Source: Spirochaetota bacterium (GTDB lineage: Bacteria; Spirochaetota; Spirochaetia; Treponematales; UBA12059). Taken from it: a stretch of 64,000 nt of DNA. The position numbers were made by a program, and so were the translations under genes. This document shows, piece by piece, positions 1 through 64,000 of this stretch. The stretch is taken from assembly GCA_026398615.1 (NCBI GenBank), contig JAPLSN010000011.1:1-64000 (forward strand). The letters run 5' to 3'. The notes beneath the pieces were generated by a model. The model did not search any database. It saw nothing but the letters and a program-made list of their open reading frames with translations, and was not told where the DNA came from. Each line of letters begins with the position of its first letter. Positions within the stretch are counted from its first letter, which is position 1.

Positions 1-2
1 CG

Positions 3-1778
3 AAGAAGGCGACGATCGCGGCCGGTTCGACCTTCGCGATGCCGAAGGCCAACGTGGTCCTCCTGGCGAAGTGGGTGTCCGCGAGCGCCATCGCCAAACC
101 CCCGACTGCCACGCCGACGACGCCCGCGACGGGCATCAAGCCGCCGGCGGGCTCCGCACCGACGACGACGCCCCCCATCGGCACGAAACCGCCCCCGGCT
201 GCCGCGCCGACGGCGCCCGCGACGGGCATCAAGCCGCCGGCGGGCTCCGCGCCGACGACGACGCACCCTTCGGGTGCCCCCTCGAATGTCCATGCCCCGG
301 CGCCGACCTCCTTCACCGTCACCTTCGACGGACAGCGCGCCGATACTCCGGCCAACCCGAGGACCAAGGTCGTCACTCCCCCGGCCACGAACGTCGGCGC
401 GCTGCCAACCCCGCCGGCCAAGGCAAGCAACAAGTTCGGCGGCTGGTACACCGCCATCAAGGGCGGAACCCCGTTCACCGCAGCCACGCCGGTGGCGGCG
501 AACATCACCGTCTACGCGAGATGGACGCCCGCCTACTCGTACATGGTGACCTTCGACAGCCAGTTCGCGACGACCCAGGCCAATCCCCCGAGGAAGACCG
601 TCATCAGCCCGGCCACCACCGTGGGCACGCTGCCGACCGCCCCGACCAAAACCGGCTGCATCTTCGGCGGCTGGTTCACAATGCCGAACGGCGGCGGATC
701 GGCATTCAAGGCGGCTACCGTGGCAAATGCGAGCATTACCGTGTATGCAAAATGGACGCCCTCATCTACGCCTGCTGCAACCGATGATGATTCGGCATCC
801 ATACATCTGAGAAACATAAAATCCGGTGACAGCCGCTACCCGATAGCTCCCCAATTCAACGGGGATGTCCTTCAATACACGCTGGAGCTCAAATACTCTC
901 ATGCCACTACCCCGCTCTTCGTGGAACGCGTCAATTCCAGCACTTCGAAGGTATATATCAAATTCAATGATGCCGCAGAGTACCGACTATTTTCAGAGTA
1001 TGGCTCGGAAACACTCAACCTCAATGTCGGAATGAATACCGCGAGATTGCGCGTGGTCGCCAATGATCACGATGCCGCGCGCATCTATGTGGTCAAAATA
1101 ACCAGGGCGCCCGCCGACACCAACGCGCTATTATCGTCTATCGTGCCCGTATCCGGAATCATGACTCCCGCCTTTTCACCTTCTGTCACCCGATACACGA
1201 TCGTGGCTCCCGAAGGCGCGACCACTATCAATGTACGGATCGCAGCCCAGGTTGCCACGTCTTCATTTGAATGCGTGTACACCAACGGATATTACGCCGG
1301 ACCATTTGTGGCGAACGGCAGCGGCCCGGCATCGGCACTGCGTTCGTTGAATATCTCGGATTTTGACGAGACCCTGTACATCACGGTTCAGGCTCAGGAT
1401 CCTGCCGTGCGCAATTCCTATGAGGTTGTGGTCAAGCGTACGCCCGGTACCAATGCTCATTTGCCGCTTATCCAAGGGCATGAATTGAATCCGGCTTTTT
1501 CGCGGGATATCACCGAGTATGCGGCGGTTCTGGAGAATTGGGACGATGACATCACGTTTATTTTCAGCCCGGAAGACGAGAAACATTACCTTGTACAGTA
1601 TTCCACGTCAGCCGATCCCGTATTCAGAAGGCCACCATACCTAATTAACGCACCTGGTATTTACAGGATCGACGTTCCGGTCTCAAGCGGCGAGACGGTG
1701 ACGATCTACATCAAGGTAATCGCAGAGGACAGAATAACCGAAATGATCTATCAAATTGCCGTGACACGAAAGCAATAA
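3..1778 (+). CDS. InlB B-repeat / cadherin-like beta-sandwich surface protein (5' end missing)
   Basis: The reading frame is already open at the left edge, so the true start lies outside the window; the first in-frame ATG at 39 is internal by comparison with the paralogue at 2248. The visible protein has a Pro/Ala/Thr-rich linker with the unit ATGIKPPAGSAP repeated, then two InlB B-repeats (Listeria-Bacteroides type, each ending ITVYA(R/K)W). Three cadherin-like beta-sandwich repeats follow, recognisable by the spaced pattern 'PAFSPSVTRYTI' and 'NPAFSRDITEYA'. No membrane anchor is seen at the C-terminus. The role is probably extracellular or outer-surface adhesion, inferred from domain types only. 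The first ~340 bases are almost identical to 2486-2820, whereas the C-terminal half is less GC-rich and unrelated to the paralogue, suggesting a mosaic gene. Confidence 0.8.
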   Translation, partial: KKATIAAGSTFAMPKANVVLLAKWVSASAIAKPPTATPTTPATGIKPPAGSAPTTTPPIGTKPPPAAAPTAPATGIKPPAGSAPTTTHPSGAPSNVHAPAPTSFTVTFDGQRADTPANPRTKVVTPPATNVGALPTPPAKASNKFGGWYTAIKGGTPFTAATPVAANITVYARWTPAYSYMVTFDSQFATTQANPPRKTVISPATTVGTLPTAPTKTGCIFGGWFTMPNGGGSAFKAATVANASITVYAKWTPSSTPAATDDDSASIHLRNIKSGDSRYPIAPQFNGDVLQYTLELKYSHATTPLFVERVNSSTSKVYIKFNDAAEYRLFSEYGSETLNLNVGMNTARLRVVANDHDAARIYVVKITRAPADTNALLSSIVPVSGIMTPAFSPSVTRYTIVAPEGATTINVRIAAQVATSSFECVYTNGYYAGPFVANGSGPASALRSLNISDFDETLYITVQAQDPAVRNSYEVVVKRTPGTNAHLPLIQGHELNPAFSRDITEYAAVLENWDDDITFIFSPEDEKHYLVQYSTSADPVFRRPPYLINAPGIYRIDVPVSSGETVTIYIKVIAEDRITEMIYQIAVTRKQ

Positions 1779-2127
1779 CCCTGCAAACGAAAGGGAATAC
1801 CACGATGACATCAGACGACAGCAACAGACTGCAAAACCACGAGGAGAATCTCCGCTTCTGCGCAAGTCTGTGCAGACGCTTGAAGTTGTGGGCAAGCGCC
1901 ACATCGGGGAGGTGCAGGCGAGCGTGTGGGCCGACGGGGAGCGGGAGCGGCTGGCAGAAGTCGGCATCCGGTTGCTTGTTTGATAGTCGAAGGCGCCGTG
2001 AACGGTGAACGGTTCCTCGAGTCTCCCGGGCGACCGATCAAGTATTCCCGCCACAAGATATTTCTCGTGGTCGACAACTGGGTTCCCGCGCTCCAGGCAG
2101 GTCAGGAAACATCTGCGTGAACGAAAA
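1779..2127. other. Intergenic stretch with no supportable gene, possibly decayed coding DNA
   Basis: About 350 bases between the two InlB-repeat genes. Two short plus-strand frames (around 1830-1981 and 1998-2120) read like plausible protein fragments, with phrases such as GKRHIGEVQASVW and RPIKYSRHKIFLVVDNW. They are in different frames, lack convincing starts and match no family I recognise. I regard this as either non-coding or the remains of an older gene. Confidence 0.35.
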
Positions 2128-2156
2128 TTGACAACGCCGCCTCCGGAACCTATATT
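2128..2156 (+). promoter_or_regulatory. Sigma70-type promoter of the InlB-repeat gene
   Basis: TTGACA at 2128-2133 and TATATT at 2151-2156 are separated by exactly 17 bases, a near-consensus vegetative promoter. It predicts a start near 2163 and a 5' leader of about 85 nt before the ATG at 2248. It is well placed to drive that gene alone. Confidence 0.7.
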
Positions 2157-2247
2157 TGAACCGTCATGATGACGGTGTCCCCGCTCCGTACCGGACTCGG
2201 GCGGCGGGCCGGGTGGATCATGGCGGCGGAAAGAGGAGGGGCTGGTC

Positions 2248-4191
2248 ATGAAACGACGGATGGCACGGTTTACCTTGGTTGTGACCGTTCTGGTACTGGC
2301 GTGCTCGGAACTGGCGGCGCAGACCGCGTTCACGGTGACCTACAATGGCAACGGGAACTCAGGCGGCACCGTTCCCATGGACAGGAACGCCTACGCGCCG
2401 GGCAAGACCGTGACCGTCCTGGGCAACACCGGGAAACTGGTCCGGACGAACTTCCGGTTCGAAGGCTGGTATGCCCAGACCGACGCGAAGAAGGCGACGA
2501 TCGCGGCCGGTTCGACCTTCGCGATGCCGAAGGCCAACGTGGTCCTCCTGGCGAAGTGGGTGTCCGCGAGCGCCATCGCCAAACCCCCGACTGCCACGCC
2601 GACGGCGCCCGCGACGGGCATCAAGCCGCCGGCGGGCTCCGCGCCAGCGACACCCCCCATTGGCACGAAACCGCCCCCGGCTGCCACGCCGACGGCGCCC
2701 GCGACGGGCATCAAGCCGCCGGCGGGAACCGCACCGACGACGACGCCCCCTTCGGGTGCCCCCTCGAATGTCCATGCCTCGGCGCCGACCTCCTTCACCG
2801 TCACCTTCGACGGACAGGGCGCCGACAGACAGGCAAGTCCCGCGAAAAAAACCGTCACCGGGTCGGCCACGACGATCGATGCCCAACCTGTCCCTCCGTC
2901 CCGGCGCGGCTACATCTTCGGAGGCTGGTACACGGCACGGAACGGCGGTGGATCGGCATTCACGACGAGCACGCCGGTGACGGCGAATATCACCGTGTAT
3001 GCCAAATGGGACACCTACACCTACATCGTGACCTATGACAGCCAGGGTGCGACCATACCGGCAAGCCCCGCAAGCAAAACCGTCTCCAGCCCGGCCACGA
3101 ACGTAGGAACGCTGCCGGCTCCCCCGTCAAGGAAGGATTTCCAGTTTGATGGCTGGTTCCCGCCTCTTGCCAAGGGATCGGTGAGGTTCACGGCCACGAC
3201 GCCGGTAACGGCGGATATTACCGTATCCGCGAAATGGAAACCGGCAACCTATACGGTGTTTTTCAGCAGTCCCTCCGCGGATACGCAGGCCAGCCCCGCA
3301 AAAAAAACCGTCACCGTGCCGGCGACGACGATCGATGCCCTGCCGACTTCCCCGACCAGGGCCGGTTACACTCCTGGAGGCTGGTATACCGGATTGGATG
3401 GAGGTGGCACCGCGTTCACCGCGGACACGGTCGTGAGGGCGGACATCACGGTATACGCAAAATGGATACCTGAATATACCGTCAGCTTCAACAGCCAGGA
3501 TGCCGGCATACCCGCGAATCCGTCGACCAAGACCGTCTCTTTCCCGGCAACGAACGTCGGGACGCTTCCAACCGCCCCAAGCAGGTCTCTCCATACCTTC
3601 GAAGGCTGGTATACGGACATGAATGGCGGGGGGCCTGCCTTCACTGCGACCACGCCAGTGGCGGCGAATATCACCGTCTACGCGAAATGGGCACCGGGAT
3701 ACGCCATCGGCGACAGGGGTCCGGCCGGCGGGATCGTATTCTACGTCAAGGACGGCTACTCGAACGATTGGCGCTATCTGGAAGCGGCACCGAGCGACCA
3801 AAGCGACAATATCTTTTGGTTCAACGGCAGCAAGATGGCGACGGGAGCGGACGGGCTCGGTGTGGGGACGGGAAAGACGAATACGACGGCCATCGTCAAT
3901 GCGTTGGGGCCGGGAACCTATGCCGCGAAGGTCTGCGCGGATCTCCGGCTGGGCGGCTACTCCGGTTGGTTCCTTCCATCAAGAGATGAACTTTCCCTGA
4001 TGTATACGAATCTGAAACTGGCGGGACTCGGCTATTTTTCGCCAGAATATTATTGGAGTTCCTCGGAAGGCGGCGTCGGAGCGTGGGTACGAAGCTTCGA
4101 AAACGGCAATCCTGCCAGCGCACGAGGAGTACCAATACCTGGCGTGACCAACGAGACCGGCCTCCATGTACGCGCCATCCGGGCTTTTTGA
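2248..4191 (+). CDS. Secreted InlB B-repeat protein with C-terminal DUF1566-like domain
   Basis: A 647-residue exported protein. An N-terminal signal peptide (MKRRMARFTLVVTVLVL, ending near AQT) is followed by one InlB B-repeat, a Pro/Thr/Ala linker with repeated ATGIKPPAG units, and four more B-repeats (about residues 180-490, each ending in AKW). The C-terminal domain of about 155 residues starts GDRGPAGGIVFYVKDG, contains GGYSGWFLPSRDELSLMY and YWSSSE, and ends VRAIRAF. This pattern is typical of DUF1566/Lcl-like C-terminal domains common in treponemes. The start is chosen at 2248 because GAGGAGGGG sits just upstream. It likely sits on or outside the outer surface; ligand unknown. The part of the gene encoding residues ~80-190 is shared almost base for base with the gene at the left edge. 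Confidence 0.85.
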   Translation: MKRRMARFTLVVTVLVLACSELAAQTAFTVTYNGNGNSGGTVPMDRNAYAPGKTVTVLGNTGKLVRTNFRFEGWYAQTDAKKATIAAGSTFAMPKANVVLLAKWVSASAIAKPPTATPTAPATGIKPPAGSAPATPPIGTKPPPAATPTAPATGIKPPAGTAPTTTPPSGAPSNVHASAPTSFTVTFDGQGADRQASPAKKTVTGSATTIDAQPVPPSRRGYIFGGWYTARNGGGSAFTTSTPVTANITVYAKWDTYTYIVTYDSQGATIPASPASKTVSSPATNVGTLPAPPSRKDFQFDGWFPPLAKGSVRFTATTPVTADITVSAKWKPATYTVFFSSPSADTQASPAKKTVTVPATTIDALPTSPTRAGYTPGGWYTGLDGGGTAFTADTVVRADITVYAKWIPEYTVSFNSQDAGIPANPSTKTVSFPATNVGTLPTAPSRSLHTFEGWYTDMNGGGPAFTATTPVAANITVYAKWAPGYAIGDRGPAGGIVFYVKDGYSNDWRYLEAAPSDQSDNIFWFNGSKMATGADGLGVGTGKTNTTAIVNALGPGTYAAKVCADLRLGGYSGWFLPSRDELSLMYTNLKLAGLGYFSPEYYWSSSEGGVGAWVRSFENGNPASARGVPIPGVTNETGLHVRAIRAF

Positions 4192-4386
4192 CGGCATGAA
4201 AAATCCGTTCGCAAGCCAGCATGCGCCCTGGTTGACCGCAACGGGCCGGTCCGGCGTGCCGTGCGCCCGAATCCGCGCATTTCAAGCGAGGAATCAAGCT
4301 CATCCGGAAGGTCGGGCAGCTCTCGCGGTTCCCGACGGCGCGATCTCGGACCCGGGACGGGCGGGATCGCCGCTGGAGGCGCATCG

Positions 4387-4806
4387 ATGACGCGAATGGG
4401 CAGGCAGGGATTCAAGCAGGTCGTCCTGCAGGGCGCGATCACCGCGGGCGCGAGCCTCGTCGGCGTCCTTGCCTTGATGGTCTGGGAACGCGCGAATTAC
4501 GGCATGTTCCAGCTGGCCGTCATCTTCGCGCTGAACATCGTCATGGCGGTCCTGCTTTGGCGGGCGTACGCCACCTCCAGCTTTCCGATGGCGCTCGCGG
4601 GGGTGGGCCTCGGCCTGGCCTGGAGCCTCGCCGTGGCCGGCTTCCTCCTGTACCGGGTGTTCACCGCCGAGGTCAGGCACACCGCCTTCGGGACCATCGA
4701 CGACCGGCCCGCGCCGTCGGTGCTGGCCGGCGCCTGCTACCTCGTCGCCTGGTACGTCGTCATCGCGGCCAGGCTCGTCATCCACCGGCCCGGAAAACCG
4801 GAGTAG
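4387..4806 (+). CDS. Small integral membrane protein, four predicted TM segments
   Basis: A 139-residue protein with four hydrophobic stretches (roughly residues 12-32, 41-58, 65-88 and 108-128) and short charged loops, ending in a basic tail. I do not recognise the family. The open frame extends upstream to 4261, but the start at 4387 is preferred because GGAGG lies at 4375-4379 with 7 bases of spacing and the upstream part is low-complexity and charged. It follows the InlB-repeat gene by about 195 bases in the same direction; no functional link is evident. Confidence 0.6.
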   Translation: MTRMGRQGFKQVVLQGAITAGASLVGVLALMVWERANYGMFQLAVIFALNIVMAVLLWRAYATSSFPMALAGVGLGLAWSLAVAGFLLYRVFTAEVRHTAFGTIDDRPAPSVLAGACYLVAWYVVIAARLVIHRPGKPE

Positions 4807-4820
4807 GATGACCGGGCATT

Positions 4821-5291
4821 TCAGCTCCTGAACAGCTCGCCCGGCTGGAGCGGCGTGACGACGCGGACGCCGTCGGCGCGGGTGTCTCCGTCCGCTTCAC
4901 TTCGCCCAGGTCGAGGCTGCCGCCCCGCTCGAGCAGGAGGTCGACTTCCCGCCCGCCGGAGTCCCTGAAGAACCAGAGCCGGCCTTGATCGGACGAGGCG
5001 GCATTCCGCTTGCGGATTTCAGCCAACGCGAAAGTCTCCCAGACGGCACCCCTGAGCGGCGAGCCTCCCAGCCGACCGGATGGCCAGGAGTCGGAGGAAG
5101 CGTTCGAAGTCGCGCAGGCTTCCCACATTGAGAATCTGACGGACATCGCGTTCCAGGTAGGTCGCCACATACGAAGCCGGAAACTCTCTCGTGGGCAGTT
5201 CGGGACGTTTCCACAGCTCGGGGAACAGGCCACGGGTGACGAGTGCCGACCATTCCGTGGGAGACGGGCTCAAGGGATGACAGCTTGTCAA
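4821..5291 (-). pseudogene. Remnant of a DUF4143-type AAA ATPase
   Basis: Three consecutive minus-strand pieces, read in alternating frames, reassemble the C-terminal half of the common 'AAA ATPase + DUF4143' family. Piece one (5291 down to about 5050) carries WSALVTRGLFPELWKRPEL and YLERDVRQILNVGSLRDFE. Piece two, in another frame (about 5060-4890), carries ETFALAEIRKRN and REVDLLLERGGSLDLGEVK. Piece three, back in the first frame, ends DGVRVVTPLQPGELFRS and a stop at 4821-4823. The N-terminal P-loop half is missing. With at least two frameshifts and a truncation, this is a dead gene. These ATPases are often mobile or toxin-antitoxin-like accessory genes, consistent with the decayed surroundings. 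Confidence 0.75.
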
Positions 5292-5399
5292 GTGTAGCCG
5301 AGTATTTCCTGTTGAAATCCATAGTCCTATTATTGCTTGCTAGGCTAAAATTGCCAATTCCTTGTTTTGTATATAATTATTCGATCAACAAGAACCGGC

Positions 5400-5731
5400 G
5401 GACAGCCGTGCCGACCCCGGCCAATCCCGCAAGGAAGAGCGTCATCGCCCCGGCCACCACCGTGGGCACGTTGCCGGCCGCACCAGCCAGGATCGGCTAC
5501 GCCTTTGGCGGCTGTTGCATGATGGTGAACGGCGGTGGCACGGCCTTCACGGCGACCACGCCTTGGACGGCGAATGTCACGGTCTACGCCAAGTGGACGC
5601 CCCAGGGCCCCCAGCCGTACGCGGCCGGGGACATCGCGAAGCCGACGCAGATCATGTTTTCCAGGGTCGTCAACAGCGCCTCGGGATACTCGCCCTTCTC
5701 CAACGTGGTGACGGTCCCCGTGCAATCTTGA
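5400..5731 (+). pseudogene. InlB B-repeat fragment joined to an FN3-like tail
   Basis: One complete InlB B-repeat (TPANPARKSVIAPATTVG through ANVTVYAKWTP) is followed by a short sequence, NSASGYSPFSNVVTVPV, that resembles the last strands of a fibronectin type III domain. No signal peptide, ribosome site or N-terminal part is present. Upstream is an AT-rich patch (about 5320-5395) unlike the surroundings. The repeat is clearly related to those of the genes at 3 and 2248, so this is probably a third, broken member of the same family. An ORF could start at 5243 but that part is not convincing. Confidence 0.55.
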
Positions 5732-5775
5732 CGAGGAACAGCAGGTGATCCGCTCGAGCCTGGGCAAGAACTCAA

Positions 5776-6420
5776 TCAGGCATACTGCCCCCGACCGGAG
5801 AACCAGGCCTCGGCCCGGGCGACCTCGTAGGCATGGAGATCGTCGAACGCGAGATCTTTCAAGCCGGTCCTTCCGGCCTTGGCAAGCTTGATGCGCAGGG
5901 TGTTCACCTTGTCGGCCTTCCGATGCTGCGGAGCGGCATCGTGGAGCGCTTTCCAATCGCCTGAGTATTTCCTCTCCAGCAAAGCCAGAAGCCAATAATC
6001 GGCCATGTCGAAGCTGACGGGTTCTCCCTTGATCCACAACTCCGTCCATGATTCGGTGCCCCCGTAGGGAATGTCATGGATGAGATCGAGCTTTTTCTTC
6101 TTGCATATCTCCTTGATGGCCCGGTCCACCTGGGCGGTGCCGGGGATGACGGTCCCGGCGTCAAGGTATTCGAAATACGCCTTGATGTTCCTGAGCGAAC
6201 GATTCGCGTTCGCGAGGTTCAAGTCGAACCTGTCCCCGAACATCAGGTGGCCTTCAGCCCACTCGAGGAAGATCGAATACTCCCAGAAGGGAATCGAGTT
6301 GGGCCGCCTGACTTCCCCCGTGCGCCCGAGGTAACTCATGAAACCGTAGAGGTCGTCCCACAGGGCATCGAGTCCGGCTTCATCGCGCATCAGCGCCTCA
6401 CGCTCAAGGTATGCCGCCAT
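5776..6420 (-). CDS. Hypothetical protein, unknown family
   Basis: An intact frame of 214 residues on the minus strand, with AAGGA about 8 bases before the ATG. The protein is soluble, mixed charged and rich in aromatic residues (SWTELWIKGEP, DMADYWLLALLERKYSGDW). There is no signal peptide or membrane segment, and I recognise no domain. Its composition looks coding, but it sits among pseudogene fragments, so it may itself be the surviving portion of a longer gene. A scrap of an AAA ATPase lies immediately upstream in the same direction. Confidence 0.5.
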   Translation of the reverse strand: MAAYLEREALMRDEAGLDALWDDLYGFMSYLGRTGEVRRPNSIPFWEYSIFLEWAEGHLMFGDRFDLNLANANRSLRNIKAYFEYLDAGTVIPGTAQVDRAIKEICKKKKLDLIHDIPYGGTESWTELWIKGEPVSFDMADYWLLALLERKYSGDWKALHDAAPQHRKADKVNTLRIKLAKAGRTGLKDLAFDDLHAYEVARAEAWFSGRGQYA

Positions 6421-6477
6421 CCTGTCCTTGAAGAGCCCGCAATCGTCCTGGTCCTTTCCTGGATGAAATACGGATAA

Positions 6478-6540
6478 CCGCGCATCTCCTCGGCAATGCG
6501 CCTCAAGGCATTCCCGACGAAGGCGGCGCCTTCGTCGGGG
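6478..6540 (-). pseudogene. Short fragment of an AAA ATPase
   Basis: On the minus strand about 20 codons read AFVGNALRRIAEEMRGYPYFIQE. The segment AEEMRGYPYFIQE matches the characteristic end of the nucleotide-binding domain in archaeal-type AAA ATPases (pattern GYPYFLQE). The frame is lost on both sides. It is too short for certainty, but fits the decayed character of 4.8-6.9 kb. Confidence 0.4.
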
Positions 6541-6882
6541 GCGACTTCACCGTGTCATTTGCGGACATGACGAGCACCCTGAAGGCCGAGGGATTCGCGG
6601 CCTCCGCCTGCAGGATGAACTTCGATCAACTTGCCAAGGCCGCCGGCAACCACGCGGCGCTTCACGGTCGGAAAATCCGGCGCGACGTTCTCGATGCCGC
6701 CAGCGTGACCGGCCGGATGCATCTGCTGGGCCGATTCGCCCCGGAGTTACCGGGGAATTCGATGCACACCCGCAGCGGGAGCGGTCGTATCCTGACGGCC
6801 ATTTTCCTGGCTTCCCTGTTCGCGGCGGGCGCGATGGGGTCGACCTTTCATCAGCGCGAATCCGCGATCCTGTTCCGTGGCA
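6541..6882. other. Non-genic stretch with coding debris
   Basis: A plus-strand frame from 6552 reads SFADMTSTLKAEGFAASAC and NFDQLAKAAGNH, loosely like the substrate-facing part of C39-type peptidase domains. From 6763 another part looks like a signal peptide (TAIFLASLFAAGAMG). No complete gene can be built from either and there is no ribosome site. I treat this as the edge of the decayed region. Confidence 0.3.
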
Positions 6883-7455
6883 CTACACCCCGAGCACGCT
6901 GGCGACGGCGCTCCACATGGTCTCCAGTTCGATCCGGCCTTCGAGGTAGGCTTTCACGAAGGCCCGGACCTCGCCGGGCATCGCGTTCCAGTAGGAGTCC
7001 TGCCAGCGCGGCATCTGTTCCCAGAGTTCCTGCTGGCGCGAGGGCGCCATCCGTCCCTCGGCGTAGTCCGTGAAGTCGCGGACCATCCCGACGATGGCGT
7101 CGGGCGGCAGCGGCGAGTCGGCCGGCTTCTTCGGGGCGGCGGCGGGATCGGGGACGTAGTGCGACAGGAGCTCGTCGAGCTGCTCTTCCGGGATCTCGGG
7201 CGCGTTCTTCCGGATGATGTCGGAAACGAAGCCGCGGATCCGGGCGCGCATGCCCTCCATCGTGGACCCCATCCGGTCCTCGATGGTCTGCGCGAGCTTG
7301 CCGGCAGCCGCATTGGGACTGAGTCCCCCGATCTTCGAGTAGAGCGCGCGGTCGCGCTGGCGGCGTTCGCAGGCCTTGAGCACGACTTCGAAATCGCGGT
7401 CGTCCGCCTGGTTCAGGATGAAATCGACGAGGCTTTCGAGTTCCTTGCGCGGCAT
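6883..7455 (-). CDS. Conserved-looking hypothetical protein, alpha-helical
   Basis: A 190-residue soluble protein that is highly charged and predicted mostly helical, with a central Pro/Ala linker (PDPAAAPKKPADSPLPPD, about residues 106-124). It has no signal peptide, metal motif or recognised domain. It lies downstream of truA on the same strand (66 bases apart) and could be co-transcribed with it. Base composition and codon use match the core genes, unlike the region to its left. Confidence 0.6.
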   Translation of the reverse strand: MPRKELESLVDFILNQADDRDFEVVLKACERRQRDRALYSKIGGLSPNAAAGKLAQTIEDRMGSTMEGMRARIRGFVSDIIRKNAPEIPEEQLDELLSHYVPDPAAAPKKPADSPLPPDAIVGMVRDFTDYAEGRMAPSRQQELWEQMPRWQDSYWNAMPGEVRAFVKAYLEGRIELETMWSAVASVLGV

Positions 7456-7520
7456 GGGGCGATCATACCCGAAGCCCGGTCATTCGTGAAAGCCGCCCGG
7501 CGCCCGTCCGGCGGCGGCCG

Positions 7521-8270
7521 TCAACCGTAGCGGACGCTCTCCAGCCGGAGCCCGTGCGCGGGAGCCGCACCCGGAGCCAGGGAGCGGTCGCGCGCGTCGA
7601 GGATTTCGCGGAGCCTGCCGGGCGACAGGCGTCCGAGTCCTGCTTCGATGAGGGCGCCCGCCATGATCCTCGCCTGGTTGTAGAGAAAACCGTCGGCCGT
7701 GAAAACGATGCCGACTATGTCTCCCGACCTGTCGACCGCGACCGAACGGAGCTCGCGTTCGAAGCTTTTTTCCCCGGGCTTGAGGTTCGTGAAGCTCGAA
7801 AAGTCATGCTTCCCGACGAGGACTTCCCCTGCGGCGCGCATCGCGTCCAGGTCGAGGCGGGCGGGAACGTGGTGGGCGTAGCGCGCGGTGAACGGGTCGC
7901 GCAGGGGAGCGTCGCGGACCAGGTAGCGGTAGGTTTTCCCGATCGCATGGTAGCGGGCGTGGAAGCGCGGGTCGGCTTCCTCGAAGGCCAGGCACACCGC
8001 GTCGTCGGAAAGCTCGGCGTTGAGCCTGAGCCGGAGGCGTTCCGGCGCCAGGGAAGTCCTCAAGCGGACGCTCGCCACCTGTCCGTCGGCATGGACGCCC
8101 GAATCGGTGCGCCCCGATCCCGCGATCTCGACCTCGTGGGCGACGATGCGCGCCAACGCGGCTTCGACCGTGCCCTGGACGGTGCGTGCCTTGCCCGGCA
8201 GGCGCTGCCATCCCTTGAACGCGCTGCCGTCGTAGGCGAGAGTCAGCTTGAAGGTCCGTTCGCTTTCCAT
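7521..8270 (-). CDS. truA: tRNA pseudouridine synthase A
   Basis: Converts uridines 38-40 of the tRNA anticodon arm to pseudouridine. The 249-residue protein has the family N-terminus (KLTLAYDGSAFKGWQ), the catalytic aspartate in GSGRTDSGVHADGQVA, and the conserved FLYNQARIMAGALIEAG near the C-terminus. Length is normal. The start at 8270 (MESERTFKL) is preferred over a longer frame from 8297 because family homology begins right there. Confidence 0.95.
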   Translation of the reverse strand: MESERTFKLTLAYDGSAFKGWQRLPGKARTVQGTVEAALARIVAHEVEIAGSGRTDSGVHADGQVASVRLRTSLAPERLRLRLNAELSDDAVCLAFEEADPRFHARYHAIGKTYRYLVRDAPLRDPFTARYAHHVPARLDLDAMRAAGEVLVGKHDFSSFTNLKPGEKSFERELRSVAVDRSGDIVGIVFTADGFLYNQARIMAGALIEAGLGRLSPGRLREILDARDRSLAPGAAPAHGLRLESVRYG

Positions 8271-8336
8271 GGCGGCATGATACACCTGCGGAGGCACCGG
8301 GCGCCATCGGCCCCGCCGGCCGGGGTTTTCGTATCC

Positions 8337-9626
8337 TTACCTGGCGATCCTGACTGTGAAGTCCGAGAAGCGCGCGCCGCCGCCGAGGGTCCTCAAGGCG
8401 AGGGTCGCGCCTTCCTCGATCCCGAAGAAGGTCTTGTACACCGCGCGCACCGTCCCGTCGATGGCGACGGCCACGTATCCGCTCACCGGGTCGTAGAGGA
8501 TCTCGAAGTAGTGTTCCTTGGCGATGTCTGCCTGGACTTCGGCGTCGAAGACGCGTTCCATGCTCACGGCGTCGTCGGAGCGGTAGAGCTGGAGGTAGGT
8601 TTCGCCGTCCCCCCGCGCCTCGGGGTCGCGGGTCATCCAGACGAGGAGGCTTTTGCCTTCGCCGTAGCTGCGTCTTTTCATGGCTTCTGAGGCGAAGAAA
8701 TGGATGCCCAAGCCCACCCAGCCCTTGCCTGTCGAGACGGCCTTGAAGGAATACAGGGTCGGGGATCGGGTCTGGCTCACGTTCATCCTGAGCTTGGCGA
8801 AGTACTGGCTCGCGTCGGTCTGCCAGGCGTCGCCGTTCTTCACCGTCCACGCACCGGTGGCGGGCACGGCGCCCGAGAATCCGGCCTGGTCCGGGGCGCC
8901 GAAGACGCTCCGGTCGAAATCCCAGGAACCGGCCGCCACCCTGGCGGGAAGATCCCGGCGCTCGGCGGCCAGTTCCGCCTCGGTCTCCCTGGCGGATTCC
9001 TCGAGTTGGGCGACGATGCCCTCGAGATCGGTCACCTTCGCCTCGAGTCCCTTCTTTTCCGCTTCGAGCTTCGCGAGGTCGGCTTCGAGGCCGTTGCCGC
9101 GTTCGAGGAGGCCATCGTTTTCGCTGCGGAGCGTTTCGGTTTCGGCGGCCAGGCTGTCCAGTTCGGCTTCGAGTTCCGTGATCCTGTCATCGGCAGCCGT
9201 ACCGGCTTCGCCCGTTCCGGGCGCGGGAGCAGCCTCGAGTTCGGCTATCCTCCCTTCCAGCTCCGCGATCCGCTCCTTGAGGGCTTCGTTGGCGGCCGTC
9301 GTCGTCAACAGTTCCGACGTGGCATCGAGGAGTTCGCCCGCGATCCGGTCACGATCCCCTTCGAGTTCGGCGATCTTCGCGACGGCGGCGAGGAGCTCGT
9401 CCTCGGCCGTCGCTTCGCCTTCGGCGGGCGTTTCGTCCCCGGTGGGGTCGGGCAACGCGGAATCCACCAGTTCACCCGCGTCGGGAAGGCCCGGATCGGC
9501 CGTTTCGACCGCCGGGGTTTCCGGCTCGACGGCGGGCTCGGACGGATTGTCCTGGGCGAAGGGAGCGACGAGGAACAACGTGGCGAACAGCGCGGCGAGG
9601 GCCTCGGCACGGCGGGAGCGTTTCAT
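8337..9626 (-). CDS. Exported coiled-coil protein with C-terminal beta-sandwich domain
   Basis: A 429-residue protein with an N-terminal signal sequence (ALAALFATLFLVAPFA). An acidic Pro/Glu/Thr-rich segment follows (about 27-75), then a long coiled coil (about 78-220, heptads such as LEGRIAELEA), and a globular C-terminal domain from about 228 beginning SWDFDRSVFGAPDQAG. The C-terminal part resembles concanavalin-like jelly-roll domains (LQLYRSDD, VAVAIDGTVRAVYKTFFG), but I cannot name the family. It probably acts in the periplasm as a structural or envelope protein. GGAGG stands 7-8 bases before the ATG. It is likely a single-gene unit. Confidence 0.65.
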   Translation of the reverse strand: MKRSRRAEALAALFATLFLVAPFAQDNPSEPAVEPETPAVETADPGLPDAGELVDSALPDPTGDETPAEGEATAEDELLAAVAKIAELEGDRDRIAGELLDATSELLTTTAANEALKERIAELEGRIAELEAAPAPGTGEAGTAADDRITELEAELDSLAAETETLRSENDGLLERGNGLEADLAKLEAEKKGLEAKVTDLEGIVAQLEESARETEAELAAERRDLPARVAAGSWDFDRSVFGAPDQAGFSGAVPATGAWTVKNGDAWQTDASQYFAKLRMNVSQTRSPTLYSFKAVSTGKGWVGLGIHFFASEAMKRRSYGEGKSLLVWMTRDPEARGDGETYLQLYRSDDAVSMERVFDAEVQADIAKEHYFEILYDPVSGYVAVAIDGTVRAVYKTFFGIEEGATLALRTLGGGARFSDFTVRIAR

Positions 9627-9777
9627 GGCGTATCCTCCGGGACTTCGGGGAGGCCCATCCCGGGACGCGGGAGCGCCGACGGTACGGGTTCTCTCTTCGA
9701 AGTATCGGCAGGACGATGCGAAAACTTGAAAAACAGGACCCTTCGCTTCCCTCGCAGGCGTGCGCCCGGGGGCGCCG

Positions 9778-10866
9778 TCAAGCGAAGAAACGGTCGACGA
9801 GGTCGCGGGAATAACGCACCGTGCGCTCTATGGTGGAAAAGCTCATGAGTTCGCCCGCGAACCAGACGCGACGCAGACCCTGCAGGGCTTCCAGTTTCGG
9901 GGGAAAAACGTCCCGCAGGGCGTCGGTATCGACGTGGGGGAAGTACTTCCACCGTGCGGACGCCGCGGTCTCCACGAACCTGCCGCCGACGGCTTCGACG
10001 TCCTTCCTGACGTTCGCCTCGATTTCCGAATCGCTTTCCCCGGATTCGGCGAGCACGTAGAAGGTAAACAGGTCCACCCCGGCGTGGCGCCGCTGCCAGA
10101 TCATCGGACGGCCCCGCGACCCGGCTCCGGGGCCGCGGGAACGCCCGGGTGCGAAACCGGACGGCATGCCGAAATCCCCGATCCGGCAGACGAGGACGCG
10201 GCAATCGAGGGTTCGGACCCGGGAAAGGAGGGATTTTTCCTCGTCCGTGGAATCCATGACGACGGCCGCTTCGTCGAGGGGAGAGGTCAGGATGAGCTGG
10301 TCGAATTCGAATTCCCCCGAGTCGGTGGCCACGATGACCGCAGGTCCGCGGGAGATCCCGCGAACCTGCGCCCCGTAGCGGACTTCCAGCCCTGACGCGA
10401 CTCGGCCCCACAATTCCTGCACGCCGTCCTTCCAGAAGAAGGTATCTTCCCCTATCCCGTCGTTGCGGGGAACCAGGGCGCCTGCAAGGCCGCGCGCGAG
10501 TTCCCCGAAGGTCCCCGGCAGTTCGGAGTGCTTGAACCTCGACAGCTGCGTTTTCTCGAGGGGATGGAAACCCCTGTCCGCGAAATCCCCGTTCGGGACG
10601 TCGCCCGCAGGTGGCAGGCGCCAGGGTTCGACGCCGACCCGCTTCATGATTCCCAGCGTCTCGCTGCAGTCGGCGGTCGCGAGCACGGCTCCGAGCTCCC
10701 AGGTCCTGCCGCCCTCGCGCCAGCTTCGGCACTTGCCGCCGGGACGACGGTCCTTTTCGAGGACGACGACCCTCCGGTAGCCTGAATCCGCGAGGTAGAG
10801 GGCGCACGACAGCCCCGCCGCCCCGGCGCCGACTATCCCTATCCTGGAATTCCTGTCCTTGACCAT
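9778..10866 (-). CDS. FAD-dependent amine oxidase / protoporphyrinogen oxidase-like oxidoreductase
   Basis: A flavoprotein of about 362 residues. It has the dinucleotide-binding motif GIVGAGAAGLSCALYLADSG near the N-terminus, then the conserved VVVLEKDRRPGGKC, and a C-terminal FAD-contact region (RRVWFAGELMSFSTIERTV). This is the layout of the flavin-containing amine oxidoreductase superfamily; the substrate cannot be told. The start at 10866 (MVKDRNSRIG) leaves the usual few residues before the Rossmann motif; the frame extends to 10920 but that extension is not family-like. It is transcribed away from the giant activase gene. Confidence 0.75.
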   Translation of the reverse strand: MVKDRNSRIGIVGAGAAGLSCALYLADSGYRRVVVLEKDRRPGGKCRSWREGGRTWELGAVLATADCSETLGIMKRVGVEPWRLPPAGDVPNGDFADRGFHPLEKTQLSRFKHSELPGTFGELARGLAGALVPRNDGIGEDTFFWKDGVQELWGRVASGLEVRYGAQVRGISRGPAVIVATDSGEFEFDQLILTSPLDEAAVVMDSTDEEKSLLSRVRTLDCRVLVCRIGDFGMPSGFAPGRSRGPGAGSRGRPMIWQRRHAGVDLFTFYVLAESGESDSEIEANVRKDVEAVGGRFVETAASARWKYFPHVDTDALRDVFPPKLEALQGLRRVWFAGELMSFSTIERTVRYSRDLVDRFFA

Positions 10867-11316
10867 GCTGACCCCGGTTTCTCCCGATGATACCGAGGAC
10901 CGCCCACGCGTGAAAAGCACCTTGCCGCCAGGGGCAGACTACGGGCCGCCCGGCCGCGGGAGGAAGCACATGATTGAACGGAATGCCGAATCCATGTGCA
11001 CGAATTGCCCTTCGTCGAAGGAATGCTCTCGATCGTCCTCGACGCGCTGGAACGCGTCCATTGACGCCCCATTGCAAATCCGCCCGGATCAAGCGTATTA
11101 TCGCGGTCGATTCCACGGCGGCGCGCCCTCCCAGGCGAGGACGCCTGCCATCCAGCCGCGCGCCGGTCCGGGATCCGAACGAATCGAGTCGATATCGCAC
11201 GTCGCGAATTCCAGGATTCAGCGCAACGTTCCTCGATCTCCAACGGCATCCGGCGAAAGGTGACGACGCGGCGCACGGCGCTTCGCGAAGCGAGCGCTTA
11301 CCGAGGAGCATTCCGC
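10867..11316. other. Divergent intergenic region, no gene seen
   Basis: About 450 bases between the oxidoreductase (minus) and the activase (plus). Short frames on both strands have no family resemblance and no ribosome site. A small palindrome (CCTTCGTCGAAGG, near 11009-11021) may be regulatory. Both promoters should be here, but I see no near-consensus hexamer pair. Confidence 0.4.
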
Positions 11317-14300
11317 ATGCGTTCTCTTGGCATCAATATCGGTTCTTCCTGCCTCAAGCTCGCCATGGTCGACGGCGACCGCCTCGAGTGGTTCGAGGTC
11401 GTCCCGCACGAGGGTGATTTCCATTCCGCGGTCGCCAGGACCCTCGCGGCCAGGAACGTCCCCGAGGGGACCCCCGCCCTGGTCACGGGCAACGAGGGGC
11501 GCTACCTCTTCAACCTGCCGAGCATCATCGAACCGCTCTGCGTCGAGGAAGCCCTCCGCCGCTCCGCGGAGAACGTGGACGCCGTCGTCAGCATGGGCGG
11601 CGAGGACCTGATCGTCTACACGATCGACGGTTCGGGCAGGATCGTCAACAACTTTTCCGGCAACAAGTGCGCTTCCGGCACGGGGGAATTCTTCAAGCAG
11701 CAGCTCGCGCGCATGGACTTGAAGCTCTCCGACGTCGAAACAGTTCCCGACGCCGCCAGGGTCCTTTCGCTCTCCACGCGCTGCTCCGTCTTCATGAAGA
11801 GCGACTGCACGCACAGGCTCAACAAGCGCGAGGCGACGAAGGACGACATCGTCCTCTCCCTCTCCGACGTCATGGCCACCAAGGTCATCGACTTCCTGAA
11901 ACGCGCCAAGATCACCTCGGGGCGCGTCATGCTCACCGGCGGCGTCACGCAGAACCGCCACATCATGCGCTTCATCCGGGGCAAGTCCGACAAGGTCGAA
12001 TTCGCCATCCCCGAAATCGCGCCCTGCTTCGAAGCCTACGGCGCCGCGTGCCTGGCGGCGGAGAACGGCGCGCCGCTGCCGCCGTTCGAGCTCCTCCTCA
12101 AGCCGAACCTCGTCCGCTTCGGCGTGATGGACGACCTGAAGAAATGGACGGACAAGGTCACCTATTTCGATGCGAAGGAAGGGAAGGTCGTCGCGGGCCG
12201 CGAATACTACATGGGCGTCGACGGCGGCTCCACGACCACCAAGGCCTGCCTCATCGACGCCGAAACCGACGCCGTCGTGGCCTCGTTCTACGGCCGTACC
12301 CATGGCGACCCGGTCAAGGCGTTCAGGAAGTGCCTCGAGGAGATCAAGGCCAAGATCAGAGCCGACATCGGCGACGGGGAAATCAGGATCACGCTCTCCG
12401 CCACCACGGGTTCGTCGCGCGAGATTCTCGGGGTCTTCCTCGAGACGCCCGGCGTCTACAACGAGATCATCGCCCACTCGGTCGGCACCACCTACTTCGA
12501 CAAGAGCGTCGAGACGATCTTCGAGATCGGCGGGCAGGACGCCAAGTACGTACTCCTCAAGAACGGCGTCCCCATCGACTACGCGATGAACGAAGCCTGC
12601 TCGGCCGGCACGGGCAGTTTCCTCGAGGAATCGGCCTCGGGTGACCTCAACATCGCCAACGCGTGGGAGATCGGCGAGATCGCGCTGCGGGCCGACGCAC
12701 CGCTCAAGTTCGGCGAGCACTGCTCCGCCTTCATCAACTCTGACATCAGGAAGGCCATCCAGCAGGGAGCCTCGCGGGAGAACATCACCGCGGGCATCGT
12801 CTGTTCCATCGTGTCCAACTACCTGAACCGCGTGGTCGGGAACCGCACCATCGGCGGAAAGGTCTTCCTCCAGGGCGGCGTGGCCAAGAACAAGGCCATT
12901 CCGCTCGCCTTCGCCATGCTCCTCGACAAGCCGATCCTCGTTCCGCCGAGCCCCGAGCTCATGGGCTGCTTCGGCGTCGCGCTCCTCGCTAAGAAAAAGA
13001 TGGCGGATGGCCTGCTCGCGAAGGCAGACGTCGACATCGACGCGCTCCTCGCGCGCGAGATCGTCTACGAGCGCGTATTCACCTGCAAGGCCTGCGACAA
13101 CTACTGCCCCATCCAGGTGCTCAAGGTGAACGGCCACCCCTACATGTTCGGCGGCCGCTGCAACAAGTACGCGAACATGCGCAAGAACGCCACGGACATC
13201 CCCGTCTTCGACTACGTCGAGAAGCGGACGCAGCTCCTGTTCGTCGAGAGCGCCCCGAAGAGCGAAGACTTCATGCCCAGGCGCGGGTACACGGTGGGCA
13301 TCCCGCGCTGCTTCTCCGTCCATACCCTCTACCCGCTCTACGCCTGGTTCTGGCACGAACTCGGCGTGAAGACCGTGCTCTCCGACCAGGTCGAGCACGA
13401 CGGCGTCGCGCGCGCGGAGAGCACCTACTGCTTCCCCGCCGAGATCGCCCACGGAGCCGTTCAGGACGTGGTGAACAAGGGCTGCGACTACATCTTCCTG
13501 CCGCACTTCCGCGACATGCCGAGCTACGAGGACGACGTTCACGCCAACTTCTGCCCCATCACCCAGAGCCTTCCTTATTACATCGAGAAGGCCTTCCCCG
13601 ACGTGGACAAGGGAAAGATCCTCCCGCTCGTGGTGAGCTTCAAGTTCGGCGTCCCGAAAGCCCTCGAACACTTCATCGCGCTGGGAACACGCCTCGGGAT
13701 ACCCGAGCCGGAGGTCCGCGCCGCCTTCGACGTCGCCTTCCGCAAGCAGGAAGAATACTTCGCCAAGGCGCGCGTCTTGGGCAAACAAGCCATCGCGGAC
13801 GCGCGCAAGGCGGACCGCCCCGTCATCGCCGTGCTCGGACGACCGTACAACGCGTTCACCGCGGAAGCGAACATGGGCATCCCGCGCAAATTCACGACCC
13901 GCGGGTACTCGGTGATTCCCTTCGATATCCTCCCCTTCGAGCATGAAGGCATCTTCCCCAACATGTACTGGTTCTACGGCCAACAGGACATGAAGGCCGC
14001 CGCCCTCCTCAAGGACGAGGACAACATCTACGTCACCTTCATCTCGAACTTTTCGTGCGCCCCCGATTCTTTCCTCCTCCACTACCTCAGGTGGATCATG
14101 GGCCAGAAACCCTTCCTCATCCTCGAGCTCGATTCCCACTCCGCCGACGCGGGCATCGACACCCGCGTCGAAGCCTTCCTCGACATCATCGAGGGCTACC
14201 GGTCCAAGAAATCCGAGCTCCTCGAAAGCTGCTACGACAACGGGCTCACGTTCGTGAACGACGGCAAGAGCGACGTACACATCCTGAACCGGACGACCGG

Positions 14301-15687
14301 CGAGCGGACCCCCATCCGCAACAACGAGCGGGTGAAGATACTCCTGTCGAACATGGGGAACATCGCCACGGAGTTCCTTGCTGCCATCCTGCGCGGCGGC
14401 GGCCTCAACGCGGAGGCCATGCCCGTGGCCAACCCGAAGACGATCCAGATGGCGCGAGCGCACGCCTCGGGCAAGGAATGCGTGCCGTCGCACCTGGTGC
14501 TCGGAAGCGCCCTCCAGTACTTCGCCTCGGAGAAATACCGCAAGGACGAGATCTACATGCTCTTCGTCCCGATCACGACCGGACCCTGCCGCACCGGCCA
14601 GTACTTCGTCTTCTACGAAAACCTCTTCAAGGACCTCCGGCTCGAGAACGTGGTCGTCTTCACGCTTTCCGCCGACAATTCCTACACGGAACTCGGGCCC
14701 GGCTTCTCGAAGGACATGTGGCTCGGACTCGCGGTCTCCGATTACATGAAGGACATCCATACAGCGCTCAAGACCACGGCTCAGGACCCGTCGACGGCGC
14801 TCGAAACTTTCCATGGGCTGTGGATGGGCATGATGTCCACCGTCGAGAAGGACTCGTCGAAACTCATGCCGGAAATGGAGCGGATCGCGAAGGAAGTCGC
14901 GAAGATACCGCTCAGGCGGAAGCTCGCGGATTGCCCGAAGGTGCTCATCGTCGGCGAGATCTACGTGCGCCGCGACGACTACGCGGTCGGGGAACTGATC
15001 GACCTCATGAGCTCGCGCGGCATCGTCACCAAGGTTTCTGGCATCTGCGAGTGGATCCACTACCTCGATTTCGTCCGCGAATACGACCTCAAGAAGCGCC
15101 TTAAGCTCCTGCCCTGGTACGCGCGGCCGTTCTCCGGGCCGGTGATGAAGCTCATCCGCCTGCGCATCGAGGAGATGTGGAAACATTCGGTGGAGAACCG
15201 CGTGAAGCGGGCGCTCGCCCCGTCGGGCCTGGTCCCCTCCGCGCCGCACGACATGCGGAAGATCATGGCGAACACCGCGAAGCACTTCATCAGCCACGAG
15301 CTCAACTCGGAGATCGCGGTATCCACCGGCGTCGCGGCCACGGCCATGGAAGAGGGCTACTCGGGCGTCGTCAACATCTCGCCCTTCGCCTGCCTCATCG
15401 GCCGCGTCATCGAAGGCCTCTACATGCCCTGGGCCCGCGACCGCAACTATCCCTCGATATCGGTGGAGGTGGACGGCAACATGCTGCCGCCGAACATCGT
15501 CAACAAGCTCGCCATCTTCATGGTCAACGTCCTGCGCTTCCGCGGGGAACGCGACGCGTCGTCGCTCATCGACGACGTGGACGACCTCACGGCCAGGCTC
15601 GCCGACGAAGCCGCCAAGGCCGGGATCGGAACAGGGCCGGGCTGCGCCGACTGCGTCAAGTGTCCCGGCAACCACGACGCACAATAG
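11317..15687 (+). CDS. Giant 2-hydroxyacyl-CoA dehydratase activase-related protein
   Basis: A 1456-residue protein of the family usually annotated 'acyl-CoA dehydratase activase-related'. It has two ASKHA ATPase domains of the BadF/HgdC type: residues 1-300 (GINIGSSCLKLAM, NKCASGTGEFF) and about 305-570 (MGVDGGSTTTKACLID, FEIGGQDAKY, ACSAGTGSFLEE). A DUF2229-type region follows with the cysteine cluster CKACDNYCPIQVL and GGRCNKY, then a long C-terminal region related to the dehydratase subunit fold, ending with DCVKCPGNH. Family knowledge: HgdC-type activases hydrolyse ATP to inject an electron into a 2-hydroxyacyl-CoA dehydratase; the role of the fused giant form is unproven. The start at 11317 follows GAGGA and matches the ATPase N-terminus. 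It is monocistronic. Confidence 0.85.
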   Translation: MRSLGINIGSSCLKLAMVDGDRLEWFEVVPHEGDFHSAVARTLAARNVPEGTPALVTGNEGRYLFNLPSIIEPLCVEEALRRSAENVDAVVSMGGEDLIVYTIDGSGRIVNNFSGNKCASGTGEFFKQQLARMDLKLSDVETVPDAARVLSLSTRCSVFMKSDCTHRLNKREATKDDIVLSLSDVMATKVIDFLKRAKITSGRVMLTGGVTQNRHIMRFIRGKSDKVEFAIPEIAPCFEAYGAACLAAENGAPLPPFELLLKPNLVRFGVMDDLKKWTDKVTYFDAKEGKVVAGREYYMGVDGGSTTTKACLIDAETDAVVASFYGRTHGDPVKAFRKCLEEIKAKIRADIGDGEIRITLSATTGSSREILGVFLETPGVYNEIIAHSVGTTYFDKSVETIFEIGGQDAKYVLLKNGVPIDYAMNEACSAGTGSFLEESASGDLNIANAWEIGEIALRADAPLKFGEHCSAFINSDIRKAIQQGASRENITAGIVCSIVSNYLNRVVGNRTIGGKVFLQGGVAKNKAIPLAFAMLLDKPILVPPSPELMGCFGVALLAKKKMADGLLAKADVDIDALLAREIVYERVFTCKACDNYCPIQVLKVNGHPYMFGGRCNKYANMRKNATDIPVFDYVEKRTQLLFVESAPKSEDFMPRRGYTVGIPRCFSVHTLYPLYAWFWHELGVKTVLSDQVEHDGVARAESTYCFPAEIAHGAVQDVVNKGCDYIFLPHFRDMPSYEDDVHANFCPITQSLPYYIEKAFPDVDKGKILPLVVSFKFGVPKALEHFIALGTRLGIPEPEVRAAFDVAFRKQEEYFAKARVLGKQAIADARKADRPVIAVLGRPYNAFTAEANMGIPRKFTTRGYSVIPFDILPFEHEGIFPNMYWFYGQQDMKAAALLKDEDNIYVTFISNFSCAPDSFLLHYLRWIMGQKPFLILELDSHSADAGIDTRVEAFLDIIEGYRSKKSELLESCYDNGLTFVNDGKSDVHILNRTTGERTPIRNNERVKILLSNMGNIATEFLAAILRGGGLNAEAMPVANPKTIQMARAHASGKECVPSHLVLGSALQYFASEKYRKDEIYMLFVPITTGPCRTGQYFVFYENLFKDLRLENVVVFTLSADNSYTELGPGFSKDMWLGLAVSDYMKDIHTALKTTAQDPSTALETFHGLWMGMMSTVEKDSSKLMPEMERIAKEVAKIPLRRKLADCPKVLIVGEIYVRRDDYAVGELIDLMSSRGIVTKVSGICEWIHYLDFVREYDLKKRLKLLPWYARPFSGPVMKLIRLRIEEMWKHSVENRVKRALAPSGLVPSAPHDMRKIMANTAKHFISHELNSEIAVSTGVAATAMEEGYSGVVNISPFACLIGRVIEGLYMPWARDRNYPSISVEVDGNMLPPNIVNKLAIFMVNVLRFRGERDASSLIDDVDDLTARLADEAAKAGIGTGPGCADCVKCPGNHDAQ

Positions 15688-15710
15688 CTGACCGGTATCT
15701 GCAGCCGCGG

Positions 15711-15760
15711 CATGGGCCCGTAATTGCCTGGACGTTGCGCGGCAACTGGGTGGGCCCATG
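15711..15760. repeat. Long inverted repeat after the activase gene
   Basis: CATGGGCCC at 15711-15719 pairs with GGGCCCATG at 15752-15760, and an inner pair ATTGCC/GGCAAC continues the stem. It lies 24 bases past the activase stop. There is no T-tract, so it is not a classical terminator, but it could halt or stabilise the 3' end of the transcript. Confidence 0.55.
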
Positions 15761-15940
15761 AACCGGGCCGGACGGGTGGCGGCTCCGGAATGGCTCCGTG
15801 GCGCGGTTCCTTTTCCGATATGCCACGTTCTTCCGACAAGACCTCACAGCCGGTCGTTCGCCTGCCTTCCTCCGGCGCAGCCGTCTTTCCCCCTCGTTAC
15901 CCGGAGATTTCCATACCGCTTCCTTTCCCTCTTCCCGTCG

Positions 15941-15980
15941 TGACCTTCGTGGTCTCCCCTTCGCGTCCTTCGCGGTTCCC
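15941..15980. repeat. Copy of a 'CCTTCGTGGT' intergenic repeat
   Basis: A pyrimidine/GT-rich stretch built from repeats of the unit (C)CTTCG(T/C)G(G)T (ACCTTCGTGGTCTCC, CCTTCGCGGTTCCC). Related copies occur at 41986-42118 and 48914-48970, always between genes. The rest of 15761-16053 shows no gene. Confidence 0.5.
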
Positions 15981-16053
15981 TTGACCGCGTCCACCCGCCG
16001 GGCTATCCTTTCGTCGGAGCGCTCGAGTGCATGGAAGGATGCCTGATATACCG

Positions 16054-17286
16054 ATGTCCCTCCTCTTCACGACCGCCCGACGGAACCTCGCGCGCCACCG
16101 GAGGAGGACGATCGTGAACGCCCTGAGCGTCGGGACGACGACCGCCATCCTCGTGTTCTTCATGGGCTACTACCGCGGCTCCTATGAAGAGCTCCTGTTC
16201 GACACGATCATCCGCTACCAGACCGCGCACATCCAGGTCCAGCGCCCGAATTTCTCGGAAGCCGATCCGGATTCCTGGGCTTCGCCGTCCAACCTCATCT
16301 CCGGCTGGGAGACGCTTCCGGGCCGCATCCGCTCCGTCCCCGGCGTGACGGGAGCCGCGCCCCGACTCCTCCTCTCCGGCTACGCCGGCGACGGCCGCGA
16401 CAAGCTGCCGGTCATCTCCGTCGGGATCCTGCCGGATGCAGAAAGGAAGGTCAGCGTCGTCCTGGACAGCATCGTCCGCGGCACCGGGCTCACGTCTCCG
16501 GGCACGGTCCTCGTCGGGGATTCCTTCGCTGCGCTGTTCGGCATGGAACCCGGATCCCGCTGTTCCGTCATGACCAGGACATCGTATGGAGCGCCCAACG
16601 CGCAGGATTTCGCCGTCGCCGGCGTCTTCCGGACGGGATACGCCGCGCTGGACAGGTCCACGATCCTCCTGTCCCTCGCCGACGCGCAGGCGCTCGCCGA
16701 CTCGGGCGACGCGGTGAACAAGGTGTTCGTCATGTGTTCCTCGGCCGCGGCGGCTGGCGCGGCCTTCCCCGCGGTGTTCGACTCGGCATGGAAATCCGGG
16801 GCCGAGGCCAAACCCTGGACCGTCTACGCGCGATCGCTCATCGAGCACTCGGAAACGGAGACTTTTTTCTATTACATCTTCCTCGGCATGATCTTCGCTC
16901 TCTCGGTTTCCACCATCGCGAACACGATGTACGTCAGCGTCTTCGAGAGAACGAGGGAGATCGGCGTGATGCGCGCCGTCGGATGGCGCCGGCGGGAACT
17001 GTTCTTCCTGTTCATGCTGGAAGCGGCGACGATCGGCGCCATCGGTGCCGCGGTCGGCCTCGTCGTCGGGGGCGCCGCTTCGTTCTTACTCAGGGCTTTC
17101 CCCATCGACGTGCGTTCGATGGCCGGATCCGTGGACATGCCGTTTTTCGAGATCAAGAGCACCCCGCACTGGACGGATTTCGCGCTTTCGTCGCTCGCGG
17201 GCATCGCCTGCGCGATGGCGGCCGGCACGTCCCCGGCCCGGAGGGCGGCGAGGATGGACGTGGTCAAGGCGCTCGCCGCGCGCTAG
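16054..17286 (+). CDS. FtsX/MacB-type ABC transporter permease (LolC/E-like)
   Basis: A permease of about 410 residues with the MacB/LolC topology. One TM segment near the N-terminus (residues ~17-37) is preceded by a basic stretch (ARRNLARHRRRT). A large periplasmic domain (about 40-270) follows, then three C-terminal TM segments (about 275-300, 325-352 and 380-400) with the conserved cytoplasmic motif ERTREIGVMRAVGWRR. It is first in a run of envelope genes with a LolA-like protein, a LolD-like ATPase and a second permease. The likely role is lipoprotein release or envelope trafficking. The start is uncertain: 16027 (GTG), 16039 and 16054 are all in frame; 16054 best fits the family N-terminus. 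Confidence 0.8.
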   Translation: MSLLFTTARRNLARHRRRTIVNALSVGTTTAILVFFMGYYRGSYEELLFDTIIRYQTAHIQVQRPNFSEADPDSWASPSNLISGWETLPGRIRSVPGVTGAAPRLLLSGYAGDGRDKLPVISVGILPDAERKVSVVLDSIVRGTGLTSPGTVLVGDSFAALFGMEPGSRCSVMTRTSYGAPNAQDFAVAGVFRTGYAALDRSTILLSLADAQALADSGDAVNKVFVMCSSAAAAGAAFPAVFDSAWKSGAEAKPWTVYARSLIEHSETETFFYYIFLGMIFALSVSTIANTMYVSVFERTREIGVMRAVGWRRRELFFLFMLEAATIGAIGAAVGLVVGGAASFLLRAFPIDVRSMAGSVDMPFFEIKSTPHWTDFALSSLAGIACAMAAGTSPARRAARMDVVKALAAR

Positions 17287-17336
17287 ACCTTTCGGCCGGT
17301 ACGCCGGCCGAACCATGGATTGTCGGAGGCACCGGA

Positions 17337-18055
17337 TGAGAATATTGCTCGCGTCGGCCCTGGCCCTGGCGACGATCGCGCTGCCCGCGGTGGCCGAAGG
17401 AACGCTGGATGCCGCGGCGATCCTGGATAGGATGGACGAAGCGCTCAATTTCCCGGAAGGCACGATGGTCGTGTCGCTCGAGGACAGGAAGCCCGACGGT
17501 TCTTCCAGGATCCTGCGGGCGAAGGTCGCCTACGCCCTCGACTCGGGCACCCTGGCGGAATTCATCGCGCCGGAACGCGAAAAGGGCAAGCGCGTCCTCA
17601 TGATCGGCGACGCCATGTGGATGTCGGTTCCCGGGGTTTCGCGGGCTGTTCGGCTCTCGGGCAAGGCCTCGTTCTTGGGGACGAGCCTCACGAACGACGA
17701 CCTGCTCAACTTCGACAAGGCCGACGACTACACGGGCAGGATAGCCTCCGAGACTTCCGCCGGCTGGACCCTGGAACTCGAAGCCAGGTCCAGGTCCAGG
17801 CCCTACCAGCGGATCGTCGTCACCGTGGACAGGGAATTCCTGCCCGTCCTCATGGTGCTCTACTCGCTCTCCGGCCGCGAGGCGAAGCGCATGGAGTATT
17901 CCGATCCCGTCGATTTCGGGGGAAAGCGCCGCCCCTCGCGCATCGCCGTGACCGACGCGATGGAAAGGGACCGGAGCACGGTGGTCACCTTCGAGTCCAT
18001 CGTCGAGGGGAAGGTGGACAGGTCCCGGCTGTCGCCAGCCGGTTTCATGAAGTGA
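17337..18055 (+). CDS. Outer-membrane lipoprotein-sorting (LolA-like) periplasmic protein
   Basis: A 239-residue exported protein with a signal peptide (RILLASALALATIALPAVA). It resembles the LolA/'outer membrane lipoprotein-sorting' family: an early DAAAILDRMDEAL segment, KGKRVLMIGDAMWMSVPGVSRAVRLSG, and SKAS-like then DLLNFDKADDY motifs. Such proteins are expected to accept lipid or lipoprotein from the inner-membrane ABC complex. GGAGG lies 7 bases before the ATG. It sits between two FtsX-like permease genes and next to the ATPase, so all four probably form one export or sorting system. Confidence 0.8.
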
Positions 18056-18065
18056 GGACGGCCCG

Positions 18066-18764
18066 ATGAGCTCGGTGTCGGTCAGGGACGTCAGGAAGAG
18101 CTACCGCCTCGGCAAGCTCTCGGTCCCGGCATTGAACGGCGTGGATCTCTTCGTCGAGGCGGGAAAGATCGTCGGCATCGTCGGACCGTCCGGCTCGGGC
18201 AAGACCACACTGCTCAACATGATAGGCTGCATCGACAGGCCGGACGACGGCATCGTGGAGATCGACGGGATCAACGTCGTCCCGCTGCGCGACCGCGAGC
18301 TGACCGAGCTCAGGCGATCTTCGATCGGCTTCGTCTTCCAGTCCTTCAACCTGATCCCCGTGCTGTCCGCGCGGGAAAACGTCGAACTTCCCCTCATCGC
18401 GCTCGGCGTGCCCGGGCGGGAACGGAAAGCCCGCGTGGACCGCATGCTCGAGCTCGTCGACATCGCGGAATTCGCCGCCCACAAGCCCGACGAACTGTCG
18501 GGCGGCCAGCGCCAGCAAGTTGCCGTCGCGCGGGCCCTCGTCATCGGGCCGAAGATCGTGCTGGCCGACGAGCCGACCGCCAACCTGGACGGGGAGACGG
18601 GCAGGCGCATCCTCTCCCTCATGCAGCGCCTGAACCGCGAGATCCGCACGACCTTCATCCTCGCGACCCACGACCCCCGCATACTGCCCTTCATGGATTC
18701 GAGGATCTACCTCGAAGATGGCATCGTGACCCGGGTGGAGACGCTCGACGGAGGCGCCGGGTGA
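18066..18764 (+). CDS. LolD/MacB-type ABC transporter ATP-binding protein
   Basis: A 232-residue ATPase with Walker A (GPSGSGKTT), Q-loop (FVFQSFNLIPVLSARENVELP), signature LSGGQRQQVAVARAL, Walker B (KIVLADEPTANLD) and the switch histidine in ATHDPR. Length and Q-loop are typical of the LolD/MacB class that pairs with FtsX-like permeases. It starts 10 bases after the LolA-like gene. Its stop overlaps a following ATG (TGATG), suggesting translational coupling to the next gene. Confidence 0.9.
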   Translation: MSSVSVRDVRKSYRLGKLSVPALNGVDLFVEAGKIVGIVGPSGSGKTTLLNMIGCIDRPDDGIVEIDGINVVPLRDRELTELRRSSIGFVFQSFNLIPVLSARENVELPLIALGVPGRERKARVDRMLELVDIAEFAAHKPDELSGGQRQQVAVARALVIGPKIVLADEPTANLDGETGRRILSLMQRLNREIRTTFILATHDPRILPFMDSRIYLEDGIVTRVETLDGGAG

Positions 18765-18909
18765 TGCGGCCCGCCATCCTGTCCATCGAGGCGTTCTTCT
18801 GAAGGCCGTCGGCGGCGACCGGCGCTGCGCGAAAGGATCACCCGGTCCCCGGCTCGTCCTCTTCGCCACCCTGGCGTTCCGCAATGCCCTGAAGTACGGC
18901 CGGAGGAAC

Positions 18910-20121
18910 GTGCAGTCGGGGCTGGCCGTCTTCGCCGGGGTTTTTATCGTCGCGCTGGCCGACGCCTTCATCGCGGGCTTTTCGGCGCGGGTCGTCAACG
19001 ACTTCATCGCCGAGGGCGGCCACCTCCTCGTCTCCGCCCCCGGCTACGCGGCACGGCGGGAAGCCTTCCCCTCGGACAGGTACATTCCCGACTCGGCGTC
19101 CGTCGAGCGCGAACTGCGCGCCGTCGACCCCTTCCTTCTGGTATTTCCCGCCATCCGCGCCGCCGTCGTCGTTTCGAGGGGCAGTTCGGAAGAAACCGCT
19201 ACCGTGGCCTGCCGCGGGATCGTCCCCTGGTCCGCCGGTTCCATGAACCCCGCGTATGAATCGATGCCCGACCGCATGCAGTCCGGCCGCTTCCTCGAGG
19301 GCGCCGGCGACTCCGGCATGGTGCTGACCTCTGGTGCGGCGAAACGGATCGGGGCGTCCTCGGGCGACCGCATCATCTTCCTGTGCGAAGACCGTTACGG
19401 GAGCTTCAACGCCGTCGAACTGCCCCTGATCGGGATCCTGCGCGACGGGGCGTCCTTTTCCGCGGACTCGTGCTTCATCGACATGAGGAACGCGCGGCGG
19501 CTCGTGGGACTCGAAGACGGCGCCGACGAGATCGCTGTCTACGCCGCGGACAGGGACCGGATGCCGCTGTCGCCGAGGGCCGCGGAACCCGCCCTGAAAG
19601 CGGCGGCTGAGGCCGTCGCGGGCCTCGGGCTGGAATCCACGCGCTGGGACGAACTCTCGAGCTCGCTATCCCGAATGCTGGATTTCCTCGACATCTTCAT
19701 GTTCGTGATCTACGCGATGTTCGCCGTGGTAGCGGCCGTCGGAATCACGAACTCGGTCCTCCTCTCCGTCCAGGACCGCGTCCGCGACCTGGGCACCTTG
19801 CGCGCCATCGCCTTCACGAAGCGCCAGGTGTCGGTCATGCTGCTCTTCGAAACCTTCCTCGTTTCCGCCGCGTCGTCCGCGCTCGCCGTCCTCGCGGCAT
19901 TCGCGGTGTCGGGCCGCTTCGCCGCCGACGGGTTCGCGCTCCCGGCATCCACGCAGGCCCTGCTCTCGTGGATGCCGGCGGAAGTCCGCCCCCTCGTCGT
20001 CCCTTCGCGCTTCGCCCTCGCCTTCGCTGCCGGCTCCATCCTTCCCGCGCTCGCGGCCGCCTGGCCCGTCTCCACGGTGAACCGGATGAGCATCCGGGAA
20101 GCGCTCGGCTTCTCGTCCTGA
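18910..20121 (+). CDS. FtsX/MacB-type ABC transporter permease, probable 5' frameshift
   Basis: A MacB/LolC-type permease: TM1 (LAVFAGVFIVALADAFIAGF), a periplasmic domain, then three C-terminal TM segments (about 255-285, 305-335 and 355-380) with the motif VQDRVRDLGTLRAIAFTKRQ between the first two. The only in-frame start is GTG at 18910, which omits the family's basic N-terminus. That missing part is visible upstream in the same frame (LVLFATLAFRNALKYGRRN, 18856-18912), with no start codon. The expected start, an ATG at 18764 overlapping the ATPase stop, is in another frame and hits TGA after 12 codons (18800-18802). A one-base error near 18790-18800 would restore a full-length coupled gene. 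Confidence 0.75.
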   Translation: MQSGLAVFAGVFIVALADAFIAGFSARVVNDFIAEGGHLLVSAPGYAARREAFPSDRYIPDSASVERELRAVDPFLLVFPAIRAAVVVSRGSSEETATVACRGIVPWSAGSMNPAYESMPDRMQSGRFLEGAGDSGMVLTSGAAKRIGASSGDRIIFLCEDRYGSFNAVELPLIGILRDGASFSADSCFIDMRNARRLVGLEDGADEIAVYAADRDRMPLSPRAAEPALKAAAEAVAGLGLESTRWDELSSSLSRMLDFLDIFMFVIYAMFAVVAAVGITNSVLLSVQDRVRDLGTLRAIAFTKRQVSVMLLFETFLVSAASSALAVLAAFAVSGRFAADGFALPASTQALLSWMPAEVRPLVVPSRFALAFAAGSILPALAAAWPVSTVNRMSIREALGFSS

Positions 20122-20187
20122 AAGCCGGAATTCCGCCCGCCCCGCGACCCGTGGATATCGACCTCGGATCGCAGTACACTGGATGTC

Positions 20188-20877
20188 ATGAGAGCGAAAA
20201 AAGGAGCCGCCGCCTTCGCGCTGGCGCTTGTCCTGTCCCTGCCGGCTGCCGCCCAGGAGGGCTTGCCCCATATCCTCGGGATCGATTTGGTCGTCGGCAC
20301 ACCCTCGTCCGTCCAGGACGTGTTCCGCTCGGTTACCGTCGGCGCGAGCGTGCGCTGGCTGATGTCGTACAACGTCGAACTGAGCCTCGACTACTTTTTC
20401 CTCGGCACGGAATACTACTACCCCGATCCGGATTCGGGCGACTGGGTCGGCCCGGTGCCGTGGACCTCGGTGCCGCAGAACTGGGGCGTCGACGCCTCCG
20501 ACTGGATCTTCTACCACACGCGGCACTACCTGGCGCCCAAGGCCTGGCTCCTCATCCCGTCGGAACCGTACGGCGGGTTCGCCGCCAGGTTCGGCACGGG
20601 CCCCGCCCTTTCGTTCGTCGTCCCCTCCGAGGCCGCCACCTACTACCCGGAACTCGCGGACGCCTTCGCTGAATTCGAAACGACCTTCGAAGCCTACCTC
20701 GGCTGGACCCTGGACGCGGGTCTGGAGTGGCGGCCCATGAAACTGCTGGCCGTCGGCTTCGAGTACCTCTTCGTGGCGGATGACCTGCGGACCATCCTGG
20801 CGTCCTTCGCCCGCGACTGGCTGGGCTACCTGGACCGCTCGGGCAACCTCGTGATCTACCTGGGGGTGCGGATATGA
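20188..20877 (+). CDS. Exported outer-membrane beta-barrel candidate
   Basis: A 229-residue protein with a signal peptide (AAFALALVLSLPAAAQ). It is rich in alternating aromatic/hydrophobic strands (NVELSLDYFFLGTEYYY, LAVGFEYLFV) and ends in a strand, NLVIYLGVRI. This pattern suits a small outer-membrane beta-barrel, though the family is not recognised. It follows the permease by 66 bases and overlaps the next gene by four bases (ATGA). It may be cargo of, or a partner to, the envelope transport cluster. Confidence 0.6.
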   Translation: MRAKKGAAAFALALVLSLPAAAQEGLPHILGIDLVVGTPSSVQDVFRSVTVGASVRWLMSYNVELSLDYFFLGTEYYYPDPDSGDWVGPVPWTSVPQNWGVDASDWIFYHTRHYLAPKAWLLIPSEPYGGFAARFGTGPALSFVVPSEAATYYPELADAFAEFETTFEAYLGWTLDAGLEWRPMKLLAVGFEYLFVADDLRTILASFARDWLGYLDRSGNLVIYLGVRI

Positions 20878-21584
20878 AACGCACCATGGCGATCCTCGCC
20901 ATCCTGGCGACCATCCTGGCGGCCATCCTGGCGGCAGCAGTCTGCCTGTCTTCCTGCGAGGACTTCCTGAACGCGATCCTGAATTCCGACGCCCCCTCCG
21001 GCGTGGACGCGAGCGACGGCGACAATGAAAACTCGATCCACGTCAGCTGGAACGCCCCCAGCTTCTCGGAGGAAGATGCCAAAACCCACGGGGTCGATCA
21101 TTATAGAGTATCGTGGACGGGTCTGACGAACAGCAATTCCGTTGATTTGCATCCCACTTCGTACGACATCCCGGTCGCACCCGAAAACCGCGGCGAGGAA
21201 TACGACGTGACGGTCGAATCCTGGATTTCAGTTTCCGGAATCCCCGAATACGGCGGCTCGGACTCCGATACCGGCTTCGCTCTGAAATCCCGCAACCTGT
21301 CCTGGCTCCCCGACTGGCGTTCGACGAGCCTTCCCGACGATGCCGGGCTCGACACCTGGTTCGTGACCATGTTCCAGGAAGGATTCACCTACCACTTCGA
21401 TTCGGGCGGCGTGACCACAAGCATCGTCGTTTATGACTTCGAGGATGTCTCCGGCTCCATTCATGCGATAGACATGCCCGCGGGTATTGGTTCCTGGAGA
21501 TGCGACGAAGGCGGTAATGGACACAAGTTTTACCTTCGCGTGCCATCCACACCGCTGACCCTTGCCTATCACTATTCCCCCTGA
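20874..21584 (+). CDS. Putative lipoprotein with fibronectin type III-like domain
   Basis: A 236-residue protein with a long hydrophobic signal (AILAILATILAAILAAAVC) and a spirochaete-type lipobox, LSSC, placing the lipidated cysteine near residue 27. Next comes an FN3-like domain (NSIHVSWNAPSFSEEDAKTH, DHYRVSWTG), then an unclassified C-terminal domain that probably folds as a beta-sandwich. It starts inside the stop of the preceding barrel-like gene, so the two are translationally coupled. A strong terminator follows 20 bases after its stop. Confidence 0.65.
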   Translation: MKRTMAILAILATILAAILAAAVCLSSCEDFLNAILNSDAPSGVDASDGDNENSIHVSWNAPSFSEEDAKTHGVDHYRVSWTGLTNSNSVDLHPTSYDIPVAPENRGEEYDVTVESWISVSGIPEYGGSDSDTGFALKSRNLSWLPDWRSTSLPDDAGLDTWFVTMFQEGFTYHFDSGGVTTSIVVYDFEDVSGSIHAIDMPAGIGSWRCDEGGNGHKFYLRVPSTPLTLAYHYSP

Positions 21585-21603
21585 CCCGTCCCCCGCATGA
21601 TAG

Positions 21604-21641
21604 AACGCCCCCGGACCTCGCGATCCGGGGGCGTTCCTCTT
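21604..21641. terminator. Hairpin terminator between convergent genes
   Basis: AACGCCCCCGGA (21604-21615) and TCCGGGGGCGTT (21624-21635) form a perfect 12-bp stem with an 8-base loop, followed by CCTCTTT. It lies between the FN3 lipoprotein gene and the converging end of the opp operon and may serve both. Confidence 0.8.
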
Positions 21642-21656
21642 TACACGCAGCGAAAA

Positions 21657-22658
21657 TCAGTCGTGGTACAGGAAACAGGCGACGTTGTGATCGGTTCCGA
21701 CCTCGTGGAGCGTCGGTATGGAAGCGGAGCACTTGTCCATGCGCTTGGAGCAGCGGTCGTGGAAGTAGCAGCAGGTCCGCTTCTTGTCCGGCGAAGGCAC
21801 GTCGCCCGTGAGGATGATGCGCTGTCGCTTGCGCTCGATCACGGGGTCGGGGATGGGAGCGGCCGAAAGGAGGGCCTGCGTGTAGGGGTGCAGGGGATTC
21901 TTGTAGAGATCGATGGAAGCCGAGATCTCCATGATGGCCCCGAGGTACATGACCGCCACACGGGTGGAGATGTACTCGATGACGGAGAGGTCGTGCGCGA
22001 CGAAAAGGTAGGTGAGCTGGAACTCGTCCTGCAGGTCCTTGAAGAGGTTGAGGATCTGGGCCTGGATGGACACGTCGAGCGCCGACACGGGTTCGTCGCA
22101 GAGGATCAGATCCGGCTTGAGCGCCAGGGCGCGGGCGATGCCGATGCGCTGGCGCTGTCCCCCCGAAAACTCGTGCGGGTAGCGGTTCTTGAAATAACGC
22201 GAAAGCCCGACGCGCTCCATGAGGAGCTCGACGCGGTCGTTGATCTCCTGCTGGCTGATGTCGAGAACGCCGCGTTTCTTGTAGATGCGCAGGGGCTCCG
22301 ATATGATCTCGCCGGAGGTCATGCGCGGGTTGAGCGACGCGTAGGGGTCCTGGAACACGAGCTGCATGGACTTCCTGGCCTTGATGAGGTTGTCCCTGGA
22401 CAGCTTGACGAGGTCCTGCCCGTTGAGCATGACTTCGCCGCCCGTGGGCTTGTGGAGCTGGGCGATGGCGCGTAGGGTCGTCGATTTCCCGCAGCCGGAC
22501 TCGCCGACCAGGCCGAGGGTCTCGCCCTTGCGTATGGCGAAATTCACGCCGTCGACGGCGTAGATGAACCCCTTCTTCTCGGACAGGAGCGATCCGGAGC
22601 GGAAGGGGAAATGCATTTTCAGGTCGCGCACTTCGAGCAGGTTTTCGTTCGGGGCCAT
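21657..22658 (-). CDS. oppF: Oligopeptide ABC transporter ATP-binding protein (OppF-like)
   Basis: A 333-residue ATPase with Walker [10 protein letters not shown], signature [15 protein letters not shown], Walker [13 protein letters not shown] and switch region [12 protein letters not shown]. The C-terminal extension carries the opp/dpp-family cysteine cluster ([18 protein letters not shown]), likely an iron-sulfur site. It is the last gene of the opp operon and starts 3 bases after oppD ends. It energises uptake of peptides bound by the protein at 25880. Confidence 0.9.
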
Positions 22659-22661
22659 GGG

Positions 22662-23645
22662 TCAGTTACCTCCACCGTAGAGCCAGCATGCGACCGACCG
22701 GCCGGTCGAAATCCCGGATACCGGCGGGTATTTCTGCTTGCAGATATCCTTCGCGTACTCGCACCGCGGGAAGAACGGGCAGCAATCGGGAAGGTTGATG
22801 ACGTTCGGCGGCTGGCCGGGGATCGAGTAGAGGCGTTCCTTGGTGGTCTTGTCCAGGCGCGGCACGCTCTTGATCAGGCCCATCGTGTAGGGGTGTTTCG
22901 GTTCGCCGAAGATCTGGTCGGCGTTCGCCTTTTCGACGATGCGCCCGGCGTACATGACGCAGATTTCGTCGCACATGCCGGCCACGACGCCCAGGGAGTG
23001 GGTGATCAGGATCACGGCCGTCCCGAGGCGCTCCGAGAGCTCGTTGATGAGCTCGAGGATCTGCGCCTGTATGGTCACGTCGAGGGCCGTCGTCGGCTCG
23101 TCGGCGATGAGAATTTCCGGGTTGCACGAGAGCGCCATGGCGATCATGACGCGCTGCCGCATGCCGCCGGAGAACTGGTGCGGGTACTGGTCGATGCGTT
23201 TTTCGGGAGCCGGGATGCCGGCGAGCTTGAGCATCTCGATCGCCTTGTCCTTGGCCGCCTTCTTGTCGAGCCCCTGGTGGAGGACGATGGTCTCGATCAT
23301 CTGCGTGGAGATGCGCAGGAAGGGATTGAGGCAGGTCATGGGATCCTGGAAGATCATAGAAATCTTGTTGCCCCGGATCTCGCGGATCTCGGTATCCGAC
23401 ATCTTGAGGATGTCCTTCCCGTGCAGGAGGACTTCACCCCCCGCGATCCAGCCCGGGGGCGAGGGAATCAGCTTCATGATCGCCAGGTTCGTGACGCTCT
23501 TGCCCGAACCGGATTCCCCGACGATGCCCAACGTGCGCCCCTTCTTTATGTCGAAGCTGACGCCGTCGACGGCCTTGAGCAGGCCCTCGTCGAGCTTGAA
23601 ATACGTTTTCAGGTCCTTGACCTGGAGGATGACGTCATCGGTCAT
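22662..23645 (-). CDS. oppD: Oligopeptide ABC transporter ATP-binding protein (OppD-like)
   Basis: A 327-residue ATPase with Walker A GESGSGKSVTN, signature FSGGMRQRVMIAMAL, Walker B ILIADEPTTALDVTIQAQ and ITHSLGVVAGMCD. The C-terminal family extension has cysteines in CCPFFPRCEYAKDIC. The N-terminal core motif set and gene order identify it as the OppD partner of OppF. It starts 15 bases after the oppC stop. Confidence 0.9.
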   Translation of the reverse strand: MTDDVILQVKDLKTYFKLDEGLLKAVDGVSFDIKKGRTLGIVGESGSGKSVTNLAIMKLIPSPPGWIAGGEVLLHGKDILKMSDTEIREIRGNKISMIFQDPMTCLNPFLRISTQMIETIVLHQGLDKKAAKDKAIEMLKLAGIPAPEKRIDQYPHQFSGGMRQRVMIAMALSCNPEILIADEPTTALDVTIQAQILELINELSERLGTAVILITHSLGVVAGMCDEICVMYAGRIVEKANADQIFGEPKHPYTMGLIKSVPRLDKTTKERLYSIPGQPPNVINLPDCCPFFPRCEYAKDICKQKYPPVSGISTGRSVACWLYGGGN

Positions 23646-23660
23646 TCGTTGCTCCTTGCC

Positions 23661-24740
23661 TCATGCCCGGTTCTTGCTCTGGGGATCGAGCGCGTCGCGA
23701 AGACCGTCGCCGAGGAAGTTCATGGCGAAAAGGAATATGGTCATCACGCACGCGGGTACGAGAAGCCGCCAGGGGAAAAGTTCCATGCTCTGGACGCCCT
23801 CGGACACGAGGGTCCCCCACGAAGCATCGGGCGCGGAAACGCCAAGGCCGAGGAATGACAGAAAGGATTCGCTCATGATGAACCCCGGCAACGAGAGGGT
23901 CGAGAATACGATAATGACGCCAAGGGTGTTCGGCAGGAGATGCCTGAAGATGATGCGCGCCGAGCTGGCGCCCATCGACCGCGCGGCTTCCACGAACTCG
24001 GCGTTCTTGAGGCTGATGATCTGACCGCGCACGACCCGGGCGATGGTCAGCCAGGATACCATCGCGATGGCGACGAACAGGATGATGACGGAACTCTGGC
24101 CCTCCTTGCGGAACATGGCCATGAGGATGATGACCACGAGCATGTAGGGCAGACCGTACATGATGTCGACGAAACGCATCAGGAAATCGTCGAGCCTGCC
24201 GCCGATGTAACCGGCGATCGCCCCGATGATGATGCCGATGAAAACCGCGGTGATGGTCCCGATGAAGCCGATCAGCATCGAGATCCTGCCGCCGTAGATC
24301 GTGCGCGAAAGCATGTCGCGCCCAAGATAGTCGGTGCCCATCAGGTAGACCCTCTTGTGCACGGGATTCACGTTGATTTCGGCCTTGATGAGTTCGTACT
24401 CGGCCATGACCTTCTCGAGCTCCGGCTTCAGGTCATCGCGTCCTTCGTTGGCTATCATCGCGTTGATCTGGTTCGCCTTCCTCTGGAGCGTCTCCAGCGC
24501 CACCTGCCCGGCGTTCTTGAACGACGGAGGAAGATTGATGTGCTTCATCTCCTGCTCGGTGTTCGAGTAAATCGGAAGCATCGGGGCCATTAAAGTCAGG
24601 ACGGCGAAGACGGCCACGATCCAGAGCCCTATCAGGGCCATCTTGTTCCTGCGCAGGCGTTTCCAGGCATCCGCCCAGAGGGAGACGGGCTTGACCTGCT
24701 GGTTGAACTCGTTGATCACCTGGTTTCTTTCAAGGGACAT
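23661..24740 (-). CDS. oppC: Oligopeptide ABC transporter permease (OppC-like)
   Basis: A 359-residue inner-membrane permease. The OppC-specific N-terminal TM (residues ~37-58) is followed by an unusually long extracytoplasmic segment (about 60-140). The binding-protein-dependent permease domain then carries the EAA-type motif EAARSMGASSARIIFRHLLP and the typical start of that domain, GTDYLGRDMLSRTIYGGRIS. Ordinary OppC proteins are about 300 residues; the extra ~55 are charged and probably helical (QRKANQINAMIANEG through VMAEYELIKAEI). It lies 10 bases after oppB. Confidence 0.9.
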   Translation of the reverse strand: MSLERNQVINEFNQQVKPVSLWADAWKRLRRNKMALIGLWIVAVFAVLTLMAPMLPIYSNTEQEMKHINLPPSFKNAGQVALETLQRKANQINAMIANEGRDDLKPELEKVMAEYELIKAEINVNPVHKRVYLMGTDYLGRDMLSRTIYGGRISMLIGFIGTITAVFIGIIIGAIAGYIGGRLDDFLMRFVDIMYGLPYMLVVIILMAMFRKEGQSSVIILFVAIAMVSWLTIARVVRGQIISLKNAEFVEAARSMGASSARIIFRHLLPNTLGVIIVFSTLSLPGFIMSESFLSFLGLGVSAPDASWGTLVSEGVQSMELFPWRLLVPACVMTIFLFAMNFLGDGLRDALDPQSKNRA

Positions 24741-24750
24741 GCATCTGCTC

Positions 24751-25680
24751 CTATTTGTAGGCGATCCGGGGATCGAGGAACCCGTAGAGGACGTCGACCA
24801 GGAAGTTCATCGTGACCAGGAAAAGGGAATACACGATGACCTCGCCCATGATGAGAGGGTAGTCGCGGTTCAGCGCCGACTGCACGAAGATCTTTCCGAT
24901 GCCGGGTATGAAAAAGATCGACTCGACGACTATCGAGCCGGTGATGATGCCGGCGAAGGCGGGACCCAGATAGGACACGATGGGCAGGAGGGCTCCCTTG
25001 AGAACGTGACGGCGGATGACAATGCCCTCGCTCAGACCTTTCGAGCGCGCCGTCCGGACATAATCCGAGCGGAGCACTTCGAGAATGCTCGCGCGCGACA
25101 GACGGGCGATATAGGCGAAATAGGGGAAAGCCAGGGTCAGAGCCGGCAGGATGAGCGTCTTGAGCCCGGCCCGGCTGAAGATCCAGCCCGACACCGGCAG
25201 CCATTTCAGGTTCATCGCGAATACGAGCTGGAGAACAGGGCCTATGACGAACAGGGGAACCGAAATGCCGATGACCGCCAGCGACATCGCCGAGTAATCC
25301 TGCCACCGATTCTGCTTCAGGGCGGACAGGATCCCGACGCAGATGCCCGCGAACGTGGCAAGCGCGAGCGCCACCGTGCCCAAAATGATCGAGTTCGGGA
25401 AGCCCTGGGCGATGAGCTCATTGACAGAACTTTCCTTATACCTCAGGGAAGGACCGAAGTTGCCGATCAGGACGTCGCCGAAGTAGCGCAGGTATTGCCG
25501 GAACAGCGGTTCGTCCATGTGATACTTCTTGAGCAGGTTTTGCTGAACCTGTTCCGGCAAGCCTTTCTCGCCCGAGAAAGGTCCGCCCGGGGCGACGCGG
25601 ATCAGGAAAAAGCTGAGCGTGATGATGATGAACATCGTCGGTATCAGGCTCAACAATCTGCGGATGATGTACTTGGCCAT
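24751..25680 (-). CDS. oppB: Oligopeptide ABC transporter permease (OppB-like)
   Basis: A 309-residue permease with the family N-terminus (YIIRRLLSLIPTMFIIITLSF), the opp signature region PLFRQYLRYFGDVLIGNFG, and the EAA loop RTARSKGLSEGIVIRRHVLK. Six TM segments are visible. It is the first gene after the oppA terminator and lies 199 bases from the oppA stop. It forms the channel together with OppC. Confidence 0.92.
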   Translation of the reverse strand: MAKYIIRRLLSLIPTMFIIITLSFFLIRVAPGGPFSGEKGLPEQVQQNLLKKYHMDEPLFRQYLRYFGDVLIGNFGPSLRYKESSVNELIAQGFPNSIILGTVALALATFAGICVGILSALKQNRWQDYSAMSLAVIGISVPLFVIGPVLQLVFAMNLKWLPVSGWIFSRAGLKTLILPALTLAFPYFAYIARLSRASILEVLRSDYVRTARSKGLSEGIVIRRHVLKGALLPIVSYLGPAFAGIITGSIVVESIFFIPGIGKIFVQSALNRDYPLIMGEVIVYSLFLVTMNFLVDVLYGFLDPRIAYK

Positions 25681-25786
25681 CGTGTCCTTTTCCTCCGGTG
25701 AGGGGATCTACCAGCGCGTGGGGCTTGCAAGGCCGCGCGGAGCCCGCCAGCGACAGGCTCGCGAGCGCGCTTCGGGCGTCTTTCGC

Positions 25787-25830
25787 AAAAAAGGCCGCGG
25801 TGAACGCCCAATGTTCCCCGAGGCCTTTTC
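25787..25830 (-). terminator. Terminator between oppA and oppB
   Basis: On the minus strand AAAAGGCC...GGCCTTTTTT encloses a second stem (GGGGAAC/GTTCACC region) and ends in a T-run. It lies about 50 bases after the oppA stop and 107 bases before the oppB start. It probably lets only part of the transcripts through, giving excess binding protein over transporter, a common arrangement. Confidence 0.7.
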
Positions 25831-25879
25831 ATGCATCAATCGGCCGCCCGACCCGCGGGCTCAGACGGCCGAATCCGCA

Positions 25880-27424
25880 TTATTTCTTGAACATGTACTT
25901 GAAGGAGTGGAACCCGAGCGGGGTCGCGTACCAGCCGCCCCACTTGGTCGTGTCGATGAGATCCTGGTTGGCATAGTGGTAGATCGGAATCATCCCCTGG
26001 TCCCGGGTGAGGTACATCGCATCGGCCTGCTGCAGGATCTTCATGCGGGCGGCGCCCTTCGCCAACCTGGCATTCTCGATCAGCTTGTCGTACTCGGGGT
26101 CCGCGTACAGGCCGTCGTTGTTGCCGCTGCCGGTCATGAAGAGGTCGAGCATGGTGTTGGGATCGAGGTAGTCACCGATCCAGCCATGGCGCGCGATCGT
26201 GAAGTCATGCGCCTTCCCGCGGAGATCGAGGAAGGTCTTGAACTCCATGTTCTGCAGGGTGACGTCGATGCCGAGGTTGTTCTTCCACTGCTGCTGGATA
26301 TATTCGGCTATGGCCTTGTGACCCTCGTTGGTGTTATAGACGATGGTCAGGGTCGGGAAATCCTTGCCGCCCGGGTAACCGGCCGCGGCGAGGAGCTTCT
26401 TGGCTTCCTCGGGGTTGAATCCGATGCCTTTCTGGGGGACGTAGCCGGCCATCGGGGGAACCCATGAGTCAGTCGGGATCTGCCCGCCCTTCGTGACCTT
26501 GTCGACGAGGGTCTTCTTGTCGATCGCGGCGGCGAGGGCCTTGCGGACACGCACGTCGTCGACCGGTTTGCGGGTGACGTTGAAGCAGTAATAATAGGTG
26601 CCGACCTGGGCGGAAGTCTGGTAATCCTTGCGGAGTTTGATCTCGTCGATCTTGCTCAGCGCGATGCCGTGCATCCAGTCGACCTCACCGTTCTTGTACA
26701 TGTTGTAATTCGTCGAATCATTGTCCGAGGCGTAGATCTTGATGGACTTGATCTTGACGTTCTTCTGGTCCCAGTACTTGGCGTTCTTCTCGAGAAGGAC
26801 GTACTCCTGCGGCTTCCACTCCTTGAGGAGGTAGGGGCCGTTGGTGAGGATGTTGCCGGGCTTGGTCCAGTCGGTGCCATACTTCTCGACGGCGGACTGG
26901 GGAACCGGCCAGAACGCGCTATGCGCGGTCATATCGGCGAAGTAGGGCGCGGCGCCGGTCAGCGAATACTCGACCGTGGTGTCGTTGATCGCCTTGATGC
27001 CGACATCCTCGAACCCGCCCTTGCCCTCGTTGAATTCCTGAGCGCCCTTGATGACCATCGCGGGCATGTACGCGTACTCGGCGCCGGTGGCGGGGTCGAG
27101 GATACGCTTCATGGCGTAGACGAAGTCCTTGGCGGTAACGCGGGTGCCGTCGGACCAAGTAGCGGTCTTGCGGAGGATGAACGTGACCTTGAGACCGTCG
27201 GGGCTGACCTTGTACGACTCGGCCACGCCGGGGGTACCCAGGTTGGTCTTCGGGTCGTAAGCCATGAGCCCCTCGAAAAGTCCGATGCCGACGTTCGTGG
27301 ACGCGACGTCGGTCATGAGGGTCGGGTCGAGGGTCGGCTCGGCGCCGTTGGACATGATGAAGTCCTGGGCGCCGAGGGAAACCACGGCGGCCAGAGCCAG
27401 GAACAGGAATAACGCCTTCTTCAT
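25880..27424 (-). CDS. oppA: Oligopeptide-binding protein of the ABC transporter (OppA-like, SBP_bac_5)
   Basis: A 514-residue periplasmic binding protein with a cleavable signal peptide (KKALFLFLALAAVVSLGAQ) and no lipobox cysteine. The family-5 extracellular binding pattern is present: TLDPTLMTDVASTNVGIGLFEGL, the loop WSDGTRVTAKDFVYAMKRILDP, and LLKEWKPQEYVLLEKNAKYWD. Length is typical. GGAGG stands 7 bases before the ATG. It heads the opp operon and has its own promoter and terminator. Confidence 0.93.
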   Translation of the reverse strand: MKKALFLFLALAAVVSLGAQDFIMSNGAEPTLDPTLMTDVASTNVGIGLFEGLMAYDPKTNLGTPGVAESYKVSPDGLKVTFILRKTATWSDGTRVTAKDFVYAMKRILDPATGAEYAYMPAMVIKGAQEFNEGKGGFEDVGIKAINDTTVEYSLTGAAPYFADMTAHSAFWPVPQSAVEKYGTDWTKPGNILTNGPYLLKEWKPQEYVLLEKNAKYWDQKNVKIKSIKIYASDNDSTNYNMYKNGEVDWMHGIALSKIDEIKLRKDYQTSAQVGTYYYCFNVTRKPVDDVRVRKALAAAIDKKTLVDKVTKGGQIPTDSWVPPMAGYVPQKGIGFNPEEAKKLLAAAGYPGGKDFPTLTIVYNTNEGHKAIAEYIQQQWKNNLGIDVTLQNMEFKTFLDLRGKAHDFTIARHGWIGDYLDPNTMLDLFMTGSGNNDGLYADPEYDKLIENARLAKGAARMKILQQADAMYLTRDQGMIPIYHYANQDLIDTTKWGGWYATPLGFHSFKYMFKK

Positions 27425-27462
27425 GAATGCCTCCTTGAAAAAGCATGACTGAAAGTGTCGTT

Positions 27463-27491
27463 ATTGTGCGACAAGCCTGATAAAATATCAA
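27463..27491 (-). promoter_or_regulatory. Promoter of the opp operon, with overlapping palindrome
   Basis: On the minus strand TTGATA (27491-27486) and CACAAT (27468-27463) are 17 bases apart, about 40 bases before oppA. The -10 region lies in a palindrome, TGTCG-N8-CGACA (27454-27471), which could be a repressor site. The hexamers are only moderate matches. Confidence 0.45.
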
Positions 27492-27967
27492 GCGCGAAGT
27501 GCCCCGAAGTCCCGATTTTGACATCAGTAAACCGATTTGTACCAATGGAATCGGCGAAGAACCTTTCACATAGTAACGATATTGCGGAAAAATGCCGGAA
27601 TCGCGCCCATTCGGCGTTTCTCCGGCCGAAAATCGCTCCCGCTGGTCCGTTTCCGCTCCGGAACGCGTTCCGGATGCCCACCGTCTTCGACGGGCTGGAG
27701 AGCCTGTTCGGCGACCTCATGCCGAACGGCGACGCCGCCGTCCGCAACGGCGACGGCTTGAAGAGCGGGGCTCCAGAAGAGCCTTCAGAATGGCGATCCC
27801 CCGTTCGTCCCCGGTCTGTTCCGGCCAGAAGTACTGCAAGGCTCTGCCGATACCCGGAATCCCGCATTGCTTCGCGATCGAGAACTCGGTATTTTCAGGC
27901 TCGACAGCCTGGCAGGGGTGTATTCTCCGGGTCGTACATCGATGCCGGATCGGGGAAGGTGGGCGGG
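27492..27967. other. Intergenic stretch with one possible decayed fragment
   Basis: About 475 bases between oppA and the small gene at 27968. A plus-strand frame crosses it but is not protein-like. On the minus strand around 27750-27930 one frame reads NTEFSIAKQCGIPGIGRAL then QYFWPEQTGDERGIAILKAL, which looks like real coding sequence but has no start or stop context and matches no family I can name. The first ~130 bases are AT-richer and probably regulatory. Confidence 0.3.
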
Positions 27968-28237
27968 ATGGCGAAAACCGACGGGGATGAACCTCTCACC
28001 GGCGAAAGGCTGGTCAAGGAAGTCTGCCGCCTGGTCCGCGCGGCCAGGAAGCACTGGGATGCGCATGAAAACCTGGCTTGCCGGCGGGAGCGCGACCGGG
28101 CCCTGGAACTCTACGCCACGCTGACGAAGGGCCAGAAAGCGGAGATTCCCCGGGTGTTGCTGATCTGGCTGCGGTATCGAAGCGAAAAGTACTTCGGTGA
28201 ATCCCGGACGCCCCCGGATCGCACGGGCGCTTCATGA
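27968..28237 (+). CDS. Small conserved protein of the 'ARKHWxAHExxACRRERDRALELY' type
   Basis: An 89-residue soluble protein with a highly patterned helical core (RLVRAARKHWDAHENLAC, RRERDRALELYATLTKGQK, PRVLLIWLRYRSEKYFG). From memory, small proteins with this core occur widely, for example in cyanobacteria, and are sometimes mis-named precorrin methyltransferases; true function is unknown. The start at 27968 gives a complete core and follows a weak GAAGGTGG site. It overlaps the next frame by 41 bases. Confidence 0.65.
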   Translation: MAKTDGDEPLTGERLVKEVCRLVRAARKHWDAHENLACRRERDRALELYATLTKGQKAEIPRVLLIWLRYRSEKYFGESRTPPDRTGAS

Positions 28238-28598
28238 CGAAGCGCTTTTCGTCTTTCCCCGCGAAAACACGGGCACGCTTGACAGGAAAATGGGCATCCT
28301 GCCCGACTCCGGCCCGATTTCCACGTTCCCGTACGGCGACAGGGATGAAATCACCATGGAAATTCCCATGACGGGAGAAACCGGCTTCTCGCTGAAGGCG
28401 CATTCCCGAAAACTGGGCGTGAAAACCATATTCACCGGAAAGAAATACCCGGATTGCGAACTGGCGCTGCTGGGTTATTTCCCCAGCCCCGGCGGACTGC
28501 GAATGGCCATGGTCATCGAGGAAAATCTTTCCCCCATGTCGTATTCCAATTACCATGTGGTCGGCTGCAACCTGAAGACCGGATTCCGTAAAGAATAG
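28197..28598 (+). CDS. Hypothetical protein, start uncertain
   Basis: A frame of 133 residues with coding-like composition (STFPYGDRDEITMEIPMTG, LGVKTIFTGKKYPDCELA). No domain, signal or membrane segment is recognised. The GTG at 28197 lies inside the preceding gene; internal ATGs at 28290 or 28356 are alternatives. It could be co-transcribed with the small gene before it. Moderate to low confidence that it is real at full length. Confidence 0.4.
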   Translation: MNPGRPRIARALHDEALFVFPRENTGTLDRKMGILPDSGPISTFPYGDRDEITMEIPMTGETGFSLKAHSRKLGVKTIFTGKKYPDCELALLGYFPSPGGLRMAMVIEENLSPMSYSNYHVVGCNLKTGFRKE

Positions 28599-28738
28599 AT
28601 ATCCCCGGCGAACCCCGGAAGATGCGGCTTGCATCGCGATCCCGGCGCGGCGGCCGGGAACCATCGCTGGCACCCGGTCGCTTCATCCATCGATTGTCGC
28701 AAATCTTCTTGAAGAAGCGTACGGTGCGCTTCGCCGGC

Positions 28739-30004
28739 CTACCTGTGCAGCTTGGCCGCGGCCACGAAGGAAAGGCCGTTTTCCGTGAGGGCCCGCGCCG
28801 TCAGGTTGCAGGCGTCGAACTTGTCCAGGAAATTGGTCTGCAGGGCGTCCCATTCGCCCGAGGCTATCACTTCCGCCTTTTCGCGGAAGTAGTCGAGGAT
28901 GTCCGAGGGATGGGGCCGGGCGCCGTCAGTTTCGGGATCGCCGCCCTCGTGCTTGGCGGAGATGTTGGCCACGCGGCCGGCCACCTGGACCAGCTCGTCG
29001 CGCCGGTTGTAGGGTTGGCGAACGATGCTCTTGAAGGTCTCGGTGATGTGGTGCTCGAAGCGGATGTTGTGCTCGAAGCCGAAGGCCTTGCGGAACTGGG
29101 CCGTGATCTCCATGGTCTCGTTGTTGATGGAATTGGACCAGTTGAAGCCGATCAGGGGCGTGGTGCCGTCGTCGCGGGAGAAGAGCTTGGCGGCCAGGAG
29201 CGTCCAGAGCCCGGCGTAGGGATTGTCGTTGCCCATGAAGACGGAAATCTTGAACTCGATGTCGATGCCGAGCTTGTACAGCATGTAGCTCGCCAGCACG
29301 GTGCCGGGATTGATGACGAGAACCTGCCGGACGCCGTAGTTCGTGTAGTAATAGAGGAATTCATCGACCCACTTGAGCGGATAGTCATTGGGTTCGCCGA
29401 TTCCGCCGAAATAACCCGTGATCGTCGCCGGCCCCCCGAGGTGGACGTTGGAGCCGTCGGTTCCCTTGGTGTCGAGCGTCTCGACATAGGAGGCGCCGAT
29501 GATGTCCATGGCGGCCGCGATGGCCGCGAGGTCGCCGTCGGCTTCCTGTTCCTTCATGTTGCGCACCTTGATCCATCGCCCGGGCATGAGGGCCCTGCCC
29601 TGGATGGCGCGCCTGGCGGCGGCGATCAGCCAGGGGAAATACTGCAGGGCGCTGACTTCGAGGGTGACGGCCGAGGCGTCCGCGAAGCGGGTCGAGTCGG
29701 CCTTCGCGCCGAGAACGCCGCGGCGGTAATCGGCGACTTTCACGAAGGCGCCCGAGTCCCGCTGCTCGCGGAGCCAGTCCAGGTCCGCCAGGTATTCCGG
29801 CTTCGCCGCTTTCACGCGGGAGAACAGGTTGTCGGCTTTCCCCGCCTCGGCGGCCCTGCGGTTGATCTCCTCGGGGCTGCCGTATTTCGCGACCACCTTC
29901 AGGAAATCGCTGACGGCCCGGCACTCCGGATCCATGAGGACGGTGTTGATCGAATCCAGGCGGGACTGGGGAATTTTCAGGCTTGCGCGCAGTTTGTCGT
30001 ACAT
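28739..30004 (-). CDS. Unknown 421-residue protein coupled to panB
   Basis: A soluble protein with no signal or TM segment and no domain I can name. It contains glycine-rich, strand-helix alternations suggestive of a TIM-barrel or Rossmann-like enzyme: GASYVETLDTKGTDGSN, GGPATITGYFGGIGEP, YYTNYGVRQVLVINPGTVLA, then LIGFNWSNSINNETME and FEHNIRFEHHITET with several histidines. It starts 19 bases after panB with its own site (AAGGAGAG), so the two are one operon. The partner suggests a step in 2-oxoacid, pantothenate or CoA metabolism, but that is inference from position only. Confidence 0.7.
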   Translation of the reverse strand: MYDKLRASLKIPQSRLDSINTVLMDPECRAVSDFLKVVAKYGSPEEINRRAAEAGKADNLFSRVKAAKPEYLADLDWLREQRDSGAFVKVADYRRGVLGAKADSTRFADASAVTLEVSALQYFPWLIAAARRAIQGRALMPGRWIKVRNMKEQEADGDLAAIAAAMDIIGASYVETLDTKGTDGSNVHLGGPATITGYFGGIGEPNDYPLKWVDEFLYYYTNYGVRQVLVINPGTVLASYMLYKLGIDIEFKISVFMGNDNPYAGLWTLLAAKLFSRDDGTTPLIGFNWSNSINNETMEITAQFRKAFGFEHNIRFEHHITETFKSIVRQPYNRRDELVQVAGRVANISAKHEGGDPETDGARPHPSDILDYFREKAEVIASGEWDALQTNFLDKFDACNLTARALTENGLSFVAAAKLHR

Positions 30005-30023
30005 GTGCTCTCCTTGTCCTTGA

Positions 30024-30893
30024 TCATCCGAGCGTCTGCAGGAGCTCGTCGTATTCGTCGTCCTTCATGGTGAAATAATTTTCCGGCTGGGGGAAGGCCC
30101 CGGATTTCACCTCGGCGGCGTAGTTCCTGAGGCCGTTCAGGATCACTTCGCCGGCGTTGCCGTAGACCTTGGCCATCTTCGGCTTGAACTTCGGGTAGAG
30201 GCCGAACATGTCATGGTAGATCAGGAGCTGGCCGTGGGCGCTGGGGCCGCAGCCCAGGCTCATGATCAGGCAGTCCTTGGAACGTTCGGTGATGAGCTTG
30301 CACACGCGGTCGGGCACCATCTCCAGGAGGATCATGAAGGCGCCCGCCTTTTCCAGCAGCTTGGCGTCATCCACGATCCTTTTTGCCATGGCGGCGCTCT
30401 TGCCCTGCACGCGGAACCCGCCGAGCATGCTGGCCGATTGCGGGGTCAGGCCCAGGTGCCCGATGGCGGGGATTCCGGCCGAGACGATCCCGTGGATGCG
30501 GTCGGCCATCTCGCCGCCGCCCTCGAGCTTGATCGCGTCGCAGCCGGCTTCGGCCATGAAACGGCCGGCGTTGCGGATGGCGGTCTCCACGCTGGGCTGG
30601 TAGGTCATGTAGGGCATGTCGCCCACGATGAAGGTGTTCGGCGCGCCGCGGCGGACGGCCGCCGCATGGGGAATCATGTCGTCCATCCGGACGGGAAGCG
30701 TGCCGTCGTAGCCGAGGATGGTCATGCCGAGGCTGTCGCCCACGAGGATCATGTCGATGCCGGCCTGTTCCTGGAGGTAGGCGGTCGGATAGTCATAGCA
30801 GGTGAGCCAGGAGATCATTTCGCCACCGGCGGCTTTCTTGAAAAGGTCCGGAAGGGTCAGTTTTTTCTTTTGCCCGGATTTCGGATCGGCCAT
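30024..30893 (-). CDS. panB: 3-methyl-2-oxobutanoate hydroxymethyltransferase
   Basis: First committed step of pantothenate synthesis: transfers a hydroxymethyl group from methylene-THF to 3-methyl-2-oxobutanoate, giving ketopantoate. The 289-residue protein has the family pattern: ISWLTCYDYPTAYLQEQAG, DMILVGDSLGMTILGYDGT (Mg-binding Asp), GDMPYMTYQ, AIKLEGGGE, GIPAIGHLGLTPQS, and LLEMVPDRVCKLITERS with the catalytic Glu. A strong site (AAGGAGG) precedes the ATG at 30893; the open frame continues upstream far beyond but without homology. panC and panD are not in the window. Confidence 0.93.
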   Translation of the reverse strand: MADPKSGQKKKLTLPDLFKKAAGGEMISWLTCYDYPTAYLQEQAGIDMILVGDSLGMTILGYDGTLPVRMDDMIPHAAAVRRGAPNTFIVGDMPYMTYQPSVETAIRNAGRFMAEAGCDAIKLEGGGEMADRIHGIVSAGIPAIGHLGLTPQSASMLGGFRVQGKSAAMAKRIVDDAKLLEKAGAFMILLEMVPDRVCKLITERSKDCLIMSLGCGPSAHGQLLIYHDMFGLYPKFKPKMAKVYGNAGEVILNGLRNYAAEVKSGAFPQPENYFTMKDDEYDELLQTLG

Positions 30894-31081
30894 ACGTGCC
30901 TCCTTGATCTGAATTGCGGAATCGCCAGGTGCCCGGCGATCATGGGGGCAATCATATGACGGATCGGGCGAATTCGCAAGTTCAGGATGCATCGCCGGTG
31001 CGTATCCGTACCGGGTGCCGGAAAACGCGGGGGGGGGGTCGACGCTGCAAGCGCGGTTCCCCGCGAGGACCGACGGGAAGG

Positions 31082-32179
31082 CTACCAGGCCAGGCCCAGC
31101 GACAGCCGGACGCCGCCGCCCCTTCCATCCGCGACGGGAAGCACGGCTAGCGAAACCCCCGGAATCCCGCCGGCGACCGGTCCCCGGCGGGATTCCGGCT
31201 CGAGGCCCCCGGTGAACGCGACCGCGAGCGCCTGGCCCGCGATCGCGCAACTCGCGAACACGATGGTGCCCGACCGGTCCGCGTCGAACGGCGTCAGCCC
31301 CGCCATGACGTTGACGGTCGTGCCGACGAGCATGCCCGCGATGCCCCCGACGCTCACGAGCCCCGAACGCAGCGACGACCACCGGAGGGCTTCCTGGCCC
31401 AGCGCGCCGACGACGATGCCCGCATCCATGGCTGCTGCCGCCGCGATGCCGTTCACGTAGCGGTTTTCGCAGCGGACGAGTCCGCTCAGCGCGATCGCCT
31501 CGTAGAACGCCGCCCAGGCGGCCGACTGCGACGCGAATGCCGCCTGCCCGAAGGAGAGGTCCCTGTCGCGCACGGTTAACCACGCCGCACCCCGCGCCGC
31601 GATCATGGCCGCCAGGGTGCCGCCCGAGACGATCTTCGGGTCGGGCTGGTCGTCCGCGAACGCCATGTACAGCGACAGCCAGTTCGCGACAGTCAGGGCC
31701 TCGACGGACTCGATCCAGAGGTCCTGCGCCGCGCCGATCGGGCGGCCTCGGCTCATGAGCCACGAACTGCCCAGCCCGAGCCCCGCGCCGCCGAGCATGA
31801 GCGCGCCGGACGGCACCGGGTCCGATTCCGGGTTGATGCCCAGGATCTCGAAAAGCAGGCTCGCCGACGAAACCCCCGTGACGAGACCGCCCAGGTAGAA
31901 CGTGACGATGCCGGAATTGTCCCCGCCCTCGGGCGCATCGGAGGGCAGGAAGTCGTCGACGCGCCGGGCGTACTCCGAATCCGGAAACCGGGTCTTGAGC
32001 TCGTCGGCTGCCTTGCGGGCCGCAACCCAGTCGGATCGTACGCACGCCTCGAGCACCGCGATGTACGCGGCCTCGGCGTCGTCCACCCGGGCGGGGGCTG
32101 GGGCGTCCTGCGCACTTAACGGGAGCGCGCAGGAGAGGACAAGACACACCAATGCCGCGGTGAACCTGTGCATGTTCAT
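31082..32179 (-). CDS. Exported hydrophobic protein of unknown function
   Basis: About 365 residues. A signal peptide (FTAALVCLVLSCALPLSAQ) is followed by a short helical, TPR-like segment (AYIAVLEACVRSDWVAARKAADELKTRFP cut at residue ~75). A long Gly/Ala-rich part with several hydrophobic stretches follows (LMLGGAGLGLGSSWLM, SVGGIAGMLVGTTVNVMAG). It resembles spirochaetal envelope proteins without a named family. Starts at 32179 and 32173 are both possible. It is alone in its direction, with panB downstream. Confidence 0.55.
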   Translation of the reverse strand: MNMHRFTAALVCLVLSCALPLSAQDAPAPARVDDAEAAYIAVLEACVRSDWVAARKAADELKTRFPDSEYARRVDDFLPSDAPEGGDNSGIVTFYLGGLVTGVSSASLLFEILGINPESDPVPSGALMLGGAGLGLGSSWLMSRGRPIGAAQDLWIESVEALTVANWLSLYMAFADDQPDPKIVSGGTLAAMIAARGAAWLTVRDRDLSFGQAAFASQSAAWAAFYEAIALSGLVRCENRYVNGIAAAAAMDAGIVVGALGQEALRWSSLRSGLVSVGGIAGMLVGTTVNVMAGLTPFDADRSGTIVFASCAIAGQALAVAFTGGLEPESRRGPVAGGIPGVSLAVLPVADGRGGGVRLSLGLAW

Positions 32180-32268
32180 GGTTCCCAGCATACTGCATGG
32201 ACAGAGCGGGGCCAAGGACCGGCGGCCGGGATTTCCACATCAGCCCTTCCCTTCGGGCGCCCTTCCCT

Positions 32269-33537
32269 TCACCGCGCCAGGAATGCTTCCCAGCTGCGCA
32301 TCGCCCCGTCGACCGCGACGCGCGCCGACGCGATGACCGCGGCATCGCCGGCCGCGCTGGCTGCCTCCCGAGCGGCGTCGAGCAGCCTGGCCTGGACGCC
32401 GTCGCGCATGCCCGCGAAGGGGTGATCCTCCGAACGCGCGGCGCCGCCGGCCCCGCGGGCGATCGCACGACGGGTTTCCCAGAGGCGGTACGGGGCCGTC
32501 GAGCCCTCCGCGTGGTCGTAGCCGGTCCAGAGCGGGAGGAAGGTCCCGCCGGCGAGCAGGATCGGGACGAATACCGAAAGGCAGGGATACGAAGCGCCCG
32601 TGAACCACACGATCGCGGAAGCGGGGCAGCCCGGGGGGAGGTACTCGACGACCATGCTCGCGGTCGTGGAGCTCTTGACCGGAAAGCCCGCCTCGTGGAG
32701 ACAGGGCGCGGCCATGCCGGCCCGGCCGGGGCCACGGGCATCCTTCCCATGCGAGCGGAGGGCGGCGATGACGGTCTCGAACCCGACCGCCGGCTCGGCC
32801 GCACGGAGGGTCGCGGCGGTACAGGCGCGGCGCAGTTCGCCCTTCGTGAACGCCAGGTAGAACCGGTCCTCGACATGAGCCTTCCAGGATCCCCTGCAGC
32901 CGGGATCGCTGCCGCCCGAAGCGGTCGCGCGCGCGTCTCCCTGAGCCAGTTCCGCGAGGGTGCACGCGTCCAGGCGCTCGTGGTCATCCGCGATGGAATA
33001 GGCATTCGAAATGGTCGCGATGGAGCGGGTCGACCGCCATGCCCAGCGGCGGTCCGCGGTCTCGAGCACGAATCCTTCGCCGGGGCTCGCCACGATGAAG
33101 GAGTTCGAGTAGACGAGACTGCCCTTGTATGCCCCGTTCCCGCCCTGGCTTTCCCGTTCCACGAACGAGCACAGGAAGTCCCGGGCTTCGGCGGCGGTCT
33201 CCGCGTGCGCCAGCGCGGCCCGGAGGAGGTCCATGCCGAGCACCCCGTCCTTCCTCGCCTTGAAGCGGGAGAAGACGGCCTCGTTCCCGATCGCGACACC
33301 CCGCTCGTTGACGCCCATCTCGCCGCCTTCCATCCAGGAGGGCTTGGACAGGACGAACGAGAACCCCCGGTCGGGGACGCCGAAGGTCCTGCCCGAGACG
33401 TGGACGACGGGCGCAGTCGGGCGGCACGGAACGATGCAGAGGGCCTGCGGCTCGTCGGGATGCCGGTCGGAATTCTTGGCGAACCAGGCCCGTTCGCCGC
33501 CGGTCGCGGCGGGGCCCGCGTAGAGAGTGTCACACAT
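32269..33537 (-). CDS. Secernin-like C69-family peptidase
   Basis: A 422-residue N-terminal-nucleophile hydrolase. It begins MCDTLYAGPAATGGERAWF; Cys2 becomes the catalytic nucleophile after Met removal, and AKNSDRHPDEPQ matches the FGKNSDRP-type motif of secernins and C69 dipeptidases. Later family features include GVNERGVAIGNEAVF and DLLRAALAHAETAAEA. It is probably a cytoplasmic dipeptidase or amidohydrolase. The start is set by a strong AAAGGAGG site 7-8 bases upstream and by the required N-terminal Cys; a longer frame to 33612 would bury it. Confidence 0.85.
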   Translation of the reverse strand: MCDTLYAGPAATGGERAWFAKNSDRHPDEPQALCIVPCRPTAPVVHVSGRTFGVPDRGFSFVLSKPSWMEGGEMGVNERGVAIGNEAVFSRFKARKDGVLGMDLLRAALAHAETAAEARDFLCSFVERESQGGNGAYKGSLVYSNSFIVASPGEGFVLETADRRWAWRSTRSIATISNAYSIADDHERLDACTLAELAQGDARATASGGSDPGCRGSWKAHVEDRFYLAFTKGELRRACTAATLRAAEPAVGFETVIAALRSHGKDARGPGRAGMAAPCLHEAGFPVKSSTTASMVVEYLPPGCPASAIVWFTGASYPCLSVFVPILLAGGTFLPLWTGYDHAEGSTAPYRLWETRRAIARGAGGAARSEDHPFAGMRDGVQARLLDAAREAASAAGDAAVIASARVAVDGAMRSWEAFLAR

Positions 33538-33712
33538 CGATATCCTCCTTTGGATTTCCCCGGACGGGGCCATGCATGGGATCGGTTTCCATGTCCCCAA
33601 GCATACCGCCATGCGGCGGCCGGTTCCATGGCCGGAGACGGCTGTCGGGAACCGGGTCGGCGCGATGCCGGGCTCACGCCATGTCGCGCGACGGCCTTAC
33701 CGCACCGGCGCC

Positions 33713-33748
33713 CAAAAAAAACGGGGCCGCCCCGAAGGACGGCCCCGC
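33713..33748 (-). terminator. Rho-independent terminator of nifJ
   Basis: On the minus strand CGGGGCCG and CGGCCCCG form a stem with a ten-base loop, followed by a run of eight or more T. It lies about 23 bases after the nifJ stop. Confidence 0.85.
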
Positions 33749-33770
33749 GATGCAGGCTGCCGGTGCAGCC

Positions 33771-37334
<3,564 letters not shown>

Positions 37335-37425
37335 ATCTGTTCCCTCATTGAAAAAAGCTGGTGGAGCTGGTACCGGACCGATGTCCGGCTTGCTTGACGG
37401 TGCAGGATGCAACGATGCGCGGAAT

Positions 37426-37454
37426 ATTTTATGGTTTTATCGATATTTATGCAA
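37426..37454 (-). promoter_or_regulatory. Promoter of nifJ
   Basis: On the minus strand TTGCAT (37454-37449) and TAAAAT (37431-37426) are 17 bases apart in a locally AT-rich patch, predicting an mRNA leader of about 85 nt before the nifJ ATG. Confidence 0.6.
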
Positions 37455-37679
37455 GCAATGAGTGCAGGTCTCCACGGCGAATTCGATGTTTTTTTATTGA
37501 TTGGGAAACGGTTGCAGGGACGGGAACCGGCCGTCGGGAGCCCGATTCATCCTCCTGGAGGCGGAACGCGGGAATCCCGAGTGTACGATACCGGGGCGGC
37601 ATGGTATACTTCGATCCGATCATGCGGCGGCACGGGCCGCCGCCGATCCGTACCCGAATTGTCGCAGGGAGTGCGCCCG

Positions 37680-39581
37680 ATGAAAAGCATACGGATGAGG
37701 ATAATCGCGGCATTGGTCGGGGTTTCCATCACGACGAGCGTTCTCATGCAGGTTTTCCTGGGCATCTATTTCGAGAAGGATCTCGAAGCCACGATCTCCA
37801 GGCTGGGATACTTCGGCGTCGTCGTGCTCGCCCTCGAAGCGGCGGGATCGCTCTGGCTGGCCATCGCGCTCGACCCCTTCGCGCGCACGATAGCACGCGC
37901 CGCGTCGGGCGCCGCGATCGCCGACGCGGAGATGGCGGCGGCCAGGCGCTCGGCTTCCCGGGTCACCTCCATCATCGTCACCGTGGTCGTGGGCGGATTC
38001 CTCGTCGGTCCGATCGCCACCATCATCGTCAACACCGTCCTCGGGATCGACGTGCATACCGTCCCGGAAATCATCCTCCTCCTCTTCGTGAATGCGACCA
38101 TCGGGGCGATGACCGCCCTCCAGATCATGTTCCTTGCCGACAACGTCCTGCAGAAACCGATCGAGTCCCTGAAATTCCGGGACGTCGACGCCCGCGAGAA
38201 AACCATGGGCATCCAGGGCAGGATCCTGATGACGGGCCTCGCCTCCACCACCCTCGCCGTCGCGTTGGTCGTCACGGCGGGATACGGGTACGTCGTCCAC
38301 TTCAACGACAGCTTGAAGGGGGCCGACATATCCGTCGCGCGTTTCATGATCGAGATGGCGGTTCTCGGCTTCGCCGTCATCCTCTGGGGCGGGATCCTGA
38401 TCACGACGGTTGCACGGAGCATCTCCCAGCGGATCCGCAGCGTCGAAACCCGCATCGCGAACATCGCGGAGGGCGGCGGCGACCTCACCCGCCGCGCCCG
38501 CATCGTGCGGAACGACGAAGTGGGCCGCCTCGCCGCGGTCTTCAACCGCTTCCTGAACAGCCTCCAGAGCCTCGTCGCGGGTACCGGCGGCCTGGCCCGC
38601 GACGTCCAGCTCTCGGCCTCTTCCCTCGCCGAGAGCGCCGAAAACGCGCGCGTCTCGGTTGACGACCTCGAGCGCTCCCTGGCCGGGGTCAGGAATTCGA
38701 TCGAGCGGCAGAACGAGGTCGTCGGGACTACCGAAGGCGAGATAGCGCGGATGCTCGACTCCATCGAGCGGGTTGCCGAGCAGGTATCCACGCAGGCCGG
38801 CTACGTGGAACAGAGTTCCGCCGCCATTTCGCAGATGGCCGCCAACATCGGCAGCGTCGCGAAGACCGCGGACAAGGCCGACGAAGTCGCGCGCCGCCTG
38901 AAGGAAATGAGCGAGACCGGCGGCACGGCCCTTCGCGACAGCCTCTCGTCCATCGACGAGATTCAGACCGCTTCCCGGTCGATGCGGGACATCGTGGGCG
39001 TCATCTCCAAGATCGCGGCGCAGACGAACCTCCTGGCGATGAACGCGGCCATCGAGGCGGCCCACGCCGGCGCGGCGGGCGCGGGTTTCGCGGTGGTGGC
39101 CGACGAAGTGCGGTCCCTCGCCGAATCCGCGTCGCGGAGCGCCAAGGAAATCGTGGCGCTGATCGCCGGGATGGCGACCAAGATCGAGCGCGGCTCCTCC
39201 CTCGCCGGGCGCGCGGGCACCGCATTCGACGGCATCCGCGAGGGCGTGGACCAGACGGGCGAACTTGTGCGGACCATTGCCGCTTCCATGACCGAGCAGA
39301 AGGTCGGCGTCGGGGAAATCCTGTCCAGCACGGAGTCGCTCATCAGGGCGACGGAAACGATCAAGGACCAGGCCACCGACCAGAAAGCCAAGTCGAAGGA
39401 AATGGAAAAGGCCATGTTCGCCATCGTGGACGCGTCCAACAGCATGTTCGAAGCCGTCGAAGAGGAGACCGGGAGCACCCAGACCCTGGCGCGCATCGTT
39501 TCACTCGTCGGGGCCGAGGCGGAAAAAAACCGCGCGCGCGTGACCGAGCTCCAGGCCGCCGTCGAAAAGTTCAAGGTTTGA
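37680..39581 (+). CDS. Methyl-accepting chemotaxis protein with multi-TM sensor region
   Basis: A 633-residue chemoreceptor. Six hydrophobic segments precede the signalling part (approximately residues 7-28, 44-64, 98-122, 128-150, 181-205 and 218-240), so the sensor is embedded in the membrane instead of having the usual periplasmic domain. A HAMP domain follows (about 240-295, ending near GRLAAVFNRFLNSLQSLV). The MCP signalling domain has its hairpin tip at VISKIAAQTNLLAMNAAIEA then HAGAAGAGFAVVADEVRSLA. The start at 37680 follows a weak GGGAG site and gives a positive-inside first TM; the longer frame to 37407 lacks support. Ligand unknown. Confidence 0.9.
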   Translation: MKSIRMRIIAALVGVSITTSVLMQVFLGIYFEKDLEATISRLGYFGVVVLALEAAGSLWLAIALDPFARTIARAASGAAIADAEMAAARRSASRVTSIIVTVVVGGFLVGPIATIIVNTVLGIDVHTVPEIILLLFVNATIGAMTALQIMFLADNVLQKPIESLKFRDVDAREKTMGIQGRILMTGLASTTLAVALVVTAGYGYVVHFNDSLKGADISVARFMIEMAVLGFAVILWGGILITTVARSISQRIRSVETRIANIAEGGGDLTRRARIVRNDEVGRLAAVFNRFLNSLQSLVAGTGGLARDVQLSASSLAESAENARVSVDDLERSLAGVRNSIERQNEVVGTTEGEIARMLDSIERVAEQVSTQAGYVEQSSAAISQMAANIGSVAKTADKADEVARRLKEMSETGGTALRDSLSSIDEIQTASRSMRDIVGVISKIAAQTNLLAMNAAIEAAHAGAAGAGFAVVADEVRSLAESASRSAKEIVALIAGMATKIERGSSLAGRAGTAFDGIREGVDQTGELVRTIAASMTEQKVGVGEILSSTESLIRATETIKDQATDQKAKSKEMEKAMFAIVDASNSMFEAVEEETGSTQTLARIVSLVGAEAEKNRARVTELQAAVEKFKV

Positions 39582-39627
39582 CCCGGGCGCGAGCCTGAAG
39601 CAGCCACGAACGCCGGAGGAGGCCGTT

Positions 39628-40494
39628 GTGAACCGGATTACCGCGATTCGCAGACTGTCCGATGAAGTCTACCGCATGGAGATCGAGGCGCCGGATGTTG
39701 CGCGGGAACGCAAGGCGGGCCAGTTCGTCATCGTGCAGACCGACCTCGAATGGGGCGAGCGGATACCGCTCACCATCGCCGACGCCGATCCTTCGAAGGG
39801 CACCATCGCGCTGATCTTCCAGACCGTGGGCGCGTCCACCCACAGGCTCGCGGCCAAGGCCGTCGGCGACGCCGTGGCGGTGCTCGGCCCCTTGGGCAAT
39901 CCCACCCGTGTCTGGAAGGTCGGCACCGCCGTGTGCGTGGGCGGAGGCATCGGGGCCGCCCCGCTCCACCCGATCGCGCAGGCGCTCAAGGCCGCCGGCA
40001 ACCGGCTCGTGACGATCATCGGCGCGCGCACGAAGAGCCTCCTCGTCATGGAGGACGAGATGCGCGCCATCGCCGACGAACTCATCGTCGTCACCGACGA
40101 CGGCAGCTACGGGCGCAAGGCCCTCGTGACGGAACCGCTCAAGGAGCTCTGCTCTCTCCCGGAGAAGCCGGGCATCGTCGTGGCCATCGGGCCTGCGATC
40201 ATGATGAAATTCTGCGCCGAAACCACGCGGCCCTTCGGCGTGAAGACGATCGTCTCCCTCAACACGATCATGATCGACGGGACGGGCATGTGCGGCGGCT
40301 GCCGCGTCTCGGTCGGTGGCGAGACGAAATTCGTCTGCGTCGACGGCCCCGAATTCGACGGCCACCTCGTGGATTTCGACGGCATGATGCGGCGGCTCCG
40401 CGCGTACAGGGACCAGGAGGACGCGGCCCACGAAAAGTGCCACCTCGAGCTGAAGCTGGCGGAACTCGAAGCCGGCAGGGGAAGCACCCGTTGA
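39628..40494 (+). CDS. nfnA: NfnA/SudB-type FAD and [2Fe-2S] subunit of ferredoxin:NADP oxidoreductase
   Basis: A 288-residue flavoprotein of the ferredoxin-NADP reductase / PyrK class. Features are an FAD-binding beta-barrel, NAD-binding segment CVGGGIGAAPLHPIAQAL, and a C-terminal cluster motif MCGGCRVSVGGETKFVCVDGPEFDGH (broken here into adjacent halves) that matches NfnA/SudB better than PyrK. It starts with GTG at 39628 after GGAGGA. Its stop overlaps the TTG start of the next gene, the normal arrangement of the bifurcating transhydrogenase pair. Role: exchange of electrons between ferredoxin, NADH and NADPH. Confidence 0.85.
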   Translation: MNRITAIRRLSDEVYRMEIEAPDVARERKAGQFVIVQTDLEWGERIPLTIADADPSKGTIALIFQTVGASTHRLAAKAVGDAVAVLGPLGNPTRVWKVGTAVCVGGGIGAAPLHPIAQALKAAGNRLVTIIGARTKSLLVMEDEMRAIADELIVVTDDGSYGRKALVTEPLKELCSLPEKPGIVVAIGPAIMMKFCAETTRPFGVKTIVSLNTIMIDGTGMCGGCRVSVGGETKFVCVDGPEFDGHLVDFDGMMRRLRAYRDQEDAAHEKCHLELKLAELEAGRGSTR

Positions 40495-41972
40495 CGCTGA
40501 CCAGGGACGTCCTCTACCCGGCCGCCGCGGCCGAACTCGCCCGCATCGACGGAAAACCCCTGAGCAACAAGGAACGGCTCGCCATCCCCCACCAGGAAAT
40601 GCCCTGCCAGGCCCCCGAAGAACGCGCCTGCAACATGCGGGAAGTCGCGCTCGGATATTCGGCGGAACAGGCGCGCGTGGAGGCGGCGCGCTGCCTGCAG
40701 TGCCGGAACGCGCCCTGCGTGGCCGGCTGCCCGGTTCTTGTGGACATACCCCTCTTCATCGGGAAGATGCGGGACGGCGATTTCGCGGGAGCGGCCGCGG
40801 TCATCATGAAGACGAACCTCCTGCCCGCGGTATGCGGACGCGTCTGCCCGCAGGAAAAGCAGTGCCAGCTCCCCTGCACCGTCGGCAAGGCGCTCGGCGG
40901 CGTGGAAAAAGCCGTGCAGATCGGGCGCCTGGAGCGCTTCGCGGCCGACTTCGCGCGCGAGGGGCGCCTCGTTCCCCCGCCGGCCATGAAACCGCCTTCG
41001 GGCAAGCGCGTCGCCGTGGTGGGTTCGGGCCCCGCCGGGCTCACCGTCGCCGCGGACCTCCGCAGGGAAGGCCACGACGTGGTGGTGTACGAAGCCTTCC
41101 AGAAGCCCGGCGGCGTGATGGTCTACGGTATACCGGAATTCCGGCTTCCGAAGGAGATCGTCCGTTTCGAAGTTTCGGCACTCGAAAAGATGGGCGTGCG
41201 GATAGAGACGAACTTCCTCGTGGGTCGCACGCGCAGGCTCAAGGACCTCCTCGACGGCGACGGGTTCGACGCGGTCTTCATCGGGTCGGGCGCGGGGCTT
41301 CCCAAGTTCATGGACATGCCCGGGGAGAACCTCGTCGGGGTCTTCAGCGCGAACGAGTACCTGACCCGGACCAACCTCATGAAAGCCTGGGACCGCGAAC
41401 GTGCCCTCACGCCGATATTCCCGTCCAGACGGGTCGCCGTGCTCGGGGGCGGCAATGTCGCCATGGACTCCGCGCGCATGGCCCTGAGGCTCGGCGCCGG
41501 GGAAGTCCGCGTGCTGTACCGCCGCACCCGCGAGGAAATGCCGGCCAGGACGGAGGAAATCGACCACGCCATGGAGGAAGGGATCTTCTTCGACTTCCTC
41601 TCGAGCCCGACCCGCGTGCTTCCCGACGGCGACGGCAAGGTCCGCGCTCTCGAAGTGAAGAACTACCGCCTGGGCGAACCGGACGCCTCCGGCCGACGGA
41701 GCCCGGTCGGCATCGAGGGCAGCGAGCACGAAGCGGCCTTCGACACCGTGATCGTGGCCATCGGCAACGAGTCCAACCCGCTCCTCGCGCGGACGACCGA
41801 GGAACTCGTCGTCGACCGCCGGGGCCACATCATCGTGGACGAAAAGCAGAAGACCTCGATGGAAAGGGTCTACGCCGGGGGCGACATCGTCCTCGGCGCC
41901 GCCACGGTCATCCTGGCCATGGGCGAAGGCCGCCGCGCCGCCGCCGCCATCAACGAGCTGCTCTCGAAATAA
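40491..41972 (+). CDS. nfnB: NfnB/SudA-type subunit (glutamate synthase small-chain-like)
   Basis: A 493-residue protein of the GltD-like family. N-terminal iron-sulfur motifs are CLQCRNAPCVAGCPVLVDIP and AVCGRVCPQEKQCQLPC. An FAD-binding Rossmann motif is VAVVGSGPAGLTVAADLRR, followed by GVMVYGIPEFRLPK. The NADP-binding motif is VAVLGGGNVAMDSARMALR, and AGGDIVLGAATVILAMGEGR lies near the C-terminus. The start is TTG at 40491, inside the nfnA stop (TTGA), in frame with the first homologous residues. Adjacent NfnA-like subunit makes an electron-bifurcating complex more likely than glutamate synthase. Confidence 0.88.
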   Translation: MTLTRDVLYPAAAAELARIDGKPLSNKERLAIPHQEMPCQAPEERACNMREVALGYSAEQARVEAARCLQCRNAPCVAGCPVLVDIPLFIGKMRDGDFAGAAAVIMKTNLLPAVCGRVCPQEKQCQLPCTVGKALGGVEKAVQIGRLERFAADFAREGRLVPPPAMKPPSGKRVAVVGSGPAGLTVAADLRREGHDVVVYEAFQKPGGVMVYGIPEFRLPKEIVRFEVSALEKMGVRIETNFLVGRTRRLKDLLDGDGFDAVFIGSGAGLPKFMDMPGENLVGVFSANEYLTRTNLMKAWDRERALTPIFPSRRVAVLGGGNVAMDSARMALRLGAGEVRVLYRRTREEMPARTEEIDHAMEEGIFFDFLSSPTRVLPDGDGKVRALEVKNYRLGEPDASGRRSPVGIEGSEHEAAFDTVIVAIGNESNPLLARTTEELVVDRRGHIIVDEKQKTSMERVYAGGDIVLGAATVILAMGEGRRAAAAINELLSK

Positions 41973-41985
41973 GAATACCGTGGAC

Positions 41986-42118
41986 GAAAACCACGGAAGC
42001 ACGGGACACGGAGATGGAAAAAACAAAACACGGAAAATGCCGGAAAATGGAAAAAGCCGATTCCCCGTTTCATTCATGCTTCCGTTTCCCTCCGTGCCTC
42101 CGTGTTTCCGTGGTTCCA
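41986..42118. repeat. Inverted pair of 'CCGTGTTTCCGTGGTT' repeats
   Basis: Left arm 41986-42020 (AAAACCACGGAAGCACGGGA onward) and right arm 42081-42118 (CCTCCGTGTTTCCGTGGTTC) are reverse-complementary over about 30 bases with mismatches, separated by about 60 AT-richer bases. The unit resembles those at 15941 and 48914. It follows nfnB by 14 bases. Confidence 0.6.
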
Positions 42119-42505
42119 TTTCACGGGAAAGCGGATTGCGCTGCAAGTCTCGCGTCAGAGCGTGAAGGTCAGGCCGTCCACGGGGAGACCCGGGAGCGGG
42201 TCGCGGCCAGGGCCAGCACCGCGGCGCGGGCGGCTTCCGGGAGGCGGCGCATGTCGTCGGGCATCTGCGGCTCCTTGTCGTCGGGATATCCGGGAAACCC
42301 GGTTCCGGATGTCGTTCGTCCGTATCGCCGAGTGTAACACGGGATCGCGCCCGGCGCCCGTTTCCCCGGCGATCCGGATCGCTTGCAATGCGGCATTCCA
42401 CTCGGATACCTTACATGGAGGAACGATGCCCGAGGCAAGCCGACCCGCAAACTGCGTCACCCGTCCATGCCGGTCGCTCGGTCGCTCGGACTGTCGGAGG
42501 CATTC
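42119..42505. other. Intergenic stretch with two doubtful mini-ORFs
   Basis: No gene of normal size. On the minus strand a 31-codon frame (42264 down to 42169, MPDDMRRLPEAARAAV) has a good AAGGAG site, and its end runs over another frame, so it may be the remnant of a longer gene. On the plus strand a 27-codon frame at 42426-42509 has GGAGG before its ATG and overlaps the start of the next gene (ATGA). Neither is recognisable. Confidence 0.35.
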
Positions 42506-44545
42506 ATGAAAAAGTCTTCCTGGACCGGTCATGCATGGATCCTGGCGGCGGCGCTGCTTTCGGCCGCATCGTGCACTCCGACGGGAGATATCGTCATCGG
42601 GTTCGCCGCCAGCCTTTCCGGAAAGGACGCGGCGCTGGGTGTCGACGGGCGCAACGCCGCCGAGCTGTACGTCAGGCAGATCAATGCGGGCGGCGGCATC
42701 GGAGGCAGGAAGATCAAGCTCGTCGCGAAGGATTTCCGGAGCGACGATGCCAGGATCGTGCCCTCGGACGAAGAGCTGCTCCGCGATGGCGCCGTCGCCA
42801 TCGTCGGGCATTTCACGAGCGCCGCGGTCAATGCCGCGCTGGAATTCGCGAACCGGGAAAAGATCACGCTCGTGAGCCCTGCGGCCACATCGACGGATCT
42901 CTCGGGAAAAGACGACCTTTTCTTCAGGACGATCATGAGTTCCGCCAAGGACCCGGTATTCCTCGCCGGCCACATGCGATCCAGAGGCGCGACATCCCTC
43001 CTGATCATCAAGTCATCCTCGAACCGGTCGTACACCGCGACGTATGCCGACCACATGAGGACGGCGATGAACGTGGTCGCCGAAATCGAATACGGGGACG
43101 CGAAGGCCATCGATTTCGGGCGGATAGCGGCCATACCGAAGATCGACGCCATCCTCGTCATCGCGAATTCGATCGATACGGGTACGATCGCCCAGGCGCT
43201 GAAGATCCGTGGCATCCGCAAACCCCATTACCTGAGCGGCTGGGCCGGCGACGACACGCTCATCGAGTACGGGGGCGAGGCCGTCGAGGGAGCCATCTTC
43301 GTCCACCAGATCGACAACACGAACGAGAGCCTCGGCGGATTCATCGATGACTACCGGGCCGTCTACGGCGTTCCGCCGAGCTTCGCGGCCATAGAGACCT
43401 GAGACGCGATGTGCCTCGTTCGCGACGTGCTCAAGGAAGGCGGAGGCACGGGGCGCGCCACCTTCCACGACATCATCCGGAAGATCCGGTCCTTCAAAAG
43501 CCCGTCAGGCGAGATCCGCATGGACCGGTTCGGTGACGCCGAACGCACGCTGTATTTCAAGAAGGTGTCCGGCGGCCGGATCGTCGTGCTCGGTCTTCGA
43601 GACCGCCGGCAGCGCGATGTTCATCATCGACGCGGAAGATTCCCTCGTGCTGGAAGCCAACAACCACGCCCTGCGCCTGTTCGGCTACCCGAAGGAGGAG
43701 TTCCTGCGCCTGCGCGAAGCCGACCTCATGGCGCCGGCCCGGGATCCGGGCATCGGCGACGGACCGGGCCCCGCCATGAACTGCCGTCGTAAGGACGGCT
43801 CTACCTTCCCCGCGGAGACCGAGGTGGCCGGCACCTCGGTGGGCGGGCGCCCGGTATGCGTCCGCAGCGTCCGCGACGTCACGTACAAGAAGGAAGCTGA
43901 AAACCGCCTGCTTCTGAACCTCGCCGAGAGGAAGTCCTGCTCAGGGAAATCCACCACCGCGTCAAGAACAACCTCCAGCTCGTCATCAGCCTGCTCTCCC
44001 TGCAGTCGAACGACATCGAGGACGAAGCCCAGAAGAAGTCGTTCTCGGACTCGATGGACCGCATCCAGGTGATGTCGATGATCCACGAGATGCTCTACGA
44101 ATCCAGCAACCTGTCGAACATCGATTTCTCGGAGTACGCGCGCGCGATCTCGGAGTCCCTCGTGACGACCTACTCGAACAGCCGGATCATCCCGCGGCTG
44201 AGCTTCGACCTGGAACCGGTCCGGTTCGGCATCGATACCGCCATATCCTGCGGCCTCATCGTGAACGAAGTCCTCACCAATTCGTTCAAGTACGCGTTTT
44301 CCGGGGAATGCCCGCCGCACGACCCGACGCTTTCCGTCGGCGTCAGGCGTTCCGCCGACGGCGTCGTCGCAATCGCCATTTTCGACAACGGCAAGGGCAT
44401 ACCCGAATCCGTCGACCCCGCGACTGCGACGACGCTCGGGCTCCAGCTCGTCGTCATGCTCACCCGCCAGATCGACGGGGAATGGGAACTGGGGCGCGAC
44501 GGCGGCACGCGTTGGACGAGACGCTTCAATCCGCAAACCCGCTGA
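42506..44545 (+). pseudogene. Broken sensor histidine kinase: LivK-like binding domain + PAS + HisKA_2 + HATPase
   Basis: Three consecutive parts form one interrupted gene of about 679 codons. Part 1 (42506-43399) has a lipoprotein-like signal (LLSAASC) and a branched-chain amino-acid-binding fold (IVIGFAASLSGKDAALGVDG, LVSPAATSTDLSGKDDLFFR). An in-frame TGA at 43400-43402 interrupts it, after which the same frame continues DAMCLVRDVLKEGGG to about 43590. Part 2, in another frame (~43594-43929), is a PAS domain (FETAGSAMFIIDAEDSLVL). Part 3, back in the first frame (~43931-44545), has the HisKA_2 H-box LLREIHHRVKNNLQLVISL and HATPase motifs (NEVLTNSFKYAF, DNGKGIPE). So one nonsense and two compensating one-base shifts have accumulated. 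No TM segment is left between the binding and PAS parts. Function is lost unless the lesions are sequencing errors. Confidence 0.8.
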
Positions 44546-44602
44546 ACGCAAGCCCCGGCGGCACCGTCATTCTTTCATCAGCCTTCTCTGCTCATCGGAG
44601 AA

Positions 44603-44709
44603 CGCTGCCTTGGCGGGCGCGACGGCCGGGACTCCGGCCACTGTACAACGGGGCTCGATCCAGGCTACATTCATGCAAGGTTCGTCCGCCAAGGCAGCGG
44701 GCGGTTTCG
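44603..44709. repeat. Perfect 14-bp inverted repeat before the U32 gene
   Basis: CGCTGCCTTGGCGG (44603-44616) and CCGCCAAGGCAGCG (44696-44709) are exact reverse complements about 79 bases apart, with a second hairpin inside (GGCCGG-GACT-CCGGCC, 44624-44639). It ends about 50 bases before the U32 start. It could be a leader structure for that gene or the decayed ends of a small element. Confidence 0.55.
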
Positions 44710-44761
44710 CATTTTCCCCGACCCGGCGCAGCAGCGCGCCGTGCACCCCGGAGTCACGCAC

Positions 44762-47113
44762 ATGAACAACCCCGAACTTCTCGCGCCGGCAGGATCGCTC
44801 GAGGCGCTCGACGCCGCCGTCGGAGAGGGAGCGGACGCCGTCTATCTCGGCCTCCGGTCCTTCAACGCGCGCATGCGTACGCGCAACTTCGCCTTCAACC
44901 AGTTCGAAGCGGCCGTCGACACCCTGCACAAGTCCGGGAAGCGCATCTACGTCACCGTCAACACCGTTTTCGAGGACCGCGAATCCGACCGCATGTACCA
45001 GCTCCTCCAGTACATCGACCGGGTCGGGCCGGACGGCGTCATCGTCCAGGATCTCGGCACGGTCAGGCTGGCAAGGGAGGAATTCCCGAAACTGCGCCTC
45101 CACGCATCCACTCAGATGAACGTCGCCTCCGCGGCCGGAGCCAACTTCCTCTCCAGGTTCGGCTTCAAGCGCGTCGTGCTCGCAAGGGAATCGACCCTCG
45201 ATGAAATCGCCTCCATCCGCCGCGCCACCAATATCGAGATCGAAACCTTCGTCCACGGAGCGCTGTGCGTGTCGTGCTCCGGGATCTGCCTGTTCTCGAG
45301 CTACCTCGGCGGAAAGAGCGCGAACCGCGGCGTCTGCGCCCAGGCCTGCAGGCGCCTGTACGAGGCGGACGGAGCCCGCTCCGGCTATTTCTTCAGCCCC
45401 GACGACCTCCAGCTCATCGGGAAGGTCCCGGAGCTCGTCGAAGCCGGCGTCAGCAGTTTCAAGATCGAAGGGCGCATGAAGAGCGCCGAGTACGTGGGCG
45501 CCGTGACCGCGGCATACCGCTACCTGATCGACAACTGGCGGCACGACCGCGAGCGAGCCGAGGCCAAGGCCAAGGCCATCCTCCAGTCCGACTTCGCGCG
45601 CCGGAAGACCACGTACTGGTTCGACGGCCGCGTCGAACCCGACTACATCAAGATCGACCAGGCCGGCGGCACGGGCACGTCGCTCGGGAAGGTTCGCAAG
45701 GTGCGCGCGTTCGAGGAAGACGGACCGCGTTGGGCGCTCGTCACCACGCACGAGGGGCTCGCGGAGGGCGACTCGGTGCGCATCCACAGCGCCGACGACT
45801 CGGGCCGCGTCACGAGCAAGATCCGCGGCATCAAGATGACGCCGGAGGGCATGTACCTCAAGCTCGAATGCGAATTCAAGGCGATGGACCAGATCTATCT
45901 CATCCAGACGGCCTCGGCCGGCAAGCGCTTCAGGCGCGTGATCCCGGACGACCTGGCCCGCTTCCGCGCGTTCCCGAGTTGGGACGCCGCGCCCGGCGTG
46001 CCGTTCGCGAAAGCGCGCGCCGAAGTCCGCTCCGATTGGCCCGACGGGTTGTACGCGATGGTCAGCCGCTTTGCCAACCTCCATACCCTTCTCTCGGTCC
46101 GGCCGACCAAGGCGGTGCTCCGCCTCACCCGGAAGACGGCCGGGCAGCTCCGCAAGTACGAGAAGGAGCTTCCGTTCAAGAGGGACTCGCTCGTCCTCTG
46201 GCTCGAACCCTGGCTCGCGGAATCCGACGCCGAATGGCTCGCCGCGGAACTCGACTGGTGGTGCGAACGGGGACAGCGGCATTTCATCGCCAACAACCTC
46301 GGGCATTTCACCATGCTTCGCGGGCGCGACGCGGCCATCGTCGCCGGACCCTTCCTCTACGCCTTCAACCCATACGCCGCGGCGTTCCTCTTCGAGGCGG
46401 GGAGCGAGTGCATCGTCCCGCCGCTCGAGGTATCGAAACAGGATATCTTCAGGCTGGCCGAAATTTTCGACAAGCGCTCGTGGATGCTGCCGGTATTCGC
46501 CTTCCCGCAGCTCTTCACGATCCGCGCCGACCTGGGCGCATCCCACGATTTCCGCTTCTTTTCCGATCGCGACCGGCTCTCCTACGAACTCGTCTCCGGG
46601 CAGGAAGGCTCGGTCGTGATCCCCGCCAACCCATTCTCCATCGTGGATCGCGTCCCCTTCCTCCGCAAGGAAGGCTTCGGCAAGTTCCTCCTGGACTTCA
46701 GCTTCGTCGACCTCAAGAAACCACTGTACCGGCAGGTGATGGCGGCGGCGGAAGAGGCGAAAGTCCTTCCGGAAACGCATCGATTCAACTGGAAGGAAGG
46801 ATTCTGGACGCCCGAGGAAGAGAGGAAGCCCGTCGATCGCGAGGATGACCGGGCGGAGCCCGTTGTCGATCCCGAGAGCCGTCCTGCCGGCGGGCGCTCC
46901 GACCGGACAAAAGCGCGCGGCGGAAGGATCATGGGGAAGGACGGTCTCCGTCCCCGCGGCACCGACCGCCACGGAGTGGCCGCACCGGGCAGCCGCCGGG
47001 GTCGGGGCATACCCGGGGCCGGAAGAAGCTCGACAGCCACGGGCAACAGTGCCGGTCGCGGCGGGAAAACCTCTGGCCGCAAGCCGGGAAGCCCCGGCCG
47101 CGGCCGACCCTGA
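44762..47113 (+). CDS. U32 peptidase-family protein with RG-rich C-terminal tail
   Basis: A 783-residue protein. The N-terminus (NPELLAPAGSLEALDAAVGEGADAVYLG, split at residue ~20) and the cysteine region VHGALCVSCSGICLFSSYLG with RGVCAQACRRLYE are hallmarks of the U32 family, whose studied members (TrhP, RlhA, UbiU/V) act in RNA hydroxylation or quinone synthesis with an iron-sulfur cluster. FKIEGRMKSAEYV and the DUF3656-like middle are also present. The last ~85 residues are unusual: basic, disordered and rich in Arg, Gly, Pro and Ser (PGSRRGRGIPGAGR, GRKPGSPGRGRP). The start at 44762 is chosen by homology. An RNA-modification role is the most likely. Confidence 0.85.
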   Translation: MNNPELLAPAGSLEALDAAVGEGADAVYLGLRSFNARMRTRNFAFNQFEAAVDTLHKSGKRIYVTVNTVFEDRESDRMYQLLQYIDRVGPDGVIVQDLGTVRLAREEFPKLRLHASTQMNVASAAGANFLSRFGFKRVVLARESTLDEIASIRRATNIEIETFVHGALCVSCSGICLFSSYLGGKSANRGVCAQACRRLYEADGARSGYFFSPDDLQLIGKVPELVEAGVSSFKIEGRMKSAEYVGAVTAAYRYLIDNWRHDRERAEAKAKAILQSDFARRKTTYWFDGRVEPDYIKIDQAGGTGTSLGKVRKVRAFEEDGPRWALVTTHEGLAEGDSVRIHSADDSGRVTSKIRGIKMTPEGMYLKLECEFKAMDQIYLIQTASAGKRFRRVIPDDLARFRAFPSWDAAPGVPFAKARAEVRSDWPDGLYAMVSRFANLHTLLSVRPTKAVLRLTRKTAGQLRKYEKELPFKRDSLVLWLEPWLAESDAEWLAAELDWWCERGQRHFIANNLGHFTMLRGRDAAIVAGPFLYAFNPYAAAFLFEAGSECIVPPLEVSKQDIFRLAEIFDKRSWMLPVFAFPQLFTIRADLGASHDFRFFSDRDRLSYELVSGQEGSVVIPANPFSIVDRVPFLRKEGFGKFLLDFSFVDLKKPLYRQVMAAAEEAKVLPETHRFNWKEGFWTPEEERKPVDREDDRAEPVVDPESRPAGGRSDRTKARGGRIMGKDGLRPRGTDRHGVAAPGSRRGRGIPGAGRSSTATGNSAGRGGKTSGRKPGSPGRGRP

Positions 47114-47269
47114 CCTGTCCCCGGCGCGGACGCGGTGCCCGGCGATTGACTGCATGAAGGCGCCCGCGATATCGTCGAAGTTCGCATGCGGCCCGCGGAG
47201 GGCCTGTTCCGAAAGGATGAAACTCTCCTCCGGACCGGAATCGATCCTTCCCGAATGGAGGGACATCTC

Positions 47270-48601
47270 ATGAATTCGGCGTGGCTCGACGCAGGCGTCA
47301 TCTTGCTCATAATCCTGATCAACGGCTTCTTTTCCATGTCGGAAATGGCCGTGGTGTCATCCCGGAAGTCCCGCCTCAAGGCCAAGGCGGAGGAAGGCAG
47401 GCGCTCCTACAAGGCCGTCCTGAAGATCCTCGAAGCGCCATCAGCCTTCCTCTCCACGATACAGCTCGGCATCACCCTCATCGGCGTGTTCGCCGGCGCG
47501 TTCGGCGGGACAACCATCGCCGCGAACATCGGTACGGCGATCGCCCGCGTTCCCCGACTTGCCCCGTACGCCAGGTCGATCGGCCTCGGGATCGTCGTGC
47601 TGCTCATCACTTTCGTGCAGATCGTGATCGGCGAACTCGTTCCCAAGCAGATCGCCCTCTCCCGGCCGGAAAGCATCGCTGCGGGAGTGATACGCCCCCT
47701 GCGCGCGATCCAGATCGTTTTCACGCCGATCGTGAAGGTCCTTTCCTTCACCACGGGGCTCATCCTCAAGGTGATGGGCGTTCGCGAACGCCATGACCAT
47801 TCCGTCACCGAAGAGGAGATCCGCGTCCTCATCCGCGAAGGGACACGGGAGGGTCTCTTCGGGGAAAGCGAACAGGAACTCGTGGAGAACGTCTTCTACC
47901 TCGGGGACCGGCGCCTCGGCTCCTTCATGACGCATCGTTCCGACCTCGTCTGGCTCGACCGCTCGTCCACGCCCGGGGACATCATCGCGCTGATCCTCGA
48001 GAACGACGAACAGGAGTGTTTCCCCGTGTGCGAAGGCGGCACCGACGATGCCGTCGGCGTAGTCCAGTCGCGCAAGGCACTGCTCGCGAAAACGAGGGGC
48101 GGTTTCAATCGGCTCGACGACGTGATGGATCCCCCCTTCCTTCTGCCCGAATCCTTCACCGCGATCAAGGCGCTCGAGGCGTTCAAGAGCTCGAAGGAAG
48201 CCTTCGCGTTCGTCGTGGACGAGTACGGCGGCATCGAGGGAATCCTGACCATCAAGGACATCGTCGAGGACATCCTCGGCGAGACGGCCATGGCATCCAA
48301 GCCCGACGAACCGAGCATCATCGCCCGAGGGGAAAATGGATGGCTCGTGGACGGGATGTACGATTTCCGCGATTTCGTCGAAGCCATCGGTGCCGTGCCG
48401 ATCATCGTGCCGGGACACGAATACCACACGGTCGCCGGGTACATACTCAGGATGTCCGGCATCATCCCCAAGGCAGGCGACAGTTTCGTATGGAACGACA
48501 TTTCCTTCGAGATCATGGACATGGACGGCAGGCGGATCGACAAGGTCCTCGTGACCACGAAAAAGGAAGAGGAAGCATTCCATTCCGAGGAAACGCATTG
48601 A
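47270..48601 (+). CDS. CNNM/CBS/CorC-HlyC family membrane protein
   Basis: A 443-residue protein with the three domains of the 'hemolysin C/CorC' or CNNM family. The N-terminal DUF21 membrane domain has about four TM segments (residues 5-27, 60-85, 100-125 and 135-160; NGFFSMSEMAVVSSRKSRLK, IVIGELVPKQIALSRPE). Two CBS motifs follow (about 210-335, including VVDEYGGIEGILTIKDIVED), then a C-terminal CorC_HlyC domain (GMYDFRDFVEAIG, TVAGYILRMSG). Such proteins are linked to Mg2+/Co2+ homeostasis; true haemolysis is unlikely. GGAGG precedes the start at 47270. It lies 156 bases after the U32 gene. Confidence 0.9.
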   Translation: MNSAWLDAGVILLIILINGFFSMSEMAVVSSRKSRLKAKAEEGRRSYKAVLKILEAPSAFLSTIQLGITLIGVFAGAFGGTTIAANIGTAIARVPRLAPYARSIGLGIVVLLITFVQIVIGELVPKQIALSRPESIAAGVIRPLRAIQIVFTPIVKVLSFTTGLILKVMGVRERHDHSVTEEEIRVLIREGTREGLFGESEQELVENVFYLGDRRLGSFMTHRSDLVWLDRSSTPGDIIALILENDEQECFPVCEGGTDDAVGVVQSRKALLAKTRGGFNRLDDVMDPPFLLPESFTAIKALEAFKSSKEAFAFVVDEYGGIEGILTIKDIVEDILGETAMASKPDEPSIIARGENGWLVDGMYDFRDFVEAIGAVPIIVPGHEYHTVAGYILRMSGIIPKAGDSFVWNDISFEIMDMDGRRIDKVLVTTKKEEEAFHSEETH

Positions 48602-48637
48602 GGCCCGGCCGCCCTTGGTCTTTCACGACTCCCGCCC

Positions 48638-48666
48638 TTGAAAAAACGGTTATCATTCTGTATATT
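48638..48666 (+). promoter_or_regulatory. Promoter of tRNA-Cys
   Basis: TTGAAA (48638-48643) and TATATT (48661-48666) with a 17-base spacer, 12 bases before the mature tRNA 5' end. Excellent fit to a vegetative promoter driving a single tRNA. Confidence 0.75.
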
Positions 48667-48678
48667 GATCCGCGTGAC

Positions 48679-48750
48679 GGCGCCGTACCCAAGTGGTAAG
48701 GGAGAGGTCTGCAAAACCTTTATGCATCGGTTCGATTCCGATCGGCGCCT
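48679..48750 (+). tRNA. tRNA-Cys (GCA)
   Basis: The cloverleaf folds fully. The acceptor pair is GGCGCCG/CGGCGCC, the D arm CCC-AAGTGGTAA-GGG, the anticodon arm GAGGT-CTGCAAA-ACCTT with anticodon GCA, and the T arm ATCGG-TTCGATT-CCGAT. The discriminator base is U, the identity base for cysteine. CCA is not encoded. It stands alone between the CorC-like gene and the sec operon. Confidence 0.93.
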
Positions 48751-48752
48751 TT

Positions 48753-48786
48753 AAAACGAAGCCCCGCATTCGCGGGGTTTCGTTTC
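48753..48786 (+). terminator. Terminator of tRNA-Cys
   Basis: AAAACGAAGCCCCG pairs with CGGGGTTTCGTTT around a short GCATTCG loop, beginning 3 bases after the tRNA. The stem can be lengthened outward: GGCGCCTTT (48744-48752, partly the tRNA acceptor strand) complements AAAGGCGCC (48787-48795). Confidence 0.8.
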
Positions 48787-48913
48787 AAAGGCGCCGGGGA
48801 TGCAAGGTATTTTATTGTAGTCGTCGCGTTCCGCGACGTTCATCCACGGCGCCTACGCCCGTCAGGGCTGTCCTGCGGACAGCCGATCGATAGGGCGCCA
48901 GACAAGCCAACAC

Positions 48914-48970
48914 CTTTTCCCTTCGTGCCCTTCATTCCCTCCATAACCTTCGTGGTTCCCCCTTCGTGGC
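48914..48970. repeat. Copy of the 'CCTTCGTGGT' intergenic repeat
   Basis: CCCTTCGTGCCCTTC, CCTTCGTGGTTCCC and CCTTCGTGGC follow each other between the tRNA terminator and the secF terminator. The same unit is found at 15941-15980 and, inverted, at 41986-42118. The remainder of 48796-48913 holds only a small hairpin (CGTCGCG-TTC-CGCGACG) and no gene. Confidence 0.5.
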
Positions 48971-48987
48971 AAATCGTCTGACGGCAT

Positions 48988-49016
48988 AAAAAACCGGAGC
49001 CATCGCCGGCCCCGGT
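48988..49016 (-). terminator. Terminator of the yajC-secDF operon
   Basis: On the minus strand ACCGGGGCC and GGCTCCGGT form a stem (one mismatch) with a GGCGAT loop, followed by six T. It begins 20 bases after the secF stop. Confidence 0.8.
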
Positions 49017-49035
49017 CGCTGTCATGGAAGGATGC

Positions 49036-50310
49036 TTACTTCGCGGGTTGGAGGGCAGCTTTCGCTTCCTTTTTCGGGGGATGGTGGGCATCGTGCCTGA
49101 CGATCGCCTTTTTTTCCATCCGTTTCACGGAAACATCGTCCCAGAATTTCGCGAATGCGGTCGCGATGAAGACGGTCGAGTAGGTGCCGGATACCAGTCC
49201 CACAAGGAGCGCAAGGGAAAAGTCCTTGATGCTGCCCGTGGTGAAGATGAACAGCGCCAGCACCGCGAGCATCGTGGTGAGGATCGTGATGATCGTGCGG
49301 CTCATGGTCTCGGTGATGGACTTGTTCATGATGTTCGTGAAAGATTCGTTCGGCGCGAGGCGGCGATCTTCGCGGACGCGGTCGAAGATGACGATGGTGT
49401 CGTTGATCGAATAGCCGAGTATCGTGAGGATGGCCGCGATCGAGCTCGTGTTGAACTCCATTCGGGTCCACACGATGAAGCCGATCATGATGAGGGCGTC
49501 GTGCGCAATGGCGAGCACCGCGCCGATGGCGTACTGCAGCTTGAACCGCAGGGTCGAGTAGATCATGATCACGCCGAGCGTCGCCAGGACCAGCCAGAGG
49601 GCGTTCTTGGACAGGTCCTTGGAGAAGCGCTGGTCCACCGTGTCCGTCTTCATGACGACGACCTTGCCGGCGCCGAAGGCGGACTCGAGGGCCTGGCGGA
49701 TCTTCACCGAGGCGTTCACGCCGAAGTCGGCGTCCTTCTTGTCGTCCTGGACGCGGATGATGAACTGCTGCTTGGCCTTGTCGCCGATGGACTGCACGGA
49801 CACCGTGCCGACCGTGCCTGCCGCTGCCCGCACCCTGTCGATGGGAGCGAAGAGCTCGTTGTCGTCGCGCGGAGTACGGTGGATCAAGACTGTCCCCGTT
49901 GCCAGGTTGAAATCGCCCTGATAGGTGGGTACGACGAGGGCAGCGGGAAGGGTCCCACCGTCGAGAACCTTCACGTCGACGTTCTCGATGGCGTCGACCT
50001 TCGCGGCGAAGTCGCCGATGGTGCCGGTCCTGATGTCGAAATCGACCGTCCTGGCTTCGACCTCGGCGCCCGAGAACACGATGGCCGCGTTCCCTTTTTC
50101 CGAGATCGACAGCACCGCGTTGCCCTTGCCCGTGTAGGAAACTTCCAGCGCCGGGTAGGCAAGCTGGACATACTGGTTGATGCCGGCCTGGAAGTCCACG
50201 CCGAGGTTGAAGCCCATCATGAAGTACCCGGCCATGCCCGCCGCTATGAGGGTCAGCGAAAGTGCGATGGCGGGGACGAATGCCCTGTCAAAACGGATGA
50301 TGCGCTTCAT
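49036..50310 (-). CDS. secF: Protein translocase subunit SecF
   Basis: A 424-residue inner-membrane protein that, with SecD, uses the proton or sodium gradient to help complete export through SecYEG. Features are an N-terminal TM (FVPAIALSLTLIAAGMAGYF), the conserved GFNLGVDFQAG, a periplasmic domain (larger than in E. coli SecF), then five TM segments with the family motif LGYSINDTIVIFDRVREDRR. The tail is Lys/Ala rich (PPKKEAKAALQPAK). It begins directly at the secD stop with no gap. Confidence 0.95.
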   Translation of the reverse strand: MKRIIRFDRAFVPAIALSLTLIAAGMAGYFMMGFNLGVDFQAGINQYVQLAYPALEVSYTGKGNAVLSISEKGNAAIVFSGAEVEARTVDFDIRTGTIGDFAAKVDAIENVDVKVLDGGTLPAALVVPTYQGDFNLATGTVLIHRTPRDDNELFAPIDRVRAAAGTVGTVSVQSIGDKAKQQFIIRVQDDKKDADFGVNASVKIRQALESAFGAGKVVVMKTDTVDQRFSKDLSKNALWLVLATLGVIMIYSTLRFKLQYAIGAVLAIAHDALIMIGFIVWTRMEFNTSSIAAILTILGYSINDTIVIFDRVREDRRLAPNESFTNIMNKSITETMSRTIITILTTMLAVLALFIFTTGSIKDFSLALLVGLVSGTYSTVFIATAFAKFWDDVSVKRMEKKAIVRHDAHHPPKKEAKAALQPAK

Positions 50311-52038
50311 TTACCTGATCCTCCAGCTGATGGACACGTTCCTGGACTTGAGCACGTCGGTGCCGAAGTCGAAGATGAGCTTCGAGACGAAGAGCGACGT
50401 GAACAGCGAGCTGATGTTTCCGATCGCGAGGGAGACCGCGAAACCCTGGATCGGTCCGGAACCGAGTTGGGCCAGGAACAGCGCGGCGATGATGGTCGTG
50501 ATGTTGGAGTCCATGACCGCCCAGAAGGCCTTGTCGAAACCCGCCGCGATCGAGGCCCGCCGTCCCTTCCCGAGCCGGAGTTCCTCCTTGATGCGTTCGA
50601 AGATGATGACGTTGGCGTCGACGGACATGCCGACCGTGAGCAGGAAGCCCGCGATCGACGGCAGCGTGAGCGTCAGGTTGAAGGCGGACAGGATGGACAG
50701 CATGATGTACAGGTTGAGCACCTGCGCGACCATGGCGTTGATCCCCGCGAACTTGTAGTAGACGAACATGAACGCGAACACGAGGGCCAGGCCCCAGGCC
50801 ACGGCCCGTTTGCCCTGCTCGATGGCGTCCTCGCCGAGCGAAGCCCCGATCGACTGCTGGGAGGCGACGGACAGTTCGATGGGAAGGGCGGCGGTCCTGA
50901 GCACGCGGGCCAGGTTCTGGGCCTCCTCGACGTTGAACCCGGACATCTGCACGGATTCCCGGATGGCCTCGTTGATCTGCGCGTAGCTCTTGACCCGGTC
51001 GTCCAGAACGACGGTCATGTACTTCTTCACGTTGCTGCTGGTAAGGGCGTAGAAGAGTTCGCCGCCCTCCTTGTCCAGGACGAAGTTGACGACCGGCGTT
51101 CCCTTGACGGGGTCGGTCGACACGTCGGCGCGCTGGATGTGGTTGCCGTCCAGGCCCGCGGTTTCCGTGATGACGAGGTAGGTGCCGGTCCACTCGTCGA
51201 GCCCGTAGCGGTCGCGCTTGAAGAACTTGCGGACGATGAAACCCGCGGGCACGACCGACGGGTCGGCTACCTTGAGGTTCTCGTCGACGCCGTTCGGATT
51301 GGTCTGCAGGTACGTCGTCAGCTTCTCGGTCGCGTCGGTGTCCACGATGTGGAACGCGAGCCGGCCGCGGCCCATGATGATCGAGTTGATGCGTTCGGGG
51401 TCGGCGGTGCCGGGGATCTCCACGTAGACCCCGTCCTGGCCCTGGCGGCGGATCACCGGCTCGGTGAGGCCGAATTTGTCGATGCGGCTGTTGAGCACTT
51501 CCATGGCCCGGCTCATCGCATCCTCGCGTTCGGCGTCGGAAAGCGCGTGGCCGAGCTTGACGGCATACGCCTCGAGGTCGGCTCGTATGATGACGGACAG
51601 GCCGCCCGAGAGGTCGAGGCCGAGCTGCACGGCGGAGCCCTGGAGCTGCTTGAGCCCGAGGATCTTCGTGCGGTAGTAGTCTTCGAAATCGTTGATGCAG
51701 ATTCGCCTGGATTCGTACGCGGCGAGCAGCGCGGCGGCGTCCCACGTCGCGGGCACCGGCTTCTTGAGGAACCGGTACTGCTTCCTGGCGCGGACCAGGA
51801 GCGGTTCGTACTTTTCGGGCAGGACATTTTTGTCGCCGTTCTTGGCGAGTTTCTCTATCTCGACGAGATCCGTGCTGGCCATGCGCCACGCGTAATCGCG
51901 GATCTGTTCACGGGTTCCGACGGCCAGCGCCCTGTCCTCGCGGGGAGTCAGGAAATACCACTTGATCGACGGGAACAGGAAGGCGAGCGCGATGCCGATC
52001 ACGACGAGCACGAGCAGGAATCGCTTCGTTTTATTCAT
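50311..52038 (-). CDS. secD: Protein translocase subunit SecD
   Basis: A 575-residue partner of SecF. Family motifs include LGLDLSGGLSVIIRAD, EIPGTADPERINSIIMGRG, the P1 head domain, and VGMSVDANVIIFERIKEELR in TM4. Six TM segments are seen (one N-terminal, five C-terminal). Gene order yajC-secD-secF is the conserved one. It starts 58 bases after the yajC stop. Confidence 0.96.
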   Translation of the reverse strand: MNKTKRFLLVLVVIGIALAFLFPSIKWYFLTPREDRALAVGTREQIRDYAWRMASTDLVEIEKLAKNGDKNVLPEKYEPLLVRARKQYRFLKKPVPATWDAAALLAAYESRRICINDFEDYYRTKILGLKQLQGSAVQLGLDLSGGLSVIIRADLEAYAVKLGHALSDAEREDAMSRAMEVLNSRIDKFGLTEPVIRRQGQDGVYVEIPGTADPERINSIIMGRGRLAFHIVDTDATEKLTTYLQTNPNGVDENLKVADPSVVPAGFIVRKFFKRDRYGLDEWTGTYLVITETAGLDGNHIQRADVSTDPVKGTPVVNFVLDKEGGELFYALTSSNVKKYMTVVLDDRVKSYAQINEAIRESVQMSGFNVEEAQNLARVLRTAALPIELSVASQQSIGASLGEDAIEQGKRAVAWGLALVFAFMFVYYKFAGINAMVAQVLNLYIMLSILSAFNLTLTLPSIAGFLLTVGMSVDANVIIFERIKEELRLGKGRRASIAAGFDKAFWAVMDSNITTIIAALFLAQLGSGPIQGFAVSLAIGNISSLFTSLFVSKLIFDFGTDVLKSRNVSISWRIR

Positions 52039-52096
52039 TCCTCAATCTCCAGTCCTGGGTTGAGGCGAACGCGGACGCATCGGCCCGCGCACGCCG

Positions 52097-52495
52097 CTAT
52101 TTGCCGTTTTCGCCGGCCTTGGGTTCTTCGTTCTTGTCGCCTTTCTTCTCTTCGATCTTCTCGACGGGCTTTTCGGAGCCTTCGCGCGAGACGACGGTGG
52201 CGACGGCGCTCTTCGAGAATTCGATCTTGCACCCTTCGTCGACCTTGATCACCACGGTGTTGTCCCTCGTGGAGACGACGGTGCCATGCACGCCCCCGAT
52301 GGTGATGACCTTGTCGTTCTTCTGCAGGGTTTCGATCATCTTCTGCAGCTCTTTCTTCTGCTTGTTCTGGGGCCTGATGATGAGCAGGTACATGATGAGG
52401 AAGACGGCGCCGAAGGTGATCAGCGTGGTCATGAGTTGGCCGGAGGCTTCCGCCTGGGCTTGGATGACCGGGAGCGAGGTAAACAGGGTATTCAT
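52097..52495 (-). CDS. yajC: Preprotein translocase subunit YajC
   Basis: A 132-residue protein with a single N-terminal TM ending in the signature FLIMYLLIIRPQNKQKKE. A small beta domain follows (DKVITIGGVHGTVVSTRDNTV), then a long Glu/Lys-rich tail (VEKIEEKKGDKNEEPKAGE). The start at 52495 (MNTLFTSLPV) is preceded by AAGGGA; the frame extends to 52621 but that part has no homology. First gene of the sec operon. Confidence 0.92.
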   Translation of the reverse strand: MNTLFTSLPVIQAQAEASGQLMTTLITFGAVFLIMYLLIIRPQNKQKKELQKMIETLQKNDKVITIGGVHGTVVSTRDNTVVIKVDEGCKIEFSKSAVATVVSREGSEKPVEKIEEKKGDKNEEPKAGENGK

Positions 52496-52592
52496 GACGT
52501 TTCCCTTGAGTGTGTGATTGCCTTGGTGCGGAACCCGCGAAGCATGACGTTGATCACGCCGCGGATGCCGACACGGATTAAAAAGGCAGGGT

Positions 52593-52621
52593 ACGTTATC
52601 ATAGAAGGCTTCATCGGTCAA
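52593..52621 (-). promoter_or_regulatory. Likely promoter of the yajC-secDF operon
   Basis: On the minus strand TTGACC (52621-52616) and TAACGT (52598-52593) are 17 bases apart, about 100 bases before yajC. The -10 is a modest match. It sits just past the tandem repeat that follows arcC. Confidence 0.45.
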
Positions 52622-52649
52622 CGCCCGAAGGTCGGTTCCGTCCCGGAAG

Positions 52650-52880
52650 GGGCGGGTACGCCTTCGAGGCGACGAATACGTCTTTGTCGTATTCGTCGAT
52701 GCACCGTAAAGGCAGCGTCGAGCCTATTTGACGATCTTGGTGCCTGCCAGACCATCGACCACCCGAAGGGCGGGTACGCCCTTCGAGGCGACGAATACGC
52801 CCTTGGCGTATTCGTCGATGCACCGTAAAGGCCGCGGTTGAGCCTATTTGACGATCTTGGTGCCTGCCAGACCATCGACC
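52650..52880. repeat. Two tandem copies (~115-120 bp) including the tail of arcC
   Basis: Copy A (about 52650-52760) and copy B (about 52768-52880) share GGGTACGCC, CGACGAATACG...CGTATTCGTCG (a perfect 11-bp hairpin: 52670-52680/52688-52698 and 52789-52799/52807-52817), GATGCACCGTAAAGGC and a final 40-base block (52721-52760 = 52841-52880). In copy B the 40-base block encodes the last residues of carbamate kinase (VDGLAGTKIVK-stop). Copy A is therefore a detached duplicate of that 3' end. Confidence 0.8.
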
Positions 52881-53788
52881 GCGGCCTGGGCTTTTTCGAG
52901 GCTGGTGATGATGACGTGGTTGCCGCCGCGCTTGACGAAATCGATGGCGGCCTCCATTTTCGGGCCCATGGAACCCTTCGGGAACTGGCCTTCTGCCATG
53001 TAGCGCTCGGCTTCCGCCACGGTCATCGTGTCGAGGACCTTCATGCTTGGCTTCTTGTAGTTGATGGCGACCTTGTCAACACCGGTCAGGATCAGGAGTT
53101 CGTCGGCATCGATGAGGCTGGCGAGGAGGGCAGAGGCGCGATCCTTGTCGATGACCGCGTCCACGCCGGTATAGGTGCCATCGGCATTCAGGCAGACGGG
53201 AACCCCCCCGCCACCCACCGCGATGACGAGCTTGTCGTCGTCGAGAAGGTCGTGGATGACGCTCTTCTCGACGACATCGATGGGAATCGGCGAGGCGACG
53301 ACGCGGCGGTACCCGCGGCCCGGGTCTTCCTTCATCACCCACCCCTTCTTCCTGCAGGTTTCGAGATCCTCGGCCTTGAAGAAGGGACCCACGTACTTGG
53401 TGGGGTTGACCATGGAGGGATCGTTCTTGTCCACGACGACCTGCGTGATCACGGTGACGACGTCCTTGCGGACTCCATGCCGGATGAGTTCGTTGACGAG
53501 TGACTGCTGGATCATGTAGCCGATGGATCCCTGCGTGTCCGCGACGATCACGTTGAGCGGGCTCGGGGGAACCTGGGAGGAGCCAGCCTCGTTCCGGATG
53601 AGGTGGACGCCGGCCTGGGGACCGTTCCCGTGGGTAAGGACGACCCTGTGGCCTTCCTTTATGAGTCCGACGATGGCGTCCATGCTCTTGCGCGTATTCT
53701 CGAACTGCTGCTCGATCGTGCCCTCGGTGCCTTCCTCGATGAGGGCGTTGCCGCCGAGCGCAACGACGATGGTCTTCTGCTTGCCCAT
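52844..53788 (-). CDS. arcC: Carbamate kinase
   Basis: Makes ATP from carbamoyl phosphate and ADP in fermentation of arginine, citrulline or purine-derived compounds. The 314-residue protein has the family start (VVALGGNALIEEG), VLTHGNGPQAGVHLIRNE, VVASPIPIDVVEK, LVIAVGGGGVPVC, VDAVIDKDRASALLA, LILTGVDKV and FPKGSMGPKMEAAIDF. No arcA or arcB lies nearby, so the carbamoyl phosphate source is not visible here. A weak AGGTAGG site precedes the ATG. Its 3' end is part of a tandem duplication. Confidence 0.95.
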   Translation of the reverse strand: MGKQKTIVVALGGNALIEEGTEGTIEQQFENTRKSMDAIVGLIKEGHRVVLTHGNGPQAGVHLIRNEAGSSQVPPSPLNVIVADTQGSIGYMIQQSLVNELIRHGVRKDVVTVITQVVVDKNDPSMVNPTKYVGPFFKAEDLETCRKKGWVMKEDPGRGYRRVVASPIPIDVVEKSVIHDLLDDDKLVIAVGGGGVPVCLNADGTYTGVDAVIDKDRASALLASLIDADELLILTGVDKVAINYKKPSMKVLDTMTVAEAERYMAEGQFPKGSMGPKMEAAIDFVKRGGNHVIITSLEKAQAAVDGLAGTKIVK

Positions 53789-53844
53789 TCACTACCTACC
53801 TTTTGCAGGGCCTGAGCTCTACCCCGTTCTTCGACCGGTCCGTC

Positions 53845-53873
53845 AGTATATACGAACGATCTTCATCGCTCAA
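53845..53873 (-). promoter_or_regulatory. Promoter of arcC
   Basis: On the minus strand TTGAGC (53873-53868) and TATACT (53850-53845) are 17 bases apart, about 57 bases upstream of the arcC ATG, in the divergent gap shared with the nitroreductase gene. Confidence 0.6.
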
Positions 53874-53911
53874 GTCTCGCTCAAGTCCGGGAAACACGCT
53901 ATGCTTGGATC

Positions 53912-54475
53912 ATGGATATACTGACATCGATCGCGGAACGACGTGCGAGGCGGGCCATCTCTCCCGAAGCTCTTGAAGAAGGGCAAACCGAGCGGCTCCT
54001 CGCTGCAGCTACCCTGGCTCCCTCCTGTTTCAACAGCCAACCCTGGCGCCTCGTGGCGGTCAGCTCCCCCGAAGCGCTCGAAAGCGTCCGCGCGACATTC
54101 TCCGAATCCAACGCGTGGGCAAGACCGGCGCCCTTGCTCGTTTTGGTCGCGACAAAGCCCAGCCTCGACTGCCGTCTGGACGAAGGCAGGGATTACGCCG
54201 TCTTCGATGCAGGCTCGGCCGCCATGAGTCTCCAGATCCAGGCATCCGCCGAGGGGCTTTATGCCCATCCCATCGCGGGATTTTCGCCGAAAAAGGCGCG
54301 AAAGGCCCTGGGGATTCCTGATGATTATATTGTTATCACAATCATCGTCGTGGGAAAACCAGGAGACACCGGGATGCTTGACGGGCGGCAAAAGACGGAT
54401 GAAAGCTCCGAACGGAGCCGCAAACCCTTCGGGGATGTCATCTTCGCCGACAAGTGGCCCCAGAATCTCGCCTGA
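53912..54475 (+). CDS. Nitroreductase-family FMN oxidoreductase
   Basis: A 187-residue protein with the nitroreductase pattern: N-terminal SIAERRARRAISPEAL, the FMN-contacting AATLAPSCFNSQPWRLVAV, DAGSAAMSLQIQASAEGLYA in mid-protein, and a C-terminal KPFGDVIFADKW. It is an NAD(P)H-dependent flavoenzyme of unknown substrate. It is divergent from arcC and convergent with udk (24 bases between their ends). Confidence 0.88.
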   Translation: MDILTSIAERRARRAISPEALEEGQTERLLAAATLAPSCFNSQPWRLVAVSSPEALESVRATFSESNAWARPAPLLVLVATKPSLDCRLDEGRDYAVFDAGSAAMSLQIQASAEGLYAHPIAGFSPKKARKALGIPDDYIVITIIVVGKPGDTGMLDGRQKTDESSERSRKPFGDVIFADKWPQNLA

Positions 54476-54499
54476 AGCTTGCGTGAAAAGGATCGTTCC

Positions 54500-55117
54500 T
54501 CAGCGCGGATTGACGATGTTGTTCATGAAGGAGACGAGTACGCCGAGCGCGTTCTCGTTCGCACCTCCTTCCGGGATGATGAGGTCGGCGTACGCCTTGG
54601 TGGGTTCGATGAATTCGTAGTGTCCCGGGCGCACGACGTTCAGGTACTGCTCGATGACGGAATCCAGGGTACGGCCGCGTTCCTTGATGTCGCGCGTCAG
54701 GCGCCGTATGAACCGTATGTCGTCGGGGGTGTCCACGAAGATCTTGAGGTCGATGAGGTCGCGGACCGCCTTGTTCGTGAAAATCATGATCCCTTCGAAG
54801 ATGATGAGCTTTTTCGGGACGACGTGGATCGTCTCCGCGGCCCTGCGGTGGTGTACGAAGTCGTAGGTCGGCATCTCCACGCTCTTGTCCGCCTTGAGGC
54901 ACATGAGGTGCTCGACGAGCAGGTCGTTGTCGAAAGCTTCGGGATGGTCGAAGTTGAACGCCGTGATGTTCGCGTTGGAAATGTACTCGGCGCTCTTGTA
55001 GTAGTTGTCCTGGGGAAGGAAGACGAAATCCGAGACGACTTCCGAAATCTTCCGCACGATCGTGGTTTTCCCGGACCCCGACCCCCCGCAGATGCCGATA
55101 AGCTTGGGCTGGCTCAT
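54500..55117 (-). CDS. udk: Uridine kinase
   Basis: Phosphorylates uridine and cytidine to UMP and CMP, the first step of pyrimidine nucleoside salvage. The 205-residue protein has the P-loop [28 protein letters not shown], the base-binding [13 protein letters not shown] and [11 protein letters not shown], and [15 protein letters not shown] with [12 protein letters not shown] in the lid. The start at 55117 is chosen by family length; ATG at 55129 is an alternative with a better upstream G-run. It lies 61 bases after a nucleoside-type binding-protein gene, which fits the salvage role. Confidence 0.88.
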
Positions 55118-55178
55118 GAGAGCCAGCATAGCACCCCCGGGAAGGCATGAAAAGCGGGAAACGACCGTTCTCCCGCGA

Positions 55179-56342
55179 TCATTTCGCAGGTCCCACCGCC
55201 GCGTAGAAATCCTTGAGCTGGTCGTCGTTTTCGGGGACGAGGATGGTTCCATCCACGATCTTGCGCTTGATGGCGTCGAGATCGGAAAAATACGGTTTCA
55301 GCGCGTCCTCGTTGTACTGGTTCACGGCAAAATCGACCCCGCCGTCCGCGAGCTCGAAGAGGCGGTATCCCCCGCGCACTTCCTCCCGGTCCATGAGTTC
55401 CTTGCCCAGGAGGAATACGGCCCGGTCGACCCGCTTGATCATGGACGTGACGATGATCGACCCGTACTTGACCAGTTCCGGGACACCCGAGTCATGGTAG
55501 ATGGCGCCCTGGTCCGAGTCCACGCCGATCGCGAGCTTGTCGTTCTCGAAAGCCGCCTTGAATACGCCGGCCCCCGACGCACCGGACGCGTGGAAGATGA
55601 TTGCCGCCCCCCTTACGAACATCTCGTAGGAGGCGGCGTACGCGCCGTACGGGTCATTGAAGCCCGTGACGTCCGGCGCAACGTACTTCGTCACGAATCC
55701 GCCAGGGAGCAGCGCCGGGTTCGTGAACGCGGCGCCCGCGTAGAACCCGACCCTGAACCTGTTGACGATCGGGCTGTTGGTGCCGCCGAGGAAGCCGACG
55801 CGCCTGGACTGGTCGCTCCGGGTGAGGTAGCCGGCGAGTGCCCCCACCATGAACGCGCCCTCGTGCTCGGAAAAATTCACGCAGGTGATATTGGAATCAG
55901 TATTGAGGTTCGGGATGATGCCGTCCACGACCGCGAAGTGGGTATCCGGGAAGTTCTTGGCGGTGATGAGGGCCGCCTCGGTGTAGGCGTTGCCGATCCC
56001 GATCACGAGGTCGTAGCCGTCCTCCGCGAAGAACCGGAACAACTGCTCGTTGTCCCGGCCGTCGGCCTTGGTTTCCAGGTAGCGGAGCTGGAGGCGGTAG
56101 CCTTTGCTCACGCCGTCGGGATCGTCGACGATGAAACCATAGAAGGTTTCGGCCAGGATCTTGATGCCTTCGTATGCCGAATCGTTGAACGCGCGGTCGC
56201 CGCGTCCGCCGATGTCGAACGCCACGCCGATCTTGTGCACGGGTTTCACCGGCCCGACGAAATTCCCGCCCGTGGTCGATTCCCTGCGGCATCCCGATGC
56301 CAGGGCCAGGACCGCCGCGAGGACGAGCGCCATCCTTTTCAC
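55179..56342 (-). CDS. BMP-family nucleoside-type binding lipoprotein
   Basis: A 387-residue lipoprotein with signal and lipobox LALASGC. The BMP/PnrA fold is shown by [37 protein letters not shown]-like [66 protein letters not shown] and [15 protein letters not shown]. Known members bind purine or other nucleosides. The start is GTG at 56342, preceded by AAAGGAAA; a frame to 56408 lacks signal-like sequence. It lies downstream of two permease genes and an ATPase gene of the same class. Confidence 0.87.
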
Positions 56343-56429
56343 CGTCTTTTCCTTTCGACACGGGCTGGTGCCAACGGACCGCAGGGTCCGCACGACGCGA
56401 GGGGGCATCCCGGGCTCCCTCGCGGGAGG

Positions 56430-57377
56430 TCAGCGTTTACCCGCGTCGTAGATCTCTCCGGCGGCCTTCGGGCCGACCGATTTGCCGCTGAACACGATGA
56501 GCGCGACGATCGTGAGCACGTACGGAAGGACATAGAAGACGTCGGTCGGAACCGACGAGAGGAAGGGAATGTCCTTGGCGTAGTACGAGAGGGTCTGGGC
56601 GAACCCGAAAAAGAACCCGGCGCCCAGCACGCCCCACGGATTCCATTTCCCGAAGATGAGCGAAGCGAGGGCGATGAAGCCCGTGCCATGCACCGAGCCG
56701 ATTGTGTACTGGATGTCCTGGGTCAGCACCATCGTGGCGCCCGCGAGCCCCGCGAGGGCGCCCGAGGCTCCCACACCGATGTAGCGCATCCAGAAGACGT
56801 TGATGCCCATGGACGCCGCCGCCTGGGGATTCTCGCCGCAAGCCCGGAGCCTGAGGCCGAAGGGGGTCTTGTAGACGACGAACCAGGTGAACGCGACGAG
56901 GGCCAGGGCGATGTAGAAGGTCGGGTAGATCTCCGTGAAGACCGCCGGCCCGAGGATCGGGATGCGGTTGAGCAGGGGCACCGTGACTTTCAGGACGCCG
57001 GTCTGGAAGGAACTCGTCCGCTGCTGGTTGAAGAAGATCTGGCAGAGGTAGACGGTAAGCCCGCCGGCCAGGATGTTGAGGGCCGTGCCCGACACGACCT
57101 GTTCGGATTTGAGGTTGATGCTGGCGAAAGCGTGGAGCATCGAAAATACGATGCCCGCGAGGATGCCGACGCCGAGCCCTATCCATCCCGCCAGGGGCGT
57201 GACGGGTTCGAGGACCACTATGATCGAAGCGGCCGCGAAACCGCCCACCATCATGATGCCTTCGAGGCCGATGTTCACGATGCCGGAGCGTTCGCTGAAC
57301 AGCCCGCCGAGCGCGGCGATGACGATCGGCGTGGTGCCCGCCAGGGCGATGGGAAACATCTGGACGAGGATGTTCAT
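56430..57377 (-). CDS. Nucleoside-type ABC transporter permease (YufQ/NupQ-like)
   Basis: A 315-residue permease of the RbsC-like 'BPD_transp_2' family, with about eight to nine hydrophobic segments. Motifs are GGLFSERSGIVNIGLEGIMMVGGF near the N-terminus (split at residue ~25), GTALNILAGGLTVYL, the loop FGLRLRACGENPQAAASMGINV, and a C-terminal FSGKSVGPKAAGEIYD. This gene overlaps the preceding permease by four bases (ATGA). Together they form the channel for the BMP binding proteins. Confidence 0.92.
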   Translation of the reverse strand: MNILVQMFPIALAGTTPIVIAALGGLFSERSGIVNIGLEGIMMVGGFAAASIIVVLEPVTPLAGWIGLGVGILAGIVFSMLHAFASINLKSEQVVSGTALNILAGGLTVYLCQIFFNQQRTSSFQTGVLKVTVPLLNRIPILGPAVFTEIYPTFYIALALVAFTWFVVYKTPFGLRLRACGENPQAAASMGINVFWMRYIGVGASGALAGLAGATMVLTQDIQYTIGSVHGTGFIALASLIFGKWNPWGVLGAGFFFGFAQTLSYYAKDIPFLSSVPTDVFYVLPYVLTIVALIVFSGKSVGPKAAGEIYDAGKR

Positions 57378-58465
57378 GCCTCGGCCTCCTTGGGGGGTTC
57401 TTTCCTCGTCCGCATGCGCTCCAGGATGTAGGTGATGCCGTGCTTCATCGCCACGAACATGACGATGGATGCTTGGATGATGCCGGCGATCTCCTTCGGG
57501 ATGCCCTGGGACTGCATGAGCGGCTGGGCCGCCTTGAGCATGCCGAATAGGAGGCCCGACAGGAAGATGCCCGGCGCGACGTTGCCGCCGACCAGCGCCA
57601 CGGCGATGCCGTCGAAACCGTAGCCCTCCGCCATCGGAAGCGCGCGCCCGAAGTTGAAGGTACCCACCGTGATGATGGCGCCCGCGAGACCGGCGAAGGC
57701 GCCCGCCATGGTCATGGACAGCACGACGTTCCTGTTGACCTTCATGCCCGCGTATCTGGCCGCGTCCTTGTTGAAGCCCACGGCCCGGAGGCTGTAGCCG
57801 AACGTGGTCTTTTCGATCACGAACCAGTATACGATGAGGGCGATGATGACCGGCACGAAGCCCCAGTTGAGGCGCGATCCCCGCGTGAGCTGGGACAGCA
57901 TCGGATCCTTGAGTAGGGCGGTGACGGGGAATTCGGCGGTCTTGACGCGGTCGGCGCTGTGGAACACGTCGAGGATGGCCCAGTTGTTCACGAAGAACGC
58001 CACGTAGTTCAGCATGATCGTCACGACCACTTCGTGCACGTTGAATTTCGCCTTGAGGTAGCCGGGGATGGCGCCCCAGAACCCGCCCGCGACCATCGCG
58101 CCGAGCAGCACGAGGACGACGTGGATCCCCGGGGGAGCCTTGACGCCCAGGGCGACGATGGCTGCCGCGAGCGAACCCACCACGAACTGCCCCTCGGCGC
58201 CGATGTTGAAGAGGCCGGTCCTGAAGGCGAAACCGACCGATAGCCCGGTCAGGATGATGGGCAGGGCCTGGATCACGAACTCGCCGATGTAGCGCGGGTT
58301 GAACTTGCCCGTCTTGATGATAACGCCGGACGCACCCTGGATCATCGCGCTGAACATCGCGATCGGGTTCTTGCCGGTGAGGAGAATGATGACCGATCCG
58401 GTGAGGAACCCGAGGAGTACGGCAACGAGGGACACGACGAGGGCGTCCCGATTCCTGTTCGCCAT
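57374..58465 (-). CDS. Nucleoside-type ABC transporter permease (YufP/NupP-like)
   Basis: A 363-residue permease with a longer N-terminus than its partner. Motifs are GLSVGFAFRTGLFNIGAEGQFV, HEVVVTIMLNYVAFFVNNW, and the loop TTFGYSLRAVGFNKDAARYAG. About nine TM segments. It begins 2 bases after the ATPase stop (ATG at 58465), and its stop overlaps the next permease. Confidence 0.92.
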   Translation of the reverse strand: MANRNRDALVVSLVAVLLGFLTGSVIILLTGKNPIAMFSAMIQGASGVIIKTGKFNPRYIGEFVIQALPIILTGLSVGFAFRTGLFNIGAEGQFVVGSLAAAIVALGVKAPPGIHVVLVLLGAMVAGGFWGAIPGYLKAKFNVHEVVVTIMLNYVAFFVNNWAILDVFHSADRVKTAEFPVTALLKDPMLSQLTRGSRLNWGFVPVIIALIVYWFVIEKTTFGYSLRAVGFNKDAARYAGMKVNRNVVLSMTMAGAFAGLAGAIITVGTFNFGRALPMAEGYGFDGIAVALVGGNVAPGIFLSGLLFGMLKAAQPLMQSQGIPKEIAGIIQASIVMFVAMKHGITYILERMRTRKEPPKEAEA

Positions 58466-58467
58466 GC

Positions 58468-59988
58468 TTACACCGCCTTCCGGATCGAGCCCGACATCAT
58501 GAGGCCGAGCTCGTTCTCGTCGGTTTCCGACGCGTTCACGAGACCGACGATCTCGCCGCCGTAGATGACCGCTATGCGGTCCGAGACGTCGAGCACCTCG
58601 TCCAGCTCCAGCGACAGGAGGAGGATCGCCTTGCCCTTGTCGCGCTCCGCGATGATGCGCGTATGGATGTACTCGATGGCGCCCACGTCGAGGCCGCGCG
58701 TCGGCTGGGCTACGATGAACACCTCGGGGGAAAGGTCGATCTCGCGCGCGACGATGGCCTTCTGCTGGTTCCCGCCGGACATGGAACGGGTCGGCGTCGC
58801 GGGGCCCTGGCCGCAGCGGACGTCGAATTCCGCGATGAGCCGGTTCGCGTTCGTCCTGATCGACTTGAAATCGAGCACGAAGCCCTGCGCGAAGGGTTTC
58901 CTGTTGTAGTTGTGCACGACGAGATTTTCGTCGAGCCTGAAATCCAGGACCAGGCCGTGCTTGTGGCGGTCCTCGGGGATGTGGCCAAGGCCGCAGGAAA
59001 AGCGTTCCTTGACGGAGACATGGGCGATATCCATCCCCTTGAGGAGGATCTTCCCGCTCTCGACCGGGGTCAGGCCCGTGATCGCCTGGACGAGCTCGGT
59101 CTGCCCGTTGCCGTCGATGCCGCACACGCCGAGAATCTCGCCGCGGCGGACCTCCAGTGAAAGGTTCTTCACGCCGAGGAGGCCTTTCGGGTTGCGGACG
59201 TTGAGGCATTCGATCCTGAGGAGGACATCCCCCGGCTCGGCTGGCTTTTTCTGGACATGGAAGTTGACTTCGCGGCCGACCATCATCTCCGCCATCCTGG
59301 CTTCGGAGGTTTCCGCCACCGGGACCGTACCGATGTACTTGCCCCTGCGGAGCACCGTGCACTGGTCGGCGACTTCCTTGATTTCCTTGAGCTTGTGGGT
59401 GATGAGGAGGACCGTCTTCCCCTCCTGCACGAGCCGGCGCATGATGTGCATGAGCTCGTGTATCTCCTGCGGCGTGAGTACGGCCGTCGGTTCGTCGAAG
59501 ATCAGGATTTCCGCGTCGCGGTACAGCATCTTGAGTATTTCGACGCGCTGCTGCATGCCCACCGAGATGTTCTCGATGATGGCTTCCGGGTCCACGTTGA
59601 GGCCGTAGAGTTCGGAGATCTTCCTGACCCGGGCGGCGGCGGACTTGCGGTCGATGACGAGGCCCTTGCGGGGTTCGATCCCGAGGATGATGTTCTCGGT
59701 GACGGTGAAGTTGTGGACGAGCTGGAAGTGCTGGTGGACCATGCCGATCCCCAGCTCGTTCGCCACGTTCGGGTCGTGGATCGCGACTTCCTTCCCCCTG
59801 ACCCTGATGATTCCGGAATCCGGCTGGTAGAGCCCGAACAGTATGCTCATGAGCGTGGACTTGCCCGCTCCGTTCTCCCCGAGGAGGGCGTGGATCGAGC
59901 CCTGCTCCACCTGGAGCGTGACGCGATCGTTGGCGCGAATGCCGGGGAAGTCCTTGATGATGTCGATCATTTCGATGATATGCGGCAC
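58468..59988 (-). CDS. Nucleoside-type ABC transporter ATP-binding protein with two ATPase domains
   Basis: A 506-residue tandem ATPase like YufO/NupO or RbsA. The first domain has Walker A LLGENGAGKSTLMSILFG, signature ISVGMQQRVEILKML and Walker B ILIFDEPTAVLTPQE. The second has a degenerate Walker A (VCGIDGNGQTELVQAITG), signature MSGGNQQKAIVAREI and Walker B VFIVAQPTRGLDVGA. Such asymmetry is normal in this class. It is the first gene after the bmpA terminator. Confidence 0.93.
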   Translation of the reverse strand: MPHIIEMIDIIKDFPGIRANDRVTLQVEQGSIHALLGENGAGKSTLMSILFGLYQPDSGIIRVRGKEVAIHDPNVANELGIGMVHQHFQLVHNFTVTENIILGIEPRKGLVIDRKSAAARVRKISELYGLNVDPEAIIENISVGMQQRVEILKMLYRDAEILIFDEPTAVLTPQEIHELMHIMRRLVQEGKTVLLITHKLKEIKEVADQCTVLRRGKYIGTVPVAETSEARMAEMMVGREVNFHVQKKPAEPGDVLLRIECLNVRNPKGLLGVKNLSLEVRRGEILGVCGIDGNGQTELVQAITGLTPVESGKILLKGMDIAHVSVKERFSCGLGHIPEDRHKHGLVLDFRLDENLVVHNYNRKPFAQGFVLDFKSIRTNANRLIAEFDVRCGQGPATPTRSMSGGNQQKAIVAREIDLSPEVFIVAQPTRGLDVGAIEYIHTRIIAERDKGKAILLLSLELDEVLDVSDRIAVIYGGEIVGLVNASETDENELGLMMSGSIRKAV

Positions 59989-60072
59989 GCTTGTTCCCCC
60001 TGATGAGGTTTATCGGAAAACTATATCACAGGACGCGGTGCGGAGGAACTGTAAATCCTCCCATCGGGCGTG

Positions 60073-60102
60073 AAAAAAGGCCGCCCCCGGCGGGGACGGC
60101 CC
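60073..60102 (-). terminator. Terminator after bmpA
   Basis: On the minus strand GGCCGTCCCCGCC and GGGGGCGGCC fold into a GC-rich stem followed by six T. It is about 20-25 bases after the bmpA stop and 85 bases before the ATPase ATG, so binding protein should be made in excess over the transporter core. Confidence 0.8.
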
Positions 60103-60125
60103 TGTCTTCGATAGGATCGGGGAAA

Positions 60126-61139
60126 TTACTTCTTCGCGGGAATTTCGGACACGACGAGCTTGCCGGAAGCGATCTGCTTCTCGTAGTCGGCGATCTTGGC
60201 GATGATGTCCTTCGAAAGGTTGGGGTTCGTGGCGGGGATGCTGACGCCCTTGTTCTTCACGTTGAAGACCAGGACCTGGCCGCCGGGGAACTTGCCGGCC
60301 ATCGTGAGGACGGCCACGTCGTGCGCGGCGACGTCGACGCGCTTCATCATGCTGGTGAGGACGGCGGACTTGGTGCCGTACACACCGTCGGCGTACTGAT
60401 CCTTGTCGACGCCGATGGCCCAGCGGATGTCGCCCTTCTGGGAGCGTTCCTTGGCTTCCTTGATGACGCCGTTGCCGGTGCCGCCCGCGGCGTGGAAGAT
60501 GATGTAAGCGCCCGCGTTGAACTGCTTCACGGCGAGGGCCTGGCCTTTGCCCGGGTTGCCGAAGTCGCCGGCATAGTCGACGAGGACGGTGATCTTGGGA
60601 TCCACGGCCTTGACGCCCTGCTCGAAACCGGCCTGGAACTTCTCGATGAGCGGGAACTGCATGCCGCCGACGAAGCCGACCATGTTCTTCTTGGCCTTCT
60701 TGGCCTGCATGCCGGCGGCGACGCCGACGAGGAAGGAACCCTCGTGCTCGGCGAAGACGGCGCTGGCGACGTTCGGCTTGTTGACGACGGAGTCGATGAT
60801 CAGGAGCTTCTGGGTGGGATACTGGTCCGCGACTTCGCCCATGGCCTTCTCGAAGAGGAAACCCGGGGCCACGATGAGGTCGAGACCTTCGTCGGCGAAG
60901 GTGCTGAGGTTCGGGACGTAGTCCGCTTCGGCGGTGGACTGGAGATACTTGACATCCGTGCCGACGACGAGCTTGTTCTCGGTGGCGAACCGCTTGATGC
61001 CTTCCCAGGTGCCCTGGTTGAAGGACTTGTCATCGATGCCGCCGACGTCGGTAACGAGGCCGACGCGGAAGGCCGGAGCCGCGAACACCGCGACGATGGC
61101 GGTCAGCGCGACGAGAGCGAAAACAATACGCTTCTTCAT
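60126..61139 (-). CDS. bmpA: BMP-family (BmpA/TmpC-like) nucleoside-binding protein
   Basis: A 337-residue periplasmic protein with signal MKKRIVFALVALTAIVAVFA and no lipobox Cys. Family features are RVGLVTDVGGIDDKSFNQGTW, DLIVAPGFLFEKAMGEVA, FAEHEGSFLVGVAAGMQA, VGFVGGMQFPLIEKFQAGF, IIFHAAGGTGNGVI and WAIGVDKDQYADG. The Asp/Phe/Asn pattern is that of PnrA-type purine nucleoside binders. The start at 61139 has AAAGGAG 7 bases before it. It heads the transporter operon and is distinct from the second BMP protein at 55179. Confidence 0.92.
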   Translation of the reverse strand: MKKRIVFALVALTAIVAVFAAPAFRVGLVTDVGGIDDKSFNQGTWEGIKRFATENKLVVGTDVKYLQSTAEADYVPNLSTFADEGLDLIVAPGFLFEKAMGEVADQYPTQKLLIIDSVVNKPNVASAVFAEHEGSFLVGVAAGMQAKKAKKNMVGFVGGMQFPLIEKFQAGFEQGVKAVDPKITVLVDYAGDFGNPGKGQALAVKQFNAGAYIIFHAAGGTGNGVIKEAKERSQKGDIRWAIGVDKDQYADGVYGTKSAVLTSMMKRVDVAAHDVAVLTMAGKFPGGQVLVFNVKNKGVSIPATNPNLSKDIIAKIADYEKQIASGKLVVSEIPAKK

Positions 61140-61178
61140 GTACATGCTCCTTTGACTTGAACAGATGTGCGAAATTAG

Positions 61179-61207
61179 ATGGTACGTCCATGCATCAATT
61201 ATTTCAA
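61179..61207 (-). promoter_or_regulatory. Promoter of bmpA
   Basis: On the minus strand TTGAAA (61207-61202) and TACCAT (61184-61179) with 17-base spacing, about 40 bases before the ATG. A small hairpin ACCGGT-type pair (61237-61256) lies further upstream and could be the end signal of deoR. Confidence 0.5.
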
Positions 61208-61366
61208 GTCCTTTTTCCGGTTTGAAGTCTACTTAACCGGTAAAGCAACACCGGCCTTTATTAATAAGATCGTTGATTGCCAAAACCATCGACCATGCAG
61301 TTTTTCGATATTCCGGAAGCGGTGAGCGCCGGATTGAACTTTACCCATAGAAGGCGCCCGTAAGCA

Positions 61367-62143
61367 TCAGGCGATCCGGAGCGTGATGCCCAGGCCCCGT
61401 ATGATCCCGGAATATTCGGCGGAAATGCCCGAATCGGTGATGATCTCGTCGAAAGTCGAGAGATCCGCAAAATAGTCGGAGCGAACCACCCCGAATTTCG
61501 AGGAATCGACCAGGAGGATCTTCATCATCGAGGACTGGATCGCCGCCATCTTGGTTTCCCGTTCGTAGGGGTTCATGCACGTGACGCCGAACTGCCGGCT
61601 CGCTCCCGCGGAGGATATGAAGGCTTTCGTCGCCCGGAAGCGCCTGATCATGTCGAGCCCCTCGGGGCTCTCGAACATGAGGGTGTTCCCATGGAAGATG
61701 CCGCCTGAGAACAGGGACGTGCAATTCTTCCGCCGGACCGTCTCCGAGAGGATGTTGAGCGACCAGCTGAGGACGGTGTAGTGCCGGTCGTCCGGCAGGC
61801 ACTTGGCAAGGTACTCGGTGGTCGAGCCGGAATCGATGATCAGGGTATCGTCCGCCTCGATGAGCGAGGCCGCGAGCGACCCGATCGTCCGCTTCTGTTC
61901 CTGCCATTTCGCGCCCGCGGCGATGAGCGAATAATGGTTCTCCCCGGTTCGGATATCGTTCTTCGGGTGGAGGATGACGCTTCCGTGGAGGATCTTGACG
62001 AGTTCGTCGTCGACGAGCGGCACGAGATCCCGCCTGATCGTCATGTGGGAAACCTTCAACTCCCGCGACAGCTCCTGCACGCTCGAAGCCTTGTCGGTCT
62101 CGAGGATCCGCAGTATATAGCTCAAGCGCTCGGACCTGTTCAT
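61367..62143 (-). CDS. DeoR-family transcriptional regulator
   Basis: A 258-residue regulator. The N-terminal winged HTH (residues 4-57) has RLSYILRILETDKASSVQELSRELKVSHMTIRRDL (shown as two adjacent motifs, the recognition helix being SHMTIRRDL). The C-terminal DeoR sensor domain has DDTLIIDSGSTTEYLAKCL, the sugar-phosphate site of this family. DeoR proteins usually repress sugar or nucleoside catabolic genes until a phosphorylated sugar binds. It is transcribed away from the BMC shell genes and towards the nucleoside transporter, making it the likely controller of one or both. The start at 62143 is fixed by the HTH. Confidence 0.9.
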   Translation of the reverse strand: MNRSERLSYILRILETDKASSVQELSRELKVSHMTIRRDLVPLVDDELVKILHGSVILHPKNDIRTGENHYSLIAAGAKWQEQKRTIGSLAASLIEADDTLIIDSGSTTEYLAKCLPDDRHYTVLSWSLNILSETVRRKNCTSLFSGGIFHGNTLMFESPEGLDMIRRFRATKAFISSAGASRQFGVTCMNPYERETKMAAIQSSMMKILLVDSSKFGVVRSDYFADLSTFDEIITDSGISAEYSGIIRGLGITLRIA

Positions 62144-62211
62144 CCATCTTCCCCGGTGCGGATGCCCGCTGGCTGGCAAATACGGTAGTGGAGTTCCGTC
62201 GATGCAGCTTG

Positions 62212-62240
62212 ACAATATCCTGAATGGAAGGTAAAGACAA
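62212..62240 (-). promoter_or_regulatory. Promoter of the DeoR-family gene
   Basis: On the minus strand TTGTCT (62240-62235) and TATTGT (62217-62212) with a 17-base spacer. It faces away from the BMC promoter; the two -35 boxes are about 42 bases apart. Confidence 0.6.
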
Positions 62241-62245
62241 CCCGA

Positions 62246-62267
62246 AAAAGTTATTATTTTAACTTTT
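62246..62267. promoter_or_regulatory. Candidate DeoR operator between divergent promoters
   Basis: AAAAGTTA (62246-62253) and TAACTTTT (62260-62267) form a perfect palindrome with a 6-base centre. It lies in the only strongly AT-rich patch of the region, between the -35 boxes of deoR and of the BMC operon. Position and symmetry suit a repressor binding site; DeoR binding is inferred. Confidence 0.55.
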
Positions 62268-62281
62268 ATTCAAAATTTTGC

Positions 62282-62310
62282 TTGACATTTAACATATCCA
62301 TTCCTAAGAT
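62282..62310 (+). promoter_or_regulatory. Promoter of the BMC shell operon
   Basis: TTGACA (62282-62287) and TAAGAT (62305-62310) are separated by 17 bases, a near-consensus pair. The first shell gene starts at 62638, leaving a leader of about 320 nt. Confidence 0.75.
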
Positions 62311-62637
62311 GGACTGGAAAGCAGCTGGGCAGCTGCCCTGATCGAGGAGGGAATGCATGAAAAGGCGACAATTCCCGAACCCGGAAACCTTGCCATGCAG
62401 TACACTGGATTCGAGCAGTGTGTTGAAACAGGCAATGGAGCCTGTTCAACACTACCTGGATTTCCGCGATTGTGCAGGAAACCGACAGGTTTTCGAGCAA
62501 TTGCAGACTGCGTTTCACCCGCTCGGTATCCCCGTTTCCGGTCGATGAATGCCAAGGGCGGCGCCCCTGCGGGCACTCGGTATGGCGGGCGCCGGGGCGG
62601 ACCGGCAGGGCGACAAGGGCTTGAAAGAGGAGGAATC
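62311..62637 (+). other. Structured leader of the BMC operon with possible short ORF
   Basis: A strong hairpin, GTGTTGAAACAGGC (62420-62433) with GCCTGTTCAACAC (62440-62452), has one bulged A and a 6-base loop and no T-run. GAGGAGGG at 62343-62350 precedes two overlapping ATGs. The one at 62357 opens a 63-codon frame ending at 62548; the one at 62353 runs without stop into the first shell gene. Neither peptide resembles a known family. No known riboswitch consensus was recognised. Confidence 0.5.
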
Positions 62638-62937
62638 ATGGCTGAAGGAAAGGGCGCGCTCGGGATGATCGAAACGAAAGGATTCGCCGCCATGGTGGAA
62701 GCCGCGGACGCGATGGTGAAGGCGGCCAATGTCGACCTCGTCGGGTTCGAGAAGATCGGCGGCGGGTACGTCACGGCCATCGTGCGCGGCGACGTGGCCT
62801 CCTGCAGGGCGGCCGTCGACGCCGGCGTCAAGTCGGCGGAGAAGGTCGGCGAGGTGGTGTCGACCCACGTGATCCCGAGGCCGAATGGCGCGGTCGACGC
62901 GACGCTGCCGCTCGGCGGGTCCGGGGTGGAGGCATAG
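62638..62937 (+). CDS. BMC-H hexameric shell protein
   Basis: A 99-residue single-domain bacterial microcompartment shell protein. The sequence [39 protein letters not shown] and [16 protein letters not shown] is the complete BMC fold; the pore loop is GGG instead of the GSG of PduA/EutM. It ends with [10 protein letters not shown] and a short tail. Hexamers of such proteins tile the facets of the organelle. GAGGAGG lies 6 bases before the ATG. It is first in the operon and very similar to the copy at 63644. Confidence 0.96.
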
Positions 62938-62940
62938 GCC

Positions 62941-63582
62941 ATGGCGATAGATCTCAGGACATACGTATTCCTCGATTCGCTCCAGCTGCAGAACGCCTCG
63001 TTCATCGCGACGATCAGCAAGGGTTACTATCCGATCGGCATGCAGGCATGCTGCATCATAGAGATCGCGCCCGGCATCGAGATCAACCGGCTGACGGACA
63101 TCGCGCTCAAGGCGACCAACGTCACGCCGGGCCTGCAGATCGTCGAGCGGGCCTACGGCCTCCTCGAAGTGCATTCGGACAGCCAGGGCGATGCGCGCAT
63201 GGCCGGCGAGGCTGTGCTGCGCGAGCTCGGCATGACCGAGGAGAACAGGCTCAAGCCGCGGGTCATGACGAGCCAGCTGATCAAGAACGTCACGGACCAC
63301 CACGCGCAGCTGATCAACAAGGTCCGTCACGGGAACATGATCCTGCGGGGCGACACGCTCTACGTGCTCGAGGTCGAGCCGGCGGGGTACGCCTACTTCG
63401 CCTCCAACGAGGCCGAGAAAACCTCCGATGTCAACATCATCGAGGTACTGGGATTCGGCGCCTTCGGCCGCGTGTACATCGCGGGTGACGAGGCCGAGGT
63501 GATCGAGGCGAGGAAAGTGGTGGAAGCGAGGCTCGCGGACATCGGCGGCAGGGTCCTGGACACCAAGGCGGCGCGGATATAG
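62941..63582 (+). CDS. BMC-T (tandem-domain) trimeric shell protein
   Basis: A 213-residue protein made of two BMC domains. The first begins LRTYVFLDSLQLQNASFIAT and includes GYYPIGMQACCIIEIAPGIE and LTDIALKATNVTPGLQIVE; the second includes NMILRGDTLYVLEVEPAGYA, NEAEKTSDVNIIEVLGFGAF and GRVYIAGDEAEVIEARKVV. Trimers of this type form pseudohexamers, some with large gated pores for bulky substrates or cofactors. It begins 3 bases after the first BMC-H stop, with GGAGG inside the preceding coding end. Exact subclass not assigned. Confidence 0.9.
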   Translation: MAIDLRTYVFLDSLQLQNASFIATISKGYYPIGMQACCIIEIAPGIEINRLTDIALKATNVTPGLQIVERAYGLLEVHSDSQGDARMAGEAVLRELGMTEENRLKPRVMTSQLIKNVTDHHAQLINKVRHGNMILRGDTLYVLEVEPAGYAYFASNEAEKTSDVNIIEVLGFGAFGRVYIAGDEAEVIEARKVVEARLADIGGRVLDTKAARI

Positions 63583-63643
63583 ACGCTGACCGGATCCGAT
63601 GGACGATGTGCGGACCGGCAATGACCGACAAGGAGATGGCGAC

Positions 63644-63949
63644 ATGGCAGAAACGAACGATGCGCTCGGGATGATCGAGACCAGGGGATTCGCCGGGATG
63701 GTGGAAGCCGCCGACGCGATGGTTAAGGCGGCCAAGGTCGACCTCATCGGGTTCGAGAAGATCGGCGGCGGGTACGTCACGGCGATCGTGCGCGGCGACG
63801 TGGCCGCGTGCCGCGCGGCGGTCGACGCCGGCGCCAGGTCGGCGGAGAAGGTCGGCGAGGTGGTGTCGACCCACGTGATCCCGAGACCGCATGAGGCGGT
63901 GGACGCGGTCCTCCCCCTGGGCAGGAAGCCCGCCGCGGCCAAGAAGTAG
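63644..63949 (+). CDS. BMC-H hexameric shell protein, second copy
   Basis: A 101-residue paralogue of the protein at 62638, nearly identical in the core ([39 protein letters not shown]) and with a different basic tail (GRKPAAAKK). AAGGAG lies about 9 bases before the ATG at 63644; the frame opens earlier at 63599 without homology. Two close BMC-H copies around a BMC-T suggest a recent duplication, possibly with different pore or docking roles through their C-termini. Confidence 0.95.
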
Positions 63950-63962
63950 CGAGGGAGCCCCG

Positions 63963-64000
63963 ATGGTACTCGCGCGGGTGAGGGGGACCGTGGTCTCCAC
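63963..64000 (+). CDS. Start of a BMC-P (EutN/CcmL-family) vertex protein, cut by the window end
   Basis: Only the first 12 residues are visible: MVLARVRGTVVS. This is the classic N-terminus of the pentameric BMC-P vertex proteins (pattern M.LG.V.GTVVAT). GAGGGA stands about 8 bases before the ATG, and the gene follows BMC-H by 13 bases in the same direction, exactly where a vertex gene would be expected. Confidence 0.75.
   Translation, partial: MVLARVRGTVVS

Follow-up and report, generated by a model that had tools for sequence, protein, structure and literature searches.

A probable recent pseudogene formed from adjacent binding-protein and sensor-kinase genes in a spirochaete genome

The disrupted reading frame at positions 42506-44545 of the window (the whole stretch of 64,000 nucleotides that was analysed) is very probably a recent pseudogene derived from two genes, which were joined by a deletion of about 1.1 kb. 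Gene 1 would have encoded a LivK-like binding lipoprotein, and gene 2, lying directly downstream, a membrane sensor kinase with the order TM-dCache-TM-HAMP-PAS-HisKA_2-HATPase. The deletion would have put the 3' end of gene 1 out of frame against the PAS part of gene 2, and the further lesions would be a nonsense codon in gene 1 and the loss of one base before the kinase core. We regard the remnant as an ordinary pseudogene of a tandem two-gene sensor and its odd architecture as the product of the deletion. The analysis is thus mainly a correction, in which an apparent odd domain fusion is explained as a deletion scar between adjacent genes.

Layout of the remnant

The source genome is a 3.38 Mb draft of 43 contigs, 99% complete, with the remnant on one of these contigs, and its nearest relatives among the compared genomes are metagenome-assembled spirochaetes. 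The disruption of the reading frame, which had been described in an earlier note, proved to be real, and that observation is sound in outline, far beyond chance. The order is a LivK-like binding protein (SBP), its C-terminal end, a PAS domain and a HisKA_2/HATPase core. A hydropathy scan of the remnant showed no TM segment, as the note had said, and no dCache domain was found in it. The features are as follows.

42506-43399, + strand: 5' part of gene 1, LivK-like periplasmic binding lipoprotein (Peripla_BP_6; PF13458, 1e-30; 42-50% identity to ten family relatives)
43400-43402, + strand: TGA nonsense codon (Trp at the aligned position in 10 of 10 relatives)
43403-43591, + strand: 3' part of gene 1 past the TGA, reaching almost to where the gene naturally ends in relatives (SBP C-terminal query matches ORFs of the same relatives, best E 1.1e-12)
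43585-43598, + strand: putative deletion junction, about 1.1 kb missing relative to PAS-containing relatives (from the TM and His box positions of their gene 2)
43593-43928, + strand: PAS domain (PAS_9 type) of gene 2, in a frame different from that of gene 1 (PF13426, 6.9e-8; PF13188, 5e-7)
43922-43936, + strand: single-base loss at the border of PAS and kinase core (frame change relative to the continuous linker of relatives)
43937-44545, + strand: HisKA_2 and HATPase_c core with the 3' end of gene 2 (PF07568, 1.9e-27; PF02518, 1.3e-6; 47-53% identity to SBP-linked kinases; tree; ORF list)

The binding-protein gene and its nonsense codon

The frame of gene 1 runs from the ATG at 42506 to the TGA at 43400-43402, with 298 codons before the stop, and its product begins with a signal peptide carrying the lipobox-like motif LSAASC. 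The Peripla_BP_6 profile matched it with 108 bits (curated cut-off 31.7), and the score reached 127.6 bits when the TGA was read through. A complete frame across both lobes was not found, the TGA coming about 65 residues early. The same frame carries on past the TGA with family-like sequence as far as about 43585. Used alone, this piece matched the relatives at E values of 1e-12 to 5e-6, which bears out the same-frame continuation proposed in the earlier note. The residue that the note had taken as usual at the TGA was wrong: the alignment gave an invariant Trp instead of Tyr. The binding proteins of the relatives end 6-8 residues past the last matched block, which lies at 43570-43590 in the window.

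A genetic code in which TGA is read as Trp was set aside. The locus itself ends in TGA, the codon that closes the kinase frame at 44545, and no such recoding is needed for an open frame in the other family members. Among the eight Peripla_BP_6 matches of the genome, an internal stop (TGA) was present only in gene 1.

Most relatives carry two adjacent genes

The ten best SBP homologues in the spirochaete family (42-50% identity) were used as the comparison set. In nine of them the SBP and the kinase are separate genes on the same strand, which abut, overlap or are a few bases apart, and in the more distant homologues (L031-L036) a kinase also lies just downstream. The tandem order is not universal, since in the tenth relative, G002, the binding protein stands alone and a related kinase is on another contig. 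The binding proteins of the relatives have about 365-400 residues and the downstream kinases 566-711 residues. The kinases show the order TM, dCache_1, TM, HAMP-like region, usually PAS, HisKA_2 and HATPase; the hydropathy scan placed the TM helices at about 11-29 and 270-288, with two helices in all nine relatives scanned, and dCache was present in the three closest-family kinases, those scanned with Pfam. The membrane-anchored sensor part of these orthologues is absent from the window copy, which has neither TM nor dCache. The window pieces align in order with both genes of the relatives, and gene 1 ends at the junction. The same tandem arrangement would have been ancestral in this lineage.

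The earlier note had read the locus as a fused LivK-like receptor histidine kinase, a genuine membrane-free SBP-PAS-kinase of this lineage that was later broken. The domain order of the remnant agrees with this, as does the position of gene 2 in several relatives, where it comes after the gene 1 stop and is read in the same frame as gene 1. However, when the relatives were searched for an intact fusion, none of the ten closest homologues had a single continuous gene from binding domain to kinase. Moreover, a lipoprotein joined to a PAS-kinase without a TM helix would put the kinase outside the cytoplasm, and the two parts meet out of frame, at the point where gene 1 would naturally end. An ancestral fusion is thus highly improbable, and the reading as two adjacent genes is preferred. 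A wider scan of contigs for copies yielded little beyond these relatives, with no match closer than 49%.

In six relatives, L023, L025, L026, L028, L029 and L030, the kinase frame is the SBP frame and starts directly behind the SBP stop codon or codons, so that in most of them the loss of one stop would yield a membrane-anchored fusion.

The probable deletion junction and the second frame change

Because gene 1 of the relatives ends at the point near 43592, the change there, which had been described as a one-base excess, would be a deletion scar that is out of frame by chance, with the end of gene 1 joined to the inside of gene 2, and not a single-base insertion. Missing at the junction are the last codons and the stop of gene 1, together with the start, the dCache domain, both TM helices and the HAMP region of gene 2. 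The distance from the junction to the His box is about 120 residues here, compared to a His box at residue 487-512 in PAS-containing relatives, which gives the estimate of about 1.1 kb. A side remark of the earlier note, that an additional deletion might have taken place, was therefore the correct reading, as two TM helices, dCache and HAMP sit in gene 2 of the relatives. The missing sensor part was also searched for elsewhere in the 99% complete genome in case it had moved, and no match was found.

The sequence does show the loss of one base near 43930, and from about that point the kinase core is shifted by one base. Contrary to the earlier note, the frame changes do not offset one another in a useful way: a stop closes the SBP frame at 43790-43792, and the ORF list contains no ATG, GTG or TTG upstream of the His box in the kinase frame. 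Without a start codon before the His box, that frame alone cannot yield a kinase that includes its phosphorylation site. Conserved residues are kept downstream of every lesion, as would be expected of a functional gene expressed by readthrough of the TGA and two programmed frameshifts, but three events would be needed in one message, the product would still be without a membrane segment, and the relatives use none of it. We consider such recoding barely credible. As a pseudogene, the window copy most likely yields nothing useful and no signalling product, because about 65 residues are missing from the SBP and the kinase core is without a membrane sensor, a start of its own and an open frame.

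Ancestry of the kinase core and the PAS domain

The kinase core scored 95.6 bits with HisKA_2 and 29.2 bits with HATPase_c, and the His, N, G1 and G2 motifs are kept in the alignment. With its own locus set aside, the twelve top-scoring matches (180-215 bits) were SBP-linked kinases and their orphan copies, while the next best kinase reached 146 bits. In the FastTree phylogeny of kinase cores, the window core fell within the group of SBP-linked kinases with a support of 0.98. Four kinases of the same genome were included in the tree, the others being too short or lacking the extraction motif, and all four fell outside the group.

The PAS domain is of the PAS_9 type, compared to a PAS_3-like type in the relatives, and it is possible, given this difference, that the domain was replaced or is additional relative to their kinases. 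Derivation from another kinase of the same genome was discarded, since the best match there was just 29% identical.

Age of the damage and quality of the assembly

At columns that are invariant in all other sequences, the remnant deviates at 5 of 71 positions in the SBP and at 3 of 58 in the kinase. These values fall inside the spread seen for intact relatives that are similarly diverged and give no sign of long decay. As the conserved residues are kept as in intact relatives, the damage appears to be recent, or in part an assembly error; the nonsense codon or the one-base loss could have arisen in this way. The candidates for other split genes in the window, which would be a sign of poor assembly, were intact, ordinary overlapping neighbours, so the damage is local. 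Across the genome, eleven HisKA_2 and eight Peripla_BP_6 matches were inspected, and internal stops occurred only at this locus and in one weak HisKA_2 match with a TAG.

It is also conceivable that the genes are intact in the organism and that about 1 kb was collapsed or wrongly joined during metagenome assembly, with two small errors introduced as well. A draft of 43 contigs leaves room for such an artefact, and the conserved residues are intact on each side of the lesions. On the other hand, three independent defects lie within 0.6 kb while the other window genes checked are open. Apart from the weak match, the remaining HisKA_2 and Peripla_BP_6 hits of the genome are open too, and none of the other contigs carries the missing sensor part. 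We consider an artefact unlikely and take the lesions to be real mutations.

The weak HisKA_2 match, at G000:C19:41938-42243, is possibly a second decayed kinase. Upstream of the remnant, the intergenic stretch at 41985-42140 of the window contains repeated CCGTG-type motifs, with three short partial copies elsewhere in the genome.

Likely working of the intact pair

The intact pair probably works like LuxP-LuxQ, as judged from its domain content and gene order. A small molecule would be sensed through the binding protein. Once loaded with ligand, this protein would dock onto dCache in the kinase, as LuxP does on LuxQ, and alter the activity of the kinase. LuxQ is a hybrid kinase, whereas the kinase here belongs to the HisKA_2 type and has no receiver domain. 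The binding protein here differs as well, being of the LivK/Peripla_BP_6 kind and apparently a lipoprotein, and the window copy is broken. LuxQ reads the Vibrio autoinducer-2 signal through LuxP, without binding the signal directly (PMC8534201), and the relatives likewise pair a separate binding protein with a kinase that has an extracytoplasmic double-PAS/Cache domain. In the BvgS/EvgS kinases, a binding-protein domain also serves as the sensor, but the Venus-flytrap domains are built in and part of the membrane kinase itself (PMC8534201), whereas relatives of this locus encode the binding protein in a gene of its own. The product of gene 1 shares the Peripla_BP_6 fold with the binding proteins of LivK/LivJ-type ABC transporters and has a weak similarity to NCBIfam NF011933; however, the score was 57 bits against a cut-off of 477, and the gene of the relatives adjoins a kinase gene. 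A search of titles and abstracts on binding protein-kinase pairs in spirochaetes gave nothing on this pair.

There is perhaps an even chance that a LivK-like lipoprotein and a dCache-HisKA_2 kinase form a conserved pair in spirochaetes of this family, probably with translational coupling, and that this LuxPQ-like receptor was lost or separated more than once. The pair is broken in this genome and split to two loci in G002. The intact pairs of the relatives offer a modest lead to a binding-protein-dependent kinase system in environmental spirochaetes. In G002, the SBP is at L024 (G002:C16) and the related kinase at L081 (G002:C46), where the kinase keeps the ABC-F ATPase, GntR and tyrS-like surroundings of the complete pair of L021 (gene names assigned by eye from the sequence).
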